From contig NZ_JACIDE010000001.1 in NCBI RefSeq assembly GCF_014196205.1, positions 62,001 to 126,000 of the forward strand: a stretch of 64,000 nucleotides of DNA, written 5' to 3'. A model generated the notes under the pieces. That model was not told where the DNA came from, did not search any database, and saw only the letters and a program-made list of their open reading frames with translations. A program made the position numbers and the translations under genes. This document shows, piece by piece, positions 1 through 64,000 of this stretch. How positions within the stretch are numbered: position 1 is the first letter of the stretch; each line of letters opens with the position of its first letter. The stretch is from Anoxybacteroides voinovskiense (lineage in GTDB: Bacteria; Bacillota; Bacilli; Bacillales; Anoxybacillaceae).

Positions 1-86
1 ACGTACGGAACGGTCAACTCGGCGGCAATTTGTTTTGCTTTTTGAATCATTACGTTGTCCGTTCTTCCTGCTGTCGTGACAATCAT
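1..86 (-). CDS. YpiP-like class I SAM-dependent methyltransferase, N-terminal fragment
   Basis: Only the first 28 codons are in the window; the gene runs off the left edge. The ATG at 86 follows a strong GGAGG ribosome binding site (about 90-96). The visible peptide begins MIVTTAGRTDNVMIQKAKQ, which resembles the start of the B. subtilis YpiP-type methyltransferases. The next gene upstream is brxA (yphP), and in B. subtilis ypiP also lies beside yphP, so the call rests on this short N-terminus plus synteny. No catalytic domain is visible here. It is likely co-transcribed with brxA, whose stop lies 38 bp upstream of the start. Confidence 0.45.
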   Translation of the reverse strand, partial: MIVTTAGRTDNVMIQKAKQIAAELTVPY

Positions 87-124
87 GTTTTCCTCCGTGA
101 AAAAAGGATGCCTTTACGACATCC

Positions 125-559
125 TTATGAACAATGCGCTTCGAATGCGTTCATAATGTTTGCCATTACCGCTTCCATCGAATTTCCTTCGATTTCATGG
201 CGCGGAATAAAATGAACGACTTCTTTTCCTTTTAATAAAGCCATTGACGGCGAAGACGGTTCGATGCCAACAAAATACTCGCGCATTTTTGCCGTCGCCT
301 CCCGGTCTTGTCCGGCAAAGACGGTCACTAAATGATCTGGTTTTTTCTCGCTCTGAAAAATCGCTTGTGTGGCCGCAGGTCGCGCCAATCCGGCCGCGCA
401 GCCGCAGACCGAATTAATGAAAACAAACGTTGTTCCTTGGACGCTTTCCATAAACGATTCGACTTCTTCGCTCGTTTTTAATTCTTGAAATCCAGCACGA
501 ACAAGCTCGTCGCGCATCGGCTGCACGAGCTGGCGCATATATTCTTCATAAGCAGACAT
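125..559 (-). CDS. brxA: bacilliredoxin BrxA/YphP
   Basis: 144-residue bacilliredoxin, the usual length for the family. These thioredoxin-fold proteins remove bacillithiol from S-bacillithiolated proteins in the cytoplasm of Bacillaceae during oxidative and hypochlorite stress. The family's CGC active site is at residues 52-54 (NSVCGCAAG). The start MSAYEEYMRQ at 559 was chosen over an upstream in-frame start at 619 because GGAGGGATTT lies just before it and the length fits the family. It lies 38 bp upstream of the YpiP-like gene, as in B. subtilis. BrxA and its paralogue BrxB differ little, so the A/B assignment rests on synteny. Confidence 0.92.
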   Translation of the reverse strand: MSAYEEYMRQLVQPMRDELVRAGFQELKTSEEVESFMESVQGTTFVFINSVCGCAAGLARPAATQAIFQSEKKPDHLVTVFAGQDREATAKMREYFVGIEPSSPSMALLKGKEVVHFIPRHEIEGNSMEAVMANIMNAFEAHCS

Positions 560-628
560 CCAAATCCCTCCTACAACACTCAGTGAAACAAGCATACTAT
601 GCCAACGGGAAAAAATCAATACAAGGAA

Positions 629-1012
629 TCAACATAGCTTAATCGTAACAAACTGAAGCGTAATCGGGGCTCCTTTTGGAGGAACGTCTGTTGATTTTAA
701 AAGGAGCATGCCTTCTTGAACTTCATACAATACTTTTGGCTGCAATACCCCGTTAATAAACAAATTAATAAATGACACATCGTTCGGGTTTAATATCCCG
801 CGGTCACCGTATTCTTTTAACTCATCGTCGTTTGTATATACCGTTTTATATCCATCTGATATCGCATTATATTCGTACGTATCCGCCTGTAAAATACAAG
901 AAGGGAATTGCATCGTTACACGAAGTTGGAGAGTAGAAGTCGTCTGAATCCAGTCGTATACTTTTGGCACGGCGATGATATGTTTTTCATACCGATACTT
1001 TTTTCTTCCCAT
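629..1012 (-). CDS. DUF4183 domain protein, probable late spore-surface protein
   Basis: 127-residue protein with a basic N-terminus ([11 protein letters not shown]) and the beta-rich DUF4183 pattern, including [15 protein letters not shown] around residues 85-99. The family's function is not established; members occur in spore-forming Bacillaceae. The ATG at 1012 is preferred over a GTG at 1021 because AGGTGA lies 5 bp before it. A near-perfect sigma-K promoter (1057-1087) drives it, so I infer late mother-cell expression and a place in the spore coat or outer layer. It lies head-to-head with another DUF4183 gene of the same length at 1210; the two share the F/Y-x-N-x-Y/F-I-N-G-V-L-Q motif. 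No signal peptide is seen. Confidence 0.75.
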
Positions 1013-1056
1013 CTCAATCACCTAACTTCTCCGGATGAAGGCAAAAACTTTAACGA

Positions 1057-1087
1057 CATCATATGCAAAACCGTACCGTAGTGTGCC
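1057..1087 (-). promoter_or_regulatory. sigma-K promoter for the DUF4183 gene at 629-1012
   Basis: Read on the minus strand: -35 GGCACA (1087-1082), 16-bp spacer, -10 CATATGATG (1065-1057). The sigma-K consensus is GKMACA, N14-16, CATANNNTA; the -35 matches 6/6 and only the last base of the -10 differs. Transcription would begin near 1050, leaving a leader of about 38 nt. Confidence 0.72.
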
Positions 1088-1155
1088 ATCATTTGAGCAA
1101 ATAGTCCTTTTTTCTTTATTTAGATAGTTGTCCATGTCGTTTTCCAAAAGAAATC

Positions 1156-1184
1156 GTATAATGCATTGACGTTATTCATATAAA
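1156..1184 (+). promoter_or_regulatory. weak candidate sporulation promoter for the DUF4183 gene at 1210
   Basis: GTATAAT (1156-1162), 14-bp spacer, CATATAAA (1177-1184). The -10 resembles sigma-E/sigma-K -10 elements (CATA...), but the -35 matches either consensus only partly. Transcription would start near 1191, just ahead of the AAAGGTG ribosome binding site. Confidence 0.3.
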
Positions 1185-1209
1185 ACATCAAAGAAAGGTG
1201 AGAAATAAA

Positions 1210-1593
1210 ATGGCTCTTGAAATTATTAAACTGCTAGTGGATGTGACAACAACAACAGATGTTGTGCCTACTGTCACTCGTTTTTTCTATAAGACAACAG
1301 CCGTCGCTCTGCCAGGGTCTACATTAACGATTGACGCTGCGAGTTTTAAAGACGATAACGGAAATGCCGTTGCATCCCTTCCAGCTTTAACTTCTAACAA
1401 TAGCTACTATAACGTATATATTAACGGTGTTTTGCAAATGAAAGGGATTTCAACATATACCCCGGGCGGTGCAGGCGTCGGTAAACTGCAAATTCAAGTC
1501 CCCCCAGGAACGATCTCTATTCTAGTTAACACACCTATTATTTTAGAAGTTGTCCAATTCGCTCCGTCGTCCACAACCACTGTTACCACCTAA
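1210..1593 (+). CDS. DUF4183 domain protein
   Basis: 127-residue protein with an internal motif YYNVYINGVLQMKG and a Thr/Val-rich C-terminus (ends SSTTTVTT). The repeated small and hydroxyl residues suggest a beta-structured surface protein, and the conserved core places it in DUF4183. The ATG at 1210 is used because AAAGGTGA lies 8 bp upstream; an in-frame GTG at 1198 overlaps that site. It is divergent from the DUF4183 gene at 629-1012. Function is unknown; association with the spore is inferred from the neighbour's sigma-K promoter. Confidence 0.72.
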   Translation: MALEIIKLLVDVTTTTDVVPTVTRFFYKTTAVALPGSTLTIDAASFKDDNGNAVASLPALTSNNSYYNVYINGVLQMKGISTYTPGGAGVGKLQIQVPPGTISILVNTPIILEVVQFAPSSTTTVTT

Positions 1594-1599
1594 ACAAAT

Positions 1600-1621
1600 A
1601 GCGCAGGATTTTTCCTGCGCC
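1600..1621. terminator. bidirectional hairpin terminator
   Basis: GCGCAGGA, a short T-rich loop, then TCCTGCGC (1601-1620), between the convergent DUF4183 gene and ypgQ. Flanking A and T runs are short, so it is a moderate terminator. Confidence 0.55.
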
Positions 1622-1627
1622 ATTTGC

Positions 1628-2278
1628 CTATTCCATTGCTTCGTCCCACTCTCGGTAAAATTGTTGTAAAAATTGCTCAAGAAATTGATGGCGGTGTTCG
1701 GCTAGCTTTTTCGCGCTTTCGGTATTCAGCAAGTCTTTCAACTTCAGCAGTTTTTCATAAAAATGATGGATCGCTGTACTGCGTTCGTGCCGATATTGTT
1801 CTTTCGTCATCGTTTCTCGTACAGGGAGCGTTGGGTCGTATAAGAGATGCCCGCGGTTGCCAGCATACATAAACGCACGAGCAATACCGATGGCACCAAT
1901 TGCATCTAATCGGTCAGCATCTTGCACAACCATCGCCTCTACCGTTTGCGGCGGATGTCCGTGTCCCCCTTTATACGAAACGGTGGAAATAGCGGATACG
2001 ATATGCTCGCTTTCCGCTCGAGAAAGCGGGAGTTGCCAAAGCCATTGCTGCACCGCCTGCATTCCGCTTTCCTCGCTGCCTGCTATTTTTTCATCGGCGA
2101 TATCATGAAGAAGCGCCGCCATTTCGACGATAAACAGATCCGCCCCTTCTTGTTTCGCTAAGTAGCACCCTAACCGGCGGACACGTTCGATATGCCACCA
2201 ATCGTGGCCGCTTGCATCGTCGGCTAGTTTTTCTTTGACAAAATGCTCGGTTTTTCGAATAATCGCTTCTTTTTCCAT
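1628..2278 (-). CDS. ypgQ: HD-domain phosphohydrolase YpgQ
   Basis: 216-residue HD-superfamily metal-dependent phosphohydrolase. The N-terminal His is in SGHDWWHIERV (residues 23-33) and the HD pair is at 58-59 in ALLHDIAD; a distal Asp lies in VVQDADRLDAIGAIG. B. subtilis YpgQ is reported to be a nucleotide pyrophosphohydrolase. It lies 13 bp downstream of bsaA in the same orientation, the B. subtilis order, so the two are probably one operon. The start MEKEAII is the first Met in frame. The exact nucleotide substrate cannot be told from sequence. Confidence 0.88.
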   Translation of the reverse strand: MEKEAIIRKTEHFVKEKLADDASGHDWWHIERVRRLGCYLAKQEGADLFIVEMAALLHDIADEKIAGSEESGMQAVQQWLWQLPLSRAESEHIVSAISTVSYKGGHGHPPQTVEAMVVQDADRLDAIGAIGIARAFMYAGNRGHLLYDPTLPVRETMTKEQYRHERSTAIHHFYEKLLKLKDLLNTESAKKLAEHRHQFLEQFLQQFYREWDEAME

Positions 2279-2291
2279 ACAGATTCCGTCA

Positions 2292-2768
2292 CTACAACAA
2301 TTTTTCGATTTCTGCTTTCAATTCGCTTGGCTTTGTTTGTGGGGCAAATCGTTCGACGACACGTCCGTTCCGGTCAACAAGAAACTTCGTAAAATTCCAT
2401 TTGATTGCCTTCGTTCCAAATACTCCCGGTGCTTTTTCCGTTAGATAAACAAACAACGGATGCGCGTGCTCGCCGTTGACGTCCACTTTCGCAAACATCG
2501 GAAACGTCACCCCATAGTTTAGCTCACAAAATTGGGCGATTTCTTCCTCACTTCCTGGTTCTTGATGTCCAAATTGGTTGCACGGAAACCCGAGCACAAT
2601 AAACCCTTTGTCCCGATAGTGTTCATATAGCTCCTGCAGCTCTTTATATTGCGGCGTAAATCCGCATTTGCTGGCGGTGTTGACGATCAGTAGTACATTG
2701 CCTTCATACTCCGCTAACGTTTTTTCCTCTCCTTGAATCGTTTTTACCGTAAAATCGTAAATGCTCAT
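2292..2768 (-). CDS. bsaA: glutathione peroxidase-family thiol peroxidase BsaA
   Basis: 158-residue cytoplasmic GPx-family peroxidase that reduces hydroperoxides, in bacilli probably with thioredoxin or bacillithiol rather than glutathione. The peroxidatic residue is Cys35 in [12 protein letters not shown], a Cys in place of the Sec of animal enzymes. The motif [13 protein letters not shown] and the C-terminal [12 protein letters not shown] carry the conserved Gln, Trp and Asn. GGAGGAATGAATC lies directly before the ATG at 2768. It is followed by ypgQ, and metA lies nearby, matching B. subtilis synteny. Confidence 0.93.
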
Positions 2769-2827
2769 GATTCATTCCTCCTTTTCTTCATCTTAAAGGA
2801 GAAGTACGACGGTTTCCACTTTTTTGC

Positions 2828-3364
2828 TCACACCATATGACACAGTTGCCGCAATGATTCGAGCATATAGGGAATCATCTCGAGCAAGTCATCGACATTT
2901 TCCTCCCGAATCAACCGACCGAATTCAATCGTTACTTCATTGGCAATCCGCCCGCTTCCGTAATCGCGCTGCAACGTTTGGCGAATAAAGCGTGTTTCCC
3001 CCCAAATGTTGCGCATCGTTTTTTCGATGAATGGACAAATGGCGTCCGATTCCATCGGTAGACGAAATGTGATCGTTAATACACAACCTGCATCGGCTTG
3101 TTGCAGCAACTCTCGTGCAATCTGTTCTAAATGCATCTCTAGCGCTACTGTACATAGTACATCTGTTTCTTCTGGCAAGCGAAATGTCAGGCGGTACGCT
3201 CGTGAAAAGTGAGCGATATCCAACCAATCGCGGCGGTCGGTCACCACTACCGTCCCGTCTAAATCAAAATCATAAATCGCTCCTTCGAGCACCGTCTTCA
3301 AATTATCAAACGCCGTCGGATCCAATTTCCTCAGCTCCTTTTGTAAAAATCGCTTATCCACCAT
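2828..3364 (-). CDS. hypothetical protein, 178 aa
   Basis: I do not recognise this protein. It is soluble, mixed alpha/beta, with an acidic-aromatic stretch GAIYDFDLDGTVVVTDRRDWLD near residues 28-50 and a Leu/Met-rich C-terminal helix. DFDLDGT resembles a HAD phosphatase start (DxDGT), but no further HAD motifs are obvious, so I do not call it HAD. The ATG at 3364 is preferred to an upstream start at 3397 because GGTGG precedes it and the upstream start would overlap the metA promoter. It is divergent from metA and points toward bsaA, 59 bp before that gene. Confidence 0.6.
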   Translation of the reverse strand: MVDKRFLQKELRKLDPTAFDNLKTVLEGAIYDFDLDGTVVVTDRRDWLDIAHFSRAYRLTFRLPEETDVLCTVALEMHLEQIARELLQQADAGCVLTITFRLPMESDAICPFIEKTMRNIWGETRFIRQTLQRDYGSGRIANEVTIEFGRLIREENVDDLLEMIPYMLESLRQLCHMV

Positions 3365-3396
3365 TTTACCACCGAAAAAGAAAGGAAAAAAATTCA

Positions 3397-3425
3397 TTGA
3401 ATAATAGTCGCAATATTTTTATAAT
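3397..3425 (+). promoter_or_regulatory. sigma-A promoter of metA
   Basis: -35 TTGAAT (3397-3402), 17-bp spacer, -10 TATAAT (3420-3425). It predicts a leader of only about 33 nt before the TTG start at 3465, too short for an S-box (SAM-I) riboswitch. Confidence 0.75.
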
Positions 3426-3464
3426 GGAATTATTTAAAAAATAAAGAAATGGAGGATGAGAACG

Positions 3465-4373
3465 TTGCCTATTAACATTCCAAAACATCTACCGGCAAAA
3501 GAAGTGTTAGAACAAGAAAATATTTTCGTCATGGATGAAGAGCGGGCGTATTCGCAAGATATTCGTCCGTTAAATATAGTGATTTTAAACTTAATGCCAC
3601 AAAAAGAAAAAGCAGAAACACAACTATTGCGCTTGCTTGGCAACTCCCCGCTGCAAGTCAATATTACGTTTTTGCGTCCAGAAACACACGAAGCGAAAAC
3701 GACGAGCCAACACCATCTCGACCAATTTTATACGACATTTCCGCTCATTCGCCATCGCAAATTTGACGGGATGATTATTACTGGTGCGCCTGTCGAACAT
3801 TTACCGTTTGAAGATGTCACGTATTGGGAAGAACTTGTCGATATTATGGAGTGGACGAAAACGAACGTTACGTCGACGCTACATATTTGCTGGGGGGCAC
3901 AAGCGGGGTTATATTATCATTACGGAGTGCCGAAATATATGTTGCCGCAAAAATGCTTCGGCATTTTTGACCATACATTAGAAGTAAAAAACGTGAAATT
4001 GTTGCGTGGATTTGACGATGTGTTTCGCGTGCCACATTCCCGCCATACCGATGTGCACCGAGAAGACATTGAAAAAGTACCGGCGTTAACGATTTTATCC
4101 GTTTCCGAAAAAGCGGGCGTATGTTTAGTTGCGTCCAACGACGGAAAACAAATCTTTTTAACCGGCCACCCAGAATACGATGCGACAACGTTAAAAGAAG
4201 AATACGAGCGCGACGTCGCCAAAGGGTTGCCGATTCATCTTCCAGAGTCCTATTTTCCAAACGACGACCCGACAAAAGAGCCGTTAAATACGTGGCGTTC
4301 GCACGCTAACTTATTATTTGTCAACTGGCTAAACTACTACGTCTATCAGGAAACACCTTATATTTGGGAATAA
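3465..4373 (+). CDS. metA: homoserine O-acetyltransferase MetA (MetA fold, acetyl-CoA type)
   Basis: 302-residue MetA-family homoserine acyltransferase, first committed step of methionine synthesis. Cys142 (HICWGAQAG) is the acyl-accepting nucleophile; His and Glu of the triad are in LTGHPEYD. Residue 111 is Glu (GAPVEHLPF). In this family Glu111 is known to select acetyl-CoA and Gly111 succinyl-CoA, so an acetyltransferase is predicted despite the usual succinyltransferase label. The start is TTG at 3465 ([10 protein letters not shown]): GGAGG lies 9 bp upstream, while the in-frame ATG at 3456 is too close to that site. A sigma-A promoter lies at 3397-3425 and no S-box is present. Confidence 0.93.
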
Positions 4374-4463
4374 CTCCTATTTTTTGCTTGTCCGCCATTG
4401 TCCGTGACCAGCTCCCCCGAAAACGAATACTATGTACTACGTTGCATATAGGGGGGTGAGAAA

Positions 4464-4562
4464 ATGAGTGGAGGATATCATGGCGGCAACAACTTTGCGT
4501 TAATCGTTGTGTTGTTTATTTTGTTAATCATCGTTGGCACGGCGTTTATGAGAGGATATTAA
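4464..4562 (+). CDS. YjcZ-family sporulation peptide, 32 aa
   Basis: Very small protein beginning MSGGYHGGNNFALIVVLFI: a Gly/Tyr-rich head followed by one hydrophobic helix and a short tail (FMRGY). This is the YjcZ/YczM pattern of Bacillaceae, whose members include the spore-coat assembly peptide SscA. GGGGGGTGAG lies just before the ATG at 4464. A strong terminator follows at once (4571-4607), so it is a single-gene unit after metA. Its role in sporulation is family knowledge. Confidence 0.82.
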   Translation: MSGGYHGGNNFALIVVLFILLIIVGTAFMRGY

Positions 4563-4570
4563 TGAAAGAA

Positions 4571-4607
4571 GGAGCTTGCTCGTTTTCGAAGCAAGCTCCT
4601 ATTTTTT
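4571..4607. terminator. rho-independent terminator
   Basis: Perfect 10-bp stem GGAGCTTGCT / AGCAAGCTCC with a 9-nt loop, then a T run. It ends the YjcZ peptide gene and overlaps the stop of the convergent methyltransferase gene. Confidence 0.85.
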
Positions 4608-5276
4608 GCGCAATATAAACAGCCACATAAACGTTAACGCCTGTTTTAGTTCGCGCGGAAGATTGGCAAGCAGCCGGTCATCGACTTCTTTTTTATAAAC
4701 GCCTTGACCATCGACAAGTTCCCAGCCGTTTTCTTGCGCGAGCCGTTCAAACTCCCACGGCATCATCGTATTGCAAATGACTGGCTTCCCGTATAACCGC
4801 TCATAGCTATTCACGCGCGGAGCGGCTGTCGGCCCAAGCAACCCAGTACATAAATAATGCCCCATCTTTAACACCCGTCTTATTTCGTCGAGCGCTTTTA
4901 ACGGTTCTTCCGTCCATTCCAACGAGTTAATCGCCATCGCTCCAGAAAACGTTTCTTCTGCAAATGGCAAATTGGTTAAATCGCCTTGGAGAAACTGAAG
5001 CGACTCTCCTTCCCCGCGCTCTTTTGCTTTTTCCACCATTTCTTGCGACAAATCAACCCCAACGACGCGATAGCCAAGTTGCGATAGTTTCCATGCCCCA
5101 TATCCGTCGCCGCACCCTAAATCAACGATCGCACTCCCCTTCGGAACATACGACGCAAAAAATGGCAAAATTGTTTTACGGCTGCCGCGCTCCCACATGT
5201 CTTCGCTATTTTGATGCCAAAACGACGCTCGTTCATCCCATTGCTTTTTTGCTTCTTCGTGCCAAATAAATTCCAT
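4599..5276 (-). CDS. class I SAM-dependent methyltransferase
   Basis: 225-residue Methyltransf_11-type protein. The SAM-binding motif I is AIVDLGCGDGYGAWKLS (about residues 49-65), followed by GVDLSQEMVEKA and QFLQGDLTNLPF. The substrate is not evident; family members act on small molecules, quinones or tRNA bases. The ATG at 5276 is chosen because GGTGGAG precedes it; upstream in-frame starts would overlap the divergent DUF3892 gene. It is a single gene convergent with the YjcZ gene. Confidence 0.8.
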   Translation of the reverse strand: MEFIWHEEAKKQWDERASFWHQNSEDMWERGSRKTILPFFASYVPKGSAIVDLGCGDGYGAWKLSQLGYRVVGVDLSQEMVEKAKERGEGESLQFLQGDLTNLPFAEETFSGAMAINSLEWTEEPLKALDEIRRVLKMGHYLCTGLLGPTAAPRVNSYERLYGKPVICNTMMPWEFERLAQENGWELVDGQGVYKKEVDDRLLANLPRELKQALTFMWLFILRKK

Positions 5277-5344
5277 TTTCTCCACCTCTGTTTGCATAAA
5301 AATCTTCGAACCCGACCAAGCTGTATATGAAGGAGTGAATGACG

Positions 5345-5569
5345 ATGAACGAACAAGAAACGTTTGTTGCGGTGCAAAAAAATCACGAAGGGGCAATTAT
5401 CAACTTTAAAACGTCGACAGGGCGCGTATTGTCGTACCGAAAAGCAATGATGGAAATCGAAAACGGGCTGATCGCAGATGCGTCCGTTTTTCGCGACGAA
5501 ACCGGCGAATGTTCCATTCGCATTACTTCGAGCGACCGCTCGATGGCGGAATTGCCATTATTTTTTTAA
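5345..5569 (+). CDS. DUF3892 small protein
   Basis: 74-residue protein beginning MNEQETFVAVQKNHEGAI with the DUF3892 core (FKTSTGRVLSYRKAMMEIENG, DASVFRDETGE). The family is common in Bacillaceae and its function is unknown. Start 5345 is preferred to the ATG at 5339 because AAGGAG lies 9 bp before it. It is divergent from the methyltransferase and 16 bp upstream of another small gene. Confidence 0.75.
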   Translation: MNEQETFVAVQKNHEGAIINFKTSTGRVLSYRKAMMEIENGLIADASVFRDETGECSIRITSSDRSMAELPLFF

Positions 5570-5585
5570 CGAAAGGATGTTGACA

Positions 5586-5732
5586 ATGACAAAAAAATAT
5601 AATCGTAAAGGAAGCAACAATCAAAACGCACCGACGGAGACTTTCCTCAGCGAAGAAGTGCGTAGCGGCGACAATAGCAAAGGAAACAAACGAAAAAAAT
5701 CACAAAACGATAAAACGGACGTTGCAGAATAA
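5586..5732 (+). CDS. small hydrophilic protein, 48 aa, unknown
   Basis: Highly charged, Asn/Lys/Ser-rich peptide starting MTKKYNRKGSNNQNAP, with no hydrophobic segment and no recognisable domain. AAAGGATG lies 7 bp before the ATG, and it follows the DUF3892 gene closely, so the two are likely co-transcribed. The composition is like small spore or stress peptides of bacilli, but nothing specific supports a role. It ends 8 bp before the convergent btuR stop; no clear terminator lies between them. Confidence 0.6.
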   Translation: MTKKYNRKGSNNQNAPTETFLSEEVRSGDNSKGNKRKKSQNDKTDVAE

Positions 5733-5740
5733 ACTGCCCC

Positions 5741-6274
5741 TTAATATTCGATTCCTTTTTTTGCCGATACCCCTTCGTGATAATCATGTTTCACCGCTTG
5801 CATGTCGGTAACAATATCGGCAATGTCGATCAGTTCTTGTTTCGCTGTCCGCCCTGTAATGACCACATGAAGCGACGGCGGGCGCATTTTTAACAACTGA
5901 ATGACGTCATTTATTGACACGATATCGTCGACTAGAAAACGGTCAATGGCGAGCGCATTGTTCAGTTCATCTAATACAATCATATCATACATGCCGGACA
6001 TTATTTTTTCTTTTGTAAATTGCCATGCTTTTTTTAGCGCTTGGCGGTGTATTTCTGGCGTTTTTGTCCACGTAAACCCAGCACCAAGTTGATATAGTTC
6101 GATTCCTAGTTTCTTTAGCATGATTTGCTCGCCGTACGTCCGTTCGGGGGACTTAATAAACTGAATGACGAGCACCCGTTGTCCTCTGCCAGCCGCTCGC
6201 AACACTAGGCCAAGAGCGGCTGTCGTTTTTCCTTTCCCTTCTCCTGTATAGACAATTAATCGCCCATTACTCAA
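5741..6274 (-). CDS. btuR: cob(I)alamin/corrinoid adenosyltransferase BtuR/CobO
   Basis: 177-residue CobA/BtuR-type ATP:corrinoid adenosyltransferase, which attaches the 5'-deoxyadenosyl ligand. The P-loop GEGKGKTTAALG is at about residues 11-22, and IVLDELNNAL is the Walker B-like segment. A TTG start at 6274 is chosen (AAGGTGA 5 bp upstream); a GTG at 6283 is the alternative. Either start overlaps the end of cobA. It is the last gene of the cobalamin operon, the same place btuR holds in the B. megaterium cob operon. No strong terminator is visible downstream. Confidence 0.92.
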   Translation of the reverse strand: MSNGRLIVYTGEGKGKTTAALGLVLRAAGRGQRVLVIQFIKSPERTYGEQIMLKKLGIELYQLGAGFTWTKTPEIHRQALKKAWQFTKEKIMSGMYDMIVLDELNNALAIDRFLVDDIVSINDVIQLLKMRPPSLHVVITGRTAKQELIDIADIVTDMQAVKHDYHEGVSAKKGIEY

Positions 6275-7034
6275 TAACGTCACCTTCTCGTTCGACAAAC
6301 CATTGGATACATTCGCGCAGTCGCACGACTTCCCCAACAACGATTAACGCCGGATGCGAAACGTTCGCACGTTTTGCTATTTCTGCAATTGTTTGTAGCG
6401 TCCCTGTTACCGTTCGTTGTTTTTCTGTTGTTCCCCATTCAATGACCGCAACAGGTGTATCGGTGTGTTTTCCGTGCGCAATTAGTTGCTCGCAAATGTA
6501 CGGCAAATTGCCAACTCCCATATAAAAAGCAAGTGTATCACTTTTCGCAAGCGCCTCCCAATCGAGATGATCGTCCCCTTTTTCTTTTCGCCCATGACCA
6601 GTGACGATCGTAAACGAAGTAGCGACGTTCCGGTACGTGACGGGAATGCCGGCAAATGCCGCTGCCGCAATCCCCGCGGTCACCCCTGGAACAATTTCAA
6701 ACGGGATATGATGGTTTGCTAATACTTCCGCTTCTTCTCCGCCGCGACCGAAGACGAACGGGTCGCCTCCTTTTAAGCGCACGACCGTTTTTCCTTCGTT
6801 CGCTTTTTTTACTAGCCAATGATTAATTTGTTCTTGAATCGTGCCGTGCTTTCCTGGTTCTTTTCCAGCATAAATGAACTCCGCCTCTTTTTTCGCATAG
6901 CGAAGCAATTCACTGCTAACGAGCCGATCGTAAATAATAACGTCCGCTTTTTCAATACATTCGACCCCATAAACAGTAATCAATTTTGGGTTGCCCGGCC
7001 CTGCCCCGACTAAATATACCATTCCCTTTTTCAT
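6267..7034 (-). CDS. cobA: uroporphyrinogen-III C-methyltransferase (SUMT)
   Basis: 255-residue SUMT that makes precorrin-2 from uroporphyrinogen III, the entry to siroheme and cobalamin. The SAM motif MVYLVGAGPGNPKLIT is N-terminal and VVRLKGGDPFVFGRGGEEAE is the second signature. There is no CysG-type dehydrogenase/ferrochelatase domain, so precorrin-2 oxidation must come from a gene outside the window. The start at 7034 has GGTGA 7 bp upstream; the ATG at 7040 overlapping the cobT stop is possible. Lies between cobT and btuR. Confidence 0.93.
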   Translation of the reverse strand: MKKGMVYLVGAGPGNPKLITVYGVECIEKADVIIYDRLVSSELLRYAKKEAEFIYAGKEPGKHGTIQEQINHWLVKKANEGKTVVRLKGGDPFVFGRGGEEAEVLANHHIPFEIVPGVTAGIAAAAFAGIPVTYRNVATSFTIVTGHGRKEKGDDHLDWEALAKSDTLAFYMGVGNLPYICEQLIAHGKHTDTPVAVIEWGTTEKQRTVTGTLQTIAEIAKRANVSHPALIVVGEVVRLRECIQWFVEREGDVIE

Positions 7035-7036
7035 GT

Positions 7037-8068
7037 TCATTCACCGCCTTGTGACACTTGTGCAGATGCGAAAGTCGCCATTTTCAGCATCGTCACTGCA
7101 GACTGCAAAATCGGGAATGCAACCGCTGCGCCGCTTCCCTCACCAAGTCGCATCTTTAAATCGATGAGCGGCTCTTTTCCGAGCAGCTCAAGCGCTACAC
7201 GATGCCCCGGCTCTTGGGAACGATGACCAGCAATCATATAGTCGACTACGCGCGGATGTAGCCGTTCAGCAACGAGCGCTGCAACTGTACAAATAAAGCC
7301 ATCAAGCAAAATCGGCACACGCACTTCGGCAGCTGCAATCATTGCACCAGCCATCGCGGCAATTTCTAACCCACCGATTTTTGAAAGAAGCCCGATTGGG
7401 TCAGAAGCGTCTGGCTGATGGAGCGCCAATGCCCGTTCGATGACGGTTCGTTTATGAAGCACCGTTTCTTCCGCAATGCCTGTTCCTTTGCCAACGAGCA
7501 ACTCCACCGATTTATTGCTAATCGCAGCTAATAATGCACTTGCAGTCGTTGTATTGCCAATTCCCATTTCTCCAACAATGAGACAACGAATTCCTTGTTG
7601 AATCATCGCTTTTGCTTGTTCGTAACCGGCCGTCACGGCTTGGTTTGCTTCGTCTCTTGTCATCGCTTCTTGTTCGCAAAAATTGTTCGTCCCATACTTT
7701 ACTTTTTTCTGCACAAACCCTTCCCCTGGAATATCAGTGGCCACCCCGACATCAATAACGGCAAACGATGCGCCAATTTGCTCGCTAAAAACGTTAATCG
7801 CTGCACCGCCATTTACAAAATTTAATACCATTTGCGCTGTCACTTCTTGCGGAAACGCGGAAACGCCTTCTTTTGTGACCCCGTGATCCGCCGCAAACAC
7901 AAGTACACCTGGAGGAGTGACGACTGGAAAGTGTGCTTCTGTCATTTCTGCTAGCGCAATCGCCAGCTGCTCCAATCGTCCAAGGCTTCCGGCAGGTTTC
8001 GTTAATTGGTCGATATAGCTGCTTACTTCGTTGCCAATTTGTTTGTTTAATGCTGGAATATTATACAT
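7037..8068 (-). CDS. cobT: nicotinate-nucleotide:dimethylbenzimidazole phosphoribosyltransferase
   Basis: 343-residue CobT, which makes alpha-ribazole phosphate from nicotinate mononucleotide and the lower-ligand base. Conserved blocks: LTKPAGSLGRLE near the start, VFAADHGVTKEGVS, GEMGIGNTTTASAL, and RLGEGSGAA near the C-terminus with the catalytic Glu. AAAGGGGGAACTATC precedes the ATG, and the start overlaps the end of cbiP by 8 bp. A full-length single-domain member. The B. megaterium cob operon lacks this gene at this place, so the operon here covers more of the late pathway. Confidence 0.95.
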   Translation of the reverse strand: MYNIPALNKQIGNEVSSYIDQLTKPAGSLGRLEQLAIALAEMTEAHFPVVTPPGVLVFAADHGVTKEGVSAFPQEVTAQMVLNFVNGGAAINVFSEQIGASFAVIDVGVATDIPGEGFVQKKVKYGTNNFCEQEAMTRDEANQAVTAGYEQAKAMIQQGIRCLIVGEMGIGNTTTASALLAAISNKSVELLVGKGTGIAEETVLHKRTVIERALALHQPDASDPIGLLSKIGGLEIAAMAGAMIAAAEVRVPILLDGFICTVAALVAERLHPRVVDYMIAGHRSQEPGHRVALELLGKEPLIDLKMRLGEGSGAAVAFPILQSAVTMLKMATFASAQVSQGGE

Positions 8069-9575
8069 GATAGTTCCCCCTTTGAAATTCGATCATTTTT
8101 TGTTCGATTCGTTCGATTTGGACAGTTCGTTTGACGCAATCCGCAAGTTGATGAAACGCTTGTTCACGCAGTTCTCTATATGATGGGCGTTCGCTAAGCG
8201 GCGGCAGCCCTTTTTTGCGGCGAATCGTATTTAAGAAATGGTGACGAAAGCTATCATTATGAAATAAATCGTGAAAATAGGTGCCGATGATGCGCTCATC
8301 ATTCGTCTTGCAGCCATCTGTCCGCCCTGCAGGTAATTGAATAAACGGAATGCCACCTGTTCGCACGGAACGTCCCATATGCAGTTCATACCCTGTTACG
8401 AAAAAAGATTCGCCAGCAAACAAAGCCGTTCCTTCTGACCAAACAGTTGTTTTTTCTTTTTCTAGCATCGTATCCATCGGAAGCAACTGCAGTCCTGTCA
8501 CTTCACCGATTGGAGTTTCGACGTGAAACGGGTCGCTAATGCGTCGACCAAGCATTTGATAGCCGCCGCAAATACCAGCAATCACCGCATCTGTCTGCTT
8601 GTATAACCGACCGATTTCTGAGGCAATGCCGCTTTCTTTCACGTACAGTAAATCTTCAATCGTATTTTTGCTTCCTGGTAAAACAAATATATCCGGCTCG
8701 CCGACTTCTTCTGCTTTGGTGACAAAACGAACGCTACAATCTGGCTCGGCGAGAAACGGGTCGATGTCGGTAAAATTGGAAATACGCGGATATTGAACAA
8801 CGGCAATATCGATTGCTTTTTCTGCTTTTTTCGCCGAAAATTGTGCGAGCGACACGGAGTCTTCGGCATCAATATATAAATGATGCATATATGGAACAAC
8901 CCCGAGTACTGGCACGCCAGTATATTCCTCAAACCAATCAAGCCCCGGCTTTAAAAGCGTATAGTCACCGCGAAATTTATTAATAATCACCCCAATAACC
9001 CGCTTTCGATCCGCTTCTTCTAACAGTTGCAACGTTCCTACTAAACTTGCAAACACACCGCCACGTTCAATATCACCGACTAACACGACAGGGGCATTCG
9101 CCATGCGGGCTACTCGCATATTGACAAGTTCCCGATCGTTTAAATTCACTTCCGCTGGACTTCCCGCTCCTTCGATGACAAGCCGGTCGTATTCGCTCAT
9201 GAGCGTCTTTAGCGAGCGCTCAATCACTTGCAAGCCAATCGAAAAAAACTCTTCTCGATATTGTCCCGCCTTCATATTCGCATACGGTCGCCCATGTACG
9301 ACAATTTGCGCTTCATTTTCTCGGCTTGGCTTAATCAAAATCGGGTTCATATCTGTTGTCGCCCTTACTCGAGCCGCTTCTGCCTGTATTCCTTGGGCGC
9401 GGCCAATTTCTTTTCCATCGGGCGTTACGTACGAATTGAGCGACATGTTTTGCGATTTAAACGGAGCTGTTTTCCATCCATTATCGGCAAAAAGGCGACA
9501 AAAGGCGGTCGTTATAATGCTTTTTCCCGCGTCGGAATGCGTTCCTTGAAACATAAGCGGCAACGCTTTACGCAT
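8061..9575 (-). CDS. cbiP: cobyric acid synthase CbiP/CobQ
   Basis: About 504-residue ATP- and glutamine-dependent amidase that amidates side chains b, d, e and g to give cobyric acid. The N-terminal BioD-like ATPase has GTHSDAGKS (P-loop, about residues 11-19). The C-terminal class I amidotransferase carries the nucleophile Cys336 in GICGGYQMLG and the His in TYFHDLFHN. ATG codons lie at 9578 and 9575; 9575 is used because AGGTGA is 6 bp before it. The start overlaps cbiA, so translation is probably coupled. Confidence 0.94.
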   Translation of the reverse strand: MRKALPLMFQGTHSDAGKSIITTAFCRLFADNGWKTAPFKSQNMSLNSYVTPDGKEIGRAQGIQAEAARVRATTDMNPILIKPSRENEAQIVVHGRPYANMKAGQYREEFFSIGLQVIERSLKTLMSEYDRLVIEGAGSPAEVNLNDRELVNMRVARMANAPVVLVGDIERGGVFASLVGTLQLLEEADRKRVIGVIINKFRGDYTLLKPGLDWFEEYTGVPVLGVVPYMHHLYIDAEDSVSLAQFSAKKAEKAIDIAVVQYPRISNFTDIDPFLAEPDCSVRFVTKAEEVGEPDIFVLPGSKNTIEDLLYVKESGIASEIGRLYKQTDAVIAGICGGYQMLGRRISDPFHVETPIGEVTGLQLLPMDTMLEKEKTTVWSEGTALFAGESFFVTGYELHMGRSVRTGGIPFIQLPAGRTDGCKTNDERIIGTYFHDLFHNDSFRHHFLNTIRRKKGLPPLSERPSYRELREQAFHQLADCVKRTVQIERIEQKMIEFQRGNYHV

Positions 9576-10932
9576 CATGCTTCACCTGCACACATCGCAT
9601 AAGCCAGCGTTCGACCATTTCCGGACAAGATGGAAAATAAAAATGAACGTATCCAGCTATGACATTTTTCGTCATATATCCGTCTTTTTTTGTTCCGCGT
9701 AGCCCTTTTGTTTCATAAGCAAAACGAGGCGTTGCGTTCGGCGTAAACGTTGAGTAGTGAAATTCATGACCTTTCGCTACCGTCCCGCTCGGCAATAAAA
9801 AGTTTTCTCCTTCGCCAATGACTTCGCGGTATCCTAGCGCTGCTAATTTCGTATGCATGCGAACCGTTCCTGGGATGACGCCAACCATTTCATAAAAGCG
9901 GCCGTCCGTCGTTTCGATTCCTTCTGTTAAATACATAAACCCACCGCATTCAGCAAGCGTTGGCAATCCGCATTCTATTGCTTGCTTGATCGATTGGTTG
10001 ATTCCTGTCTGTTCCGAAAGTTGCGCGGCAAACTCCTCTGGAAACCCACCGCCAATATACAACCCGTCTGCCTCACTTGGAAGCGGCTCACCCGCAAGCG
10101 GGGAAAAGAAAACGAGCTTTGCCCCATACGCCTCAAGCATTTCTAAATTTTCCGGATAATAAAAATGAAACGCAGCATCTTTCGCCACCGCGATGCAAAC
10201 GTTATATTGCTTGTTAGCGGTTGTATACAACCGCTCGATTTCTAAAGGCGATGCTTCTGCCAAACGCCAAACAGCATCAAGGTCGACGGTTTGCGCCACT
10301 TGCTTGCCGATCGCTGTAAAAAAGTCTGCTAATTCGCCGCGCTCAATCGACGGAACGAGCCCTAAATGACGCTCTGGAATAGAAAATTCACTGGTTTTTG
10401 GCAAAAAACCAACAACTGGAATGCCGCACATCTGCTCAATCGCGGCTTGAACTAAGCGAAAATGGCCTTCGCTACCAACGCGGTTAACAATGACGCCAAC
10501 GATGTTTACGTGCGGATCGAACTGTTGAAATCCGCGAACTACCGCAGCAGCGCTCCGTGCCATTCCTCCACAATCGACGACTAATAGTACTGGGCTTTTC
10601 GTGATGGCGCTAATTTCCGCGGTCGACCCTTCGTTTGTTGTCGGTCGTTTTCCATCAAACAGCCCCATCACTCCTTCAATGATAGCAATGTCCGCACTTT
10701 CGCACCCTTTTTGGCATACCGCTTTTACCACATCCGCCCCGCCCATCCAGCTATCTAAATTGCGCGACGGGCGTCCGGTTACCGCTGCATGGTACGTTGG
10801 GTCAATATAGTCCGGACCGCATTTAAATCCTTGTACCGTATAGCCGCGTGCAGTAAACGCCGCCATTAGTCCGATGGTCACCGTTGTCTTCCCGACGCCG
10901 CTTCCGGTTCCTGCGATGACGATTCGGCGCAT
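9568..10932 (-). CDS. cbiA: cobyrinate a,c-diamide synthase CbiA
   Basis: 454-residue glutamine-dependent amidase for side chains a and c. It starts MRRIVIAGTGSGVGKTTV, a BioD-like P-loop; the C-terminal GATase domain has Cys329 in LAECGGFMYLTEG and a C-terminal His in GYVHFYF. GGAGGGATAAC lies directly before the ATG at 10932, one base beyond the end of cbiG. It is shorter and lacks the features of CobB of the aerobic pathway, consistent with the anaerobic (CbiX/CbiG/CbiD) pathway of this operon. Confidence 0.94.
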   Translation of the reverse strand: MRRIVIAGTGSGVGKTTVTIGLMAAFTARGYTVQGFKCGPDYIDPTYHAAVTGRPSRNLDSWMGGADVVKAVCQKGCESADIAIIEGVMGLFDGKRPTTNEGSTAEISAITKSPVLLVVDCGGMARSAAAVVRGFQQFDPHVNIVGVIVNRVGSEGHFRLVQAAIEQMCGIPVVGFLPKTSEFSIPERHLGLVPSIERGELADFFTAIGKQVAQTVDLDAVWRLAEASPLEIERLYTTANKQYNVCIAVAKDAAFHFYYPENLEMLEAYGAKLVFFSPLAGEPLPSEADGLYIGGGFPEEFAAQLSEQTGINQSIKQAIECGLPTLAECGGFMYLTEGIETTDGRFYEMVGVIPGTVRMHTKLAALGYREVIGEGENFLLPSGTVAKGHEFHYSTFTPNATPRFAYETKGLRGTKKDGYMTKNVIAGYVHFYFPSCPEMVERWLMRCVQVKHDA

Positions 10933-10933
10933 G

Positions 10934-12010
10934 TTATCCCTCCTTCTCGATGACGGCAACGGAAATCGTCACATTGCCTAATTTTTTCTTCACAAGCGCT
11001 AACTGCGAACCACTATACAATTTCGCTGCCGGTTCGCTGACGCCGTATGCTCCCGTATAGCGAAAGACCGTTTCCGAAGGCTGCTCGATTGGCACGCGGT
11101 TTAGTTGTTCGGCTGTGTAATATACAAATTCCCAACCGTATTTTTGCGCGACTTCTAGTAACCCTGCTTCGTCTTTTTTTAAATCAATCGTGCAGAGCGC
11201 TTTGACGCTTTTTATCGAAAACTGCAGTTCGGTTAACGTTTCACGAATCACTGTTTCGATCTCTTCTGCCGACGTGCCGCGATTGCATCCAATCCCAAGG
11301 ACAATCACTTTCGGACGATATAGGACGCCATTTTGCAAAATCGCTTCTTCTTCTTTCGTTAACAGGCGATGCGTCACTACTAAAGCAGCAGCTGGTTTTG
11401 CCGCAAGCGCCGCACCGATCGTTGGATAAACACGAATATTCGCTGGAAGCGGCGTATCGTACTGCCACCAATTTTGTTCTCCTGATTCTTGAACAATCGC
11501 TACATGTTGTTCATTCACAACTGCAGCGCTTACAGGTGTTAACTTTTCGTCTGATTCCCACACCCAGCCAAATGAACGTCCGAATAAATCGACCGCAATT
11601 GTTTTTTGCACATCCGACGCTGTCGTAATGACCGGATGTGCTTGTAATAAATGAGCGATTCGCCGCGTCAATTCGTTCGCTCCGCCAAGATGTCCAGATA
11701 AGACGCTAATGACGTGTTCGCCTTTGTCATCGATGACGACTACCGCTGGGTCTGTTTTTTTATCTTTTACGTGCGGGGCAATCATGCGCACGACTGCTCC
11801 GAGTGACACGATGAAAATAAGCCCACGATATGACGTAAAAAGCGATGGCACTAACAATCGAACATTTCCGGAAAATAAGTGAATCCCTTTTTCTTCTTCA
11901 TCGCCTTTCGCAAATTTATTCGTATAGTAAACATGCACGTCTGACATTTGCTCGCCAAGCCGGCGAGCAATCTCGACCCCGTGTTTCGTAATTGCCACGA
12001 CTGCGTTCAT
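10934..12010 (-). CDS. cbiG: cobalt-precorrin-5A hydrolase CbiG
   Basis: 358-residue CbiG, which opens the delta-lactone of cobalt-precorrin-5A and releases acetaldehyde; it is diagnostic of the anaerobic cobalamin pathway. The N-terminal domain contains VSLGAVVRMIAPHVKDKKTDPAVVVID (kept here only as a landmark near residues 65-95) and LSGHLGGANELT; the C-terminal CobE-like domain begins near VIVLGIGCNRGT. GGGGGGAGTG precedes the ATG at 12010. The start lies just inside the end of cbiF, as expected in a tightly packed operon. Confidence 0.93.
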   Translation of the reverse strand: MNAVVAITKHGVEIARRLGEQMSDVHVYYTNKFAKGDEEEKGIHLFSGNVRLLVPSLFTSYRGLIFIVSLGAVVRMIAPHVKDKKTDPAVVVIDDKGEHVISVLSGHLGGANELTRRIAHLLQAHPVITTASDVQKTIAVDLFGRSFGWVWESDEKLTPVSAAVVNEQHVAIVQESGEQNWWQYDTPLPANIRVYPTIGAALAAKPAAALVVTHRLLTKEEEAILQNGVLYRPKVIVLGIGCNRGTSAEEIETVIRETLTELQFSIKSVKALCTIDLKKDEAGLLEVAQKYGWEFVYYTAEQLNRVPIEQPSETVFRYTGAYGVSEPAAKLYSGSQLALVKKKLGNVTISVAVIEKEG

Positions 12011-12014
12011 CGGC

Positions 12015-12779
12015 TCACTCCCCCCGTCGATAGCCATGCGTAAACGTTTTATCGTACAATTTCGAACGATATGACCGTTCGATAATCGCTGGATCTAATG
12101 CCCAACCTGCAAGGATTAACGCGTGTTGGCGAATGCCGTTTGTACGCATCGCTTCATCCAACGTCCCGACAGTCGCACGAATGATTTTTTCATCCGGCCA
12201 TGTCGCTTTGTAGACGACTACAACAGGCGTATCTTCGCTCCAGCCTGCTTCAAGCAACGCGTTGGTCACTTTTTTCGTTAGCGTCGCACTTAAAAATAAA
12301 GCGATAGTACAATGATGTTTCGCCAATTCCGCCAATTTTTCCTTCTCCGGAACAGGGGTACGTCCTTCCGCCCGTGTTAAAATGACCGTTTGGGTTAAGT
12401 CGGGGACGGTCAATTCCACTTGCGCTGCCGCTGCGGCCGCAAATACGGAGCTAACGCCAGGGACGATTTCCACCTTGATGCCTTCTTTTTTTAATAAGGC
12501 AATTTGTTCGAGCGTCGCTCCATAAATCGATGGATCGCCGGTATGAAGGCGTACTACCGTTTTTCCTTCTTTTACTCGTTCAACCATTTGCGTGACGATT
12601 TGTTCTAAATGCATCCCTGCTGTTTGAACGATTTCTGCCTCTTTTTTGGCGTATTGTAAGAGCGCATCGTTGACGAGCGAATCGGTATAAAAAATCGCAT
12701 CCGCTCGTTGTAAAAGCAACATCCCTTTGACCGTAATCAACTCTGGGTCGCCTGGTCCGGCACCGACAATGTAAATCAT
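12015..12779 (-). CDS. cbiF: cobalt-precorrin-4 C11-methyltransferase CbiF
   Basis: 254-residue SAM-dependent tetrapyrrole methylase. [19 protein letters not shown] is the family start, and TVVRLHTGDPSIYGA carries the second signature (GDPSIYGA is typical of CbiF/CobM). Overlaps the stop of cbiL by 4 bp (ATGA), which indicates translational coupling. Substrate assignment rests on the close match to CbiF and the operon order cbiL-cbiF-cbiG, shared with B. megaterium. Confidence 0.94.
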   Translation of the reverse strand: MIYIVGAGPGDPELITVKGMLLLQRADAIFYTDSLVNDALLQYAKKEAEIVQTAGMHLEQIVTQMVERVKEGKTVVRLHTGDPSIYGATLEQIALLKKEGIKVEIVPGVSSVFAAAAAAQVELTVPDLTQTVILTRAEGRTPVPEKEKLAELAKHHCTIALFLSATLTKKVTNALLEAGWSEDTPVVVVYKATWPDEKIIRATVGTLDEAMRTNGIRQHALILAGWALDPAIIERSYRSKLYDKTFTHGYRRGE

Positions 12780-13477
12780 TTTTTCACCACCATAAGCGTT
12801 AAATATTCGAGCGATTCCCCGTCTAGTTTCTCAATATCCCAGATGATTTCTTCCTTGGACGTTGCTTTCGTCACAACCGCTGCACGTTGCAACAAGTTTA
12901 ATTCCCGCAATAACTGCACCATCATATTTATCACTTTGGCGACTTTTAAAAAGATGACGCAATCGTGCTCTTCCATCGCTTTTTTCATCGCCTCGTAGTC
13001 GTCGCGCGCTGGAATGATGGCGACGTGTTCATCGCCGTCAGCAAGCGGCAACTGTAAGCGAGCAGCGGCGCCGTTGATCGAAGAAATGCCTGGTACAATC
13101 TCGAACGGAACGTCGGGATAGCGTTGTTGCATCGTTCGCATAAAATGAATAAACGTACTATATAACAATGGATCGCCTTCTGTAACAAATGCAACATGTT
13201 TTCCGCGCGAAAGATGTGCCCAGACAGCGTCTACTGTTTCGTCCCATCTTTCTTGTAACACCGCTTTCTCTTTTGTCATCGGAAAAATAAGCCCGAGCAT
13301 TTCTTTTTCGTCTGGCGAAAAATATGCTTCAACAATTTGCTGGGCGTAGCTTTTGCTGCCGCGCCCTTTTTTCGGATAAGCGATGACATCTGCTTCTTTT
13401 AAATAGCGAAACGCCTTAATCGTTAACAATTCTGGGTCTCCAGGACCGACACCGATGCCATATAACGTTCCAATCAT
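12776..13477 (-). CDS. cbiL: cobalt-factor II C20-methyltransferase CbiL
   Basis: 233-residue SAM-dependent methylase that adds the C20 methyl group. [20 protein letters not shown] and [18 protein letters not shown] are the two conserved blocks, and the motif [16 protein letters not shown] is typical of CbiL/CobI. It overlaps cbiET by 4 bp upstream and cbiF by 4 bp downstream. In the anaerobic pathway it acts on the cobalt-containing intermediate made after CbiX. Confidence 0.94.
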
Positions 13478-14682
13478 TCGCTTTCTTCCTTTCTATATGC
13501 CGAAATAATAAAAATAGGATTTAACGCATCAAAGCGCGTCAGTTGCAAAATCGGTTTGCTTCTTGCGATTTGGGCAAGCGTTACGTCTGTCTGAAACCCA
13601 CGGGCCGTTAGTCCTTCGATCGCTTCATGTAGCGTATCAAGCGTCACCGCATTAATTACGATTCGTCCGTTTCGCTTCAATCGCTGGCAACAAACGTCAA
13701 GAAGCCGTGCCATTTCGCCAGACGTTCCGCCAATAAAAATAGCGTCTGGATCGGGAAATTCATGCAAATGATCTGGTGCACGCCCGTGGACGAGCGTAAA
13801 ATCGGTACGGAACTTTTGCATATTTTTTCGGCAAATATCGATGTCGTGCGCGTTTTTTTCCATCGCAAACACCGCCCCGTCGCGCGCGATTTTCGCTGCT
13901 TCAATCGCGACCGAACCAGTGCATGTGCCAATATCCCAGACGATGCTCGTCCGCTCTAGTTTCATTGCACTAATGCTCAATACCCGGACTTCTTTTTTCG
14001 TAATCAATCCTTTTTCTGGTTTGCGCTGAAAAAATTCATCGTCTTCAATCCCAAAAGACCAAGTAGGACCTTCTTTTGTTTTTTGCAAAATAACAATATT
14101 TAAAGGAAGAAACTCGGTTTTCGCCATCTCCTCTAGCGAAAAGAAGCGACAGCGCTCATCGGGTGCGCCTAAATGTTCACCGACAAATGCGCGATATTCC
14201 GTCATTCCGTACGAAAGCAAATAGTCGGCAATGGCGGCTGGCGAGTTTGTCGCATCCGTTAAAATCGCTACTTTCTCCAATCCGTCAATCCGTTGTGCCA
14301 ATCCTTTGAGCGGACGACCGTGGACGCTAATAAAAGCAGCATCATGCCATTTTTCTCCCATTTTAGCAAATGCCCATTGCACTGAGCTAACGGCTGGATA
14401 CACTTCGATTGGAAGTTTGTTTGATAAATAGCTGCCAATGCCATAAAACAACGGGTCACCAGAAGCTAAAATGACCGTTCGTTTCGTTTCGTGGCGCAGT
14501 CGCTCGACAACGGAAGCAAGTCCGCTTTGAATGACAATTGTTTCTCCTTTATAATCGGGAAAAAAGGAAAGATGACGCTCTCCCCCAATTAACAATTCGC
14601 TTTCGTAAATCCACTGCTCGTATAACGGAGGCAAGCTTTGTTTTCCATCTGCTCCGATTCCGATGAGTTTAATCGGCTGCAT
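13474..14682 (-). CDS. cbiET: bifunctional cobalt-precorrin C5,C15-methyltransferase/decarboxylase CbiET
   Basis: 402-residue fusion. The N-terminal CbiE domain (about 1-200) starts [16 protein letters not shown] and contains [17 protein letters not shown]. The C-terminal CbiT domain (about 215-400) has [18 protein letters not shown] as SAM motif I and [11 protein letters not shown] downstream. The enzyme methylates C5 and C15 and decarboxylates the C12 acetate chain of the corrin ring. Fusion of CbiE and CbiT is normal in B. megaterium and in aerobic CobL. The start lies 14 bp inside the end of cbiD. Confidence 0.94.
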
Positions 14683-15763
14683 CGTGCCGCACCGCCTTTC
14701 CTAACCATTGACCATCTAACGTATATAGCGTTGTTTCAACCGTCAGCCCGCCACCGACTTCTTTTAATGCCGATTGGCAACAATAATCGCATAGCTTGTC
14801 AAAAAAGCGCATATGGCCAGCTGCTTGCATCCAATCACCAACTTGCGAAGCGGTATTTGCTTCACGAATCGCTTGGATAAGTTCTGATGAAGCGCCTGAT
14901 TCTTCAGCGACTGCTGCTAAAAAGTGAAAGTCGACAGGTGCACTTTTGGCGTGCACCATCATCACCCCTTGCGCCACTTTTGAAAATTTCCCCATCATCC
15001 CAACCATCGACACCGTTTTCATCTTATGCTTTTTGCATTGTTTGAGCGTAAAGCCGACGAAATCACCCATTTCAATAAACGCCTCTTCTGGCAAGTGAGC
15101 GTATTGCTTCATCGCATACTTTTCGCTGCGCCCTCCTGTCGTGATGACGACATGGTCGCAGCCTGTTGCTTTCGCTACTTCGATGGCGCGAACAATACTT
15201 GCTCGATAGGCAGATGTCGAAAACGGAACGACGATGCCGCGCGTCCCTAAAATCGAGATGCCGCCAATAATTCCGAGCCGAGCGTTTAATGTTTTTTTCG
15301 CAATTTCCGCCCCGTTTGGAACGGAAATGACGATGCGTACCCCGCTTGTTATTTCGTATTGACCCAACACTTCGCGAGCAGTTTCTATAATCATTTTGCG
15401 CGGCACGGGATTGATGGCTGCTTCGCCGACGGGAACAGGGAGGCCTGGTTTCGTCACACGCCCAACCCCTTCCCCACCATCTAGCTCAATGCCCGTTTTG
15501 TTTGTCCATGATACAGTCGCAACGATTGATGCGCCATGGGTTGCGTCCGGATCATCTCCGCCGTCTTTTATGACAATAGCCGTTGCAGAAGAAGCTTGAA
15601 GATCGCAATGTTCGATGGAGAAAGTCACCCATCGCCCAACCGGTAAATAAATTTTTGCTTCCGTTTGCGGAATTCCGGTAATAAGGGCTGTTAGCGCCGC
15701 TTTTGTTGCCGCCGTGGCGCAAGCGCCTGTCGTATAGCCTTCCCGCAACTGTTTTTCTCCCAT
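14669..15763 (-). CDS. cbiD: cobalt-precorrin-5B C1-methyltransferase CbiD
   Basis: 364-residue CbiD, which installs the C1 methyl group and is unique to the anaerobic pathway. The start [19 protein letters not shown] is the family signature, followed by [11 protein letters not shown] and later [13 protein letters not shown]. It lies 3 bp after cbiC and overlaps cbiET. Its presence together with CbiG and CbiX shows that cobalt goes in early. Confidence 0.95.
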
Positions 15764-15766
15764 CGC

Positions 15767-16414
15767 TTACCCTCGCTCTGCTAAAATCGAAAGCGCATTA
15801 AGCGCCGCAACCGTCACGGTGCTTCCGCCTTTGCGGCCGACGTTTGTAATGAATGGGACGTCTAGCTTCGCCAGTTCTTCTTTTGACTCTGCCGCCGATA
15901 CAAAACCTACCGGTAACCCGATGACTAAGCCAGGGCGCGCCTCTCCTTCTTTGATTAAACGAATGAGTTCAAGTAACGCCGTCGGAGCGTTGCCGATCGC
16001 AAAAATTCCCCCTTCTGCTTCTTTCACCGCTTTTCGCATCGCGACAATTGCGCGTGTGGTGTTTAATCGTTTCGCTTCTTCGATGACATCCGGGTCGGAA
16101 ATATAGACGTGAACGCTTCCACCGAATTTTTCCAAACGCGCTTTGTTCACCCCGACTTGCACCATTTGCACGTCGGCAACGACTTTTTTTCCTGAACGAA
16201 TGGCTTGAATCCCTGCTTCGACGGCGTTTGGATGAAATAGTAAACTTTTTCCTAATGCAAAATCAGCGGAAGCATGAATGACCCGTTGAACGATTGGGTA
16301 TTGCTCATCCGTAAAAGCATGCTCGCCGATTTCTTCATCGATGATTTGAAAGCTTTTTGCTTCGATTTGTTGCGGTTGGACGGTGAAAGGACGAAACTCG
16401 GTACGAAAATCCAT
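15767..16414 (-). CDS. cbiC: cobalt-precorrin-8 methylmutase CbiC
   Basis: 215-residue precorrin-8X methylmutase that moves the C11 methyl group to C12, giving cobyrinate. The active-site His is His47 in QRVIHASADF; GLPVGFVSAAESKEEL and NVGRKGGST are C-terminal signatures. The ATG at 16414 follows GAGAGGGG; longer in-frame starts run into cbiJ. It starts 3 bp after the cbiJ stop. Confidence 0.94.
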   Translation of the reverse strand: MDFRTEFRPFTVQPQQIEAKSFQIIDEEIGEHAFTDEQYPIVQRVIHASADFALGKSLLFHPNAVEAGIQAIRSGKKVVADVQMVQVGVNKARLEKFGGSVHVYISDPDVIEEAKRLNTTRAIVAMRKAVKEAEGGIFAIGNAPTALLELIRLIKEGEARPGLVIGLPVGFVSAAESKEELAKLDVPFITNVGRKGGSTVTVAALNALSILAERG

Positions 16415-16416
16415 GA

Positions 16417-17193
16417 TTAAAACCCCTCTCTTTGTACAAGTTGACGTACGGCAGAAATGACATCGGAAAATTCGGAGTATACCGTGCCATAGCAAATCGC
16501 AGGACGACGAATCACGACCGTCTCAATGCCTAATTCTTTTGCCGCGGCAATTTTTTCATCGACAAAGCCAATTTTCCCGCTTTCTTTTGTAATAACTAAC
16601 GTCACACCGAAATGTTTAAAAAGGGCGAGATCGAGCTCTTTTGTAAACGGTCCTTGCATCGCAACAATGTTTTCTTGCGGAAAATGTAGCTGTTCACATT
16701 TTTCCATGTTGTCTTTACGTGGAAGCATGCGAGCAATGACGCGCACATCCGGCAACCCAAGCAATCGGTTGGCGAAAATGTGCAACGTCTTGCTTCCGGT
16801 TGTGAGCATCACTACCCCTTTTTTTTGCGCGGCATATTCCGCCGCTTCTTCATAACTATCGACAAATGTCACTTGTTCCGAAATAATCGATGCCGCTTTT
16901 CGCTCGTAGCGAATGTATGGCACGTTGGCAGCAGAAGCCGCCTGCATTGCGTTTTTCGACGCTTCTTCGGCAAACGGGTGGCTCGCATCGACGACCGCTT
17001 TTGCTTTTTTTGTTTGCAAAAGTTCAGCTAGTTGTGAAGCGGTTAACCTCCCAACATGGACAGATACACCCGCTTGTTGCAGCTGTTCTGCTGCATGTTC
17101 GGTTACGACCGTCGCCATGACAGGATATCCTTCGGTTTGAATGGCTAGCGCCAATTGCCGAGCATCGCTCGTTCCTGCTAAAACAATAATCAT
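16417..17193 (-). CDS. cbiJ: cobalt-precorrin-6A reductase CbiJ
   Basis: 258-residue NAD(P)H-dependent reductase of the corrin macrocycle. It begins MIIVLAGTSDARQLALAI, the CbiJ/CobK signature, and contains VVDASHPFAEEASKNA and FTKELDLALF. AAAGGGGGGATTGG precedes the ATG. It lies between cbiX and cbiC, as in B. megaterium. Confidence 0.93.
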   Translation of the reverse strand: MIIVLAGTSDARQLALAIQTEGYPVMATVVTEHAAEQLQQAGVSVHVGRLTASQLAELLQTKKAKAVVDASHPFAEEASKNAMQAASAANVPYIRYERKAASIISEQVTFVDSYEEAAEYAAQKKGVVMLTTGSKTLHIFANRLLGLPDVRVIARMLPRKDNMEKCEQLHFPQENIVAMQGPFTKELDLALFKHFGVTLVITKESGKIGFVDEKIAAAKELGIETVVIRRPAICYGTVYSEFSDVISAVRQLVQREGF

Positions 17194-17205
17194 CCAATCC
17201 CCCCT

Positions 17206-18030
17206 TTAATGATGGTGATGATGGTGGTGCTCCGCCATATGAAGCCGGTATTGGCAAAGATCGCAGTTCATTGAAACCGTTTGACCGAGCGCTTCTTCTA
17301 ACCGATCCAATACAATCGTCTTTAACTTTGGATGAAAACCGAAATATTCCGCTAACAAAAACTGCACATCCGGGTAGCGAAGGCGAAACTCTGACACGTT
17401 TCGCTCTAGCCGCTTGATGAGCACACCCGTAAATAAAAAGTATGGTAAAATTACAATTCTTTTAGCGCCAAGCTTTATACAACGTTCAACCCCTTCCGCG
17501 AGCAATGGATTGGTAACCCCCATAAACGCCGGCTCCACAAGCGAATAGTTCGTTCGTTCCCAAAATAAGCGAGCGATTTTGTATAAATCGCTATTCGCAT
17601 CTGGGTCGCTTCCTCCGCGTCCGAGCAAAAGAATGGCCGTATGTGGATCTGGTGCTTCCACCTGCTCACCAATTTCTTGCAATCTTTCTTGTAAAATCGT
17701 AAACGTTTGTTCATGAATGCCAATGGGACGTCCGTATATGATGTTCACGTGCGGATACCGCTCTTTCGCTTCATCGATCGCTTGAGGAATATGCAGCTTC
17801 GAATGACCTGCCGAAAGCAAAATAAGCGGAATCACAACAATTTTGTTAGCACCTGCCTTCACGCAGTTTGCCATCCCTTGAGCGATCGTCGGTAAACCAA
17901 ACTCTAAAAAACATGTTTCCACATGAAAACGAACATCGATATTCGGGCGGAGTTGTTCGACAAATTGAACGACTTGGTCGTTCCCTTCTTGGTCACGGCT
18001 TCCGTGTCCGACAAATAAAATGGCTTTCAC
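17206..18030 (-). CDS. cbiX: sirohydrochlorin cobaltochelatase CbiX, long form with Cys motif and His tail
   Basis: 274-residue long-form CbiX that inserts cobalt into sirohydrochlorin. Two CbiX-type halves are visible: the first starts KAILFVGHGSRDQEGNDQ and has SAGHSKLHIP; the second has LLLGRGGSDPDANSDLY. The C-terminus carries a MxCxxC motif (MNCDLC) and ends in seven consecutive His residues. B. megaterium CbiX has the same Cys motif (an iron-sulfur site) and a His-rich end, so the His tail is natural. The GTG at 18030 is used because GGGGGAGAG lies before it; an upstream TTG lies inside cbiH60. Confidence 0.94.
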   Translation of the reverse strand: MKAILFVGHGSRDQEGNDQVVQFVEQLRPNIDVRFHVETCFLEFGLPTIAQGMANCVKAGANKIVVIPLILLSAGHSKLHIPQAIDEAKERYPHVNIIYGRPIGIHEQTFTILQERLQEIGEQVEAPDPHTAILLLGRGGSDPDANSDLYKIARLFWERTNYSLVEPAFMGVTNPLLAEGVERCIKLGAKRIVILPYFLFTGVLIKRLERNVSEFRLRYPDVQFLLAEYFGFHPKLKTIVLDRLEEALGQTVSMNCDLCQYRLHMAEHHHHHHH

Positions 18031-18041
18031 GCTCTCTCCCC

Positions 18042-19583
18042 CTATTCCCCACAAACAGGCACTTCTAGAGGTACCTGTTGTTTTTGGTACATAAATCCGC
18101 CTACTTGCTTGTTTCGTTCAAAAAATTTATAAAATCGCTCGTTCGGATGGCCGTGCTCTTTATATTCTTGAAGAATGCGAGCCACGGTTGCTACGATATC
18201 ATGCGGCGGAATACCTTCTGCCACCAGTTGTCCTGGATGGGCGTTCCGTCCAACCGTTTTTCCGCCTAAAAATAAGTCAAACGCCCCCTTTCGGTAGACG
18301 ATGCCAATATCTTCGCGCACCGCCCCGTAACATGCCATACCACACCCGTTAAATCCGATTTTTAATTCTTTCGGAAGCGCCATGCCGCTAAATTGTGCGT
18401 GTAGCTTTTCTGCGTATGGAATCGCCTCTTTCTTCTCTCCGTCACAAAAGTCGCACGCTTTCATGGTTAGAACATCGCCAACCGGCGCAAGCGAAAATTG
18501 CGCTTCTTTTAATCTATCGATGATGGAAGTAGGATCGTTCGTTTGTATTGCTAGTTTGATATAATGGTCTGGTGTATACGTTATCGTTCCTTTGTCGCCG
18601 ACAAGTTCGGCTAGTACGAGCATTTGTTGCGGCGTAAACGTTTTGTTCGCTACCCCTGGGCTAACGGCTACTTCAAAAACGGAAACAGGCTGTTGTTGGC
18701 GACGATCAAGTGTTTGCATTGCTTCTTCTGCTACTGTACGAACATTCGTTTTCGTTTGGTCAAGCGCCCACGGCTCTACTTCTTTACGCAGCCGTTCATG
18801 CGGTTTGAGCGGTTGTTCAAGGGCGGTTAACGTATATTTTCGTTGATAGCCACGCGGGGTAATCATTAAGCCTTCGTGAACAAATGTCGACGAGTTGCCA
18901 ATAATCACGGTCGTTAACATGCCGATGTCATGCTCAAGCATATGTTCTAAATCGGTTACAATAATTTGTTGCCGCTCGCGATAGGCGCTTTTCACTAGCC
19001 CGACCGGGGTGTTCGGTCGGCGGTAGCGCAACAAAATCCGTTGCGCTTCGACGATTTGCTGCGTTCGTCTACCGCTTTTTGGATTGTAAAGGGCGATGAC
19101 AAAATCTGCCTCCGCTGCTGCTTCGATGCGTTTTTCAATGAGCGCCCATGGTGTTAAATGATCGCTTAAGCTAATCGTGCATGCATCGTGCATAATCGGT
19201 GCACCTAATAGTGCGCCACATGAGTGAATGGCGGAAATGCCTGGAATAACTTCCACTTCGATGTCGCTCTGTCTCGTCCACCCTTTTTCGATTAACACTT
19301 CGTAAATGAGTCCTGCCATTCCATAAACACCAGCATCTCCGCTCGAAATAACCGCCACTTTTTTCCCTTGTTCTGCCCATTTCACTGCTTCTTGCGCCCG
19401 GCTTACTTCTTCCGTCATGCCTGTACTAATCACCGGCTTGTCGCCAATTAAATCGGCGACAAGTTCGACGTACGTTTTATATCCGATGATTACATCGCTT
19501 TCTTCAATTGCTTCTTGTGCCCGCTTTGTCATATGGTCGACGCTGCCTGGGCCAAATCCGATGACGAGCAGTTTCCCGCGCAT
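18042..19583 (-). CDS. cbiH60: cobalt-factor III methyltransferase with Fe-S domain, CbiH60 type
   Basis: 513-residue fusion. The N-terminal part (about 1-245) is a CbiH/CobJ SAM methylase (LLVIGFGPGSVDHMTKRA, VAVISSGDAGVYGMAG) that methylates C17 and contracts the ring. The C-terminal part (about 305-500) resembles a sulfite/nitrite reductase half-domain, with Cys377, Cys380 (CDFC), Cys414 and Cys418 (CGMAC) placed to hold a [4Fe-4S] cluster. This fusion is the CbiH60 form of B. megaterium. The ATG at 19583 has AAGGTGG 8 bp upstream and lies 2 bp beyond the stop of the transporter gene. Confidence 0.94.
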   Translation of the reverse strand: MRGKLLVIGFGPGSVDHMTKRAQEAIEESDVIIGYKTYVELVADLIGDKPVISTGMTEEVSRAQEAVKWAEQGKKVAVISSGDAGVYGMAGLIYEVLIEKGWTRQSDIEVEVIPGISAIHSCGALLGAPIMHDACTISLSDHLTPWALIEKRIEAAAEADFVIALYNPKSGRRTQQIVEAQRILLRYRRPNTPVGLVKSAYRERQQIIVTDLEHMLEHDIGMLTTVIIGNSSTFVHEGLMITPRGYQRKYTLTALEQPLKPHERLRKEVEPWALDQTKTNVRTVAEEAMQTLDRRQQQPVSVFEVAVSPGVANKTFTPQQMLVLAELVGDKGTITYTPDHYIKLAIQTNDPTSIIDRLKEAQFSLAPVGDVLTMKACDFCDGEKKEAIPYAEKLHAQFSGMALPKELKIGFNGCGMACYGAVREDIGIVYRKGAFDLFLGGKTVGRNAHPGQLVAEGIPPHDIVATVARILQEYKEHGHPNERFYKFFERNKQVGGFMYQKQQVPLEVPVCGE

Positions 19584-19584
19584 G

Positions 19585-20289
19585 TTATACGCCACCTTTC
19601 CACGTTTCGATAATAATCGATACCCCTAACCATACACTGTAAACACTTGTGAATGTTCCAAGCAGAAAAAACAACGTCTCTCGCATTCTCGCTTTCATAA
19701 ATCCCCACGATAAGCAAAACGTTATCGCAATCGTTGCCGCTAGCAATCCGAGGACAAATAAACTCAACTGTAAAGCAGCGATTCTCTCTGTCTTACCTGC
19801 GGCATGCGTCAAAATAGCAAGCTGCGTCGGGCTTTCGACGCCGATACCGTGAATAATGCCGATAATAAAGGCACTAATCCAGCCGAAACGAAGCAAAGAC
19901 ATTGAACGAATAGCACCGTTCTTTTTCGAAAATCGCCGAACGAGTGAGTGGATTAGCTCATAGATTACTTGGAGGCGGCTTTTGGCCTCGTTTTTATAAA
20001 AAAGAGAGAACAGCATCACACCGCCAAGAACAATTAACGTCAACCCTACGACTCTTTCAATCATTTGCGTAGCAGCAGCCGGTAAATGGAACCCGATAAA
20101 AATGGCAATCATCCCCATCAAAAAAACGATAAAGCCGTGCCCGATGGCGTACATGACGCCTAATGACACTTGTTTTTTGCGCTGTGTTTCGCTTCCGACC
20201 ATATCGGCAATCGCTGCAACATGGTCGCTGTCCATTCCGTGCCTCATTCCGAGAAAAACAGCTAGTACGGCATATGTCATCCATTCCAT
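19585..20289 (-). CDS. nickel/cobalt transporter of the HoxN/UreH (NiCoT-related) family
   Basis: 234-residue membrane protein with about six hydrophobic segments. The first carries RHGMDSDHVAAI, with His17, Asp22 and His23 forming the HX4DH signature of Ni/Co permeases; IIHGIGVESPTQLAIL is the second conserved block. It lies inside the cobalamin operon, between cbiW and cbiH60, behind the riboswitch, so cobalt rather than nickel is the likely substrate (inference). The B. megaterium operon has no transporter at this place, and no CbiMNQO genes are seen here. Most HX4DH family members import metal; direction is not settled by sequence. Confidence 0.87.
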   Translation of the reverse strand: MEWMTYAVLAVFLGMRHGMDSDHVAAIADMVGSETQRKKQVSLGVMYAIGHGFIVFLMGMIAIFIGFHLPAAATQMIERVVGLTLIVLGGVMLFSLFYKNEAKSRLQVIYELIHSLVRRFSKKNGAIRSMSLLRFGWISAFIIGIIHGIGVESPTQLAILTHAAGKTERIAALQLSLFVLGLLAATIAITFCLSWGFMKARMRETLFFLLGTFTSVYSVWLGVSIIIETWKGGV

Positions 20290-20291
20290 CT

Positions 20292-20660
20292 CTATCTCCT
20301 CCCAATGCCTTGGGCAACATCCGTCCTTGTCAACACGAGCCCTTTTTCTTGTTCATATTGATACGTGATTGCTTCCGCCAGCGGTTCGTGATGCAACAAA
20401 TGAGTGTGTACGAGTTGCTTGCCAAGTTCTGGCGTGACTGCTCGGTACCAAATGCCTTCAGGATATACAATCACCACACACGCATCTTCGCAACGGCCGT
20501 TGCAGCGCGTTCTTGTCGTATGGACGGTGCAGTCGAGGGAAAGCTTAGCGATTTCCTCACGAATCGCAACGGTGACCTCTTCTCCGCCTTTACGCATGCA
20601 ACTTCCGCCATTGCAAATCAATACGTGATGTTTTATACCTGTTAAATTCCACGTTGTCAT
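20292..20660 (-). CDS. cbiW: (2Fe-2S) ferredoxin-like protein CbiW
   Basis: 122-residue thioredoxin-fold ferredoxin-like protein. Cys pairs are in LICNGGSCMRKGGEE (Cys16, Cys21) and TRCNGRCEDACVV. It is the first gene of the operon, as cbiW is in B. megaterium; it may supply electrons for ring contraction by CbiH60 or the CbiJ step, which is inference. Two adjacent ATGs (20663, 20660) follow GGAGG; 20660 gives the better spacing. The riboswitch terminator lies about 20 bp upstream, so this gene's transcription is directly switched by cobalamin. Confidence 0.88.
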   Translation of the reverse strand: MTTWNLTGIKHHVLICNGGSCMRKGGEEVTVAIREEIAKLSLDCTVHTTRTRCNGRCEDACVVIVYPEGIWYRAVTPELGKQLVHTHLLHHEPLAEAITYQYEQEKGLVLTRTDVAQGIGRR

Positions 20661-20680
20661 CATGCTCCTCCTTTTTTTAG

Positions 20681-20713
20681 CAAAATAAAAAGCACCTCTA
20701 TAGGTAGAGGTGC
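20681..20713 (-). terminator. riboswitch-controlled intrinsic terminator of the cobalamin operon
   Basis: Stem GCACCTCTA / TAGAGGTGC with loop CCTA, followed by TTTTTATTTT on the minus strand. Part of the stem and loop (20698-20708) is the exact complement of 20757-20767, which can act as antiterminator. Confidence 0.9.
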
Positions 20714-20756
20714 AGAAAAAATGTATACAAAAAGACCGTATACGATTCCCTACACG

Positions 20757-20767
20757 TCTACCTATAG
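20757..20767 (-). promoter_or_regulatory. antiterminator strand of the cobalamin riboswitch
   Basis: On the RNA this reads CUAUAGGUAGA and is a perfect 11-nt complement of UCUACCUAUAG in the terminator (20698-20708). Pairing would destroy the terminator. Just upstream, CCUA (near 20771-20774) can instead pair with UAGG of this strand, a possible anti-antiterminator. Confidence 0.75.
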
Positions 20768-20786
20768 TCCCGTAGGCAGCCGGCCG

Positions 20787-20956
20787 AGCAAATAAGGCAG
20801 GTCTCCTGACTTAGGATCATCGCTTCATTGCGTCTTCCCGAAGTGTCCTTCAGTGACATTGTTGCAATGAAACTCCCCATCACAGTGGCGGGTACCGTGA
20901 CGGCTTTGCACCGTACTTCCCTTTTAAGCCTCCTTCAAAGAGGCACCTTACTTGCT
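20787..20956 (-). promoter_or_regulatory. cobalamin riboswitch aptamer
   Basis: The B12 box AGTCAGGAGACCTGCC is present on the minus strand (about 20796-20811). Upstream are the other conserved core elements, including GGTGCAAAGCCGTCACGG and CCGCCACTGTGA. The closing P1 stem can be read: AGCAAGUAA (20956-20948) pairs with UUAUUUGCU (20795-20787), with one G-U. Binding of adenosylcobalamin should switch off the 16-gene operon through the terminator at 20681-20713. Confidence 0.95.
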
Positions 20957-20990
20957 ATATTTTCAGTTGTAGAGTAGCTACTCACTCATC

Positions 20991-21020
20991 ATAGTAAGCC
21001 AAGCAGCGAAAAATAGTCAA
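20991..21020 (-). promoter_or_regulatory. sigma-A promoter of the cobalamin operon
   Basis: -35 TTGACT (21020-21015), 18-bp spacer, -10 TACTAT (20996-20991) on the minus strand. Start near 20984 would give a leader beginning about 28 nt before the riboswitch P1 stem. The -35 lies only 8 bp beyond the rraA stop. Confidence 0.75.
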
Positions 21021-21027
21021 CCATTTT

Positions 21028-21507
21028 TTATTTTTCAGAAATCTCCGTTTTAGAAATAACGATGCCGTCGCTGTCGGCGTACACATAAGTGCCTGGCTCC
21101 CAGCGCACGCCGCCAAATTCAAGCACAACATCGCGCGACCCTTTTCCTTCTTTTTTGCTCTTCACCGGGCATGTCCCAATCGCTAGGACGCCAAGCGGCA
21201 TTGTCGCTATTTCCGCTGAGTCACGAATGCAGCCATTGATAATAACCCCCGCAAGACCGCGTTCACACGCAATTTGCGCGAGGCGGTCACCAAGGAGCGC
21301 GCAGTTTCGCGACCCTTTTCCGTCAACGACTAACACCGTTCCGCTTGGAACTGTTTCAAGCGCCTCGCGAACGAGCACGTTATCTTCCACTACATCTACG
21401 GTCGCAATCGGGCCGGAAAATTGTTTTTTTCCTCCGTACGAATGCAAGGGCAATTGACAAACTTGCAACTTTTCTACATATTGATCGCATAAATCCGCTG
21501 TTTTCAT
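21028..21507 (-). CDS. RraA-family protein / 4-hydroxy-4-methyl-2-oxoglutarate aldolase-like
   Basis: 159-residue RraA-fold protein. VLVVDGKGSRNCALLGD and VIINGCIRDSAEI hold the conserved Gly, Arg and Asp (RD pair) of class II metal-dependent aldolases related to RraA. Bacterial members are either HMG/oxaloacetate-type aldolases or RraA-like regulators of RNase E; bacilli lack RNase E, so an enzymatic role is more likely. ATG 21507 has AAGGGGA 8 bp upstream; a TTG at 21510 is in frame but less likely. No terminator separates it from the cobalamin operon promoter. Confidence 0.85.
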   Translation of the reverse strand: MKTADLCDQYVEKLQVCQLPLHSYGGKKQFSGPIATVDVVEDNVLVREALETVPSGTVLVVDGKGSRNCALLGDRLAQIACERGLAGVIINGCIRDSAEIATMPLGVLAIGTCPVKSKKEGKGSRDVVLEFGGVRWEPGTYVYADSDGIVISKTEISEK

Positions 21508-21613
21508 CAACAGTCCCCTTCCCCCATTTTCTTTTCATTGTTCCTATTTGACACGAATCAGCAAATTCCTGCTAAAATAGGCGATTTTTAAGTTTACATA
21601 ACATAATTATGGT

Positions 21614-21650
21614 GAAAAAAATAACGTTGCCCCAAGAAGAAACAACGTTA
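21614..21650 (-). terminator. terminator of topB
   Basis: AACGTTG / CAACGTT stem with a 13-nt loop, followed by ATTTTTTT on the minus strand. The stem overlaps the topB stop codon. Confidence 0.75.
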
Positions 21651-23798
21651 GTTTTTCGAAAATGAGAAAGTAATCTTTTTTTGGCTGTCATCCCAGACGA
21701 GAGCCGCATCAAACGTTTTTTCGCCTTTTTTAAACCCTTTAATGATATCTGTTTTCCCGTGCTGCAGCAGCTTTTTGACGTTCGTTTGTGATATTTTTTT
21801 GCCGAGAATCGTTTTCGAAATCGTAAATGAACATTTCGTTTTCGCGTAGTTGGCACATCCGTAAAACTCTCCTTTATCCAGTACCGTTCCCCCGCAATAT
21901 TTGCACGTGCCAACTGGTTTTCCGAGCGTCGCTTTTGACGTCGTCCGTTGGATGGAAGCGGTATCGAGCCCCGTAAAATCCCACGTTTTGGACGTTTCGA
22001 GCGCATCCGTAACAATTTTTGCCGCTAATTTTTTCACTTGCTCCATAAACGAAGAGGCGGACGCTTTTCCTTCGCCAATTTCGTTTAACCGCTGTTCCCA
22101 CTTTGCCGTCATTTCTGGCGACGCTAAAATTTTGTCGCCAATCGCCTCGATCAACACTTTCGCCTTATCGGTCGCGTACACCTGGTTTTTCTTCACTTCG
22201 ATATATTTTCGTTCTTTCAGCATCGTAATAATGCCTGCCCGCGTCGCTTCCGTGCCAAGTCCTTCCGTTTTCGCGAGCACTTTTTCTAGCTCTTCGTTTT
22301 CTAAAAACTTTCCAGCTGTTTTCATCAGCGTAATAAGCTGCCCTTCCGTATACCGCTTCGGCGGCTGTGTTTTGCTCTCTTTTACGCGAACGTCTACTAC
22401 CTGCCCCTGCTCCTTTTCCGTAAGCGGTGGAAGCAAGACGTCATCTTCCTCGCGCAGCGCAATCACTTTACGCCATCCTTCTTGAATTTGCTGTTTTCCT
22501 TTGGATAAAAACGTTGCGCGTCCATCGACGAGCGTCGTCACCGTTGTGTAGTCAAAAATAGCGTCGTCGTAATGTGCTGCTAGCAACCGCTTGACCACTA
22601 AATCATAAATGTGTCGCTCATCTACAGATAGTTTGTCTGGGTCGACTACTTGTTCCGTCGGAATAATCGCATAATGGTCGGTTACTTTCTTTTCATTTAC
22701 ATAACGTTTATTATGTAAAATAGTTGTCGTTGACAGCGGAAAAAATGATTTGTATGCTGGCAACTGGCTTAATTTTTGCAAAATGTCTGGAAACGTTTCT
22801 GCCTCCCCTTTTGTGACATAGGTCGAATCGGAGCGCGGATAGGAAACGATTCCTTTTTGATATAGTTTCTGTAAAATATCTAACGTCTTTTGCGGCGAAA
22901 ATTGGTACCATTTATTTGCCGTTGCTTGTAACGACGATAAATTAAACAATAGCGGCGGCGGAAATACTTTTCGTTCCGTTTTTACGTCAAGCACTTCTGC
23001 CTGTTTTTGTTCGCAAAACAAGGCAATTTTTTCCGTCAATTGTTGCTCGTTCACCCGCGACTCCCCATCTTTCACCCATTTTCCTTCATATTGTTTGCCG
23101 TTGATAGCAAATGTCGCGAATACTTCCCAAAACGGTTCTGGACGAAATTGTTCTATTTCCTTTTCCCGCTTCACAATGAGCGCCAATGTCGGCGTTTGCA
23201 CGCGACCAGCAGAAAACACGTCGTTCATGCCTTTTTGTTTTAGTAAAATGCTATAGACGCGTGAAGCGTTCATGCCGACAATCCAGTCCGCACACGCGCG
23301 CGCATACGCTTCCTCATACAACGGTCGCGTCGCCTTTTCTTCTAAAAGGGCGCGGAAGCCCGCTTCGATTGCTTTTGGCGTCAACGATGAAATCCAAAGC
23401 CGCTTCATCGGTTTTTTCACACCGCTCCTTTGAATAATGTTGCGAACAATTAATTCCCCTTCCCGTCCAGCATCACCTGCATGAATAATTTCTGTCACTT
23501 CTGGCTTGCGAAGCAGTTCTTGGACAATGTGAAACTGCTTTGCTTTCGCTTTTTCGACTTCGTATTGAAACCGGTCTGGGATAATCGGGAGCGTCTCCAA
23601 CTTCCATTGTTTCCACTCCGGACGGTATCGCTCAGGAGGCGCAAGCTGCAATAGATGTCCAACCGCCCACGTCATATACGCCCCTTTTGGGAATAATTCA
23701 TTTGGCAAAATTTCAAGATACCCTTGCTTTTTTTTCGTGGAAAAAATCGACGCTAACGTCACACCTTGGTCTGGTTTTTCTGCAATAATTACTTTCAT
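21648..23798 (-). CDS. topB: DNA topoisomerase III
   Basis: 716-residue type IA topoisomerase that decatenates and relaxes DNA. The Toprim domain begins MKVIIAEKPDQGVTLASIF and has the acidic DAGREGE at about 108-114. The catalytic Tyr is Tyr320 in GIVSYPRSDSTYV. A C-terminal zinc-ribbon remnant is seen at about 635-665 (CKYCGG ... CANYAKTKC). Length and domain order match chromosomal TopB of bacilli rather than the shorter plasmid forms. The ATG at 23798 has AAGGAAGAAAG upstream. It is divergent from pepF. Confidence 0.95.
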   Translation of the reverse strand: MKVIIAEKPDQGVTLASIFSTKKKQGYLEILPNELFPKGAYMTWAVGHLLQLAPPERYRPEWKQWKLETLPIIPDRFQYEVEKAKAKQFHIVQELLRKPEVTEIIHAGDAGREGELIVRNIIQRSGVKKPMKRLWISSLTPKAIEAGFRALLEEKATRPLYEEAYARACADWIVGMNASRVYSILLKQKGMNDVFSAGRVQTPTLALIVKREKEIEQFRPEPFWEVFATFAINGKQYEGKWVKDGESRVNEQQLTEKIALFCEQKQAEVLDVKTERKVFPPPLLFNLSSLQATANKWYQFSPQKTLDILQKLYQKGIVSYPRSDSTYVTKGEAETFPDILQKLSQLPAYKSFFPLSTTTILHNKRYVNEKKVTDHYAIIPTEQVVDPDKLSVDERHIYDLVVKRLLAAHYDDAIFDYTTVTTLVDGRATFLSKGKQQIQEGWRKVIALREEDDVLLPPLTEKEQGQVVDVRVKESKTQPPKRYTEGQLITLMKTAGKFLENEELEKVLAKTEGLGTEATRAGIITMLKERKYIEVKKNQVYATDKAKVLIEAIGDKILASPEMTAKWEQRLNEIGEGKASASSFMEQVKKLAAKIVTDALETSKTWDFTGLDTASIQRTTSKATLGKPVGTCKYCGGTVLDKGEFYGCANYAKTKCSFTISKTILGKKISQTNVKKLLQHGKTDIIKGFKKGEKTFDAALVWDDSQKKITFSFSKN

Positions 23799-23868
23799 CG
23801 CTTTCTTCCTTTCATAAATTACATCATTTCGCGCATACTACCGATAAAATAAGGAAAGGAGCTTCTAA

Positions 23869-25713
23869 ATGAAACGACGATGGCTCATTTTCGCACTAGT
23901 TTTCCTCTTTGCATCTGAAACAAAAGCAATAGAACGAACACCGTATACATGGAATCTTGCCGACATTTATCGTTCCGAACGCGAGTTTACAAAAGATTAT
24001 ACTTTTGTTTCCGACATGCTTCCAACATTATCATCGTACCAAGGAAAACTGAAGAATGAAAGCACGGTCGCTAAACTATTTTCCACCCACGAACAAGTCG
24101 CACGAAAGTTAGAGAAACTGTCCCTGTACGCCCAACTGCAACAAGATTTAAACATTGAAGACAAAAAAGCAGCGCACTTCAAAGCAAAAGTCGAAACGCT
24201 TGCCGCAAATTATGCCACCACGGCTGCCTTTATCGAGCCAGAGCTTTTATCGCTACCAAAAGAAACGTTAGAGAAATGGAAAAACAGTAAGTCGCTAAAA
24301 ACATACGCCCGTTATTTTTCGGAACTGCTCGAACGAAAAGCGCATACGTTATCCAAAAAAGAGGAGCAGCTGCTCGCCAAACTTTCTCCGCTTGCCGATG
24401 AAGCAGAAAACATTTATCACTATGCGACGCGTGGTGATTACACGCCGCCAGTGATGAGAATCGATGGAAAAACGGTATCGTTGACCGGAGGAAACTTTTT
24501 AAAAGCGTTAGAGCATCCGGATCGTACCTACCGCAAACAAGCGTTCCAAACATTTTTTACAAGCTTTGAACAAATCCAACATACCGCAGCAGCGACTTTA
24601 TATGCTTCTGTGAAAGCAGATGAACTATATGCAAAAGCGCGGCGATACGATTCTGGTCTTGAAGCGGCGCTCGCTAATGATGACATACCAAAACAAGTAT
24701 TTGACAATTTGCTTTCAACTGTGAATGAGCGATTACCGTCACTCCACCGTTATATAGACCTAAGAAAAAAGGCGCTACAACTTCAAGCGGTGCATAGTTA
24801 CGACTTATACGTTCCGCTTGCATCCAAAACCGTAACGAAAACATTCCCGATGGAAAAAGCAGAAGCGCTTATTCTCGAAGGACTAAAACCGCTCGGAAAC
24901 GATTATGTGAAACAAGTAGAATACGCTTTCCATCATCGCTGGCTCGATGTATATCCTCGTCCGAAAAAATATACTGGCGGATATAACATAAGCGCATATG
25001 ATACACATCCGTTCATTTTATTAAACTACGATCAATCGCTCGATGAAGTGCTCACCATCGCCCATGAAATCGGCCATGCGATGAACTCTGTCTTGACGAA
25101 CAAAAAACAACCATACCATTATTCCGGCCAATCGATTTTTACTGCCGAAGTTGCCTCGACCGCCAACGAATGGCTCATGATGGATTATTTATTAAAGCAA
25201 GCAAAAACCGATGAAGAGAAGCTGTACCTCCTGAACCAACAAATTGACCAAATTCGTGGGGCACTCTATACACAAGTGATGTATTCCGAATTTGAGCAAG
25301 CCATTCATGAAAAAGTGGGAAAGGGAGAAAGTTTAACTGCAGAAGAATTGAACGACATGTGGCTTCGTTTACTAAAAAAATATTACGGATCGGCATATGC
25401 CGTTGATTCAGAAGCTGCGCTTGGCTGGCTGCGCATCCCGCACTTTTACGATGCGTTTTACGTCTATAAATACGCCACCTCGCTAGCTGCTTCTTTTGAG
25501 CTTACGAAACAAATAAAAGAAGACAAAACTGGCAAAGCAACCGAGCGCTACTTGCAGTTTTTAAGTGCTGGCACATCGGACGATCCTATCCCGTTATTAC
25601 AAAAAGCCGGGGTCAACATCATGTCGCCGAAACCGCTGAACAACTTACTTACTTATTTCGACTCGCTCGTTACGGAAATGGAGCAAATTTTGCACAAGCA
25701 AGGAAAAATATAG
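23869..25713 (+). CDS. pepF: M3 family oligoendopeptidase F with N-terminal signal-like segment
   Basis: 614-residue zinc oligopeptidase of family M3B. The zinc site is HEIGHAMN, His399 to His403, with the downstream Glu in TAEVASTANEW. The N-terminal domain (about 35-200) matches PepF. The start MKRRWLIFALVFLFASETKA looks like a Sec signal peptide ending near Ala20, unlike the cytoplasmic PepF/YjbG proteins; the mature protein would begin just before RTPYTWNLADIY, where cytoplasmic homologues start. AAAGGAG lies 7 bp before the ATG. Export is inferred from the sequence and was not tested with a predictor. Confidence 0.9.
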   Translation: MKRRWLIFALVFLFASETKAIERTPYTWNLADIYRSEREFTKDYTFVSDMLPTLSSYQGKLKNESTVAKLFSTHEQVARKLEKLSLYAQLQQDLNIEDKKAAHFKAKVETLAANYATTAAFIEPELLSLPKETLEKWKNSKSLKTYARYFSELLERKAHTLSKKEEQLLAKLSPLADEAENIYHYATRGDYTPPVMRIDGKTVSLTGGNFLKALEHPDRTYRKQAFQTFFTSFEQIQHTAAATLYASVKADELYAKARRYDSGLEAALANDDIPKQVFDNLLSTVNERLPSLHRYIDLRKKALQLQAVHSYDLYVPLASKTVTKTFPMEKAEALILEGLKPLGNDYVKQVEYAFHHRWLDVYPRPKKYTGGYNISAYDTHPFILLNYDQSLDEVLTIAHEIGHAMNSVLTNKKQPYHYSGQSIFTAEVASTANEWLMMDYLLKQAKTDEEKLYLLNQQIDQIRGALYTQVMYSEFEQAIHEKVGKGESLTAEELNDMWLRLLKKYYGSAYAVDSEAALGWLRIPHFYDAFYVYKYATSLAASFELTKQIKEDKTGKATERYLQFLSAGTSDDPIPLLQKAGVNIMSPKPLNNLLTYFDSLVTEMEQILHKQGKI

Positions 25714-25740
25714 CCGCTCCCTTTGGAAGCGGCTTATTTC
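25712..25740. terminator. bidirectional terminator between pepF and yidC
   Basis: AGCCGCT / AGCGGCT stem (25712-25734) with TTATTTC after it. It overlaps the pepF stop and lies just beyond the convergent yidC stop. Confidence 0.7.
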
Positions 25741-26502
25741 TTAAGATGCCTGTCCGTTTTCTGCGGCTTTTGCTGCTTTAAAATGCATGCGAAAAATTAA
25801 TGATTGGATGATCGAAAAACATCCGCCAACAACCCAATAAAGCGATAATGCAGACGGAACAGAGCTTGCCCCCATAAAAATCATGAGCGGCATAATATAA
25901 ATCATCATTGCCATTTGCGGCATTTGTTGCTCCGTCATCGATGGAGACAGCTTCATCGAAATAAACGTCGTCACTGCCGCTAAAATCGGTAAAATAAAAT
26001 ACGGGTCACGATGGCCAAGTTCTACCCATAAAAACGAATGCGTCGTAATTTCTTCGGTACGCCGGATGGCATAATAAAGCGCCATAAAAATTGGCAGCTG
26101 AATAAGCGCTGGCAAGCAGCCGCTCATCGGATTTACGCCATGTTTTTGGTATAGCTGCATCATTTCTTGTTGCAGCTTTTGTTGCGTTTCCATATCTTTT
26201 CCTTTATATTTTTCTTGCAGTTTTTGCATTTCCGGGCGTAGTTTTTGCATCGCTAGCGATGCTTTAAATTGCTTGAGCATTAACGGCAATAGCGCAAAAC
26301 GAACGACGAGCGTTAACGCAATAATCGCTAGTCCATAATTTCCGCCAAGCCCATTCCCAAGCATTAAAAGCAACTTAGACATCGGATAAACAAAATAATG
26401 ATCCCATACTCCTTGGCTATGCTCATTAATTGGTGCATTGTTCCCGCAGCCACTTAATAGTGCTATCAATATAAATAAAATGAACATCCATTTTTTCTTC
26501 AT
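25741..26502 (-). CDS. yidC: membrane protein insertase YidC/OxaA (SpoIIIJ/YqjG type), lipoprotein
   Basis: 253-residue Oxa1-family insertase that inserts membrane proteins with or after SecYEG. The N-terminus is a lipoprotein signal peptide with lipobox LLSGC (Cys19). Five hydrophobic segments follow; GNYGLAIIALTLVVRFALLPL carries the conserved Arg of the hydrophilic groove, and MSGCLPALIQLPIFMALYYA is the family core. Gram-positive bacteria usually have two copies; which one this is cannot be told. GGAGGAGCAAG precedes the ATG. Confidence 0.94.
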   Translation of the reverse strand: MKKKWMFILFILIALLSGCGNNAPINEHSQGVWDHYFVYPMSKLLLMLGNGLGGNYGLAIIALTLVVRFALLPLMLKQFKASLAMQKLRPEMQKLQEKYKGKDMETQQKLQQEMMQLYQKHGVNPMSGCLPALIQLPIFMALYYAIRRTEEITTHSFLWVELGHRDPYFILPILAAVTTFISMKLSPSMTEQQMPQMAMMIYIMPLMIFMGASSVPSALSLYWVVGGCFSIIQSLIFRMHFKAAKAAENGQAS

Positions 26503-26526
26503 CTTGCTCCTCCTTGTTTGTGTTAT

Positions 26527-26799
26527 TTATTGTGCAACAAGGAGCCGCCTTCCTTCCTCATCAGAAACGTGCGGACGTTCCCGTGCTGGGATTTTCCGCT
26601 GATTCGTGACAAATAACCGGAGGGACAAAAACGGCACTACCCGATTCCCTCGATGTTCGCCATATTGCTCCATTTCATATAACATCACATGGTGCAAAAA
26701 CGATTTATATGTTCGATGGCGATTCATATAGCATTTCATCGCCATAAAAAACGCGCCGATAACTAACAAATATGGCAATAAATCCACGGGCGTTTCCAC
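26527..26799 (-). CDS. small membrane-anchored hypothetical protein, 90 aa
   Basis: I do not recognise this protein. It has one N-terminal hydrophobic segment (DLLPYLLVIGAFFMAMKC) and a basic His/Arg-rich remainder (MNRHRTYKSFLHHVM, KIPARERPHVS). GTG at 26799 is the start, with GAGGTGG 5 bp upstream. It lies 24 bp upstream of yidC in the same direction, so the two may be co-transcribed and it may be cotranslationally linked to the insertase; this is only positional evidence. Confidence 0.55.
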   Translation of the reverse strand: METPVDLLPYLLVIGAFFMAMKCYMNRHRTYKSFLHHVMLYEMEQYGEHRGNRVVPFLSLRLFVTNQRKIPARERPHVSDEEGRRLLVAQ

Positions 26800-26874
26800 T
26801 CAGCCCACCTCTTTTCGTCCAACAATCTTACATACATAAACATAACAAATTCGCGCGCGAAAGAAAAGCAAATA

Positions 26875-27381
26875 TTATCGATGGAACGAAAGCGACTTCA
26901 CCCATTCGTAAAACAGCTGATGCTCGGTTCCAATATAAATGAATAGCGCAAATGAGCTATAAAATAACAATTTTTCGATGATGCTTCCTGTTCGATAGAG
27001 CGGAAGTTTATATTTTTTCGTTTGAAACGGCCATAATAGCGGCACGCCCTGAACCGATAAAAAATCTTCGAGGATATGAAACAAATACCCTAACACAAAA
27101 CCGAGCGAAAATGGAGAAGAGGATTCACCTATCACAATCGCAGCGATCGCCCCCCACACCACGAGCGAATGCGTCATCCCTCGATGTCCAAACGCCTCTT
27201 TCACTTTATTTGCCATGCCGAACGAACGGCGACCAACGTACGATTTTGGCTCATCAATATCTGGAAGTAAACTCCCGATCACGACTCCTGCCGTGTAACT
27301 AGCGGTAAACGGTAAATGTGTATACGCAGCAGCTGCCGCTCCGATACAGAGAGAAACCATAACATGGGAATGGTAACGCAT
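26875..27381 (-). CDS. YdjM/DUF457 family membrane-bound metal-dependent hydrolase-like protein
   Basis: 168-residue protein with several membrane helices and the DUF457 pattern: an early His (MRYHSHV), GSLLPDIDEPKS near residues 37-48, and GHRGMTHSLVVWGAI near 65-79. The conserved His and Asp residues would bind metal. In E. coli YdjM is LexA-regulated, but no SOS-type box was noticed here. GTAGGTGAT precedes the ATG. Its 5' end faces a MITE-like element and the nar promoter. Confidence 0.82.
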   Translation of the reverse strand: MRYHSHVMVSLCIGAAAAAYTHLPFTASYTAGVVIGSLLPDIDEPKSYVGRRSFGMANKVKEAFGHRGMTHSLVVWGAIAAIVIGESSSPFSLGFVLGYLFHILEDFLSVQGVPLLWPFQTKKYKLPLYRTGSIIEKLLFYSSFALFIYIGTEHQLFYEWVKSLSFHR

Positions 27382-27456
27382 TTTTTATCACCTACAACGT
27401 TATTTCGTTTATTATATCACAAAAAGAATATTTGTTCGCCTTTTTTTATTTTCAGC

Positions 27457-27465
27457 ATTTTTCAT
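27457..27465 (+). repeat. left 9-bp target duplication of MITE copy 1
   Basis: ATTTTTCAT, repeated exactly at 27716-27724 on the far side of the element. Confidence 0.9.
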
Positions 27466-27715
27466 CAGGCGTGTTGATTAACCAATAAAAACCAGTTGAC
27501 ATCGCTCTATTTCTAGCTTTTCTGCCGTAGTCGGCAAGCGAATCGCTTGCCGACTGGGCATGCGCACAGCATGCCCTCCTCGAACAATGAACGCTTTGCG
27601 GGCAAATGTCATTTGCCCGCCGGCATTCTTGTTCGAGGGAAGAGGCAGAAAAGCTTGTGTTCAGTCATATGATTCTGTGTTTTTTTAGTAAAACAATGGA
27701 TAATCAACACCCGTG
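27466..27715. mobile_element. MITE-like structured mobile element, copy 1 (250 bp)
   Basis: Noncoding element with imperfect inverted ends: CAGGCGTGTTGATTA on the left and, read inward from the right, CACGGGTGTTGATTA. It is flanked by 9-bp direct repeats (ATTTTTCAT). Inside is nested palindromic structure: a 12-bp pair AGCTTTTCTGCC (27515-27526) / GGCAGAAAAGCT (27644-27655) encloses a hairpin AGTCGGCAAGCG.. (27529-27555), a hairpin GGGCATGC.. (27556-27576), and an arm CCTCGAACAA / TTGTTCGAGG enclosing GCGGGCAAATG.. (27598-27620). A second copy with the same orientation lies at 39447-39692. No ORF or transposase is inside, so movement in trans is inferred. It explains most of the gap 27382-27838. 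Confidence 0.88.
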
Positions 27716-27724
27716 ATTTTTCAT
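27716..27724 (+). repeat. right 9-bp target duplication of MITE copy 1
   Basis: ATTTTTCAT, matching 27457-27465. Confidence 0.9.
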
Positions 27725-27758
27725 CATCTTTTGACAGTTTTGTGACAACTACTCGGAA

Positions 27759-27801
27759 TGTGATGAAGTTAACATCGATTCGTTTTCATTATGTTTATAG
27801 T
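27759..27801 (+). promoter_or_regulatory. Fnr-type class II promoter of narGHJI
   Basis: Fnr-like box TGTGA-N6-TAACA (27759-27774; consensus TGTGA-N6-TCACA) with -10 TATAGT at 27796-27801. The box centre (27766.5) is 29.5 bp before the first base of the -10, equal to -41.5 from a start near 27808. No good -35 exists, as expected of an activated promoter. Confidence 0.72.
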
Positions 27802-27838
27802 AAAATTATACAAATTGATTTTCAAGGAGTGAACCGAC

Positions 27839-30800
27839 GTGAAGAAGAAAAAATCTCCGTTCCTCAACCGTTTCAAATATATTCGGCCAATCGAGCGGCA
27901 TGCGGACAATCATAGTGAAGTGACGTATGGTGACCGCGATTGGGAAAACGCTTACCGTCGCCGGTGGCAACACGATAAAGTCGTTCGTTCGACACATGGG
28001 GTAAACTGTACAGGGTCTTGCAGCTGGAATGTGTACGTAAAAGACGGCATTGTCACATGGGAAGGGCAACATCTCAACTATCCATCGACAGGACCTGATA
28101 TGCCAGACTTTGAACCGCGTGGTTGTCCTCGCGGCGCAAGCTTCTCGTGGTACATTTACAGCCCGCTCCGCGTCAAATATCCTTACGTGCGCGGCGTGTT
28201 GATGGACATGTGGAGAGAAGCGTTGAAAGAGCATAAAAATCCGCTTGATGCTTGGAAAAGCATCGTTGAACATCCAGAAAAAGCGAAGCGTTATAAACAA
28301 GCGCGCGGAAAAGGTGGATTCGTCCGCGCCGAGTGGGATGAAGCGCTTAAACTTGTCGCTAGTTCCCTTCTCTATACCGTCACCAAATACGGTCCTGACC
28401 GCAACGTTGGATTCTCGCCGATTCCAGCGATGTCGATGGTCAGCCACGCAGCGGGCGCACGCTTTATGTCGTTAATGGGGGGGCCGATTTTAAGTTTTTA
28501 CGATTGGTACGCAGACTTGCCACCTGCTTCCCCGCAAATTTGGGGAGACCAAACGGACGTTCCAGAATCAAGTGACTGGTATAACTCCGGCTACATTATT
28601 ACATGGGGTTCCAACGTGCCAATGACGCGGACACCAGATGCTCATTTCTTAGCGGAAGTGCGCTACAAAGGCACAAAAGTTGTTTCGATTAGCCCTGACT
28701 TTGCGGAATCAACGAAACTTGCCGATGATTGGATGAGCGTAAAGCAAGGAACAGACGGCGCGCTGGCGATGGCAATGGGACACGTCATTTTAAAAGAATT
28801 TTACGTTGACCGTCAAGTCGACTACTTTATCCGTTACGCAAAACAATATACAGACTTCCCGTTCCTTGTTACATTGAAAAAACAAGCGAACGGCCAATTC
28901 GTTGCTGACCGTTTCTTCAACGCAAGCGATCTCGGCCGCCAAACGACAAACGGCGAATGGAAGCCTGCGCTTTGGAACGATAACACCAATACGTTTGCCA
29001 TTCCGAACGGAACGATGGGTTCTCGCTGGGAAGACAAAGGAAAATGGAATTTACATTTAGTCGATGAAGACACAGAAGAGCCAATCGATCCACGTCTTTC
29101 GCTACTAGGAATCGAAGACGACATCGCAACCGTACAAATTCCGTACTTCTCGCACGACGGAAATCAAGTGCTCGAACGCAATGTTCCGATGAAAAAAGTG
29201 CAAACAGAAACCGGAGAATGGTACGTCACGACCGTTTATGACTTAATTTTAGCGAACTACGGCGTAGACCGCGGCATCGGTGGAACCGTCGCGAAAACGT
29301 TCGACGACCAAATCCCGTTCACTCCAGCGTGGCAAGAAGCGATTACTGGCGTAAAACGCGAACTCGTCATTAAAATTGCTCGCGAATTTGCGCAAAACGC
29401 CATCGACACAAACGGTCGATCGATGATTATCGTCGGCGCCGGTATTAACCACTGGTTTAACTCGGACACGATTTATCGCGCCGTCTTAAACCTTGTCTTG
29501 CTCGTCGGTGCTCAAGGCGTAAACGGCGGCGGTTGGGCGCACTACGTCGGTCAAGAAAAATTGCGTCCAGCGGAAGGATGGCAAAATATCGCTACTGCTC
29601 GCGATTGGCAAATGCCGCCAAAACTCCAAAACGGAACATCGTTCTTCTACTTCGCCACTGACCAATGGCGCTACGAAGAAACACCAGTGGGCGAACTTGT
29701 ATCGCCAGTTGTGAAAGAAGCGCGTTACCAACATTATGCCGACTACAACGTACTCGCTGCTCGTCTTGGTTGGTTGCCTTCTTATCCGACATTTGAAAAA
29801 AACGGCATTGACCTTTATAACGAAGCAGTGCAAGCGGGAGCGAAAACGCCGGAAGAAATCGGTAAGTATGTTGCTACTCAATTAAAAGAGAAAAAATTGC
29901 GCTTTGCCATTGAAGACCCTGATAACGAGAAAAACTTCCCGCGCAACTTAATCGTTTGGCGCGCAAACTTAATCTCAAGCTCCGGCAAAGGGCACGAATA
30001 TTTCTTAAAACATTTGCTTGGAACAACAAACGGACTGATGAACGACGATGAAGACAGCTTGCGTCCGGAAGAAATTACGTGGCGCGACAAAGCACCGGAA
30101 GGAAAACTTGACTTACTGATTAACTTAGACTTCCGGATGGCGGGAACGGCGCTTTATTCCGATGTCGTTTTCCCTGCTGCCACATGGTACGAAAAACACG
30201 ACTTAAGCAGCACAGATATGCATCCGTTCATTCATCCGTTTAACCCAGCTATTTCGACACCGTGGGAAGCACGTTCGGACTGGGAAATTTTCAAATCGCT
30301 CGCAAAAGCTGTTTCGGACTTAGCGAAAGAAATTAACATGAAACCGGTAAAAGAAGTCGTGGCAACGCCAATTCTCCACGATACCCCACAAGAATTGGCA
30401 CAGCCACTCGGAAAAGTAAAAGACTGGAGCAAAGGCGAATGCGAACCGATTCCAGGCAAAACAATGCCGCAAATTCATGTCGTCGAACGCGACTACACGC
30501 AATTGTTCGATAAAATGACTGCCCTCGGTCCGAACATCGCCAAGCTGCCATACGGCATTAAAGGAATCAACTGGTCGGCAAAAGAAGAGTACGAACAGTT
30601 GAAAAAGTTACTAGGAACTGTTCAAAAAGCTAGCATCGCCGATGGTTGCCCAGATATGAGCGAAGCGAAAAAAGTGGCAGAAGCGATTTTAACATTATCA
30701 TCTACGACAAACGGAAAAGTTGCTGTCAAAGCATGGGAAGCGCTCGAGAAGAAAACAAGTCTTGAACTAAAAGACTTAGCAAGCGAACGCGAAGAAGAAT

Positions 30801-31525
30801 GCTTCACGTTCGAACAAATTACTGCACAGCCAAAACCGGTCATCACCTCCCCTGCTTTCAGCGGCTCAGAAAAAGGCGGCAGACGCTACTCGCCGTTTAC
30901 AACAAACGTCGAGCGGCTCATTCCGTGGCGGACGTTAACAGGGCGGCAGTCGTTCTATGTCGACCATGAACTGATGCAAGAGTTTGGGGAAACGATGGCA
31001 ACGTTTAAGCCAGTGTTGCTCCATAAACCGTTTAAAAAAGGGCGCCCGCAAGTAGAAGGAAAAGAAATTACGTTGAACTATTTAACGCCGCATAATAAAT
31101 GGTCGGTGCACAGCATGTATTTCGATTCGCAACCGATTCTTACGCTATTCCGCGGCGGCCCAACGATTTGGCTAAACAAAGACGATGCCGAAGAAGCAGG
31201 CATTAAAGATAACGACTGGATTGAATGTTTCAACCGAAACGGCGTCGTTGTCGCTCGTGCCGTTGTTTCGCACCGGCTGCCAAGAGGAATCGCGTTTATG
31301 CACCACGCCCAAGACCGGCATATTAACGTGCCTGGCACAAAACTAACAAACAACCGTGGCGGTACGCACAACAGCCCGACACGTATTCATGTAAAACCGA
31401 CCCACATGATCGGCGGATACGCGCAGCTCAGCTACGGTTTTAACTATTACGGCCCGACTGGAAACCAACGCGACTTGAACGTCATTATCCGCAAATTGAA
31501 GGAGGTTGATTGGCTTGAAGATTAA
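27839..31525 (+). CDS. narG: respiratory nitrate reductase alpha subunit
   Basis: 1228-residue molybdenum (bis-MGD) catalytic subunit of membrane-bound nitrate reductase, facing the cytoplasm. The N-terminal FS0 [4Fe-4S] ligands are His53, Cys57, Cys61 (STHGVNCTGSC) and Cys96 (RGCPRG). The Mo-ligand Asp lies in the conserved SFYDWYADLPPASPQ near 220-232. The start is GTG at 27839 with AAGGAG 9 bp upstream. It heads narGHJI and follows an Fnr-like promoter. Nitrate reduction to nitrite coupled to the quinone pool via NarI is family knowledge. Full length, no truncation. Confidence 0.98.
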   Translation: MKKKKSPFLNRFKYIRPIERHADNHSEVTYGDRDWENAYRRRWQHDKVVRSTHGVNCTGSCSWNVYVKDGIVTWEGQHLNYPSTGPDMPDFEPRGCPRGASFSWYIYSPLRVKYPYVRGVLMDMWREALKEHKNPLDAWKSIVEHPEKAKRYKQARGKGGFVRAEWDEALKLVASSLLYTVTKYGPDRNVGFSPIPAMSMVSHAAGARFMSLMGGPILSFYDWYADLPPASPQIWGDQTDVPESSDWYNSGYIITWGSNVPMTRTPDAHFLAEVRYKGTKVVSISPDFAESTKLADDWMSVKQGTDGALAMAMGHVILKEFYVDRQVDYFIRYAKQYTDFPFLVTLKKQANGQFVADRFFNASDLGRQTTNGEWKPALWNDNTNTFAIPNGTMGSRWEDKGKWNLHLVDEDTEEPIDPRLSLLGIEDDIATVQIPYFSHDGNQVLERNVPMKKVQTETGEWYVTTVYDLILANYGVDRGIGGTVAKTFDDQIPFTPAWQEAITGVKRELVIKIAREFAQNAIDTNGRSMIIVGAGINHWFNSDTIYRAVLNLVLLVGAQGVNGGGWAHYVGQEKLRPAEGWQNIATARDWQMPPKLQNGTSFFYFATDQWRYEETPVGELVSPVVKEARYQHYADYNVLAARLGWLPSYPTFEKNGIDLYNEAVQAGAKTPEEIGKYVATQLKEKKLRFAIEDPDNEKNFPRNLIVWRANLISSSGKGHEYFLKHLLGTTNGLMNDDEDSLRPEEITWRDKAPEGKLDLLINLDFRMAGTALYSDVVFPAATWYEKHDLSSTDMHPFIHPFNPAISTPWEARSDWEIFKSLAKAVSDLAKEINMKPVKEVVATPILHDTPQELAQPLGKVKDWSKGECEPIPGKTMPQIHVVERDYTQLFDKMTALGPNIAKLPYGIKGINWSAKEEYEQLKKLLGTVQKASIADGCPDMSEAKKVAEAILTLSSTTNGKVAVKAWEALEKKTSLELKDLASEREEECFTFEQITAQPKPVITSPAFSGSEKGGRRYSPFTTNVERLIPWRTLTGRQSFYVDHELMQEFGETMATFKPVLLHKPFKKGRPQVEGKEITLNYLTPHNKWSVHSMYFDSQPILTLFRGGPTIWLNKDDAEEAGIKDNDWIECFNRNGVVVARAVVSHRLPRGIAFMHHAQDRHINVPGTKLTNNRGGTHNSPTRIHVKPTHMIGGYAQLSYGFNYYGPTGNQRDLNVIIRKLKEVDWLED

Positions 31526-32987
31526 AGCGCAAGTCGGCATGGTCATGAATTTAGATAAATGCATCGGCTGCCATACGTGCAGCGTCACGTGCAAAAACAC
31601 CTGGACAAATCGTCCAGGTGCCGAATATATGTATTTCAACAACGTAGAAACAAAACCAGGCATCGGCTATCCAAAACAATGGGAAGACCAAGAAAAATAT
31701 CGCGGCGGCTGGGAATTACGAAACGGCGAGCTACAATTAAAATCCGGCTCCAAAGTGAACCGCCTGCTCCACTTGTTTTACAACCCGTACCAGCCAACAA
31801 TTGATGATTACTATGAGCCATGGAATTACGACTACGAAACATTAACGAACAGCCCACAAAAGAAATACCAGCCAGTCGCTCGGCCAAAATCAGCGATTAC
31901 CGGCGAATTTATGGAGCTGTCGTGGGGACCAAACTGGGAAGACGATTTAGCTGGCGCGCACGTTACTGGTCTAAAAGATCCGAACGTGTTAAAAATGGAA
32001 GAATCGATTAAAACCGAATTTGAAAACGTCTTTATGATGTATTTGCCACGCATTTGCGAGCATTGCATCAACCCGCCGTGCGTATCGAGCTGTCCATCTG
32101 GCGCGATGTATAAACGGGAAGAAGACGGCATCGTCCTTGTCGACCAAAACGCATGCCGCGCATGGCGCTATTGCGTCACAAGCTGTCCGTACAAAAAAGT
32201 ATATTTCAACTGGCAAACAAACAAAGCGGAAAAATGTACGCTCTGCTTCCCGCGCATCGAAGCAGGCATGCCGACGATTTGTTCGGAAACGTGCGTTGGC
32301 CGCATCCGCTATATTGGCGTCATGCTATACGATGCCGACAAAGTAAAGGAAGCGGCAAGCGTCGAAAACGAAAAAGACTTATATCATGCACAGCTTGATA
32401 TTTTCCTCGATCCGCACGATCCGGAAGTAATCACCAAAGCAAAAGAAGCAGGCATTCCGCAAGAGTGGATTGAAGCAGCGCAAAAATCGCCAATTTATAA
32501 AATGATTATCGATTGGAAAATCGCTCTTCCGCTGCACCCAGAGTATCGCACAATGCCGATGGTATGGTATATTCCACCGCTTAGCCCAATCATGAATATG
32601 GTTGAAGGAAAAGGAAGCAACTTAGCAGAAGACGACATCTTCCCTGCCATCGACCAAATGCGAATCCCAATCGAATATTTGGCGAATTTATTAACAGCAG
32701 GCGATCAAACGCATATTCGCACAACATTGAAAAAAATGGCGGTCATGCGCCAATATATGCGCGCGGTGCAAACGAATAAGCAACCGAACGTGAAAGTCGT
32801 AGAAGAACTCGGGTTAACGGAGAACGACATGCAAGAGATGTATCGTTTACTAGCGATTGCAAAATACAATGACCGCTTCGTCATTCCGGCGTCGCACCGC
32901 GAAGAAGTGGCGAACTTATACGCAGAACAAGGCAGCTGCGGCTTATCATTTGCTGGTGGCCCTGGTTCTTGCGGAACACTCTCATAA
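31515..32987 (+). CDS. narH: respiratory nitrate reductase beta subunit
   Basis: 490-residue iron-sulfur subunit that passes electrons from NarI haems to NarG. Four cluster motifs are visible: CIGCHTCSVTC near residue 16, CEHCINPPCVSSC near 180, CRAWRYCVTSC near 213 (Trp replaces one Cys, the [3Fe-4S] cluster type), and CTLCFPRIEAGMPTICSETC near 240. The start is TTG at 31515, where KIKAQVGMVMNLDKC matches the B. subtilis start and AAGGAGG lies 9 bp upstream; an upstream TTG at 31506 is less likely. The start overlaps the end of narG by 11 bp. Confidence 0.97.
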   Translation: MKIKAQVGMVMNLDKCIGCHTCSVTCKNTWTNRPGAEYMYFNNVETKPGIGYPKQWEDQEKYRGGWELRNGELQLKSGSKVNRLLHLFYNPYQPTIDDYYEPWNYDYETLTNSPQKKYQPVARPKSAITGEFMELSWGPNWEDDLAGAHVTGLKDPNVLKMEESIKTEFENVFMMYLPRICEHCINPPCVSSCPSGAMYKREEDGIVLVDQNACRAWRYCVTSCPYKKVYFNWQTNKAEKCTLCFPRIEAGMPTICSETCVGRIRYIGVMLYDADKVKEAASVENEKDLYHAQLDIFLDPHDPEVITKAKEAGIPQEWIEAAQKSPIYKMIIDWKIALPLHPEYRTMPMVWYIPPLSPIMNMVEGKGSNLAEDDIFPAIDQMRIPIEYLANLLTAGDQTHIRTTLKKMAVMRQYMRAVQTNKQPNVKVVEELGLTENDMQEMYRLLAIAKYNDRFVIPASHREEVANLYAEQGSCGLSFAGGPGSCGTLS

Positions 32988-32999
32988 TGGGGGATTTGT

Positions 33000-33548
33000 A
33001 TGAACTACGAACAAGCACAAACCGTTTTTCAATGTGCCTCCTATTTGCTATCGTATCCAGATGACGAATGGGCACGCGATTTAGACGGTTGTTTACAAGC
33101 GCTCGACGATTTGCCGCATCGGCAAATCGTCGGCTATATCGAACAGTTTATTAACCATATAAAAGCAGTGCCGGTACGGGAACGAATTGAAACGTATGTA
33201 TATACGTTCGATTTCGGCAAAAAAACAAACCTTTACGTCACGTATATGAATACAGGTGAACAGCGAGAACGCGGATTAGAACTGCTCGAATTAAAGCAAC
33301 AATATAAAGCAGCAGGCTTCGATATAACGGAAAAAGAGTTGCCAGACTACTTGCCGCTTATGCTTGAACTTGCTTCACAAGCAGAACCGCAACATGTCGT
33401 GCCGATTTTTCAAAAATATTGGCGCAACATCGAAGAAATCCGAAACCAGCTGCATGCCAATGACAATGTGTATACAGTCGTTTTTGACGCTATTTTAACC
33501 GCGTTAAATGAAATCGGTGTGAAATCATTGCCGAAAGGAAGTGTGTAA
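33000..33548 (+). CDS. narJ: nitrate reductase molybdenum cofactor assembly chaperone
   Basis: 182-residue NarJ/TorD-type chaperone needed for insertion of the Mo cofactor into NarG. It is mostly helical; the conserved pattern TYVYTFDFGKKTNLYVTY and ELPDYLPLMLELAS is clear. It lies 12 bp after narH, and narI starts 2 bp after its stop. Length is typical. Confidence 0.95.
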   Translation: MNYEQAQTVFQCASYLLSYPDDEWARDLDGCLQALDDLPHRQIVGYIEQFINHIKAVPVRERIETYVYTFDFGKKTNLYVTYMNTGEQRERGLELLELKQQYKAAGFDITEKELPDYLPLMLELASQAEPQHVVPIFQKYWRNIEEIRNQLHANDNVYTVVFDAILTALNEIGVKSLPKGSV

Positions 33549-33550
33549 GC

Positions 33551-34249
33551 ATGTTAAATCAATTTCTCTGGGGTACTCTCCCCTACATCATTTTGACGAT
33601 TTTTATCGGCGGTCATATTTATCGCTACAACCATGACCAGTTCGGCTGGACGTCGAAATCAAGCGAATTGCTTGAGAAAAAAGAGCTGCGGCTTGGTAGC
33701 TTGCTCTTTCACTGGGGGATTATTTTCGTCTTCGTCGGTCACGTTATGGGTATTTTAATTCCGGAAGGTGTATATGAAGCGATGGGCATTTCCGAAGAAA
33801 CGTACCATGTCGTAGCACTTGCCGGCGGAATTCCTGCCGGGATTGCAACGGTCATTGGTCTATTCATTTTACTTCACCGCCGCTTAACAGTGAAACGCAT
33901 CTTTTTAACAAGCAGCCGCGGTGACTTTATTGCTCTTTTCTTCTTAGCGGTTGTCGTGTTGTCCGGTCTTTCTTCTACTTTTCTAAACATCGATTCGAAC
34001 GGATTCGACTACCGGACGACCATTGGCCCATGGTTTCGCAGTTTGTTTATCTTCCAGCCAAATCCAGAGTACATGGAAAATGTACCAGTATGGTTTAAAA
34101 TTCACATTTTAGCAGCGTTCGGTATTTTCGCGGTATGGCCGTTTACACGATTAGTGCACGTTTTCAGCCTTCCGCTTCGCTACCTCAATCGTAGCTATGT
34201 CGTCTACCGAAAACGGTTGCCGAAACAGGCCAATCCTTCAAATCGTTAA
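33551..34249 (+). CDS. narI: respiratory nitrate reductase gamma subunit
   Basis: 232-residue di-haem b membrane subunit that oxidises menaquinol and anchors NarGH. Five hydrophobic segments are visible. Histidines that may bind haem are in LFHWGIIFVFVGHVMG and in the C-terminal HILAAFGIFAVWPFTRLVH. GGAAGTGTG precedes the ATG at 33551. Last gene of the operon; a strong terminator follows at 34305-34344. Confidence 0.97.
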   Translation: MLNQFLWGTLPYIILTIFIGGHIYRYNHDQFGWTSKSSELLEKKELRLGSLLFHWGIIFVFVGHVMGILIPEGVYEAMGISEETYHVVALAGGIPAGIATVIGLFILLHRRLTVKRIFLTSSRGDFIALFFLAVVVLSGLSSTFLNIDSNGFDYRTTIGPWFRSLFIFQPNPEYMENVPVWFKIHILAAFGIFAVWPFTRLVHVFSLPLRYLNRSYVVYRKRLPKQANPSNR

Positions 34250-34304
34250 AAAGAAAATACCACAGTCCGAATGACCGCGGTAGTCCAAAATTTTTCTTAC
34301 CTTT

Positions 34305-34344
34305 TTAAAAAAAGACTTTCCTCGCGTGAGGAAAGTCTTTTTTT
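34305..34344. terminator. bidirectional terminator after narI
   Basis: Stem AAAGACTTTCCTC / GAGGAAAGTCTTT (34311-34340) with loop GCGT, flanked by A and T runs. It serves narI and the convergent hemerythrin gene. Confidence 0.92.
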
Positions 34345-34353
34345 AGCTTTTTG

Positions 34354-34890
34354 TTACATCTCGCGAATTCGTCGTGCGAGCTCTTCTTTTTCTTCCGCGG
34401 ACAATAGCTTTTCTGCCATCGGGAATAAGACGTGCTCTTCTTTCATAAAATGTTCGGTTAAAATATGGTAGGCGTTAATGACGTAAAACGCCAATTGCTT
34501 CGCCGTTTCACCATCGACCGTGTCTGAAAGGTGAGCGGTGTTTTCTAAAAATGCAGCGATATTTCGCTTTGCTTGGTCGTGTTCATATTCCATTACGGCA
34601 ATCGGTCCGGACGTTCGGCCGATATATTGTGCCATCATCGGGAATAACACACCTTCTTCCCGCTCAGAATGCGGGTCTAAGTTGGCTAAAAACGATTGGA
34701 CGTGTTCTCGCAACGTAAGCAACGCTTCTTTCCAATTCGCTGTGTCCGTGTTTCCGCCAATTTGCTGTGCTAGATCTACTAATTGTTGCTTTTGTTCATT
34801 TAACGGTCCGTGCTCGTCTTTCAATTGTTGTAGCGCTTGGCATAGCTGCACGTCCCCGTCATGCGCCATCATGCAAGGTGAAAATTCCAT
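34354..34890 (-). CDS. hemerythrin-domain (RIC/YtfE-like) protein
   Basis: 178-residue hemerythrin HHE protein for a di-iron centre. His and Glu ligands are seen in LKDEHGPLNEQ, LDPHSEREEGVLFP, MEYEHDQAKRN and LTEHFMKEEHVLFPMAE. It resembles repair-of-iron-centre proteins that protect iron-sulfur proteins against NO and oxidants, but it lacks an obvious N-terminal ScdA domain. GGAGGAGAAAG precedes the ATG. It is convergent with nar and has its own Fnr-type promoter (34964-35006). A role in NO or nitrite stress during nitrate respiration is inferred. Confidence 0.88.
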   Translation of the reverse strand: MEFSPCMMAHDGDVQLCQALQQLKDEHGPLNEQKQQLVDLAQQIGGNTDTANWKEALLTLREHVQSFLANLDPHSEREEGVLFPMMAQYIGRTSGPIAVMEYEHDQAKRNIAAFLENTAHLSDTVDGETAKQLAFYVINAYHILTEHFMKEEHVLFPMAEKLLSAEEKEELARRIREM

Positions 34891-34963
34891 CGCTTTCTCC
34901 TCCTCCTTGTGCTCGAAGTTGGCTACGTCTCTACTTCGAGAGCACGCATATTCTCCAATGTTT

Positions 34964-35006
34964 ATTTTACTGTTGCTTGTCAGAAAATGACGTGATACGA
35001 ATCACA
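34964..35006 (-). promoter_or_regulatory. Fnr-type class II promoter of the hemerythrin gene
   Basis: Box TGTGATTCGTATCACG (35006-34991), 9/10 in the half-sites, and -10 TAAAAT (34969-34964). The centre at 34998.5 lies 29.5 bp before the -10, giving start near 34957. Confidence 0.78.
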
Positions 35007-35017
35007 GTTTTTCTATT

Positions 35018-35049
35018 TTTTAAGAAAAGCAGGTTCAGTGAACCTGCTT
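35018..35049 (-). terminator. terminator of the 2-oxoacid:ferredoxin oxidoreductase operon
   Basis: Minus-strand palindrome AAGCAGGTTCACTGAACCTG (35049-35030) continuing to a T-rich tail (TTTTCTTAAAA). It sits just past the porAB stop. Confidence 0.75.
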
Positions 35050-35050
35050 C

Positions 35051-37342
35051 TTATAGTTCTGGATGTTCGTGCTTCGCTTTTAACCGGCGCCATCTCCGCT
35101 CGACTTCTTGTTCGAACTCAAGCAATAGATCGCGGTTTTCTTCTTTTAATAAGTGCTTTGTTTTCCCCATATATTTTAACCATTCGCTTAATGGAATGCG
35201 TTTGTTTTTCTCTTCTGGGTCATACGTAATCGTTGTAATGCCACGTTCGACTTCATAAAGCGGGAAGAAGCAAGAGTTGACAGCCGCTTCCATAATTTTT
35301 GCCCCGTACCGCTCTTCTGTTTTCCAGTTTAGTGGACATGTAATGAGCAACTTGCCGTATACCGTGCCGACGTTTTGGGCATACCATTGTGCTTTCGCCG
35401 CTTTTTTAATTAAATCTTGCGGGAACGCTTCCGTTGCGGTAAAGACGTACGGAATATTTGTCGCCGCCATAATTTGCGCCGTATCTTTATGATGGAACGC
35501 TTTCCCTTTTTGCGTTTTTCCAACGCCCGTTGTACTTGTCATATGCCCCATCGGCGTCGAATACGACATTTGCGAACCGGTATTCATATATCCTTCGTTG
35601 TCGTATTCAAGCATAATCAATTTATGGTTGCGAAGCGCCGTACCGATGGCAGACCCCATGCCGATATCCATTCCGCCGTCACCAGTGACCATGACAAACG
35701 TCACATCGTCTGATACTTGAATGTCGCCGCGTTTTTTCATTTCCAAAAATGCTTCGACCGCCCCTGACAACGTCGCCGGTCCGTTTTGGAACAAGTTATG
35801 AATCATCGTCTGTTTATGGGAGCTGTACGGATAGGCGGTCGTGACGACGTACGCACAACCTGTTTGGAATAAAACAACGACATCGCCTTCAATTCCTTTA
35901 AAGAATAGCTCTAATCCAGGGAAAATGCCGCATCCTGGACAAGCACCATGCCCTGGCGCAATTCGTTTCGGTTTTGCCGTTAATGCGCGAAGCGGTGGAA
36001 CTTTTACTTTTAACCGTTTCGTTTCTTCGTCTTCTGTTACTTGAATGAGCCCTGTTTTAAACGCATCCCCATGCATCGGCTCCATGACACGCTGCAATTT
36101 CTTTTCTTGTTTTCCTGGCACATGCCCGAAATAGTCAAACGGTTTTTCTGCATAGCCTTTTTCCATCGCCTCTATCGCCAGTTGGAAAAACGCTTCTGCT
36201 TCATCGGCATAAAAGTCTTTTCCACCAACACCGAACACGCGGCTTAAGACGATTGTTTTGTTTTCCGAATCGCTTTGTAATGCTGATTTTACTTCGTGCG
36301 TCATGTTCGGACCGTGCGCCCCATAAGAATCGGCACGTTCCCCAATGAGAAGTGCTTTTACATTTTTTAACGCTTGGCGAATTTCTTCCGCTGGGAACGG
36401 ACGGATTATATTCGGGCTAATGACGCCTGCTTTAATGCCTTTCGCCCGCAATTTATCGACTACGTCTTTTGCTGTTTCTGCAGCAGAATTTAATAAAAAG
36501 AGCGCTACTTCAGCATCGTCCATTTGGTATAAATCAAGGACTGGATATTCACGTCCAGATAATTCCGCGTATTCGCGCGCAACTTGTTTAAACACTTCTC
36601 CTGCGCGGTATAACGCTTCGGATTGCTGGTAGTTGTTGTTAATTAAGTCGTCGCCGTTCATATGCGCCCCGATCGTCATCGGGTTTTTTGGGTCAGCCGC
36701 ATTTGGAAACTCCGTTGGCCGCTCACCGACAAACGCTTGAACAACTGCACGGTCTTTAAAGTATTGCACTTTCCGCTTTTGATGCGATGTAAAAAATCCG
36801 TCGTACGCGACGATGACCGGGAGTCGGACGTCTGCATGCTCGGCGATTTTCAATGCCATAATGTTCATGTCATACACTGCTTGCGGCGTGCGAGCGAGCA
36901 AAATGACCCACCCAGTGTTCAAAGCAAAATAAAGGTCCGAATGGTCACCGCGAATATCTAGTGGTCCGCTAATCGAGCGAGTGACTAAGTTCATGACCAT
37001 TGGAAAGCGCGTGCCTGATTGCACCGGTAGCTGTTCTAGCATATACATTAACCCGTTGGCACTCGTCGCGTTAAATACACGCGCCCCCATCACAGAAGCA
37101 CCGTAGCAAATGCCAGCCGACCCGTGCTCTCCGTCCGCAGCAATGAGTTGAATGTTATGCTCTCCGCGCGTTTTCATTTGGTCAAGTAGCTGCGCAATTT
37201 CTGTCGACGGTGTAATTGGAAAATAACCCATCACGTGATAATCAATTTGTGCAGCTGCTAATGCTGCCATTTCGTTTCCTGATTCAAACGTCGTCACTTG
37301 TTCGACTGCTTGTTTCGTTCCTTTTTCTTCTACCATCGCCAT
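35051..37342 (-). CDS. 2-oxoacid (pyruvate):ferredoxin oxidoreductase, fused alpha-beta subunit
   Basis: 763-residue fusion. The alpha part (about 1-400) has the PorA pattern: PITPSTEIAQLLDQ, SANGLMYMLEQ, TRSISGPLDIRGDHSD. The beta part (about 480-763) binds TPP: GHGACPGCG, GDGGMDIGMGSAIG and YDNEGYMNTGSQMS. The last motif matches pyruvate rather than 2-oxoglutarate enzymes. The enzyme decarboxylates a 2-oxoacid to an acyl-CoA and reduces ferredoxin. Start is ATG at 37342, overlapping the gamma-delta stop by one base, with GGGGGG 7 bp upstream; longer reading runs into the upstream gene. Substrate remains inferred. Confidence 0.9.
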   Translation of the reverse strand: MAMVEEKGTKQAVEQVTTFESGNEMAALAAAQIDYHVMGYFPITPSTEIAQLLDQMKTRGEHNIQLIAADGEHGSAGICYGASVMGARVFNATSANGLMYMLEQLPVQSGTRFPMVMNLVTRSISGPLDIRGDHSDLYFALNTGWVILLARTPQAVYDMNIMALKIAEHADVRLPVIVAYDGFFTSHQKRKVQYFKDRAVVQAFVGERPTEFPNAADPKNPMTIGAHMNGDDLINNNYQQSEALYRAGEVFKQVAREYAELSGREYPVLDLYQMDDAEVALFLLNSAAETAKDVVDKLRAKGIKAGVISPNIIRPFPAEEIRQALKNVKALLIGERADSYGAHGPNMTHEVKSALQSDSENKTIVLSRVFGVGGKDFYADEAEAFFQLAIEAMEKGYAEKPFDYFGHVPGKQEKKLQRVMEPMHGDAFKTGLIQVTEDEETKRLKVKVPPLRALTAKPKRIAPGHGACPGCGIFPGLELFFKGIEGDVVVLFQTGCAYVVTTAYPYSSHKQTMIHNLFQNGPATLSGAVEAFLEMKKRGDIQVSDDVTFVMVTGDGGMDIGMGSAIGTALRNHKLIMLEYDNEGYMNTGSQMSYSTPMGHMTSTTGVGKTQKGKAFHHKDTAQIMAATNIPYVFTATEAFPQDLIKKAAKAQWYAQNVGTVYGKLLITCPLNWKTEERYGAKIMEAAVNSCFFPLYEVERGITTITYDPEEKNKRIPLSEWLKYMGKTKHLLKEENRDLLLEFEQEVERRWRRLKAKHEHPEL

Positions 37343-38355
37343 TAATAAGCCCCCCCTGTCGCCAATGGGAATTTTTGTTTTACTTGATGCTGCTCCGCAA
37401 AGCCAATTTGTTCGCGCTCGACAGAAAGCGCAGCTGTTGGACAGGCTTCCACACATTTTAAGCAACCTTTGCAATATTGGTAATCAATGCCGCGCAAAAA
37501 CATTTGCTTGCGCCCCTTTTTGTCTTCCCCTTCTTCCCAAACAAAACAAAAGTCTGGGCAAACGGTGTCACAGGCAACGCAATGAATGCATTTTTCTTCT
37601 TCCCATTTTGGTAAAAAACCTTGGCGCGAGCCGCTTAAATCTTTGAAAATGCTGTTGGCGTTCGCAGAAATGATGCCGCCGATTTCTTGCGTTTCATAGC
37701 CCAAAAGCGGCTCTGGGCGAGAAAACGCTTTGCCGCGCGCGGATTCGGGCGCTTCATATGTTTTAAAACGCACTTCATGATACCCGCGCTCAAATGTACG
37801 AATATTTGATTCTACTAAGTGAGGGTATTTTTTCTCAAACGTTTTGCGAATGACTTGTTTCATCGCTTCCGGGTCTAAAAAATCACAAACGCGGAATAGC
37901 GCACCGAGCATCGCGGTATTCACTTTCGTTTTTTCTTCTACGGCGATACCGAGCGCATCGACGACGGCAAGCGTTCCGTATTCTAAGCGCAAATCACGCT
38001 TAATGTCATCAAACTCTCTCGTCGAATTGACTAGCACAATGCCGTCTGGTGCTAAACCGCTTACAACGTCGACCATTTTATAGAGCGCTTCATGGAAAAC
38101 GCCAATGACGTGCGGTTCTTCAATTGGGCTATGGGCGCGAATTTCTGTGTCTGGGTCACAGAAACGGATAAAACTTTTTACTGGCGACCCCTTTTTCTCA
38201 GAACCATAAGAAGAAAAGTTAGAACCGTTTAGCCCAAGCCCTAATACACCCGCTTCGGCAAGCATTTTTCCAGCTAAATTTGCCCCAAGTCCACCAATGG
38301 ATTCTAAACGAATTTCAAAAAACCCAAGTTCATTTTTTTTCGGTAAAATCGACAT
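37342..38355 (-). CDS. 2-oxoacid (pyruvate):ferredoxin oxidoreductase, fused gamma-delta subunit
   Basis: 337-residue fusion. The gamma part (about 1-190) starts FFEIRLESIGGLGANLAG, a PorG/KorC signature. The C-terminal delta part carries two [4Fe-4S] motifs, CIHCVACDTVCPDFC and CKGCLKCVEACPTAA, for electron transfer to ferredoxin. AGTAGGGGGGATAAC precedes the ATG. First gene of a two-gene operon with the alpha-beta subunit; an Fnr-type promoter lies at 38399-38441. Both genes are fusions, so the four-subunit enzyme is encoded by only two genes. Confidence 0.9.
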   Translation of the reverse strand: MSILPKKNELGFFEIRLESIGGLGANLAGKMLAEAGVLGLGLNGSNFSSYGSEKKGSPVKSFIRFCDPDTEIRAHSPIEEPHVIGVFHEALYKMVDVVSGLAPDGIVLVNSTREFDDIKRDLRLEYGTLAVVDALGIAVEEKTKVNTAMLGALFRVCDFLDPEAMKQVIRKTFEKKYPHLVESNIRTFERGYHEVRFKTYEAPESARGKAFSRPEPLLGYETQEIGGIISANANSIFKDLSGSRQGFLPKWEEEKCIHCVACDTVCPDFCFVWEEGEDKKGRKQMFLRGIDYQYCKGCLKCVEACPTAALSVEREQIGFAEQHQVKQKFPLATGGAY

Positions 38356-38398
38356 GTTATCCCCCCTACTGGAATAGATGGGTATCCCCCTTCTTCAC

Positions 38399-38441
38399 AT
38401 TTTAATCAAAAAATCGTCAAAAAGATGTGACAAAAATCAAA
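38399..38441 (-). promoter_or_regulatory. Fnr-type class II promoter of the por operon
   Basis: Box TTTGATTTTTGTCACA (38441-38426), 9/10 in the half-sites, and -10 TAAAAT (38404-38399). The centre at 38433.5 is 29.5 bp before the -10, giving start near 38392 and a leader of about 37 nt. Confidence 0.74.
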
Positions 38442-38536
38442 CATTTAAAAAATTATTAGTAGTACACAAAAAAATCCCTTTATTTAGCAAGGTTTTTGGT
38501 TGTATAACAGGAATTATATTGTATTATAACAGAATA

Positions 38537-38570
38537 ATCAAAAAACCTAGCAAGCGTTGCTTGCTAGGTT
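38537..38570 (-). terminator. terminator of hemD
   Basis: AACCTAGCAAG / CTTGCTAGGTT stem followed by TTTTGATT on the minus strand; overlaps the hemD stop. Confidence 0.88.
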
Positions 38571-39358
38571 CCAAAATATTTCGCGAGCGTCACAATCATT
38601 GCACCCATTCGTTCGAGTTCTGGGGCAACGATGCGGGTCACCCCTTCTTCTGAAAGCGCCTCTGCCGTCACTTTTCCGACCGCACACGCGACGACATGTT
38701 CGTTAAAAGCGCGGCATAACGGCTCGACCGCTTGTTTTTCTTTCGCAAAGGAAAAGAGAAACCGAACTTGCATGGCAGTCGTAAAGCAAACGGCATCGAC
38801 TTGCTGCTCGACAATGTCGTTGTATAGTAGGTTTAAGACGTCCTCATCCGGCGCGATATGCTGATACGGAAGCAACTCCGTGTACGACGCGCCGCACTCG
38901 AGCAAAAATTGCTTTAACGTCGGTGCCGTGTCGCCATGCAGTTGAACGACCACGCGTTTTCCGGCAAACGAAAACGAGGCAAGCGAACGAAGCAGCCCTT
39001 TCGTCGTCCCATCGTCGCTCTCCGCAACAATCGGGATGCCGATTTTTTTTAGCGCCGCTACCGTTTTGTAGCCGCGGACAGCAACGTTTGCCGCTTGGAT
39101 CGTTTCTAGCCACTTTTCTTTCATGCCGCCCCGCTCGGCCGCATCGGTTAATGTTTCCACCCCGACGCCAGTGGTGAAAATGAACCAATCGGGTTTTTCG
39201 GAAATGGCGTCGCGAATTTCTTCAATAAGCGCTTCATCTTTAGCAAATACCGTCCCCTGTGCAGGACGAATAACGGCAATCCCCCCTTGCTTTTCAATGA
39301 GCGCTGTCATTTCTTCTAGTTTCCGCGATGCACATAAAACAATTCGTTTTCCTTGCAA
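38564..39358 (-). CDS. hemD: uroporphyrinogen-III synthase family protein
   Basis: 264-residue HemD-fold protein with two alternating alpha/beta halves: KPDWFIFTTGVGVETLTDAA, VAVRGYKTVAALKKIGI, then AVCFTTAMQVRFLFSFA and VVACAVGKVTAEAL. HemD closes hydroxymethylbilane to uroporphyrinogen III, the shared precursor of haem, siroheme and cobalamin. It is a single gene outside any hem operon, so it may be an additional HemD tied to siroheme, haem or cobalamin supply; a hemAXCDBL copy is expected elsewhere. HemD sequences diverge widely, so function is probable, not certain. Confidence 0.82.
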   Translation of the reverse strand: MQGKRIVLCASRKLEEMTALIEKQGGIAVIRPAQGTVFAKDEALIEEIRDAISEKPDWFIFTTGVGVETLTDAAERGGMKEKWLETIQAANVAVRGYKTVAALKKIGIPIVAESDDGTTKGLLRSLASFSFAGKRVVVQLHGDTAPTLKQFLLECGASYTELLPYQHIAPDEDVLNLLYNDIVEQQVDAVCFTTAMQVRFLFSFAKEKQAVEPLCRAFNEHVVACAVGKVTAEALSEEGVTRIVAPELERMGAMIVTLAKYFGT

Positions 39359-39414
39359 TCGAAATCCCCCTTCACTTTTTCCCCATTTTAGAACAGAAAA
39401 TGACGCTAGGCAAC

Positions 39415-39438
39415 AAAAAAGAACGGCAAAAGCCGTCC
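39415..39438 (-). terminator. terminator of the small gene at 39693-39938, displaced by the MITE
   Basis: GGACGGC / GCCGTTC stem with TTTT loop and a TTTTTT tail on the minus strand. It lies just beyond MITE copy 2; without the insertion it would lie immediately after the small gene's stop. Confidence 0.82.
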
Positions 39439-39446
39439 TAACGTAT
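39438..39446 (+). repeat. left 9-bp target duplication of MITE copy 2
   Basis: CTAACGTAT, repeated exactly at 39693-39701. Confidence 0.9.
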
Positions 39447-39692
39447 CAGGCGTGTTGATTAACCATTAAAAACCAGTTGACATCACTCTATTCCTAGCTT
39501 TTCTGCCGTAGTCGACAAGCGGTTCGCTTGCCGACTGGGAGTATTAGCATGCCCTCCTCGAACAACGAACGCTTTGCGGGCAAATGACATTTGCCCGCCG
39601 GCGCTCTTGTTCGAGGGAAGAGGCAGAAAAGCTTGTGTTCAGTCATATGATTCTGTGTTTTTTAGTAAAATAATGGATAATCAACACTCGTG
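39447..39692. mobile_element. MITE-like structured mobile element, copy 2 (246 bp)
   Basis: Same element as 27466-27715, same orientation. The ends are CAGGCGTGTTGATTA on the left and CACGAGTGTTGATTA read inward from the right. It is bounded by CTAACGTAT direct repeats. The enclosing AGCTTTTCTGCC / GGCAGAAAAGCT pair, the CCTCGAACAA / TTGTTCGAGG arm and the GCGGGCAAATG hairpin are intact; the middle GGGCATGC hairpin has lost its left arm, and the first hairpin has one changed pair. It was inserted between the stop codon and the terminator of the small gene at 39693-39938. No coding sequence is inside. Confidence 0.88.
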
Positions 39693-39701
39693 CTAACGTA
39701 T
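39693..39701 (+). repeat. right 9-bp target duplication of MITE copy 2
   Basis: CTAACGTAT, matching 39438-39446; its first three bases are the stop codon of the minus-strand gene. Confidence 0.9.
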
Positions 39702-39938
39702 ATGTATGAGCTGCTCTCTTTTATCAAACGAACCGTAAATGCGGGTAGGTTGAATCGATATGACGTCGTCTAACGCAATGTTGATTAGCTGCATATCTCG
39801 GTTGTAGACAAATAGTTTTTTTACGTCCTTATAAAGCTTTACCGGCAAAAACGTTGCCTCTCCTTTTATCGTTTTAATTTTGACAGGCTGTTTTTGTTGA
39901 ATCCATTTTCGCAATTCTTTATATTGATCCCCCATCAT
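39693..39938 (-). CDS. small hypothetical protein, 81 aa
   Basis: Not recognised. A basic, soluble protein with a short helical start (GDQYKELRKWIQQKQPVKIK) and a beta-rich remainder (FLPVKLYKDVKKLFVYN, LDDVISIQPTRIYG). The pattern of short strands around a DDVISI segment recalls small Sm-like or YolD-like beta-barrel proteins, but this is impression only. GGGGGAG lies 5 bp before the ATG at 39938; a second ATG follows. The stop codon is inside a MITE target duplication, so the MITE lies at once downstream. Confidence 0.6.
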   Translation of the reverse strand: MMGDQYKELRKWIQQKQPVKIKTIKGEATFLPVKLYKDVKKLFVYNRDMQLINIALDDVISIQPTRIYGSFDKREQLIHIR

Positions 39939-40179
39939 TTCGACTCCCCCTTCCATTCCGTTACACTACTATTATAAAAAAGTAAACCAAAACAATAAAT
40001 GAAAAAAAATCAACAAATTCCTAACGAAAACTTGCGAACGGTGTCGTTTTTTCAAAAATTGTTGAAAAAACGAGATTTATGTCAAAAAAACGCTAACGCT
40101 TTTTCTTTTCATCCGACAACATTTTCATTTACAATGGAAGCGATGTTCACCAATGGTAGTGCAAGGAAGGTGTGGAGCG

Positions 40180-41472
40180 ATGCTCAGTCTATTCAAAGAC
40201 TGTTTATTAAATATATTTTTTCTTCTTCTTCCTGTTTTCGTTTTAGCTCTATGGCTAGAAGAACGAAACGTGTTCGAACAACTCAAAAAACTGCTGACGA
40301 TTGTGTCGCTTCTTTTGGCGATGTTTTTCTGCATTACTTTTCCGATTAATGTAGACAATGACCATGTATACGACCTCCACCAAGTGCTCCTTTGGATAGG
40401 AAGCTTATATTACGGACCAGTGGCAAGCTTGTTTCTTAGTTTGTTTACGATTGGCTATTATGCGGTGTTCGGCAAAGGCGAATGGGTAGTCGTTATGCTT
40501 TCTTCCTTTGTCATTATGTTTATTAGTATTCTATTAATGAAACCGTTTTTATCGTTATCACCGAAGCAGCGCGTGTTGCTTCTTTTTTCGCTAGCTGCGT
40601 TTTCCGGATTGTTGACGTTTAGTTTAAGCGACATTTCGCTCACTTGCTTTTCATGTGGAATCGTTTATTTTGTCATTCAGCCGCTTAGTGCAGCGATGGC
40701 TTGTTATTTAAAAGAAATGGTCGAGCAAACAATTGGGCTAAGGAAACGACTAATGCGTGCGGAAAAAATGGAAGTGGTTAGCCACCTTGCCGCCTCGATT
40801 TCTCACGAAGTGCGCAACCCATTAACTGCAGCGCGTGGGTTTATGCAGTTACTTGCGCAAAGCCAATTGCCAATGGACAAGCGGAAACAATATATGCAAA
40901 TTGCGATCGAGGAAATTGATCGGGCAGAAGCGATTATTACGGATTATTTGACGTTTGCTAAACCGTCGCCAGAACAAGTTGAAAAATTAAACGTAAAAGC
41001 AGAAATCGAGCGGGTCATTGATGTATTGCGGCCGTTTGCGAACATGAACAGCGTCGAAATTCGTTCGTCGCTTATTCCGTTTCATGTGTTTGGCGAGCGA
41101 GATAAGTTCCAACAATGTTTACTGAACATTATGAAAAATTCTATCGAAGCAATGCCAAATGGCGGTACACTCGATGTGTACGTATCGATCGGACAAGATG
41201 AGGTGCTTATTCGCATCACCGACACAGGTATCGGCATGACAAAAGAGCAAATCGAACGGCTTGGAGAGCCGTATTTTACGACAAAAGGAATGAAAGGGAC
41301 AGGGCTTGGTATGATGGTCGTCTATCGCATTATTGAATCGATGGGCGGCTCGATTGAGATTATAAGCGAAGTGAATAAAGGGACGGAAATTTCGCTTTCG
41401 CTTCCGCTCGCAAAAACAGTGGCTGCATCGGCAAAACCCGTTCGTTCTCTAGCGCTAAAAGGAAAGGGATAA
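40180..41472 (+). CDS. kinB: KinB-like sporulation sensor histidine kinase
   Basis: 430-residue membrane histidine kinase. The N-terminal half (about 1-190) has six hydrophobic segments of the 5TM-5TMR/KinB kind with almost no extracellular domain. The phosphoacceptor is His209 in SISHEVRNPLTAARG. The ATPase domain has NIMKNSIEAMPNGG (N box), ITDTGIGMT (G1) and FTTKGMKGTGLGMMVVY (F/G2). The length is close to B. subtilis KinB (428), which feeds phosphate to Spo0F. ATG 40180 has GGAAGGTG 7 bp upstream; no response regulator lies next to it, consistent with an orphan phosphorelay kinase. The specific kinase name is by resemblance. Confidence 0.8.
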   Translation: MLSLFKDCLLNIFFLLLPVFVLALWLEERNVFEQLKKLLTIVSLLLAMFFCITFPINVDNDHVYDLHQVLLWIGSLYYGPVASLFLSLFTIGYYAVFGKGEWVVVMLSSFVIMFISILLMKPFLSLSPKQRVLLLFSLAAFSGLLTFSLSDISLTCFSCGIVYFVIQPLSAAMACYLKEMVEQTIGLRKRLMRAEKMEVVSHLAASISHEVRNPLTAARGFMQLLAQSQLPMDKRKQYMQIAIEEIDRAEAIITDYLTFAKPSPEQVEKLNVKAEIERVIDVLRPFANMNSVEIRSSLIPFHVFGERDKFQQCLLNIMKNSIEAMPNGGTLDVYVSIGQDEVLIRITDTGIGMTKEQIERLGEPYFTTKGMKGTGLGMMVVYRIIESMGGSIEIISEVNKGTEISLSLPLAKTVAASAKPVRSLALKGKG

Positions 41473-41486
41473 CCTTTCCTTTTAGC
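41454..41486. terminator. bidirectional terminator
   Basis: GCTAAAAGGAAAGG / CCTTTCCTTTTAGC perfect stem with a GATAA loop. It overlaps both stops of the kinase gene and the convergent yjbQ. Confidence 0.88.
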
Positions 41487-41883
41487 CGTTCCACACTTTA
41501 ACATAAAACGTCCGTTGACGTGGGCCATCGTACTCGCAAAAATAAATACCTTGCCACGTACCTAAAAGCAGCTTGCCATTTGTAATAATGACGTGCTGAG
41601 AAGCACCGACTGTACTTGCTTTCATATGCGCTGCTGTATTTCCTTCCACGTGGCGGTCAAGCGGATGCGTCCACGGATACGTTTCATCCAACCGGCGAAT
41701 CATGTCGCGTTTGACGTCTGGGTCGGCGTTTTCGTTAATGGTAATTCCCGCCGTTGTATGCGGGCAATACACGAGGGCAACCCCTTCCTCAATCCCCGCT
41801 TTTTGCACGACTTCTTCCACAAAATGCGTAATATCGATCATTTCATCTCTTGTTGTTGTTCGAATCGAAAACGACTGCAACAT
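41482..41883 (-). CDS. YjbQ/UPF0047 family protein
   Basis: 133-residue single-domain protein. [23 protein letters not shown] and the C-terminal [15 protein letters not shown] are the signature blocks of YjbQ/UPF0047, whose E. coli member was reported to have weak thiamine phosphate synthase activity. His, Glu and Asp residues near [19 protein letters not shown] suggest metal binding. The ATG at 41883 follows GGGAGGGAAAAAAG; an upstream in-frame start at 41904 is less likely. Confidence 0.87.
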
Positions 41884-41971
41884 CTTTTTTCCCTCCCGTA
41901 TCAATTGTTTGCCAGAAAAAGGCGGTTTTTGTTACTCTAATTATATCGTATAGAAAAAGGAAGGACGAGCA

Positions 41972-42919
41972 ATGAAACGATATGAAAATTTAGATGGGGT
42001 TTCGACGAAAAAAACGTTTGCCGATTTCCGCCGTTGGCAACAAGAACGAAAACAAAAGAAAAAAGATCTTTCGTACAACGTTCCGCACGTTGAGCGACCG
42101 GAATATACGCAGCTTCATACAAATCAGTCACGTCCGCTATTGGCATGGGTCGGTCATTCGACGTTTGTTATGCAAATAAACGGAATTACGATTGTTACCG
42201 ACCCTGTTTGGGCGTTAAGGATGGGAATAGCGAAGCGGCTGACCGCCCCTGGAATTCCTATCGAGGAGATGCCGCCTGTTGATGTTGTTCTCATTTCCCA
42301 CGGGCATTATGACCATTTGCATTTTGCTAGCATAAAAAAACTGAAAGGCAACCCTTGCTTCTTTGTGCCAGTTGGACTTGGCTGCCTATTTCGGCGAAGA
42401 GGATATCCACACGTGACAGAATTTTCCTGGTGGGAAGAAAAAGAATATAAAGGGAGTACATTCACGTTTGTGCCCGCCCAGCATTGGACACGGCGAACGT
42501 TGTTTGATATGAACACGTCCCATTGGGGAGGATGGGTCGTGCAAGCAACGGGGCAACCGACGGTTTATTTTGCGGGTGATAGCGGCTATTTTCGCGGCTT
42601 TCGCGAAATTGGCGACCGGTTTGCGATTGATTATGCCCTTTTGCCGATTGGCGCGTATGAACCAGAGTGGTTTATGGGGCCGCAACATACGACCCCTGAA
42701 GAAGCAGTACAGGCGTTTTTAGATTGTCGAGCGAAAACGTTTATCCCAATGCATTACGGCACCTTTCTTCTTGCGGACGACACCCCAAAAGAAGCACTAG
42801 ACCGCTTAGTGGCAGAATGGCAGCGCCGTCAACTTGAACCTGAGCGATTAACATGCTTAAAATTGGGAGAAGTGCTCCATTGTGTCACCTTTTCAAACGA
42901 AAAAGCACCGATTGTTTAG
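41972..42919 (+). CDS. metallo-beta-lactamase-fold hydrolase (NAPE-PLD/UlaG-like)
   Basis: 315-residue MBL-fold protein. The metal-binding motif HGHYDH is at residues 110-115 (ISHGHYDHLHF), with the next ligands in FVPAQHWTRR, FAGDSGY and PMHYGTF. The overall pattern, with WVGHSTFVMQ at the start of the fold, fits the group of phospholipase-D-like and UlaG-like hydrolases. The substrate is unknown. It is a single gene with AAGGAAGGACGAGC upstream of its ATG and shares a terminator with ycgQ. Confidence 0.83.
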   Translation: MKRYENLDGVSTKKTFADFRRWQQERKQKKKDLSYNVPHVERPEYTQLHTNQSRPLLAWVGHSTFVMQINGITIVTDPVWALRMGIAKRLTAPGIPIEEMPPVDVVLISHGHYDHLHFASIKKLKGNPCFFVPVGLGCLFRRRGYPHVTEFSWWEEKEYKGSTFTFVPAQHWTRRTLFDMNTSHWGGWVVQATGQPTVYFAGDSGYFRGFREIGDRFAIDYALLPIGAYEPEWFMGPQHTTPEEAVQAFLDCRAKTFIPMHYGTFLLADDTPKEALDRLVAEWQRRQLEPERLTCLKLGEVLHCVTFSNEKAPIV

Positions 42920-42929
42920 GTGCTTTTTC
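42900..42929. terminator. bidirectional terminator
   Basis: AAAAAGCACC / GGTGCTTTTT stem with a 9-nt loop, between the MBL gene and the convergent ycgQ-like gene. Confidence 0.88.
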
Positions 42930-43774
42930 TAATTATCATATCCGCGAAAAACGTACGGTTCTTCCGGCTGTTTTATCGAGTGCCACGACTCGACTTGCAC
43001 GTACGGAATCGTCGCATTGTACGGTTGATAATAAATCGTCGATAACTTTCCTTTTACATGAATCCAATCGTCATTTTTTAACTTCGCTGCGTCTGGAAAT
43101 TGGACGAGCAACCCATACACACCTGAGTCCGCAATACAATGGATGATGCCAAACCTTAACAAAAACAACTCGTTTTTGTTCGTCGTTTCATCGTGGTACA
43201 CGAAGCCGTCCATCTCCATTTCTTTATCGCTAAACTCCCCTGGAAATTGATAAATCGTTTCGATTACTTTCAAATAATTTTGGTCGTTTAGCACAAGGGA
43301 GGACGATTGAGAAAACCGTTTTAATTCTTTTCTCATTAAATCGTCGTAATCATCTTTTCCGTAATAAATGCTCGTATCTGGTCGAAGAAATTGCCGCTGA
43401 ACAAAGGGATCTTCGCTTTTCGTATCAAATCCTGGAATATGGAACCCTTTCGCCTTCACGATGTTCGAGTCAAGCGTTGCAATCGGAAACAAAAGCGCGG
43501 AGACAATCGGAAAAATAAATACAACATAATGAAGCGCTTTTTTCCATGCGGTTTGTTGTTCTTCGTGAGGATGGCAACATTCGTCATGGCAATGATGTTC
43601 CGATTTTTTTCGATTCGCAATAATCAATTGCACAATCGTTAAAAACGCGAACAAAAAAATGGCGCTGAATGATAAATACGAATACCGCATATTAATGTAT
43701 TTGCTAATGTCGCCAGTAATATGCAAATGGAAAAATAAAAACGTAAACCCAAGTAAAATATAGAATCGTAACAT
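42929..43774 (-). CDS. TIGR03943 family (YcgQ-like) protein
   Basis: 281-residue protein. Two or three hydrophobic segments lie at the N-terminus, then a His/Cys-rich stretch EHHCHDECCHPHEEQ near residues 58-72, another segment, and an extracellular domain (about 110-281) with GFVYHDETTNKNELFLLRFG and HCIADSGVYGLLV. This is the TIGR03943/YcgQ pattern, always paired with a DUF318 permease (YcgR). The His/Cys stretch suggests binding of Zn or a similar metal. It starts 10 bp after the permease gene. Confidence 0.84.
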   Translation of the reverse strand: MLRFYILLGFTFLFFHLHITGDISKYINMRYSYLSFSAIFLFAFLTIVQLIIANRKKSEHHCHDECCHPHEEQQTAWKKALHYVVFIFPIVSALLFPIATLDSNIVKAKGFHIPGFDTKSEDPFVQRQFLRPDTSIYYGKDDYDDLMRKELKRFSQSSSLVLNDQNYLKVIETIYQFPGEFSDKEMEMDGFVYHDETTNKNELFLLRFGIIHCIADSGVYGLLVQFPDAAKLKNDDWIHVKGKLSTIYYQPYNATIPYVQVESWHSIKQPEEPYVFRGYDN

Positions 43775-43784
43775 GTAACCCCTC

Positions 43785-44648
43785 CTAAATCAGCAACGAG
43801 CCGAAAAAGACGAATATCGTAATATAGGCAATAAGTACAACGACAAACCGCGTCTTAAACGACTGGAACAACATAAGCGTATTTTTAATATCGAGCATTG
43901 GCCCGTATACTAAGAAAGCTGTAAGCGCTCCGAACGAGAACGTATTTTGAAACGATGCCGCGATAAACGCATCTGCTTCTGAGCATAATGATAACAGAAA
44001 CGCCAATGCCATCATGACGAGCGTCGCGCTTACTTTTCCTTGCCCGATCGCGAGCAGCGTCGATGTTTTGACATATGTTTGCATCGCCGAAGCAATAAAT
44101 GCACCGATAATTAAGTATTTTCCGGACGAAAAAAATTCATCGAGCGTATGTTCAAGCGTCCCGATCCATTTTTCTTTTAATGACCGAACCGGTGCCGTAT
44201 GGACGATTTCTTTTTTCCGCAATTGGTCGTCTTTGTATTGTACCGATAAAATGAACCCGATGACGACCGCAACGATTACCGCAAAAATGGAGCGATAAAG
44301 CAACATGTTAAGGTTGCTGCCAAAGGCGATATATGTCGCAAACAAAACAACCGGGTTAATAATTGGACCGGTAAGCATAAACGGAACCGCGGCATGTAAC
44401 GGTACCCCTTTTGCCACAAGCCGGCGCGTAATCGGGACAATGCCGCACTCACACGCTGGAAATAATGCGCCAATTAACGCCGAATATAGCACTGCCAGCA
44501 CATTATTTTTCGGCACCCATTTTCGCACCATTTCTTCTGTCACAAACATTTGAATAATGCCAGAAATAAACACGCCGATTAACACAAACGGCATCGATTC
44601 TATTAAAATACTGACAAAAATCGTATTCAGCTGTAAAAACGACTTCAT
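43785..44648 (-). CDS. DUF318/YraQ-type permease (YcgR-like)
   Basis: 287-residue membrane protein with eight or so hydrophobic segments. FPACECGIVPITRRLVAKG (residues ~61-79) is the CxCG signature of permeases in COG0701, and PFMLTGPIINPVV and SLCSEADAFIAASF are other conserved blocks. Related proteins transport metal or organometal ions; the substrate here is unknown. Co-transcribed with the YcgQ-like gene. AAAAGGAGAAAAAG precedes the ATG. A palindrome overlaps its promoter (44667-44695). Confidence 0.87.
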   Translation of the reverse strand: MKSFLQLNTIFVSILIESMPFVLIGVFISGIIQMFVTEEMVRKWVPKNNVLAVLYSALIGALFPACECGIVPITRRLVAKGVPLHAAVPFMLTGPIINPVVLFATYIAFGSNLNMLLYRSIFAVIVAVVIGFILSVQYKDDQLRKKEIVHTAPVRSLKEKWIGTLEHTLDEFFSSGKYLIIGAFIASAMQTYVKTSTLLAIGQGKVSATLVMMALAFLLSLCSEADAFIAASFQNTFSFGALTAFLVYGPMLDIKNTLMLFQSFKTRFVVVLIAYITIFVFFGSLLI

Positions 44649-44666
44649 ACTTTTTCTCCTTTTACC

Positions 44667-44718
44667 TAAAATAACGGCTACAACCGTTTATTTTATCATG
44701 AATGAACGTTTCTTTGAA
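44667..44718 (-). promoter_or_regulatory. promoter of the ycgR-ycgQ pair with overlapping palindromic operator
   Basis: Minus strand: -35 TTCAAA (44718-44713), 17-bp spacer, -10 TAAAAT (44695-44690). An inverted repeat TAAAATAACGG / CCGTTTATTTTA (44667-44695, one-base bulge) covers the -10 and start site. It is not followed by a U run, so it is an operator candidate, probably for a metal-responsive repressor (inference). Confidence 0.5.
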
Positions 44719-44721
44719 AAT

Positions 44722-44750
44722 GAAAAAACGAGGCATTTTCTGCCTCGTTT
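44722..44750 (-). terminator. terminator of the fru operon
   Basis: AAACGAGGCA / TGCCTCGTTT stem followed by TTTTCATTTTC on the minus strand. Confidence 0.88.
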
Positions 44751-44761
44751 CTATCACACTA

Positions 44762-46621
44762 TTATTCTTTTACTTCTTTTTTCCAAAAACCGACCATTAA
44801 GGCGGTAACGATCGAACCGATTAAAATGGCTAGCACATACAACCATGGATTTCCTTTGACAATCGGGATGACGAAAATACCGCCGTGTGGGGCAGGAAGA
44901 CCGATGCCAAATAACATCGTTAACGCACCAGCGATGGCTGAACCGACGATGATGGACGGAATGACGCGCACTGGGTCAGCGGCCGCAAACGGAATCGCCC
45001 CTTCGGTAATAAACGATGCGCCCATAATGTAGCACGTTTTTCCTGCTTCGCGCTCTGCTTTTGTAAATTTGTTTTTAAAGAAGGTTGTTGCTAACGCCAA
45101 GCCTAATGGCGGCACCATTCCGCCTGCCATAATTGCCGCATGCGGCGCATAGTTTCCGGCGTCAATCATCGCCAAGCCGAACGTAAAGGCTGCTTTATTA
45201 ATCGGTCCACCCATATCGACCGCCATCATACCACCAAGAATTAACCCTAACACCACAAGGTTTCCTGTGCCCATATTGGAAAGCCAATGTTTCATGCCAT
45301 CGTTTAACGCTTTCACTGGATCAATGACGACGTACATCATGACAAGCCCCGTGAGCAATACCCCGAATAATGGATAAAGAAGAACCGGTTTAATCCCTTC
45401 AAGCGATTGTGGCAATCCGCTAAACGCTTTCTTTAATCCGACGACTAAATACCCGGCAAGAAACCCGGCAATTAGTCCACCTAAAAAGCCAGCACCGCCA
45501 TTTGCGGCCATAAATCCGCCGACCATCCCTGGCGCAAATCCCGGCCGGTCTGCAATGCTCATCGCAATAAACCCAGCAAGCACCGGAACCATTAAGGCAA
45601 ACGCGCTACCGCCGCCGATGTCCATCAGTGCTTTAGCAATCGGATGAAACGACGGATCTTTCGGGTCGAACGCTTTAATGCCGAAAATGAACGAAATCGC
45701 AATTAAAATCCCACCGCCAACAACGAACGGCAACATGTTTGAAACGCCGTTCATTAAATGTTTGTAAAATCCTGTGCGCCCTTTCGCTTGTGGTGTTTCG
45801 ACTTTCGTTCCGCTTCCTTGGTAAATTGGTGCCGCTTGGTTTAATGCTTGTTCAATCAGCTGGTCTGGTTTACGAATCGCTTGCGCTACTGGGACTTGAA
45901 TGACATGTTTTCCGCGGAACCGTTCCATTTCTACTTGTTTGTCGGCCGCTACAATGACGGCGACTGCTTCTTCAATGTCTTTCGCTGTTAGTTCGTTTTT
46001 TACTCCGCTTGAACCGTTCGTTTCGACTTTCATGTCGACATTCATTTCCGCTGCTTTTGCTTTTAGTGCATCTGCAGCCATGTACGTATGCGCAATTCCT
46101 GTTGGGCAAGCCGTCACCGCAACAATTTTCTTTTTCCCTGAAGTGGTCGCATTTTCTGTTTGCCCTTCCGCTTCTTTTTTGCGAATCATCGCCAACAACT
46201 CCTCTCCGCTTGAAGCGCTTTCAATTTGCTTACGGAACGATGCGTCCATTAACATCGACGACAAACGGGCAAGCGCTTCTAAATGAGTATTATCCGCCCC
46301 GACAGGCGCTGCAATCATAAAAAACAAATGGCTCGGTTTTCCGTCTAGCGCATCGTAATCAATTCCACTCGTCGAGCGGCCAAACGCTACTGCCGGGCGC
46401 TTTACGGCCGCTGTTTTTGCGTGCGGAATGGCAATCCCGTCACCGACGCCAGTGGTACTTTGCGCTTCACGAGCAAAAATCGCCTCTTTAAACGCTTTCA
46501 AATCGCTCAACACGCCTGCTTCATTCAGCTTGCGTGCCAATTCATCAACCACGTCTTCTTTCGTCCGCGCTTGAAGGTCGAGAATAATCGTGTCTTTCGT
46601 CAATAAATCGGTTATTTTCAT
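44762..46621 (-). CDS. fruA: fructose-specific PTS enzyme IIABC
   Basis: 619-residue phosphotransferase permease that imports fructose as fructose 1-phosphate. Domain order is A-B-C: IIA (about 1-150) with His67 in GIAIPHAK; IIB (about 163-265) with phosphocysteine Cys172 in VTACPTGIAHTYMAA; IIC (about 285-615) with many membrane helices and GGPINKAAFTFG. GGAGGGAAACCGG precedes the ATG, 12 bp after fruK. A complete protein with all three phosphoryl-transfer sites. Confidence 0.95.
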   Translation of the reverse strand: MKITDLLTKDTIILDLQARTKEDVVDELARKLNEAGVLSDLKAFKEAIFAREAQSTTGVGDGIAIPHAKTAAVKRPAVAFGRSTSGIDYDALDGKPSHLFFMIAAPVGADNTHLEALARLSSMLMDASFRKQIESASSGEELLAMIRKKEAEGQTENATTSGKKKIVAVTACPTGIAHTYMAADALKAKAAEMNVDMKVETNGSSGVKNELTAKDIEEAVAVIVAADKQVEMERFRGKHVIQVPVAQAIRKPDQLIEQALNQAAPIYQGSGTKVETPQAKGRTGFYKHLMNGVSNMLPFVVGGGILIAISFIFGIKAFDPKDPSFHPIAKALMDIGGGSAFALMVPVLAGFIAMSIADRPGFAPGMVGGFMAANGGAGFLGGLIAGFLAGYLVVGLKKAFSGLPQSLEGIKPVLLYPLFGVLLTGLVMMYVVIDPVKALNDGMKHWLSNMGTGNLVVLGLILGGMMAVDMGGPINKAAFTFGLAMIDAGNYAPHAAIMAGGMVPPLGLALATTFFKNKFTKAEREAGKTCYIMGASFITEGAIPFAAADPVRVIPSIIVGSAIAGALTMLFGIGLPAPHGGIFVIPIVKGNPWLYVLAILIGSIVTALMVGFWKKEVKE

Positions 46622-46633
46622 CCGGTTTCCCTC

Positions 46634-47545
46634 CTATAAACGAGTAACTTTCACGTGCTGGAGCAACTCGTCTGCTTTCGCTTTCGTGCATAAATCATCG
46701 GAAAACGCCGTTGCGCTTCCAGTAGCGACACTATAAGCAAACGCTTCTTCGATTTGTTTGCCGCTTGTATAGGCGGCTAAAAAACCAGCGACCATCGAAT
46801 CGCCTGCGCCGACAGAATTGCGAACGACTCCTTTTGGCGCTTCAGCAAACAGCGCCACTTCTTTCGTAAACAAAAACGCTCCGTCCCCTGCTAAAGAAAC
46901 AATGACGTTTTCTACTCCTAACTCAACGAGTCGGCGTCCGTATAAAACGGCGTCCGCTTTCGCATGCAAAACGGTATCAAACAGCTCACCAAGCTCTTTA
47001 TGGTTCGGTTTGATAAGAAACGGGGTTGCTTCGATTAATTGTTTCAGCGCCGGGCCACTTGTGTCGACAACGACATTCACGTTTGCCGCTTTCGCCGTGT
47101 GCACAATCGTCCGGTAAAAATCGCTCGGAAGCGATTCAGGGATGCTTCCTGCTAAAACAAGCGTATCGCCTGGATGCAACGCTTGAATTTTTTTCATTAG
47201 TTCATTGGCAGACGATGAAGCAATCGTTGGACCTTGCCCGTTAATTTCCGTTTCTTTTCCCGATTTTAGTTTAATATTAATTCGCGTCGTTTCAGGCACT
47301 TTCACAAAGTCAAACTTTATATTTTCTTGCGCTAGCGCCTGCTCAATAAACGCTCCCGTAAATCCGCCGACAAATCCTAAGGCGACGCTATCCATCCCAA
47401 GTCGCTTTAATACGCGGGATACGTTAATGCCTTTTCCCCCGGGAAAGACGGCTGTTTCGGTCGCTCGGTTCAGTTCTCCGAGCCGAAAGTCGTCGACTTT
47501 TACGATATAATCAACAGAAGGATTAAGTGTGCATGTATAAATCAT
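46634..47545 (-). CDS. fruK: 1-phosphofructokinase
   Basis: 303-residue PfkB-family kinase that converts fructose 1-phosphate to fructose 1,6-bisphosphate. MIYTCTLNPSVDYIVKVDDF is the start, FPGGKGINVSRVLKRLG is PfkB signature 1, and RNSVGAGDSMVAGFLAAY holds the GAGD catalytic Asp. Overlaps the fruR stop by 4 bp. The operon order is fruR-fruK-fruA, as in B. subtilis. Confidence 0.95.
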   Translation of the reverse strand: MIYTCTLNPSVDYIVKVDDFRLGELNRATETAVFPGGKGINVSRVLKRLGMDSVALGFVGGFTGAFIEQALAQENIKFDFVKVPETTRINIKLKSGKETEINGQGPTIASSSANELMKKIQALHPGDTLVLAGSIPESLPSDFYRTIVHTAKAANVNVVVDTSGPALKQLIEATPFLIKPNHKELGELFDTVLHAKADAVLYGRRLVELGVENVIVSLAGDGAFLFTKEVALFAEAPKGVVRNSVGAGDSMVAGFLAAYTSGKQIEEAFAYSVATGSATAFSDDLCTKAKADELLQHVKVTRL

Positions 47546-48294
47546 TTTTTCACAACCTCGATTGCTGTTTTGGCTTCGTATAGCGCTAGTAGTTCGTCAT
47601 CTAGTTCATCTGTGATAATTGTTGCCGCTTCTAAATCGGCAATTTTCGCAAACGTGCTCTCGTTCATTTTGGAATGGTCGGCTAATACGTACGCTTGCCG
47701 CGAAAGCTTCAGCGCCAAGCTTTTGACCATCGCCTCTTCCGGGTCTGGTGTCGTATAGCCAAAGTCGTGGTGAATGCCGTTGACGCCGATAAAACATTTA
47801 TCAAAACTATAATGCTCTAATGAGTGCAACGCCCCACGGCCGATTAGCGCTTTCGTTTTCTTTTTAATCAAACCACCTAATAAATACGTCGGAATGTCTT
47901 TTTCTAGCAACGCTTCGAGATGGGTAATTCCGTTTGTGACAACGACGATGTCTTTCGCGTGAATATGCGGAATCATTTCGAGCGTCGTTGTTCCAGCATC
48001 GATGTAAATGCAATCACCATCTTGCACGAACTGGGCGGCATATTGGGCAATCAGCCGCTTTTCTTCCATGTTTTTCGTCGATTTTTCCAATACGCTTAGC
48101 TCTTCACGTTTTTGATGCAATAGCGCCGCACCACCATGCACACGGCGCAGCTTCTTTTCTTTTTCGAGCTGGCTTAAATCACGGCGAATCGTCGACTCTG
48201 AAGAAGAAGTCGCTTCGACAAGTTCTTGCAATTTCACGACTTTTTTTTCTGCTAACAGATCTAAAATGAGGCGATGGCGTTCTTCCGTCAGCAT
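47542..48294 (-). CDS. fruR: DeoR-family transcriptional regulator of the fru operon
   Basis: 250-residue DeoR repressor. The N-terminal HTH (about 1-60) contains EATSSSESTIRRDLSQLE, and the C-terminal DeoRC effector domain has GDCIYIDAGTTTLEMIPHI and VTNGITHLEALL; the expected ligand is fructose 1-phosphate. GGGAGGTGAAAAG precedes the ATG. Its own promoter (TTGATT-17-TATGAT) lies in and beside an array of helically phased TGA(A/T) repeats, which is probably its operator. Confidence 0.93.
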   Translation of the reverse strand: MLTEERHRLILDLLAEKKVVKLQELVEATSSSESTIRRDLSQLEKEKKLRRVHGGAALLHQKREELSVLEKSTKNMEEKRLIAQYAAQFVQDGDCIYIDAGTTTLEMIPHIHAKDIVVVTNGITHLEALLEKDIPTYLLGGLIKKKTKALIGRGALHSLEHYSFDKCFIGVNGIHHDFGYTTPDPEEAMVKSLALKLSRQAYVLADHSKMNESTFAKIADLEAATIITDELDDELLALYEAKTAIEVVKK

Positions 48295-48332
48295 CTTTTC
48301 ACCTCCCTTTACACGTCCTTGCTTACATTTTC

Positions 48333-48361
48333 ATCATATCGCAAGACTTTTCAAAAATCAA
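48333..48361 (-). promoter_or_regulatory. sigma-A promoter of fruRKA
   Basis: -35 TTGATT (48361-48356), 17-bp spacer, -10 TATGAT (48338-48333) on the minus strand. The -35 is itself within the phased repeat array. Confidence 0.75.
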
Positions 48362-48425
48362 TCAAAATCGTTCATTTACAATCAAAAAAAATCATTTTCT
48401 TTCAAAAAACGTTCAATATCTTTCA
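48351..48425 (-). promoter_or_regulatory. helically phased TGA(A/T) repeat array, probable FruR operator
   Basis: On the plus strand the C of TCA recurs at 48352, 48363, 48373, 48383, 48393, 48403, 48414 and 48424, spacing 10 or 11 bp, with an extra TCA at 48359. On the minus strand these are TGAA or TGAT in A/T-rich context. Eight motifs on one DNA face, next to the promoter of a DeoR-family gene, fit the multiple direct-repeat operators of that family. Confidence 0.65.
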
Positions 48426-48430
48426 AAAAC

Positions 48431-48459
48431 AATAAAAAACCGCCTTACGATAAGCGGTT
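48431..48459 (-). terminator. terminator of the nos operon
   Basis: AACCGC / GCGGTT stem with inner TTA..TAA pairing, then TTTTATT on the minus strand; overlaps the stop of the last nos gene. Confidence 0.82.
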
Positions 48460-49359
48460 GGGGAGATATAGTTCAATATGCAATGAGTCGATTTGAGAAA
48501 GAAGTAATTCTTCGTATTGCTTTTGCGCTAAATAGCGAATTTCGTTGTCGCTGACGGTAGGGTTCGCTTTTTTCACTGCTCCTGCCAAGTCGTTGTAAAC
48601 ATCGTTCGCGAGCAGGCGGAGTTTACTATAGCGGGAATAGTCTTCCCAAAACTTTTTTTCTCCATACGCATGAATCATTTGTTGGGCGGTTTCGTAACGC
48701 GCATATTGACTACGAAGCGCAGAAATCGTTTTCGCGATTTCCTGCTTCGTGACAACATGTCCTTTTTCTTCGGCTAATAACGCCATCGCCTGCAACTCCA
48801 CTAAATGCGATACGGCTTGATTCAACCGATTGGCGTACTGCTCTCTTCGGTTCCAGTAGGTAAGCTGTTCGTTTAGCGTTGTGCCAGTATACGTTGCTCG
48901 AACGCGTTCTTTTTGAATCGCAATTTCGATTTTACTTAATACTTGGTAAAAGCGGACGTCATCCATCGTAATTTTTTCTTTGCCGACTTTGGCAACCGCC
49001 TCTTCTTTTTTTACATGCATTTTTAGCAGCTTTTCGACTTTGTCATTCCCTTTCTTAATGACAAGAAGCGCTTCCCAATCTCCTTCCATCGGCAGCTGTA
49101 CGTTTTCTTCATAAATACCGTTCCCTTTTTCGTGTAAATCAACCTCAATTTTTCCGTGATCCATATTGCTCATTTCAAACGTTGCATGAACTTTTGCCTG
49201 TTTTGCTAGTTTTCCGTTTTCTTTTATTTGCACCGCAAACGGAGCCGCTACTCCTTCTTTATAAAACGGAGTCGTTTTTATCGTCACTTCCCAGTCACCG
49301 TTCGAACATCCTGTGAACAAAAATAACAAGCTGAAAAGAAAAACGGTTAGTTTTCTCAT
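48445..49359 (-). CDS. lipoprotein: YtkA/FixH-like domain fused to a SurA/PrsA-N-like chaperone domain
   Basis: 304-residue predicted lipoprotein (lipobox LFTGC, Cys18). Residues about 25-115 form a beta-sandwich of the YtkA/FixH kind (VQIKENGKLAKQAKVHATF, MSNMDHGKIEVDL, YEENVQLPMEGDWEALLVI). Residues about 120-300 are helical and begin VAKVGKEKITMDDVRFYQVL, like the N-terminal chaperone domain of SurA/PrsA; no PPIase domain follows. It is the last gene of the nos cluster (ATGA overlap with nosF). NosL, the usual copper-delivery lipoprotein, is not seen, so this protein may serve in NosZ copper-site assembly; that is inference. Confidence 0.7.
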   Translation of the reverse strand: MRKLTVFLFSLLFLFTGCSNGDWEVTIKTTPFYKEGVAAPFAVQIKENGKLAKQAKVHATFEMSNMDHGKIEVDLHEKGNGIYEENVQLPMEGDWEALLVIKKGNDKVEKLLKMHVKKEEAVAKVGKEKITMDDVRFYQVLSKIEIAIQKERVRATYTGTTLNEQLTYWNRREQYANRLNQAVSHLVELQAMALLAEEKGHVVTKQEIAKTISALRSQYARYETAQQMIHAYGEKKFWEDYSRYSKLRLLANDVYNDLAGAVKKANPTVSDNEIRYLAQKQYEELLLSQIDSLHIELYLPNRLS

Positions 49360-50027
49360 CTTCGTTCCCCTCCATACATCACGTTAGCTTCAAATTCCGC
49401 CAATGTATATTTCGTCATTTTCCCGTTTTCTAAATAAGCGATATGGGTGCAAATTTGTTTCACTTCGTCTAAATGGTGGGAAGATAGAAAAATCGTTTTG
49501 CCGTGCAACGAATGCAAGATCGATAAAATATCGGCTCGCCCCATTGGGTCTAGTCCGCTCGTCGGCTCATCCAATATAAAAAGGTCAGCGTCATAATAAA
49601 GCATAATTCCAAGCCCCAACCGTTGGAGCATCCCTTTCGAATACGCTTTGCTTCGGACGTTTCGCTCTTCCCACAATCCGACTAATTTCAACGCTTCTTC
49701 GATTTTTTGTTCATTGACAGCCGAACCGTTCAACGATGCAAAAAAACGTATATTTTCTTCTCCCGTTAAATGAGGATATAGATGGAATTTTTCCGGCAAA
49801 TAAGCGACGTGCGGTTTCCACTGGTGCTGCTTGTTTGGGATGCCGCAAATCGAGATTTTCCCTTGCTTTATCGGGATCATATTTAACACACTCGAAATAA
49901 GCGTCGATTTTCCCGCCCCGTTTCTTCCGATCAGCGCGCATCGCTCCCCTTTCTCAACGACAAGCGAAACGTCGTCTAACACTTTTTTCTGCTTGTACGC
50001 AACCGTGACATGTTCCATGACAATCAT
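49356..50027 (-). CDS. nosF: NosF-type ABC transporter ATP-binding protein
   Basis: 223-residue ABC ATPase. Walker A is GRNGAGKST, the signature is YSKGMLQRLG, and Walker B is LFILDEPTSGLDP. NosF with NosD and NosY is required to mature the catalytic copper (CuZ) centre of N2O reductase. The ATG at 50027 overlaps the nosY stop by 4 bp (ATGA). The upstream in-frame start at 50084 lies inside nosY and is not used. Confidence 0.9.
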   Translation of the reverse strand: MIVMEHVTVAYKQKKVLDDVSLVVEKGERCALIGRNGAGKSTLISSVLNMIPIKQGKISICGIPNKQHQWKPHVAYLPEKFHLYPHLTGEENIRFFASLNGSAVNEQKIEEALKLVGLWEERNVRSKAYSKGMLQRLGLGIMLYYDADLFILDEPTSGLDPMGRADILSILHSLHGKTIFLSSHHLDEVKQICTHIAYLENGKMTKYTLAEFEANVMYGGERR

Positions 50028-50821
50028 CCTTGTTCCCCCTTCCGATAAAGCAATACAGAAACGAAAAAGACGATACCAACCCAAACGACGATATTGAGTG
50101 CTACTAACGTTAGCGGTGGGAACGAGAAAAATTTTTCCATCGTTCGCGATAAATAATCGAGCGAAAAAACGCCAAGCGACGTTTCTAAAAAGAAACGAAG
50201 CGTATGCATCGGCTGCAAGAAGTAAAGAAGCGCAAAACTTTGTACGTTATCATAAGTGACGTTCGGCAACATATAAAGCAGCACAAAATCGTACAAATAT
50301 AAGAAAAAGAACAATGCAAACAAGTTCGCGCCAATCAGTTGAATTTTCGTTCGGCAAACGCTTCCTAACAATAGCCCAATTTGATTAAAGATGACAATGA
50401 GCACCGTGATAGCGGCTAAAAAAGAAAGAAAATGCGCCGCATGAAACGAAAAAACAAATTTTACTGGTATCATCAACACAAAATACGAAAGAACGAACAT
50501 CCCGATCATGATCGTTTGCACTGCTACGCTTTTTCGCCATAAAAACGAGCCATACGAACCGCTGCGCGCCATCATCATGAAAAGCGTTTTAAACTCTTTT
50601 TCTTGCATCACAGCAAACGAAGCAAAAAAGAGACAAAGAATAGGGATAACATAAATATTCATTTCAAACAACGTTAATAAAAACACTTCAAATCCTTCAT
50701 CTACCGGCAAACTTTTTGTGTTTAAAAAAACGGAAAAAGATGTAGCAACTATCAAAATAAGAAAAAACCAAAATGCTTTTCCACGAGAGATTTCTAACCA
50801 TTCTTTCCAAATAAAGTTCAT
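50024..50821 (-). CDS. nosY: NosY-type ABC transporter permease
   Basis: 265-residue membrane protein with six hydrophobic segments, ABC-2 permease type. It starts MNFIWKEWLEISRGKAFWF and contains FAVMQEKEFKTLFMMMARSG, a coupling-helix-like segment shared with NosY proteins. Forms the NosFY transporter with NosF; with NosD it supplies sulfur or copper-site factors to NosZ. The start overlaps the nosD stop by 4 bp. Confidence 0.87.
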   Translation of the reverse strand: MNFIWKEWLEISRGKAFWFFLILIVATSFSVFLNTKSLPVDEGFEVFLLTLFEMNIYVIPILCLFFASFAVMQEKEFKTLFMMMARSGSYGSFLWRKSVAVQTIMIGMFVLSYFVLMIPVKFVFSFHAAHFLSFLAAITVLIVIFNQIGLLLGSVCRTKIQLIGANLFALFFFLYLYDFVLLYMLPNVTYDNVQSFALLYFLQPMHTLRFFLETSLGVFSLDYLSRTMEKFFSFPPLTLVALNIVVWVGIVFFVSVLLYRKGEQG

Positions 50822-52116
50822 TGTGATTGACCCCTTTTGTATTGCAAAATCCAGATCACCATTACAAGCGCAAATAATATCGTTGTCCACGGCATGCTGT
50901 GGCGGTCGACAAACGGATAATTGTCGGTTGCCATGACTTCTTCTTCATGCATTAATTCATTTACTTTTTCGTATAGCTTAATGCTTGGTGTATTCAAAAA
51001 TAAATATGCTAGTTCATTTTGTTCGACGATCTTGTGTAACGATGATTTATATTGAAACGGAGAATCGCCTTTCCCGTCTTGATTTAAGTCGAAAAAGTGC
51101 GCGTCGTCTCCCCAATGATTTCCTACGCCATGAAAACTGAAGCGATTGTCCCCTTCGCCTCCTAAACTTAATACGGAAATCGTATTATTCAAAAAGCGGT
51201 TGTTCGTAAACGTTTGGCGCTGCGAACTTCCCCATAATTCAACGCCAATTTGGTTTTTTACAATCGTATTGCCCTCCATAAAATTGTTCGTCGATTGATC
51301 AATGTAAAACGCTCGTTCGTTTTGATAAAATTCGTTATCAATAATTCGGTTGTCATTCGCCATTTGCAACAACACTCCGAACGAACGCATTCCTTTATTT
51401 AACAAAAATTCATTACCTTTTAACACGATGCGATTCGAATTCATAATTGCCGCACCGCCAGTATTTAACGTAAATCGGTTTCGATAAAACTCGTTATCGT
51501 CAGAATACATATAATGAAGCCCGTATCTTGTATGCGAAACGTCATTATCTTTCACAACGTTATGATTGGCGTAGTCAAAAAACATGCCGTCTCTTGTGCC
51601 GATAATTGTATTATGGGCAAGTTTATTAAAATTGGAGTAATACACGTGCAAGCCGTTCCCTTGTCCTGCAATCTCTCCACCTTTCCCAGTCACACGCACA
51701 TATTCGACGACGTTATGGTGTGCTTGGCTTAAATAAATGCCGTGAAATGAATTAGTAATCGTAATATGTTTTAACGTGTTGTAGTCCGAATACACCTTAA
51801 TCGCGGCGTACTCTTCTTGCGTGCTACGACTTTTCCCGCTATTTGTCACCGTCACGTGCTCAATCGTCACGTGCGGTGCGCGAACAGCGATTACATTTCC
51901 ATTGCCGCTTCCTTTAATAACCGTATGCGCTGCCCCTTTAATCGTCATCGGTTTTTCGATGACGATATCGCCGGTATATGTTTTATTTTTTAATAAAAGC
52001 GTCCCGTTCGCCGGTGTTTCATCAATTAGTTGCTGTAGCGTCTCCTCTGCATAAATCGCTGGTGGTGAGAGGAACGGAAAGAAAAAAAGGACAAGCACAA
52101 ACAACCACTTTTTCAT
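50818..52116 (-). CDS. nosD: NosD, copper ABC system substrate/accessory protein
   Basis: 432-residue exported protein with a Sec signal peptide (cleavage near AIYAEET, about residue 23) and a right-handed beta-helix of CASH/PbH1 repeats: VEYVRVTGKGGEIAGQG, HNTIIGTRDGMFFDYANHN, NRFTLNTGGAAIMNSN. A C-terminal hydrophobic segment (TTILFALVMVIWILQYK) anchors it to the membrane. NosD works with NosFY to mature NosZ. The ATG 52116 has AAGGAG 8 bp upstream. Confidence 0.92.
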   Translation of the reverse strand: MKKWLFVLVLFFFPFLSPPAIYAEETLQQLIDETPANGTLLLKNKTYTGDIVIEKPMTIKGAAHTVIKGSGNGNVIAVRAPHVTIEHVTVTNSGKSRSTQEEYAAIKVYSDYNTLKHITITNSFHGIYLSQAHHNVVEYVRVTGKGGEIAGQGNGLHVYYSNFNKLAHNTIIGTRDGMFFDYANHNVVKDNDVSHTRYGLHYMYSDDNEFYRNRFTLNTGGAAIMNSNRIVLKGNEFLLNKGMRSFGVLLQMANDNRIIDNEFYQNERAFYIDQSTNNFMEGNTIVKNQIGVELWGSSQRQTFTNNRFLNNTISVLSLGGEGDNRFSFHGVGNHWGDDAHFFDLNQDGKGDSPFQYKSSLHKIVEQNELAYLFLNTPSIKLYEKVNELMHEEEVMATDNYPFVDRHSMPWTTILFALVMVIWILQYKRGQSQ

Positions 52117-52679
52117 CGTTTTCGCTCCTTCCATAGCGGAAGTATAAGCAAGAAAAATGCCGCTCCAATCATATACGCCCCTGTCGAAAAATAGCTGTTC
52201 GTCACAAAATTGGCGATGCGGTTTTCCCCAAGCACTGGCGGAACGAACGGTTTAATTTTAATCGGGGCATCGTCGCTTAAATTTGTTCCGAAATCAACGA
52301 GCCAACGATGGAGGTCATAAAGCCCTAGCAGCCCGCCAATTGCAAAAACAACCACCAATGCAACAAGCAAGCGTTTATCGCGTAGCCACGCCACCACTAA
52401 TAGGAAAACCGCTAGCGCACCGATGATGTACGGCAAATAGGACAATTCCGGAAAACTTTCTTCACTAAACGGTTTCATGCCAATATAATGGTTTAAGCCG
52501 TTAATAATGTCGATATTTCCTTTTAGCTTATTCGGATATACGATAATGTCGAGACCTTCTGGATACTGCGGCGCAACAAAGCGCATTCCCCACCACGGGA
52601 AAAAGAGTGATGCACCAGTAAGAAACGCAGAACAACTAACGATGATTGCAGTAGAAACGGATAGTTTCGCTTTTTTCAT
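52113..52679 (-). CDS. four-helix membrane protein of the nos cluster, unknown
   Basis: 188-residue membrane protein with about four hydrophobic segments (STAIIVSCSAFLTGASLFF, YLPYIIGALAVFLLVVAW, LLVALVVVFAIGGLLGLYD, AYMIGAAFFLLILP) and a conserved-looking loop NYPNKLKGNIDIINGLNHYIG-type sequence between the first two. No domain recognised. Proteins like this sit between nosZ and nosD in Bacillaceae nos clusters. The ATG at 52679 has AGGAAG 8 bp before it. The start lies just after a G/C hairpin that may attenuate transcription from nosZ. A role in electron supply or NosZ maturation is only suggested by context. Confidence 0.6.
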   Translation of the reverse strand: MKKAKLSVSTAIIVSCSAFLTGASLFFPWWGMRFVAPQYPEGLDIIVYPNKLKGNIDIINGLNHYIGMKPFSEESFPELSYLPYIIGALAVFLLVVAWLRDKRLLVALVVVFAIGGLLGLYDLHRWLVDFGTNLSDDAPIKIKPFVPPVLGENRIANFVTNSYFSTGAYMIGAAFFLLILPLWKERKR

Positions 52680-52698
52680 CTTCGCCACTTCCTTTTTT

Positions 52699-52720
52699 AA
52701 AAGGGGGGAAATCCCCCCTT
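52699..52720 (-). terminator. intra-operon hairpin between nosZ and the downstream nos genes
   Basis: AAGGGGGG / CCCCCCTT stem with a 4-nt loop, followed by TTTTAAAAAA on the minus strand. It could act as a partial terminator or an mRNA 3' stabiliser, making nosCZ mRNA more abundant than the accessory genes. Confidence 0.7.
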
Positions 52721-52723
52721 CTC

Positions 52724-54589
52724 TTATTGCTTCGGCTTAACTAATAAATAGCCGGTCATTTCTTGATGCAGTGCCGAGCAGAAGTTTGTGCAGTAAATCG
52801 GATATGTTCCTGCTTTATCCGCCACAAATTCGACCGTATTCGTTTGCCCTGGCTGCACTTCAATATTGAGGTTATAGCGGTTAATCGCAAAGCCGTGTGT
52901 AATATCTTCGTCACGGTCGATGTTTGTAAGGTGAACGAATACTTTATCTCCTTCGTTTACTTCGATCACATCTGGACGTTTTGCTTTCGCGTCAAAAATG
53001 AATTTCGAACGCATCGCAATACCGTATACGTGTACTTCATTTCCTTTGCGAACAATGCGTGCATCTTTTTGGTTATAAACAGCATCTGGATTAGATTCAT
53101 CCTTCGGATATACATTAATCGTCTTAATTTTGTCAGCCTTAATCATTTGTCCGTAGTGTGGCTCAGGGTCGACAGGCGCTGATTGAATGACTTCCATTTT
53201 GCCGCTAATATCAATTAATTGCATTGACTCTGGATGTGACGGTCCGACCGATAAATAGCTGTCTTTTGCTAATTTGTTCAATGACACTAAATATTTTCCG
53301 TCCGGAGAAACGGTATCTCCTTCTGCGGCAACCGAGTGACCTGGCGAATATTGTACTGGCACGCGATCAAGCACTTCGCCTGTGTTCGGATCCCATTTTA
53401 CGACTTCAGACGAAATGAACATTGTCGTATACGCCATCCCTTTGTCATCAAATTGCGTATGAAGCGGTCCAAGTGCGTTTTCTGGGTTTACTTCACGTTC
53501 TACCACCGATTCGTATTTTAAAATCGGGATGCCGTTTCGTTCACCAGCGAAATCTTTATTTTCAATCGCTTTAAACGCTTTTTCAAAAGAGAAGACCGTA
53601 AGCAATGGCGCTAGTTTTCCTGAAGCGATAAACCGCTTGCCGTCAGGCGTGACGTCCACTCCGTGCGGCGATTTCGCCACTGGCACTAAATAAATACCAC
53701 CTTTTTGTTTTTCAGGGAAAATCACTTTTTGCCCATCAACTATGTCGTATTTCCCCTCTTTCACCATCTTCTCAAGCTCTTTCCAGTTAAACAAAACGAT
53801 AAAGTCGCGATCTTCTTTCGAAGCGTTGATTTCTAAGTTCGTGGTTGCTTCTTCTGTGTTATATGTCGTAATGACTGCCCAGTCTTTCGAAATTTTCTTT
53901 CCGGCATCCGACAAATCGTACGACCACGGTGGTAACGCGACTTGATAAGCAATGTGTAGTTTTTGCGCTTTTTCATCAAACGTAACAGCGCTCATCACAC
54001 CGCGATATTTTGTACTGTAGTCATCAAGCGATTCGTATTTGTTTCCAAGTGGAACGGCAAAACGCGTCGGTAAAAACAAATACTCTGTATTTTCCGTCAC
54101 GAACGCTGCACAGTGTGGGCCGCTTGTATTTGGCACGCTAATAATATCTTTCACTGTAAACGTTTTCAAATCCAACACCGCAGCCCGGCTGTTTGCGACG
54201 TCGGTCGCGAATAAATATTTTCCGTCATACTCTCCGTTTGTTTCCGAAAAAGCAGGATGGTGCAAATCTCCCCATGTATAGCCGCCAAGCATTTTTTTCG
54301 AATGTTCATCCCAACCGTATCCCGTTGCCGAGTCTAACGAAAATACAGGAACCGTTCGAATGCGCCGAAGCGATGGGACGCCATATACAAACAACTGCCC
54401 AGAATGACCACCAGAAGCGAATAAGTAATATTCGTCCTTTTTGCCGAATGGGACGTACACTTTTTCTGCATTTGTTTTTGCAGACGCTGTCGACGTCGGT
54501 TGTTTTGGTGAAAAGTCACCGAAAAAGACGGCAGACGCTAACACTCCGACTGCTAAGCCAGAAATGGCAGAAATCCATTTTTTCTTCAA
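52724..54589 (-). CDS. nosZ: nitrous oxide reductase NosZ, Sec-type (clade II-like)
   Basis: 621-residue multicopper reductase of N2O to N2. The N-terminal signal (KKKWISAISGLAVGVLASA) has no twin-Arg, so Sec export is likely. The seven-bladed propeller has CuZ histidines in GDLHHPAF, SGPHCAAF, KSPHGVDV, GPLHTQF and YSPGHSVAA; the C-terminal cupredoxin holds CuA with Cys600, Cys604, His608 and Met611 (CTNFCSALHQEM). The Sec signal and the form DLHHPAF rather than DVHHTH match clade II NosZ. TTG start at 54589, with AGAGGTG 7 bp upstream. Follows nosC. Confidence 0.96.
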   Translation of the reverse strand: MKKKWISAISGLAVGVLASAVFFGDFSPKQPTSTASAKTNAEKVYVPFGKKDEYYLFASGGHSGQLFVYGVPSLRRIRTVPVFSLDSATGYGWDEHSKKMLGGYTWGDLHHPAFSETNGEYDGKYLFATDVANSRAAVLDLKTFTVKDIISVPNTSGPHCAAFVTENTEYLFLPTRFAVPLGNKYESLDDYSTKYRGVMSAVTFDEKAQKLHIAYQVALPPWSYDLSDAGKKISKDWAVITTYNTEEATTNLEINASKEDRDFIVLFNWKELEKMVKEGKYDIVDGQKVIFPEKQKGGIYLVPVAKSPHGVDVTPDGKRFIASGKLAPLLTVFSFEKAFKAIENKDFAGERNGIPILKYESVVEREVNPENALGPLHTQFDDKGMAYTTMFISSEVVKWDPNTGEVLDRVPVQYSPGHSVAAEGDTVSPDGKYLVSLNKLAKDSYLSVGPSHPESMQLIDISGKMEVIQSAPVDPEPHYGQMIKADKIKTINVYPKDESNPDAVYNQKDARIVRKGNEVHVYGIAMRSKFIFDAKAKRPDVIEVNEGDKVFVHLTNIDRDEDITHGFAINRYNLNIEVQPGQTNTVEFVADKAGTYPIYCTNFCSALHQEMTGYLLVKPKQ

Positions 54590-54609
54590 TTGCGAACACC
54601 TCTTTTCGT

Positions 54610-55035
54610 TTATTTTTCGGAGGCAACTTTTAACGCTTGAATGATCGCTGCCCGCTCTTCATCCGTTAGTGGGTTTGACTTAATGACGCCAGACATCACG
54701 GCAGACGTTGGTGCTTTTAAAAACTCCTCAATCGGTTTTCCGTGTTTTCCTTCGACTTCTTTATAAGCGTTGGATAAGTCCGGTCCTGTCGTGCCGCCTT
54801 GCACGTTCAATTTCGAAATAGAGTGGCATGCAATGCAGCCTTTTTGTTTAAAAATTTCCCCCTCCTTCGAACTTACAGCTGTTGCTTTTTGGCCAGTCGA
54901 TGTTTCGTTGTTTTGCTCAGTTGCTACTGGTTGTTTTTCTTTAGCTGGTTCTTTATTGGCGAAATGGAAATATGTATATCCCCCCGCCAAGCCAATAACA
55001 GCACTAAGCAAAAAAATAAGCAATGACTGTTTCAT
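54610..55035 (-). CDS. nosC: membrane-anchored cytochrome c of the nos cluster
   Basis: 141-residue monohaem cytochrome c. One N-terminal hydrophobic anchor (LLIFLLSAVIGLAGGYTYF), a Lys/Glu/Thr linker, then a haem motif CIACH at residues 67-71. A likely distal Met lies in SAVMSGVIKSN, a typical class I cytochrome pattern. It is the first nos gene and probably donates electrons to NosZ, as in Geobacillus and related Bacillaceae. GAGGTGAGGAA precedes the ATG. An Fnr-type promoter lies at 55068-55110. Confidence 0.9.
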   Translation of the reverse strand: MKQSLLIFLLSAVIGLAGGYTYFHFANKEPAKEKQPVATEQNNETSTGQKATAVSSKEGEIFKQKGCIACHSISKLNVQGGTTGPDLSNAYKEVEGKHGKPIEEFLKAPTSAVMSGVIKSNPLTDEERAAIIQALKVASEK

Positions 55036-55067
55036 TTCCTCACCTCTTTCTTTTTCGTTTCATTCAC

Positions 55068-55110
55068 ATCATAGACAAATACAGGAAAGAGAGGTATGAT
55101 GGAAATCACG
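55068..55110 (-). promoter_or_regulatory. Fnr-type class II promoter of the nos operon
   Basis: Box CGTGATTTCCATCATA (55110-55095), 8/10 in the half-sites, and -10 TATGAT (55073-55068). The centre at 55102.5 lies 29.5 bp before the -10, giving start near 55061 and a leader of about 26 nt. Confidence 0.7.
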
Positions 55111-55163
55111 CTTTTTCCACAATTATTGAAAAAAATATGAAAAACTGTTGAACAAATGATGAC

Positions 55164-55194
55164 AAAAAAACACTCGCCGTTTGTTGGCAAGTGT
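55164..55194 (-). terminator. terminator of the GGDEF/HD-GYP gene
   Basis: ACACTTGCC / GGCGAGTGT stem with a 7-nt loop, then TTTTTTTG on the minus strand. Confidence 0.85.
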
Positions 55195-55201
55195 TTTTTG
55201 T

Positions 55202-57025
55202 TTAGCCGGACATTTGTTCTTTAATGCGCGGCAAATATTTTGTTTCAATTAATTCAATAAATTTTTCTGCATAGAAAGGGTCAAATTGTGTGCCAGAGCA
55301 GCGCCGCAATTCAATGATTGCTTCTTCGAACGTTTTTGTACGCTGGTATGGCCGTTCGGTCGTCATCGCGTCAAATGAGTCGATAACGCACAGCATGCGC
55401 GCCAATTTCGGAATGTCTTCGCCTTTTAAGCCGTACGGATAACCTTTTCCGTCGTATCGTTCATGGTGCAATTCAACGAGTGGAAGAACGTCTTCAAATC
55501 GCTTTTCGGTTGCTAAAATTTCTTTTCCCCAAATGACGTGCTTTTTAATAATTTCCCATTCATGCGGTTCTAGCTTTCCTTTTTTATTTAAAATATCGCG
55601 TGGAACTTCTAGTTTTCCGATATCGTGAATAAGCGCTCCTAAAATAAGTGTTTGCTTTTCATGGTCGGTTAAATCTAACCGGTCGCTCATTTCTAGTGCG
55701 TATGTGAATACACGTTTGCTGTGGCGGTACGTGTATACATCTTTCGAGAGGAAAATTTTCACTTGTTGTTCTAACGCATCTAAGTCTTCTTTAAATTCTA
55801 GTGCGCTTAACGAAATGTTATGCTCATCGAAAATTTGTACATTGTTTTTGCCTTGTGCTTTCGCGTAATACATCGCTTGGTCTGCTTTATGAATTAACTC
55901 ACCGCAGTCTTGCATACCTTTCTCCATTTCCGCAATCCCACAAGAGAAAGAAATGCAGCGGTAAGGGATATATTCGACGCCAGCAAAATACGTATCGTTA
56001 ATTTCTTTCCGCAATCGGTTCATAAATAAAAAAGCTTCTTCTTGTTTCGTATTTGGCATTAAGACAGCAAACTCTTCGCCGCCGTAACGCGCTACGACAT
56101 ATCCTTTTCCTTCCGCTCCCTTTTGGAGCAAATCACCAAAAAACTTTAACAGCTTGTCCCCTTGAAGATGACCGTTGCAGTCGTTATATTTTTTAAAATC
56201 GTCTAAATCTAGCAACGCCAAACTAAGCGGCTGCTGGAGCAATTTCGCATCCGAAAACTTTTCCTTGAGCGTCTCTTTAAAAAAGCCGTGGTTATACAAA
56301 CCGGTTAAATAATCACAATTCGCGCGTTCGGATACTAGTCGATATAATTGGATGAATTTACCAAAAACAAATGATAACAACGTTATTAAGATAGTAAACA
56401 AGAATAATCCAAAATACTTTTCACTGTCTAGTAAAATGGCTAAAACAAGGGAAAGAAGCAAAGTAATGCAATATGTTATCGCAACTTCTTTAAGCAAACC
56501 AACATTCAAAACACCTTTGAATGTTGAACGAGAAGAAATGATAAAATGTAGCGACAGAAACGATATGTTCAAGCAGAAATACACGAATAACGCCAGTAAA
56601 TATGGGAATATGTTTTGAATATTTACCAAGCCGATTTTCCCACCAGATGCTACAAAGGAATAGTAAGCACCTAACAACATTAAACAATACATTGAAAAAT
56701 TAAAAAGATGCTTCCACAGCTGAGTTTTTCTGTTATAAACCGCATAAATAATAGTAAATAGTGACAATACAATCATTGTTATATAGGGACCATACAAAAA
56801 AAGGCACGCTAGGTAAATGGATGAATCCATTGATATAGAGTTACCCTCTGGCGGCAAGTAAACAAGAAAATAGTTTGACAACAAAACAGAACCCGCAAGA
56901 AGGTAGATCAACACCCATTCTTCTAACGAAGCAATAGGTATTTTAAAATAGAAACAAAACGCGACCGTCCCTATTAAGATTATAGACCATATATATATTC
57001 TACCAAACACATAATCTCTGTTCAT
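55202..57025 (-). CDS. membrane GGDEF and HD-GYP hybrid protein
   Basis: 607-residue protein. Residues about 1-230 hold six to eight membrane helices with no clear extracellular sensor. The GGDEF domain (about 235-400) has an intact GGEEF at 315-319 and LDLDDFKKYND, so diguanylate cyclase activity is likely. The HD-GYP domain (about 430-600) has His467-Asp468 (ALIHDIGKL) and HHERYDGKGYP at 520-530, an intact phosphodiesterase motif. Such proteins can both make and break c-di-GMP, or act on other cyclic dinucleotides. The ATG at 57025 lacks a strong Shine-Dalgarno; GAGTGAT lies about 9 bp upstream. Expressed as a single gene, upstream of the nos promoter. Confidence 0.93.
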   Translation of the reverse strand: MNRDYVFGRIYIWSIILIGTVAFCFYFKIPIASLEEWVLIYLLAGSVLLSNYFLVYLPPEGNSISMDSSIYLACLFLYGPYITMIVLSLFTIIYAVYNRKTQLWKHLFNFSMYCLMLLGAYYSFVASGGKIGLVNIQNIFPYLLALFVYFCLNISFLSLHFIISSRSTFKGVLNVGLLKEVAITYCITLLLSLVLAILLDSEKYFGLFLFTILITLLSFVFGKFIQLYRLVSERANCDYLTGLYNHGFFKETLKEKFSDAKLLQQPLSLALLDLDDFKKYNDCNGHLQGDKLLKFFGDLLQKGAEGKGYVVARYGGEEFAVLMPNTKQEEAFLFMNRLRKEINDTYFAGVEYIPYRCISFSCGIAEMEKGMQDCGELIHKADQAMYYAKAQGKNNVQIFDEHNISLSALEFKEDLDALEQQVKIFLSKDVYTYRHSKRVFTYALEMSDRLDLTDHEKQTLILGALIHDIGKLEVPRDILNKKGKLEPHEWEIIKKHVIWGKEILATEKRFEDVLPLVELHHERYDGKGYPYGLKGEDIPKLARMLCVIDSFDAMTTERPYQRTKTFEEAIIELRRCSGTQFDPFYAEKFIELIETKYLPRIKEQMSG

Positions 57026-57057
57026 TGCTTTTTATCACTCTCATTCCATAACATTAA

Positions 57058-57084
57058 GGGAAGAAGTAGAGTTTACTTCTTCCC
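57058..57084. terminator. hairpin between the 29-aa peptide gene and the GGDEF gene
   Basis: GGGAAGAAGT / ACTTCTTCCC perfect 10-bp stem with a 7-nt loop. There is no clear U run on the minus strand, so it may be a weak terminator or an mRNA stabiliser. Confidence 0.5.
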
Positions 57085-57089
57085 TGATT

Positions 57090-57179
57090 TTATACTAGCT
57101 TCATACCAGACGTCAACGCGATGATGACTGAACCGATGATGAATAGGTTGATTAGTACTTGTTTCATTTTTACTTTCAT
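57090..57179 (-). CDS. 29-aa hydrophobic peptide
   Basis: MKVKMKQVLINLFIIGSVII followed by ALTSGMKLV: a basic head and one hydrophobic helix. AAGGAGG lies about 9 bp before the ATG at 57179, an excellent ribosome binding site, and it starts 29 bp downstream of the DUF5317 gene. It is too short for domain calls; the strong signal and position suggest a real small membrane peptide. Not recognised. Confidence 0.6.
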   Translation of the reverse strand: MKVKMKQVLINLFIIGSVIIALTSGMKLV

Positions 57180-57208
57180 TTCTTGTTTCCTCCTTAAATA
57201 ATAAATGT

Positions 57209-57787
57209 TTATTGATTCGCAGGAACAGCCTTTGTTTCTTCTTCTTTCGTTGCGTCTACCATTAGATGCTGAACAAAGATAAACGCTCCTACGTTCATCA
57301 CGACATCGCCGATGCTGATGACTTGCTGGCGTGGGTATGGCGGCGATAGTGGAATGATGTCGCCTAAAAATGGAAGCCATGTTGCGGATGTAATTGCTTC
57401 ATGTTTTCCGTATACCCCTGCCTTGAGCGCTTCTATATACTCACGGCCAAGAAATTGCGCTGCTTCGACCGAAACAGGCATTCTCCCACCGTTAAGTAAC
57501 ATAACGATAAAGTTTAGCAAAACCCCGGCAAAGATGACCGTAAACCCTGGTTGATGGCGGTTTAGCCATAGAAAAACGAGTCCAGTCGCATAGATGACTA
57601 AAAACATGCCGTTGCTTAATTTTGCAACGATCTCTATTTTATTTTGCAATATAAAAATGAAAATTTCAATCACTAATAAAATGGGAAACAACCAACCGCC
57701 GCGCAGTTTCATTTCCGCGATTCCTTTTAAATTCCCACCGCGGAAAAAGCCGATGAGCAACGATAAAAGAATGCCATCATAAACCAT
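57209..57787 (-). CDS. DUF5317 family membrane protein
   Basis: 192-residue membrane protein with about five hydrophobic segments. LLNGGRMPVSVEAAQFLG and PFLGDIIPLSPPYPRQQVISIGD are the DUF5317 signature blocks; the function of this family is unknown. The ATG at 57787 has AAAGGAG 9 bp upstream and is preferred to upstream in-frame starts. Followed by the 29-aa peptide gene. Confidence 0.78.
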   Translation of the reverse strand: MVYDGILLSLLIGFFRGGNLKGIAEMKLRGGWLFPILLVIEIFIFILQNKIEIVAKLSNGMFLVIYATGLVFLWLNRHQPGFTVIFAGVLLNFIVMLLNGGRMPVSVEAAQFLGREYIEALKAGVYGKHEAITSATWLPFLGDIIPLSPPYPRQQVISIGDVVMNVGAFIFVQHLMVDATKEEETKAVPANQ

Positions 57788-57906
57788 CTGCCAGTTCTCC
57801 TTTAGCATCATTGCCAAAAATTATTTCTCTTGCCTTTATTTAAACTATTTTTCTACTATTCTGTAAATAGGACTTTTCGCCTAATTTTGAGGAAGTGACA
57901 AAAATG

Positions 57907-57934
57907 GAAAAACCAAGCGCGTTTAGTGCTTGGC
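57907..57934 (-). terminator. terminator of the feo operon
   Basis: CCAAGC / GCTTGG stem (57913-57933) with a 9-nt loop, then TTTTTCC on the minus strand. Confidence 0.8.
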
Positions 57935-57935
57935 T

Positions 57936-58082
57936 TTATCGTTGCTCCGTGCGGCATGCAGAGCAAGCGTCTGCTGTTGAGCAAGCAGCGCATTTTCCTT
58001 TGGCGCTTTTTTTGACGTGGCGGACAAGCGTCCAACCTGCATATGCAAAAATAGCACCACCGATAATAATATTAGCAACCAT
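57936..58082 (-). CDS. FeoB-associated Cys-rich membrane protein, 48 aa
   Basis: Small protein with an N-terminal membrane helix (VANIIIGGAIFAYAGWTLV), a basic stretch and a C-terminal CxxC cluster (GKCAACSTADACSAC, Cys31, 34, 40, 43). This is the FeoB-associated Cys-rich (FeoC-like) family found after feoB in Firmicutes; the Cys cluster probably binds iron or an Fe-S cluster. It starts 16 bp after feoB. Short length kept it out of easy notice, and another larger frame overlaps here. Confidence 0.88.
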   Translation of the reverse strand: MVANIIIGGAIFAYAGWTLVRHVKKSAKGKCAACSTADACSACRTEQR

Positions 58083-58098
58083 AACTCTCCCCTTCTCT

Positions 58099-60102
58099 CT
58101 ATGAAAGTCCTAGCCATTTCCCGCCTTCGTAAATGAGGAATGAAATGATATAAGCAATCGCGAGCGCATAGCCAATCGCAAACAACGTCCATTTCGTCGA
58201 ACCTGTTTCTTTCCGAATCGTCGCGACCGTTGCTAAGCACGGCACATAAAGCAATACAAACGCCATGAAGCTAAACGCCGATAGCGGCGTAAAATAGTGC
58301 GCCATCAACCCTTGCAACGTGTCTGTATCTTTCACGTGATAAATAATATTCATCGTCGACACAACGACTTCTTTTGCTAAAAAACCTGTAAGTAGTGCAG
58401 CACCCGCCTGCCATGTCCCAAATCCAAGCGGTGCTAAAATCGGCGCTAATACGCCACCAATTGCCGCTAAAAAGCTGTCATCCATCGAAACATGAAGCCC
58501 TTTTGGCCCTGCGTAAGATAACAACCAAATCGCCACCGACCCGCCAAAAATAAACGTTCCCGCCTTACGAACGAAGCCTTTTCCTTTATCCCACGTACTG
58601 CGCCATAACGTAAGCGCCTGCGGCATGCGGTATGGGGGTAGCTCAATAACAAACATCGAATGTTCATTTTTTAATATCGTCGATGAAAATAGTTTCGCAA
58701 GCAACAACGCGACAACAATTCCTAATACATACAACGAAAAGACGACAGCCGCTTGATGCGCTTTAAAAAACGCCCCAACAAACAATGCATACACCGGCAG
58801 CCGCGCCGAACAAGACATAAGCGGCAGCAACAAAATCGTCAACAAGCGCTCGCGCGGCTGTTCAATCGTTCTTGCCGCCATCACGCCCGGAACGTTGCAG
58901 CCAAAACCAATGATCATCGGAATAAACGATTTCCCGTTCAAACCGATTGCTTCCATTAAACGATCCATGACCATTGCCACCCGTGCCATATAGCCCGAGT
59001 CTTCTAACAAAGAAATGAAAAAGAACAAAATGAAAATTTGCGGTACGAAAACGAGCACACCGCCAACTCCGGAAACGATACCGTTCAATACGAGTTCTTG
59101 CAAAAATCCAGACGCTCCCATTGCCGTTAACAGCCGCGACAATGTATCCGTCAATGGTCCTGAGAAAAATTGGTCAAGCAAATCGGCTAGTGGCGAGCCA
59201 AGCCAATCGAACGTCAACATGAACATCACGTACATAAAAAACAAGAAAATCGGCATTCCTAAATATTTGTTTGTTACAATCGCATCGATTTTCTCCGTCC
59301 ATGTGAGCGACCGCTTTTCTGTCCAGACAACGACGTCTTCCAATACTGCTTCAATAAACGTTTCCCGAAAATGGTGTAGCCGTTCTCGAAGCGAACGGCC
59401 GTGCGGCAGCTGACGGATGCTTTCTTCCGTTTGCTTACGAATGGCTAAAATCGGTTCAAGCGCGATTTTCGCCCGCAAATATTCGTACACTCGCTCGTTT
59501 CCTTCTAAACATTGCAGCGCAAGCCATCGTTTCGATCGTTCGATATCGTCTGGAAGATAGCTGCTTATTGTCGCAATCGCTGTTTCTATCACGTCGTCGT
59601 ATGTTAACGTAAACGGCTTCGTTTGTTCCACCGACCGAAGTTTCTCCGTCAATTCGTCCATCCCTTTGCCGATACGAGCAACGACCGGAACAACTGGCAC
59701 GCCAAATCGATCGGCTAATTTTTTGACATCGATTTTCATTCCGCGCCGCTCAGCGACATCGATCATATTTAACGCAATGACAAGCGGTTTGCCAAATTCG
59801 AGCAGCTGAATCGTCAAATGTAAATTCCGTTTTAGCTGCGACGCATCGACAATGTTTAAAATAGTTGAGAACGACTCTGTCAATAAAAAGTCGGTCGCCA
59901 CTCCTTCATCGCGTGAAAGCGGATGGAGCGAATATACCCCTGGCAAGTCGACGACATACGCATCGCGGCTTCGTAAAATCCCGACTTTTTTTTCGACCGT
60001 CACTCCACTCCAGTTTCCTACATATTCGTAAGAACCCGTTAAGTTATTAAATAATGATGTTTTTCCAGTGTTCGGATTCCCAAATAACGCAATTTGCGAC
60101 AT
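58099..60102 (-). CDS. feoB: ferrous iron transport protein B
   Basis: 667-residue GTPase-coupled Fe(II) importer. The N-terminal G domain (about 1-165) has GNPNTGKTS (8-16), WSGVTVEKK, DLPGVYSL and NMID; a GDI-like helical domain follows. The membrane part (about 275-667) has two Gate motifs with CNVPGVMAART and CSARLPVYALF, whose Cys residues are thought to handle Fe(II). GTG/ATG start 60102, 3 bp after the feoA stop. Operon feoA-feoB-Cys-rich protein. Confidence 0.96.
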   Translation of the reverse strand: MSQIALFGNPNTGKTSLFNNLTGSYEYVGNWSGVTVEKKVGILRSRDAYVVDLPGVYSLHPLSRDEGVATDFLLTESFSTILNIVDASQLKRNLHLTIQLLEFGKPLVIALNMIDVAERRGMKIDVKKLADRFGVPVVPVVARIGKGMDELTEKLRSVEQTKPFTLTYDDVIETAIATISSYLPDDIERSKRWLALQCLEGNERVYEYLRAKIALEPILAIRKQTEESIRQLPHGRSLRERLHHFRETFIEAVLEDVVVWTEKRSLTWTEKIDAIVTNKYLGMPIFLFFMYVMFMLTFDWLGSPLADLLDQFFSGPLTDTLSRLLTAMGASGFLQELVLNGIVSGVGGVLVFVPQIFILFFFISLLEDSGYMARVAMVMDRLMEAIGLNGKSFIPMIIGFGCNVPGVMAARTIEQPRERLLTILLLPLMSCSARLPVYALFVGAFFKAHQAAVVFSLYVLGIVVALLLAKLFSSTILKNEHSMFVIELPPYRMPQALTLWRSTWDKGKGFVRKAGTFIFGGSVAIWLLSYAGPKGLHVSMDDSFLAAIGGVLAPILAPLGFGTWQAGAALLTGFLAKEVVVSTMNIIYHVKDTDTLQGLMAHYFTPLSAFSFMAFVLLYVPCLATVATIRKETGSTKWTLFAIGYALAIAYIISFLIYEGGKWLGLS

Positions 60103-60105
60103 AAA

Positions 60106-60327
60106 TTACTCCACTCCAATGCATGCGGCTTCTTTCCGGCGTAAACAAATGCACTGCCCAGCTACTTCGACCATCACAGGTCCGCCGAACGGCATTGTAC
60201 ATTTGACACAAACTTCTTCTCCTTCATGAACGCCCATATCAATAAGGCGTTGTTTTAATATATCACTCATCATGGAGATGTTCGTAATTGTTGCACGTTT
60301 CCCAGGTTGCAAGTCGGTAAGAACCAT
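60106..60327 (-). CDS. feoA: ferrous iron transport protein A
   Basis: 73-residue SH3-like FeoA protein: MVLTDLQPGKRATITN, LKQRLIDMGVHEGEEV and CICLRRKEA. FeoA supports FeoB activity at the membrane. The ATG at 60327 follows GGAGGG by 8 bp; the longer in-frame start at 60348 lacks a good site. A Fur-like box (60352-60366) lies just upstream of the gene. Confidence 0.93.
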   Translation of the reverse strand: MVLTDLQPGKRATITNISMMSDILKQRLIDMGVHEGEEVCVKCTMPFGGPVMVEVAGQCICLRRKEAACIGVE

Positions 60328-60351
60328 TGGTTCAGCCCTCCTAGACAATAA

Positions 60352-60366
60352 TGATAATTTTTCTCA
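60352..60366 (-). promoter_or_regulatory. Fur-like box of feoAB
   Basis: TGAGAAAAATTATCA on the minus strand fits the 7-1-7 Fur box TGATAAT-N-ATTATCA: right half 7/7, left half 5/7 or so. It lies about 10 nt downstream of the predicted start site, a repressing position. Confidence 0.6.
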
Positions 60367-60381
60367 ACATTTGCTGCTTCT

Positions 60382-60425
60382 ATCATACTATAAAACTAAA
60401 GGGAATAGGAATGATTTTTATCACA
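60382..60425 (-). promoter_or_regulatory. possible Fnr-type promoter of feoAB (weak)
   Basis: Half-sites TGTGA and TCATT (60425-60410) and -10 TATGAT (60387-60382). The box is weaker (8/10) and its centre is 30.5 bp before the -10, one base off the other sites. There is no -35 at 17 bp, so an activator is plausible. Confidence 0.35.
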
Positions 60426-60454
60426 ACTTTGTTACACTTTTTCTACAAAACAGC

Positions 60455-60479
60455 GAAAAAACGCCCTTCGTTAGGGCGC
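60455..60479 (-). terminator. terminator of the endonuclease I gene
   Basis: CGCCCT / AGGGCG stem followed by TTTTTTC on the minus strand, immediately after the stop. Confidence 0.85.
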
Positions 60480-61409
60480 TCACTCTTTTTTCAGCGGAAA
60501 ATTCATTTGTTCGGCTAAGTTCGGGAAATCAATAAACGGATTACGGTTTCCTTGAATCGAGAAAATCGCTTGATTGCGGTGCTTTTCGTAAATCGTTGCT
60601 GGGAATTGTTTGTGCCAGCGCACTAACAGCGGAATGTCGATTTTTCGGCGAAACGCCTTCGCGATTTCGGTCGGGTAACGTAATAAGAAATAGAGCATCG
60701 CCCGCGCAACCGTCCCTTTCCCGTGCTCTGGCTCAAACAAGCCATTATCAGCGACCCCGCAATGGTTTTGAATTTTCTCCGTTGGCGATTCCGGCTCGTA
60801 AAACGGAAAATCGGCGTACGGAAAATTGGAACGTGCGGCATTGCATTCCGGCTGGCAAACAAACAAATGGTGCAAATCCCCTTTCATCGGCTCTCTCGCT
60901 CCAAACCACGATTGCGGAACAACGTGTTCGGTATTAAGCTTCAGCTGTCGCTCAATGCCCCTTAGCTTCTGTTCGATCGTCCAATCTTTTTTGTCAGCAT
61001 ATTTCAACAACCGACGAAATTCCTCGTACCGTTTTCTAATAATCTCGTAATCTTGTACAATAATTGCTTCTGGGTCTTTCTTTTCTCCCGAATAAATGCT
61101 TCGAACCGAACCGTCCGGATGAAGGTCGACCCACGTATACAAATACTCGTCTTTGCTAAAAAAGTAAGGAAGCCGCCGTTTATGCGTTCGTTTCACTAGT
61201 TCATGGTATTTGACAAACATGCTAAGCCCGTCTTGTTCGCGAATGACGTGTCGATAATACCGCTCCATTGCTTTTCGGTCTTTCTTTTCATCATAATACA
61301 CGTTCCGCTTCGCTTGAATTTGTTGCTGGTTTTCTTTTAAAAACAACAATTGTTCGTCGCAGTCTTCGCATTGCCATTGTTCGAGCTCTTGTAATATTTC
61401 GTCCGCCAT
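60480..61409 (-). CDS. endonuclease I (EndA/Bsn) family nuclease without signal peptide
   Basis: 309-residue endonuclease I-family protein. The His-metal finger motif LNTEHVVPQSWFG (His162) and KGDLHHLFVCQPECNAARSN are followed by RNPFIDFPNLAEQM, the C-terminal signature. Related B. subtilis proteins (Bsn/YurI) are secreted ribonucleases, and E. coli EndA is periplasmic; here the N-terminus MADEILQELEQWQCEDCDEQ is acidic and shows no signal peptide. An N-terminal 150-residue extension has Cys14 and Cys17 and charged helices. Intracellular location or non-classical export is inferred. AAGGCGGTGAG precedes the ATG. Confidence 0.8.
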   Translation of the reverse strand: MADEILQELEQWQCEDCDEQLLFLKENQQQIQAKRNVYYDEKKDRKAMERYYRHVIREQDGLSMFVKYHELVKRTHKRRLPYFFSKDEYLYTWVDLHPDGSVRSIYSGEKKDPEAIIVQDYEIIRKRYEEFRRLLKYADKKDWTIEQKLRGIERQLKLNTEHVVPQSWFGAREPMKGDLHHLFVCQPECNAARSNFPYADFPFYEPESPTEKIQNHCGVADNGLFEPEHGKGTVARAMLYFLLRYPTEIAKAFRRKIDIPLLVRWHKQFPATIYEKHRNQAIFSIQGNRNPFIDFPNLAEQMNFPLKKE

Positions 61410-61462
61410 CTATCTCACCGCCTTAAGAAGCTCTCCCCACATTTCAACCGTGAGTACATTTA

Positions 61463-62794
61463 TTATAACAAGCGCAAGAAAAATAGACGAGCGGATGGCC
61501 GTTTTAGAAAAAATTGTTTACTAGCGGAAAAAAGCAACGTCATTAGCGGCAAACTCCATAAAAAAACAGCATACGGAATATAGGAAATAGTAGAAACCCC
61601 TGTAATCGCACTGCACATTACCGCCAATATGCTCCAAGGAATGAGTCCTGGAAAAATCATCGTCGAATCTGCCATCACTCTTGCCAATTCTTCCCGCGAG
61701 TACTGCTTTTGCCAGTGAGAAAAAAACGAGCGGCCAGTTAAAATAATCGGCAACGTCTGATTGCACGCCACCGCCGCGATGGCAAGCGAGGCAACCATCG
61801 TTCGCCACGTATATGACATAAGCGATTTCTTACTCGCTAGCCAGCGGTCTAAAAACGGCTGTACAACCTGCAATTCTTCCAATATCCCGTTATAAACCCC
61901 GGCTAAAGCAATAAATAATAACAAAAACAACACGGAACGAACCCCGCCGCCTAGCTGCTCACTGCCGTTCCATAAATGGGAACTAAGCAAAACCATCGAT
62001 GTTCCGCGCCAATACGCAAGCACAATTGCACAAATGATGCTTGCGAAAAAGGCGTGCTTCATTTTTATACGAAAGCAAACGAGCAAAAGAAGCACAACTG
62101 GCGGAAGTAGCGCAATTGTGTCCACATGCAATGGTGCTAAATGAAGCGTCGCTCGTGTCGATACGTGCAAATCAAGAAAAAAATAAAAACAGGCACTAAA
62201 GCAAACCGCAAGCACTGTCGTTGGTAATAATTTACGTAGCTGATGGTATACAGGTGTTTCGACCGTATGCACAAGCAGCTGATAAGCGCTGGAAAAAACG
62301 GACGTCCGATCGCCGACAAACGCTCCAGAAACTAACGCCCCAGCTACGACAGGAAGCGGCAAATGTAAAGACATCGCAACGCTCATCAACGGGATGCCGA
62401 GCGCGCTTAACGACCCGACCGCGGTGCCTAGCAATAACGACATCACCATCATAAAGAGAAACGATAGGAGGAAAAAATGCTTAGGCGATAAAAAATGCAA
62501 AAATAACGCGACCATTTGGTCCATCGTGCCACTTATCTCCCACATCGGCAGTAGCATGCTCACCAATAACAAAATAATGACAACCTCTTTCGTCTGAAGC
62601 GCTCCCCGTCCCCCCATTCTTAAAAGCGCACGAAAAGATATCCCTTTATGAACGCAGAGCGCAGCTAACGCAAAAAGCCCCGGAAAAAACCCGATAAAGA
62701 GCGGAATGTGAAAAAACACCGCGCTGAAAATGCCGAATAGCGTCACCGCCAATAGAACGAACATTTCTTTGTACGAAAAAAAAACTGCCACCAT
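61463..62794 (-). CDS. NhaC-family Na+/H+ antiporter
   Basis: 443-residue membrane protein with about 12 hydrophobic segments. SGTMDQMVALFLHFLSP, GTAVGSLSALGIPLMS, GALVSGAFVGDRTSVFSSA and CNQTLPIILTGRSF match the Na_H_antiporter (NhaC) family, the second with the Asp thought to bind the ion. Substrate (Na+, or an organic anion as in malate/lactate antiporters) is not settled. The ATG at 62794 has GGAG 9 bp upstream; a TTG at 62812 is in frame upstream. Confidence 0.85.
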   Translation of the reverse strand: MVAVFFSYKEMFVLLAVTLFGIFSAVFFHIPLFIGFFPGLFALAALCVHKGISFRALLRMGGRGALQTKEVVIILLLVSMLLPMWEISGTMDQMVALFLHFLSPKHFFLLSFLFMMVMSLLLGTAVGSLSALGIPLMSVAMSLHLPLPVVAGALVSGAFVGDRTSVFSSAYQLLVHTVETPVYHQLRKLLPTTVLAVCFSACFYFFLDLHVSTRATLHLAPLHVDTIALLPPVVLLLLVCFRIKMKHAFFASIICAIVLAYWRGTSMVLLSSHLWNGSEQLGGGVRSVLFLLLFIALAGVYNGILEELQVVQPFLDRWLASKKSLMSYTWRTMVASLAIAAVACNQTLPIILTGRSFFSHWQKQYSREELARVMADSTMIFPGLIPWSILAVMCSAITGVSTISYIPYAVFLWSLPLMTLLFSASKQFFLKRPSARLFFLRLL

Positions 62795-62856
62795 GTGCTT
62801 CATCTCCAGCAATAAGTTATGTCATTATTATATAAAAAATCGGTAGTTTTCCTAGT

Positions 62857-62893
62857 GAAAAAGCTCCCGCTTATTGAAAAATCGCGGGAGCTT
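62857..62893 (-). terminator. terminator of the LytTR regulator gene
   Basis: AAGCTCCCGC / GCGGGAGCTT stem with a 13-nt loop, then a T run on the minus strand, overlapping the stop. Confidence 0.88.
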
Positions 62894-63621
62894 TAGTCAT
62901 GCAGCTGAAGAATTTTTTGCTGAACATCATGGATTTTTAATTTGGAAATATAAGCAACTTTATCACAACAAGCAAAACGTGCCCAATACGTTTCACCGAC
63001 TGCTTCAATTTTAATGATTTTTTTCAAATTAATAATATACGAGCGATGCGTTTTAAGGAAAAACGGTTCAAGCCGATCCGCTAGTTCACTTAACGGTTCG
63101 TTCGTTTCGTACTTTTCATCCGAAGTATGGATAACGGTTTTCCGGCTTTCTTTTTCGATGAATAATATCTCTTCCATCGGAAGAAATAAAATCGAGTTGA
63201 CTAGTTTTATATCAAGCCGTTTTGCTTTCTTTTGTTCCTTCTGCTCATGCAGCTGAATTAATTTCCTCGCTTTCTCTAAAGCACTAAAAAGGCGAGGCGG
63301 CTCAATCGGTTTGACGATATAATCAGCCGCAGCGACGTTAAACGCTTCGACAGCGAAATCTTCGCATCCTGTCGTAAAAATAACTTGCAACGTCGGAAAA
63401 AGCTCTTTGCATGATTTTACCGCTTTCATCCCATCTAAGTTCGGCATATGAATATCTACTAGCGCAATGTCTGGTTTTTCGTTTGCAATCAGCTGTACCA
63501 ATTCTTCGCCGTTTGCTGCTTCCCCGACGACTTGATAGTGCGGCAACAAACTAACGAAATGGCGCAACAATTTTCTAGAAGAATCATGGTCATCTGCGAT
63601 CACAATTTTTAATTGCTTCAT
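62893..63621 (-). CDS. LytTR-family response regulator
   Basis: 242-residue regulator. The receiver domain (about 1-120) has the acidic pair in IADDHDSS, phosphoacceptor Asp56 (ALVDIHMPN), and Lys in YIVKPIEPP. A linker helix rich in KEQKKAK is followed by a LytTR DNA-binding domain (about 140-242) with FIEKESRKTVIHTSDEKYE and FLKTHRSYIINLKKI. Its partner kinase is not in the window. It starts 20 bp after the FapA-like gene's stop, so both may be one unit. Confidence 0.9.
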   Translation of the reverse strand: MKQLKIVIADDHDSSRKLLRHFVSLLPHYQVVGEAANGEELVQLIANEKPDIALVDIHMPNLDGMKAVKSCKELFPTLQVIFTTGCEDFAVEAFNVAAADYIVKPIEPPRLFSALEKARKLIQLHEQKEQKKAKRLDIKLVNSILFLPMEEILFIEKESRKTVIHTSDEKYETNEPLSELADRLEPFFLKTHRSYIINLKKIIKIEAVGETYWARFACCDKVAYISKLKIHDVQQKILQLHD

Positions 63622-63641
63622 CTATTTATGTTCCCTTCTTT

Positions 63642-64000
63642 TCAAACAAATGTAATTTTCCCCGCTTCGTTTAACACCGCTTTTATCCATCGCTGTTCTT
63701 GCGAAAATCGGTATCTCGCTTTCCCGATTTGAATAACCGTCCCTTCCCAAGCGTGTTTTATCTCAATCGATTGGTCGTGCGGCACTGCAATAAATGTTGC
63801 AACTCCTGCAGATGAACCAGCTTCTTTAATAATTGCGCCACGCCGCGCGAACACTTCGCCACCGCGTATAATACCGTCGATTTTCAATAGCCCTCCAGCA
63901 TGAATTTTCGAGTTGTAGCATCCTTGCCCTGAAATGGTGATATCGCCACTACAGTAAATTGTGCTATTTAACGCGTACGATAGTTCCACATAACAGCTTT
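63642..64000 (-). CDS. FapA/DUF342 family protein, C-terminal part
   Basis: The frame is open through the right edge, so only the last 119 residues are seen. ALNSTIYCSGDITISGQGC, SKIHAGGLLKIDGIIRGGE and HAWEGTVIQIGKARYRFS match the beta-helical C-terminus of FapA (DUF342). The protein is often associated with flagellar or envelope genes in bacilli, but the function is not settled. The first apparent start inside the window is a GTG at 63989, which lacks a good ribosome binding site, so the true start is outside. Confidence 0.8.
   Translation of the reverse strand, partial: SCYVELSYALNSTIYCSGDITISGQGCYNSKIHAGGLLKIDGIIRGGEVFARRGAIIKEAGSSAGVATFIAVPHDQSIEIKHAWEGTVIQIGKARYRFSQEQRWIKAVLNEAGKITFV

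Follow-up and report, generated by a model that had tools for sequence, protein, structure and literature searches.

What moves a 250-bp element that encodes no transposase, and what does that element carry? The question arises from a locus in the window, by which we mean the whole 64,000-nucleotide stretch of Anoxybacteroides voinovskiense DNA analysed here (C1:62001-126000 of its own genome, G000, which comprises 3.23 Mb in 58 contigs). The original prediction described a non-coding element of 250 bp that has inverted ends and is flanked on both sides by a perfect 9-bp ATTTTTCAT, and each of these features lies exactly where it had been placed (Table 1). Inside the 250 bp there is no ORF of at least 90 aa and no transposase. 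The element is located approximately 120 bp upstream of narG, with a gene for a PRK11648-like metal-dependent hydrolase on its other side; the match of this neighbor to PRK11648 (88.3 bits) is under the cut-off of 216 for that family.

Table 1. Positions of the two MITE copies and their parts, numbered from the first letter of the window.
Feature	Position	Strand	Basis
Left target duplication ATTTTTCAT, 9 bp	27457..27465	.	sequence; G006 empty site
MITE copy 1, non-coding, 250 bp	27466..27715	+	sequence and genome copies
Left terminal inverted repeat CAGGCGTGTTGATTAACCA, common to MITE and IS5377-like IS	27466..27484	+	
Cloverleaf closing stem, 5' side	27515..27526	+	fold; conserved in alignment A2
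Arm 1, short hairpin	27529..27555	+	fold and alignments A2, A4
Arm 2, short hairpin	27556..27576	+	fold and alignments A2, A4
Arm 3, long hairpin with internal loops, tip GGGCAAAT-GTC-ATTTGCCC	27577..27639	+	fold and alignments A2, A4
Cloverleaf closing stem, 3' side	27644..27655	+	fold and alignment A2
Right terminal inverted repeat, reverse complement CACGGGTGTTGATTATCCA	27697..27715	-	sequence
Right target duplication ATTTTTCAT, 9 bp	27716..27724	.	sequence
Copy 2 left target duplication CTAACGTAT	39438..39446	.	
MITE copy 2 (L024), 246 bp, arm 2 shortened	39447..39692	+	
Copy 2 right target duplication CTAACGTAT	39693..39701	.	

A search of G000 with the element returns 102 match rows, in which 32 places cover 240 or more of the 250 query positions, and further copies are partial. 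Thirty of the 32 near-complete copies were fetched as loci, and among these 30 an exact 9-bp flanking repeat, each copy having its own, is present at 26 and missing at four (L006, L008, L028 and L030). At L021 the end motif is mutated and the exact 9-bp repeat is still present. Flanks shared between copies had been named as the pattern that speaks against transposition; they match in 0 of 870 cross pairs between different copies, which rules out a shared-flank artefact. Additionally, the relative G006 carries a single ATTTTTCAT and no element at the same site (L350), which is the empty site that the original prediction proposed to look for, and G005 (L339) and G001 (L341) are also without the element there. 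Because all three genomes are empty at this site, the window insertion is recent in its lineage. The 30 fetched copies all lie outside predicted ORFs, as drawn by a crude ORF caller, and their orientation relative to tandem genes is opposite in 12, the same in five and other or undetermined in 13. Taken together, the exact duplications, the empty site of a relative and the lack of an internal transposase uphold transposition of a non-coding unit. With terminal inverted repeats, a target duplication with its empty site, a short length, many copies and no transposase, the 250-bp element is a MITE.

An end-motif search of G000 yields an insertion sequence of 1250 bp on contig C15, with ends CAGTCGTGTTGATTAACCAATAA and GGATAATCAACAGCCGTG and a DDE_Tnp_1 transposase (PF01609) that a frame break splits into parts of 219 and 150 aa. 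Its first ORF shares 78.7% identity, over 216 of 216 aa, with Geobacillus plasmid proteins annotated as IS4-like element IS5377 family transposase. The ends of this plasmid relative are of the same kind as those of the C15 IS and the MITE, and the YREK motif is present in both the C15 IS and the relative. The NF033592 score is 115.5 bits for the first C15 ORF (cut-off 115) and 226.5 bits for the plasmid relative. Left IS ends are found at six places in G000 (C15, C16, C17, C30, C33 and C45) and right ends at five (C6, C13, C14, C15 and C47), and all except those of C15 fall within approximately 400 bases of a contig end. Fragments at these contig ends pair as two IS copies with identical 9-bp flanks, TGAAAATGT (C16/C13) and AAAAAATGT (C45/C47), and the 9-bp repeat is absent at the C15 copy and at the plasmid relative copy. 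The frame-broken C15 copy is the only one assembled, and the contig ends suggest that G000 also holds an intact partner.

The accessible part of one review gives IS4Sa elements a size of 1150-1750 bp, ends that begin with CA and have T at position 9, and repeats of 8-10 bp (PMC2266710). The partner, with its 1250 bp, ends of the form CA------T and 9-bp repeats at two copies, probably belongs to this subgroup. Transposition of the Geobacillus kaustophilus IS4/IS4Sa element ISGka3 has been observed and produces 9-bp repeats, as described in the accessible part of PMC8024623. The IS with MITE-like ends that had been sought is thus at hand in an IS5377-like element of the IS4 family, which has the same ends and 9-bp duplications at two copies and, judged from sequence, is the likely partner of the MITE. 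The common ends and the common duplication length suggest that the MITE is mobilised in trans by the IS5377-like transposase, which would recognise it via the shared ends, cut it out and insert it with a 9-bp duplication.

What, then, is being carried? The original prediction, sound as to the transposition of a non-coding unit, left the interior unremarked, and the interior holds a conserved cloverleaf. In this core of approximately 140 bases (window 27515-27655), the stem GCTTTTCTGCC/GGCAGAAAAGC closes a junction from which two short hairpin arms and a long third one extend. For the 250-nt strand the fold energy is -121 kcal/mol, compared with -66.7 (sd 4.4) among shuffled sequences (z -12.3; 0 of 200 as good), and DNA parameters give a similar fold. 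In alignment A2, which comprises 32 cores chosen from at least six genera with the structure written out by hand, both-side changes occur in 14 of 52 pairs, where shuffles give 8.7 (1 of 500 reaching that number), and in 71 cells, where shuffles give 20.5 (0 of 500) and slid partners 8-15. The closing stem is near-invariant in A2 and therefore gains no covariation support from it. Alignment A4 contains 23 relatives aligned with model R1, so that its counts favour structure; both-side changes affect 49 of 52 pairs and 228 cells, against 26.6 and 56.2 when shuffled, and 11-17 pairs when slid. In a pooled alignment of 72 cores (group A_f1), RNAalifold draws the arms poorly. In 14 of 17 diverged copies, which were chosen by hand, conservation is higher in the core than in either spacer.

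A strand test for selection at the RNA level compares G-U with A-C changes, which should balance when neither strand is preferred; it gives 58 versus 40 events (p 0.085, seven groups summed, none significant singly), and 158 G-U cells versus 55 A-C cells, an excess inflated by shared ancestry. At the window copy, neither a terminator nor a promoter-like site directed into the core was found. At the gathering score, Rfam contains no family for the window core or for 11 other core loci, and at a lax threshold the best score in the core region is far below its gathering score. Origin of the core from a rearranged tRNA-like structure or a known riboswitch finds no support in the Rfam searches. The only Rfam match in the window is a cobalamin riboswitch (RF00174, 133 bits, 20779-20965, minus strand), which adjoins a run of minus-strand ORFs. 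A literature search, with most subscription journals outside its coverage, found no paper on the cloverleaf core.

Repeats that contain the cloverleaf core fall into at least three classes by their ends, namely a 9-bp IS5377-type, an 8-bp GGCTNTTTTC-type and a TATAGATGCAA-type. Class A, with IS5377-type ends and 9-bp repeats, is present in the genus of the window, in Geobacillus, in Anoxybacillus and on two plasmids, as well as in a genome of another family (G170; L188, L195). Class B ends are TATAGATGCAA-type in genus g4, and G010 has a similar TATAGATTCAAG form; beyond a TA-rich TATATA no duplication can be seen, and the target of this class would accordingly be TA. In G027, the 14-base class B end motif occurs 29 and 28 times against 0 and 0 for the reversed control (at most one mismatch), and one class B element lies on the plasmid of G. 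kaustophilus HTA426. Class C has GGCTNTTTTC-type ends in G168, G340, G231 and G127; both ends are found in 24 of 37 loci, with an exact 8-bp repeat in 16 of these 24 and in seven of eight loci that hold a full cloverleaf. These ends occur 259 and 264 times in G168 (control 25 and 36) and 137 and 136 times in G231 (control 37 and 22), and in G168 (loci L322-L333) they also flank interiors without a cloverleaf. A search for an ISL3 transposase (PF01610) as the class C partner found none in G168 and two broken matches in G231.

Class D consists of low-copy cores in families f27 and f47 with no ends beyond the closing stem. In f47, a single-copy core with three arms has matching flanks in six genomes of one genus; it is located between genes more than 1 kb apart (L190, L192 and similar), upstream of sufC and the suf operon in the genome checked with protein families. 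The neighbors of the f27 cores differ between species. Elements of classes C and D were not found on plasmids. One locus of G006 (L093) has two cores side by side, at approximately 1557-1700 and 1769-1913, which are of different sequence types, one in an IS5377-type element and the other TTTTTCGACTG-type. The core is thus common to repeats with different ends, a pattern which suggests that it behaves as a module.

Genome counts from the covariance models are lower bounds (strict filters, few candidates scored per genome). On this footing, model R1, built from A2, places the core in 31 of 41 family genomes and in 17 of 397 genomes of the order, which we take to be Bacillales, with six of the 17 outside the family. 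The R1 relatives outside the family, when read out, have the same stem and three arms in other sequences. Model R2, built from A4, finds the core in 38 of the 397 order genomes, of which 25 belong to eight other families, and in 14 of 135 genera; among 398 genomes of the phylum it finds two, G000 and one of the same order. Cores were read out in about half of the non-family genomes, the others (e.g., G108, G109, G135, G152, G163, G192 and G243) being assigned by the model only. A phage origin was considered and rejected, as neither phage searches nor a strict core pattern run against viral contigs returned a match.

The arms themselves are subject to rearrangements. Across 30 copies, the arm 1 loop reads GAACC in nine and GGTTC in 14, the arm 2 loop TGTAC in 15 and GCACA in six, and the arm 3 loop GAC in 16 and GTC in seven, the rest in each case being other or unread. 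The loop orientations of arms 1 and 2 are seen in G000 in each of their four possible pairings, and therefore loop flips recur. In L029 (C17:9369-9617), the whole of arm 3 is inverted relative to the rest of the element. Three MITE copies are armless, L084 (C15:30262) of 135 bp, L085 (C26) of 103 bp and L086 (C12) of 109 bp, and L084 and L085 keep exact 9-bp repeats despite the loss of all arms. Similarly, four class C copies of 128-147 bp have arm 3 lost or cut, each with its own 8-bp repeat. The inversions and losses imply that the hairpins form as DNA at least at times, and the armless copies with exact duplications that the arms are dispensable for persistence. The hairpins are thus targets of mutation at the DNA level, which could give the appearance of compensation. 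Template switching has been proposed to create and maintain RNA hairpins, according to the accessible part of PMC8794818, so the covariation needs careful reading, and part of it may be explained in this way.

We are confident that the element is a MITE with a likely IS5377-like partner, and that the interior of the MITE is a modular four-way-junction cargo found in at least three end classes within one bacterial order. The core would have passed between MITE backbones by recombination, or gained new ends more than once, and would be held as a structure; our guess is that, when transcribed or single-stranded, it may fold compactly and so make insertions between genes tolerable. That the common core instead reflects one ancient MITE whose ends have drifted, without transfer between end classes, we consider quite improbable. 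All end classes do lie within one order, and some genera contain both the 9-bp and the TATAGATGCAA class; yet duplications of 9 bp and 8 bp point to different transposases, and the other interiors between class C ends in G168 are as expected of exchangeable modules.

An ordinary MITE with functionless hairpins, in which replication template switching creates, perfects, flips and deletes palindromes and alone yields the apparent covariation, is in our view unlikely, although it would account for loops in both orientations and in all arm 1/arm 2 combinations within one genome, for the inverted arm 3 and for the three copies without arms, and has the proposed template-switch origin and upkeep of RNA hairpins behind it. 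Against it, arm order, arm lengths and the closing stem are kept across families and in repeats with different ends, the single-copy f47 locus retains its three arms in six genomes with matching flanks, and the core surpasses both spacers in conservation in 14 of the 17 diverged copies. A candidate structured RNA gene or cis-element, captured by MITEs and still acting as RNA, is a tentative alternative, favored by the covariation in A2 and A4 and by the ancestry-inflated G-U excess, but opposed by the non-significant strand asymmetry of events, by the empty Rfam result at the gathering score, by the window copy lacking a promoter-like site and terminator, and by the mixed orientation of elements to flanking genes. 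Among the possible roles of the core, a selected RNA structure is plausible though doubtful, a selected DNA hairpin somewhat unlikely, upkeep by template switching unlikely, and any other role very unlikely. We put forward only tentatively that the core is an undescribed structured nucleic-acid family across Bacillales, selected as RNA or as extruded DNA, which is carried exchangeably by MITEs that depend on several unrelated transposases and, in some genera, has become established as a single copy.

A MITE with an IS partner is a known type of system, for which the evidence here is strong; the unexpected part is the sharing of one core by elements with different ends. MITEs are usually regarded as remnants of a single IS, with a disposable interior. 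In this case the conserved part is the interior, and it is the ends that vary. If the core is selected, it represents a new structured RNA or DNA family and a case of modular evolution of small bacterial transposons. If not, the loop flips, arm flips and arm losses of one genome provide a rich natural record of hairpin template switching, and they caution that a functional RNA does not necessarily follow from strong covariation alone.

Among known systems, REP, BIME and REPIN sequences are likewise palindromic extragenic repeats moved in trans; these palindromes measure 20-40 bp, are associated with TnpA-REP HUH transposases and are not known to have DDE-type duplications such as those found here. 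The cargo of MIC231 is coding, and we know of no cloverleaf in MIC231 or IS231. MIC231 and IS231 (IS4 family, Bacillus cereus) likewise involve non-autonomous cassettes mobilised by an IS4-family transposase, modular according to titles cited in PMC2266710. Their ends and duplication length differ from those of the window MITE. The bcr1 repeat is a structured bacterial repeat, short and intergenic, whose transcript is predicted to fold stably. Together with Correia/nemis, BOX and QMITE2, it resembles the MITE in being short and intergenic with a transcript predicted to fold stably, and the accessible part of PMC10969869 reports none of these as sharing one covarying core among repeats with different ends. 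The GC clusters of yeast mitochondria are also mobile palindromes that merge and shuffle, but they belong to an organelle, are shorter (GC42 has 42 nt) and lack IS-type ends, as far as the accessible part of PMC4478555 describes them. The partner IS is closest to IS4Sa, IS5377 and ISGka3; the IS4Sa subgroup is like it in ends, size and repeat length (PMC2266710, accessible part), and ISGka3, compared by description, in making 9-bp repeats (PMC8024623, accessible part). Unlike the IS5377-like IS, with which it has approximately 20 bp in common at each end, the MITE is without a transposase, and its interior is unrelated.
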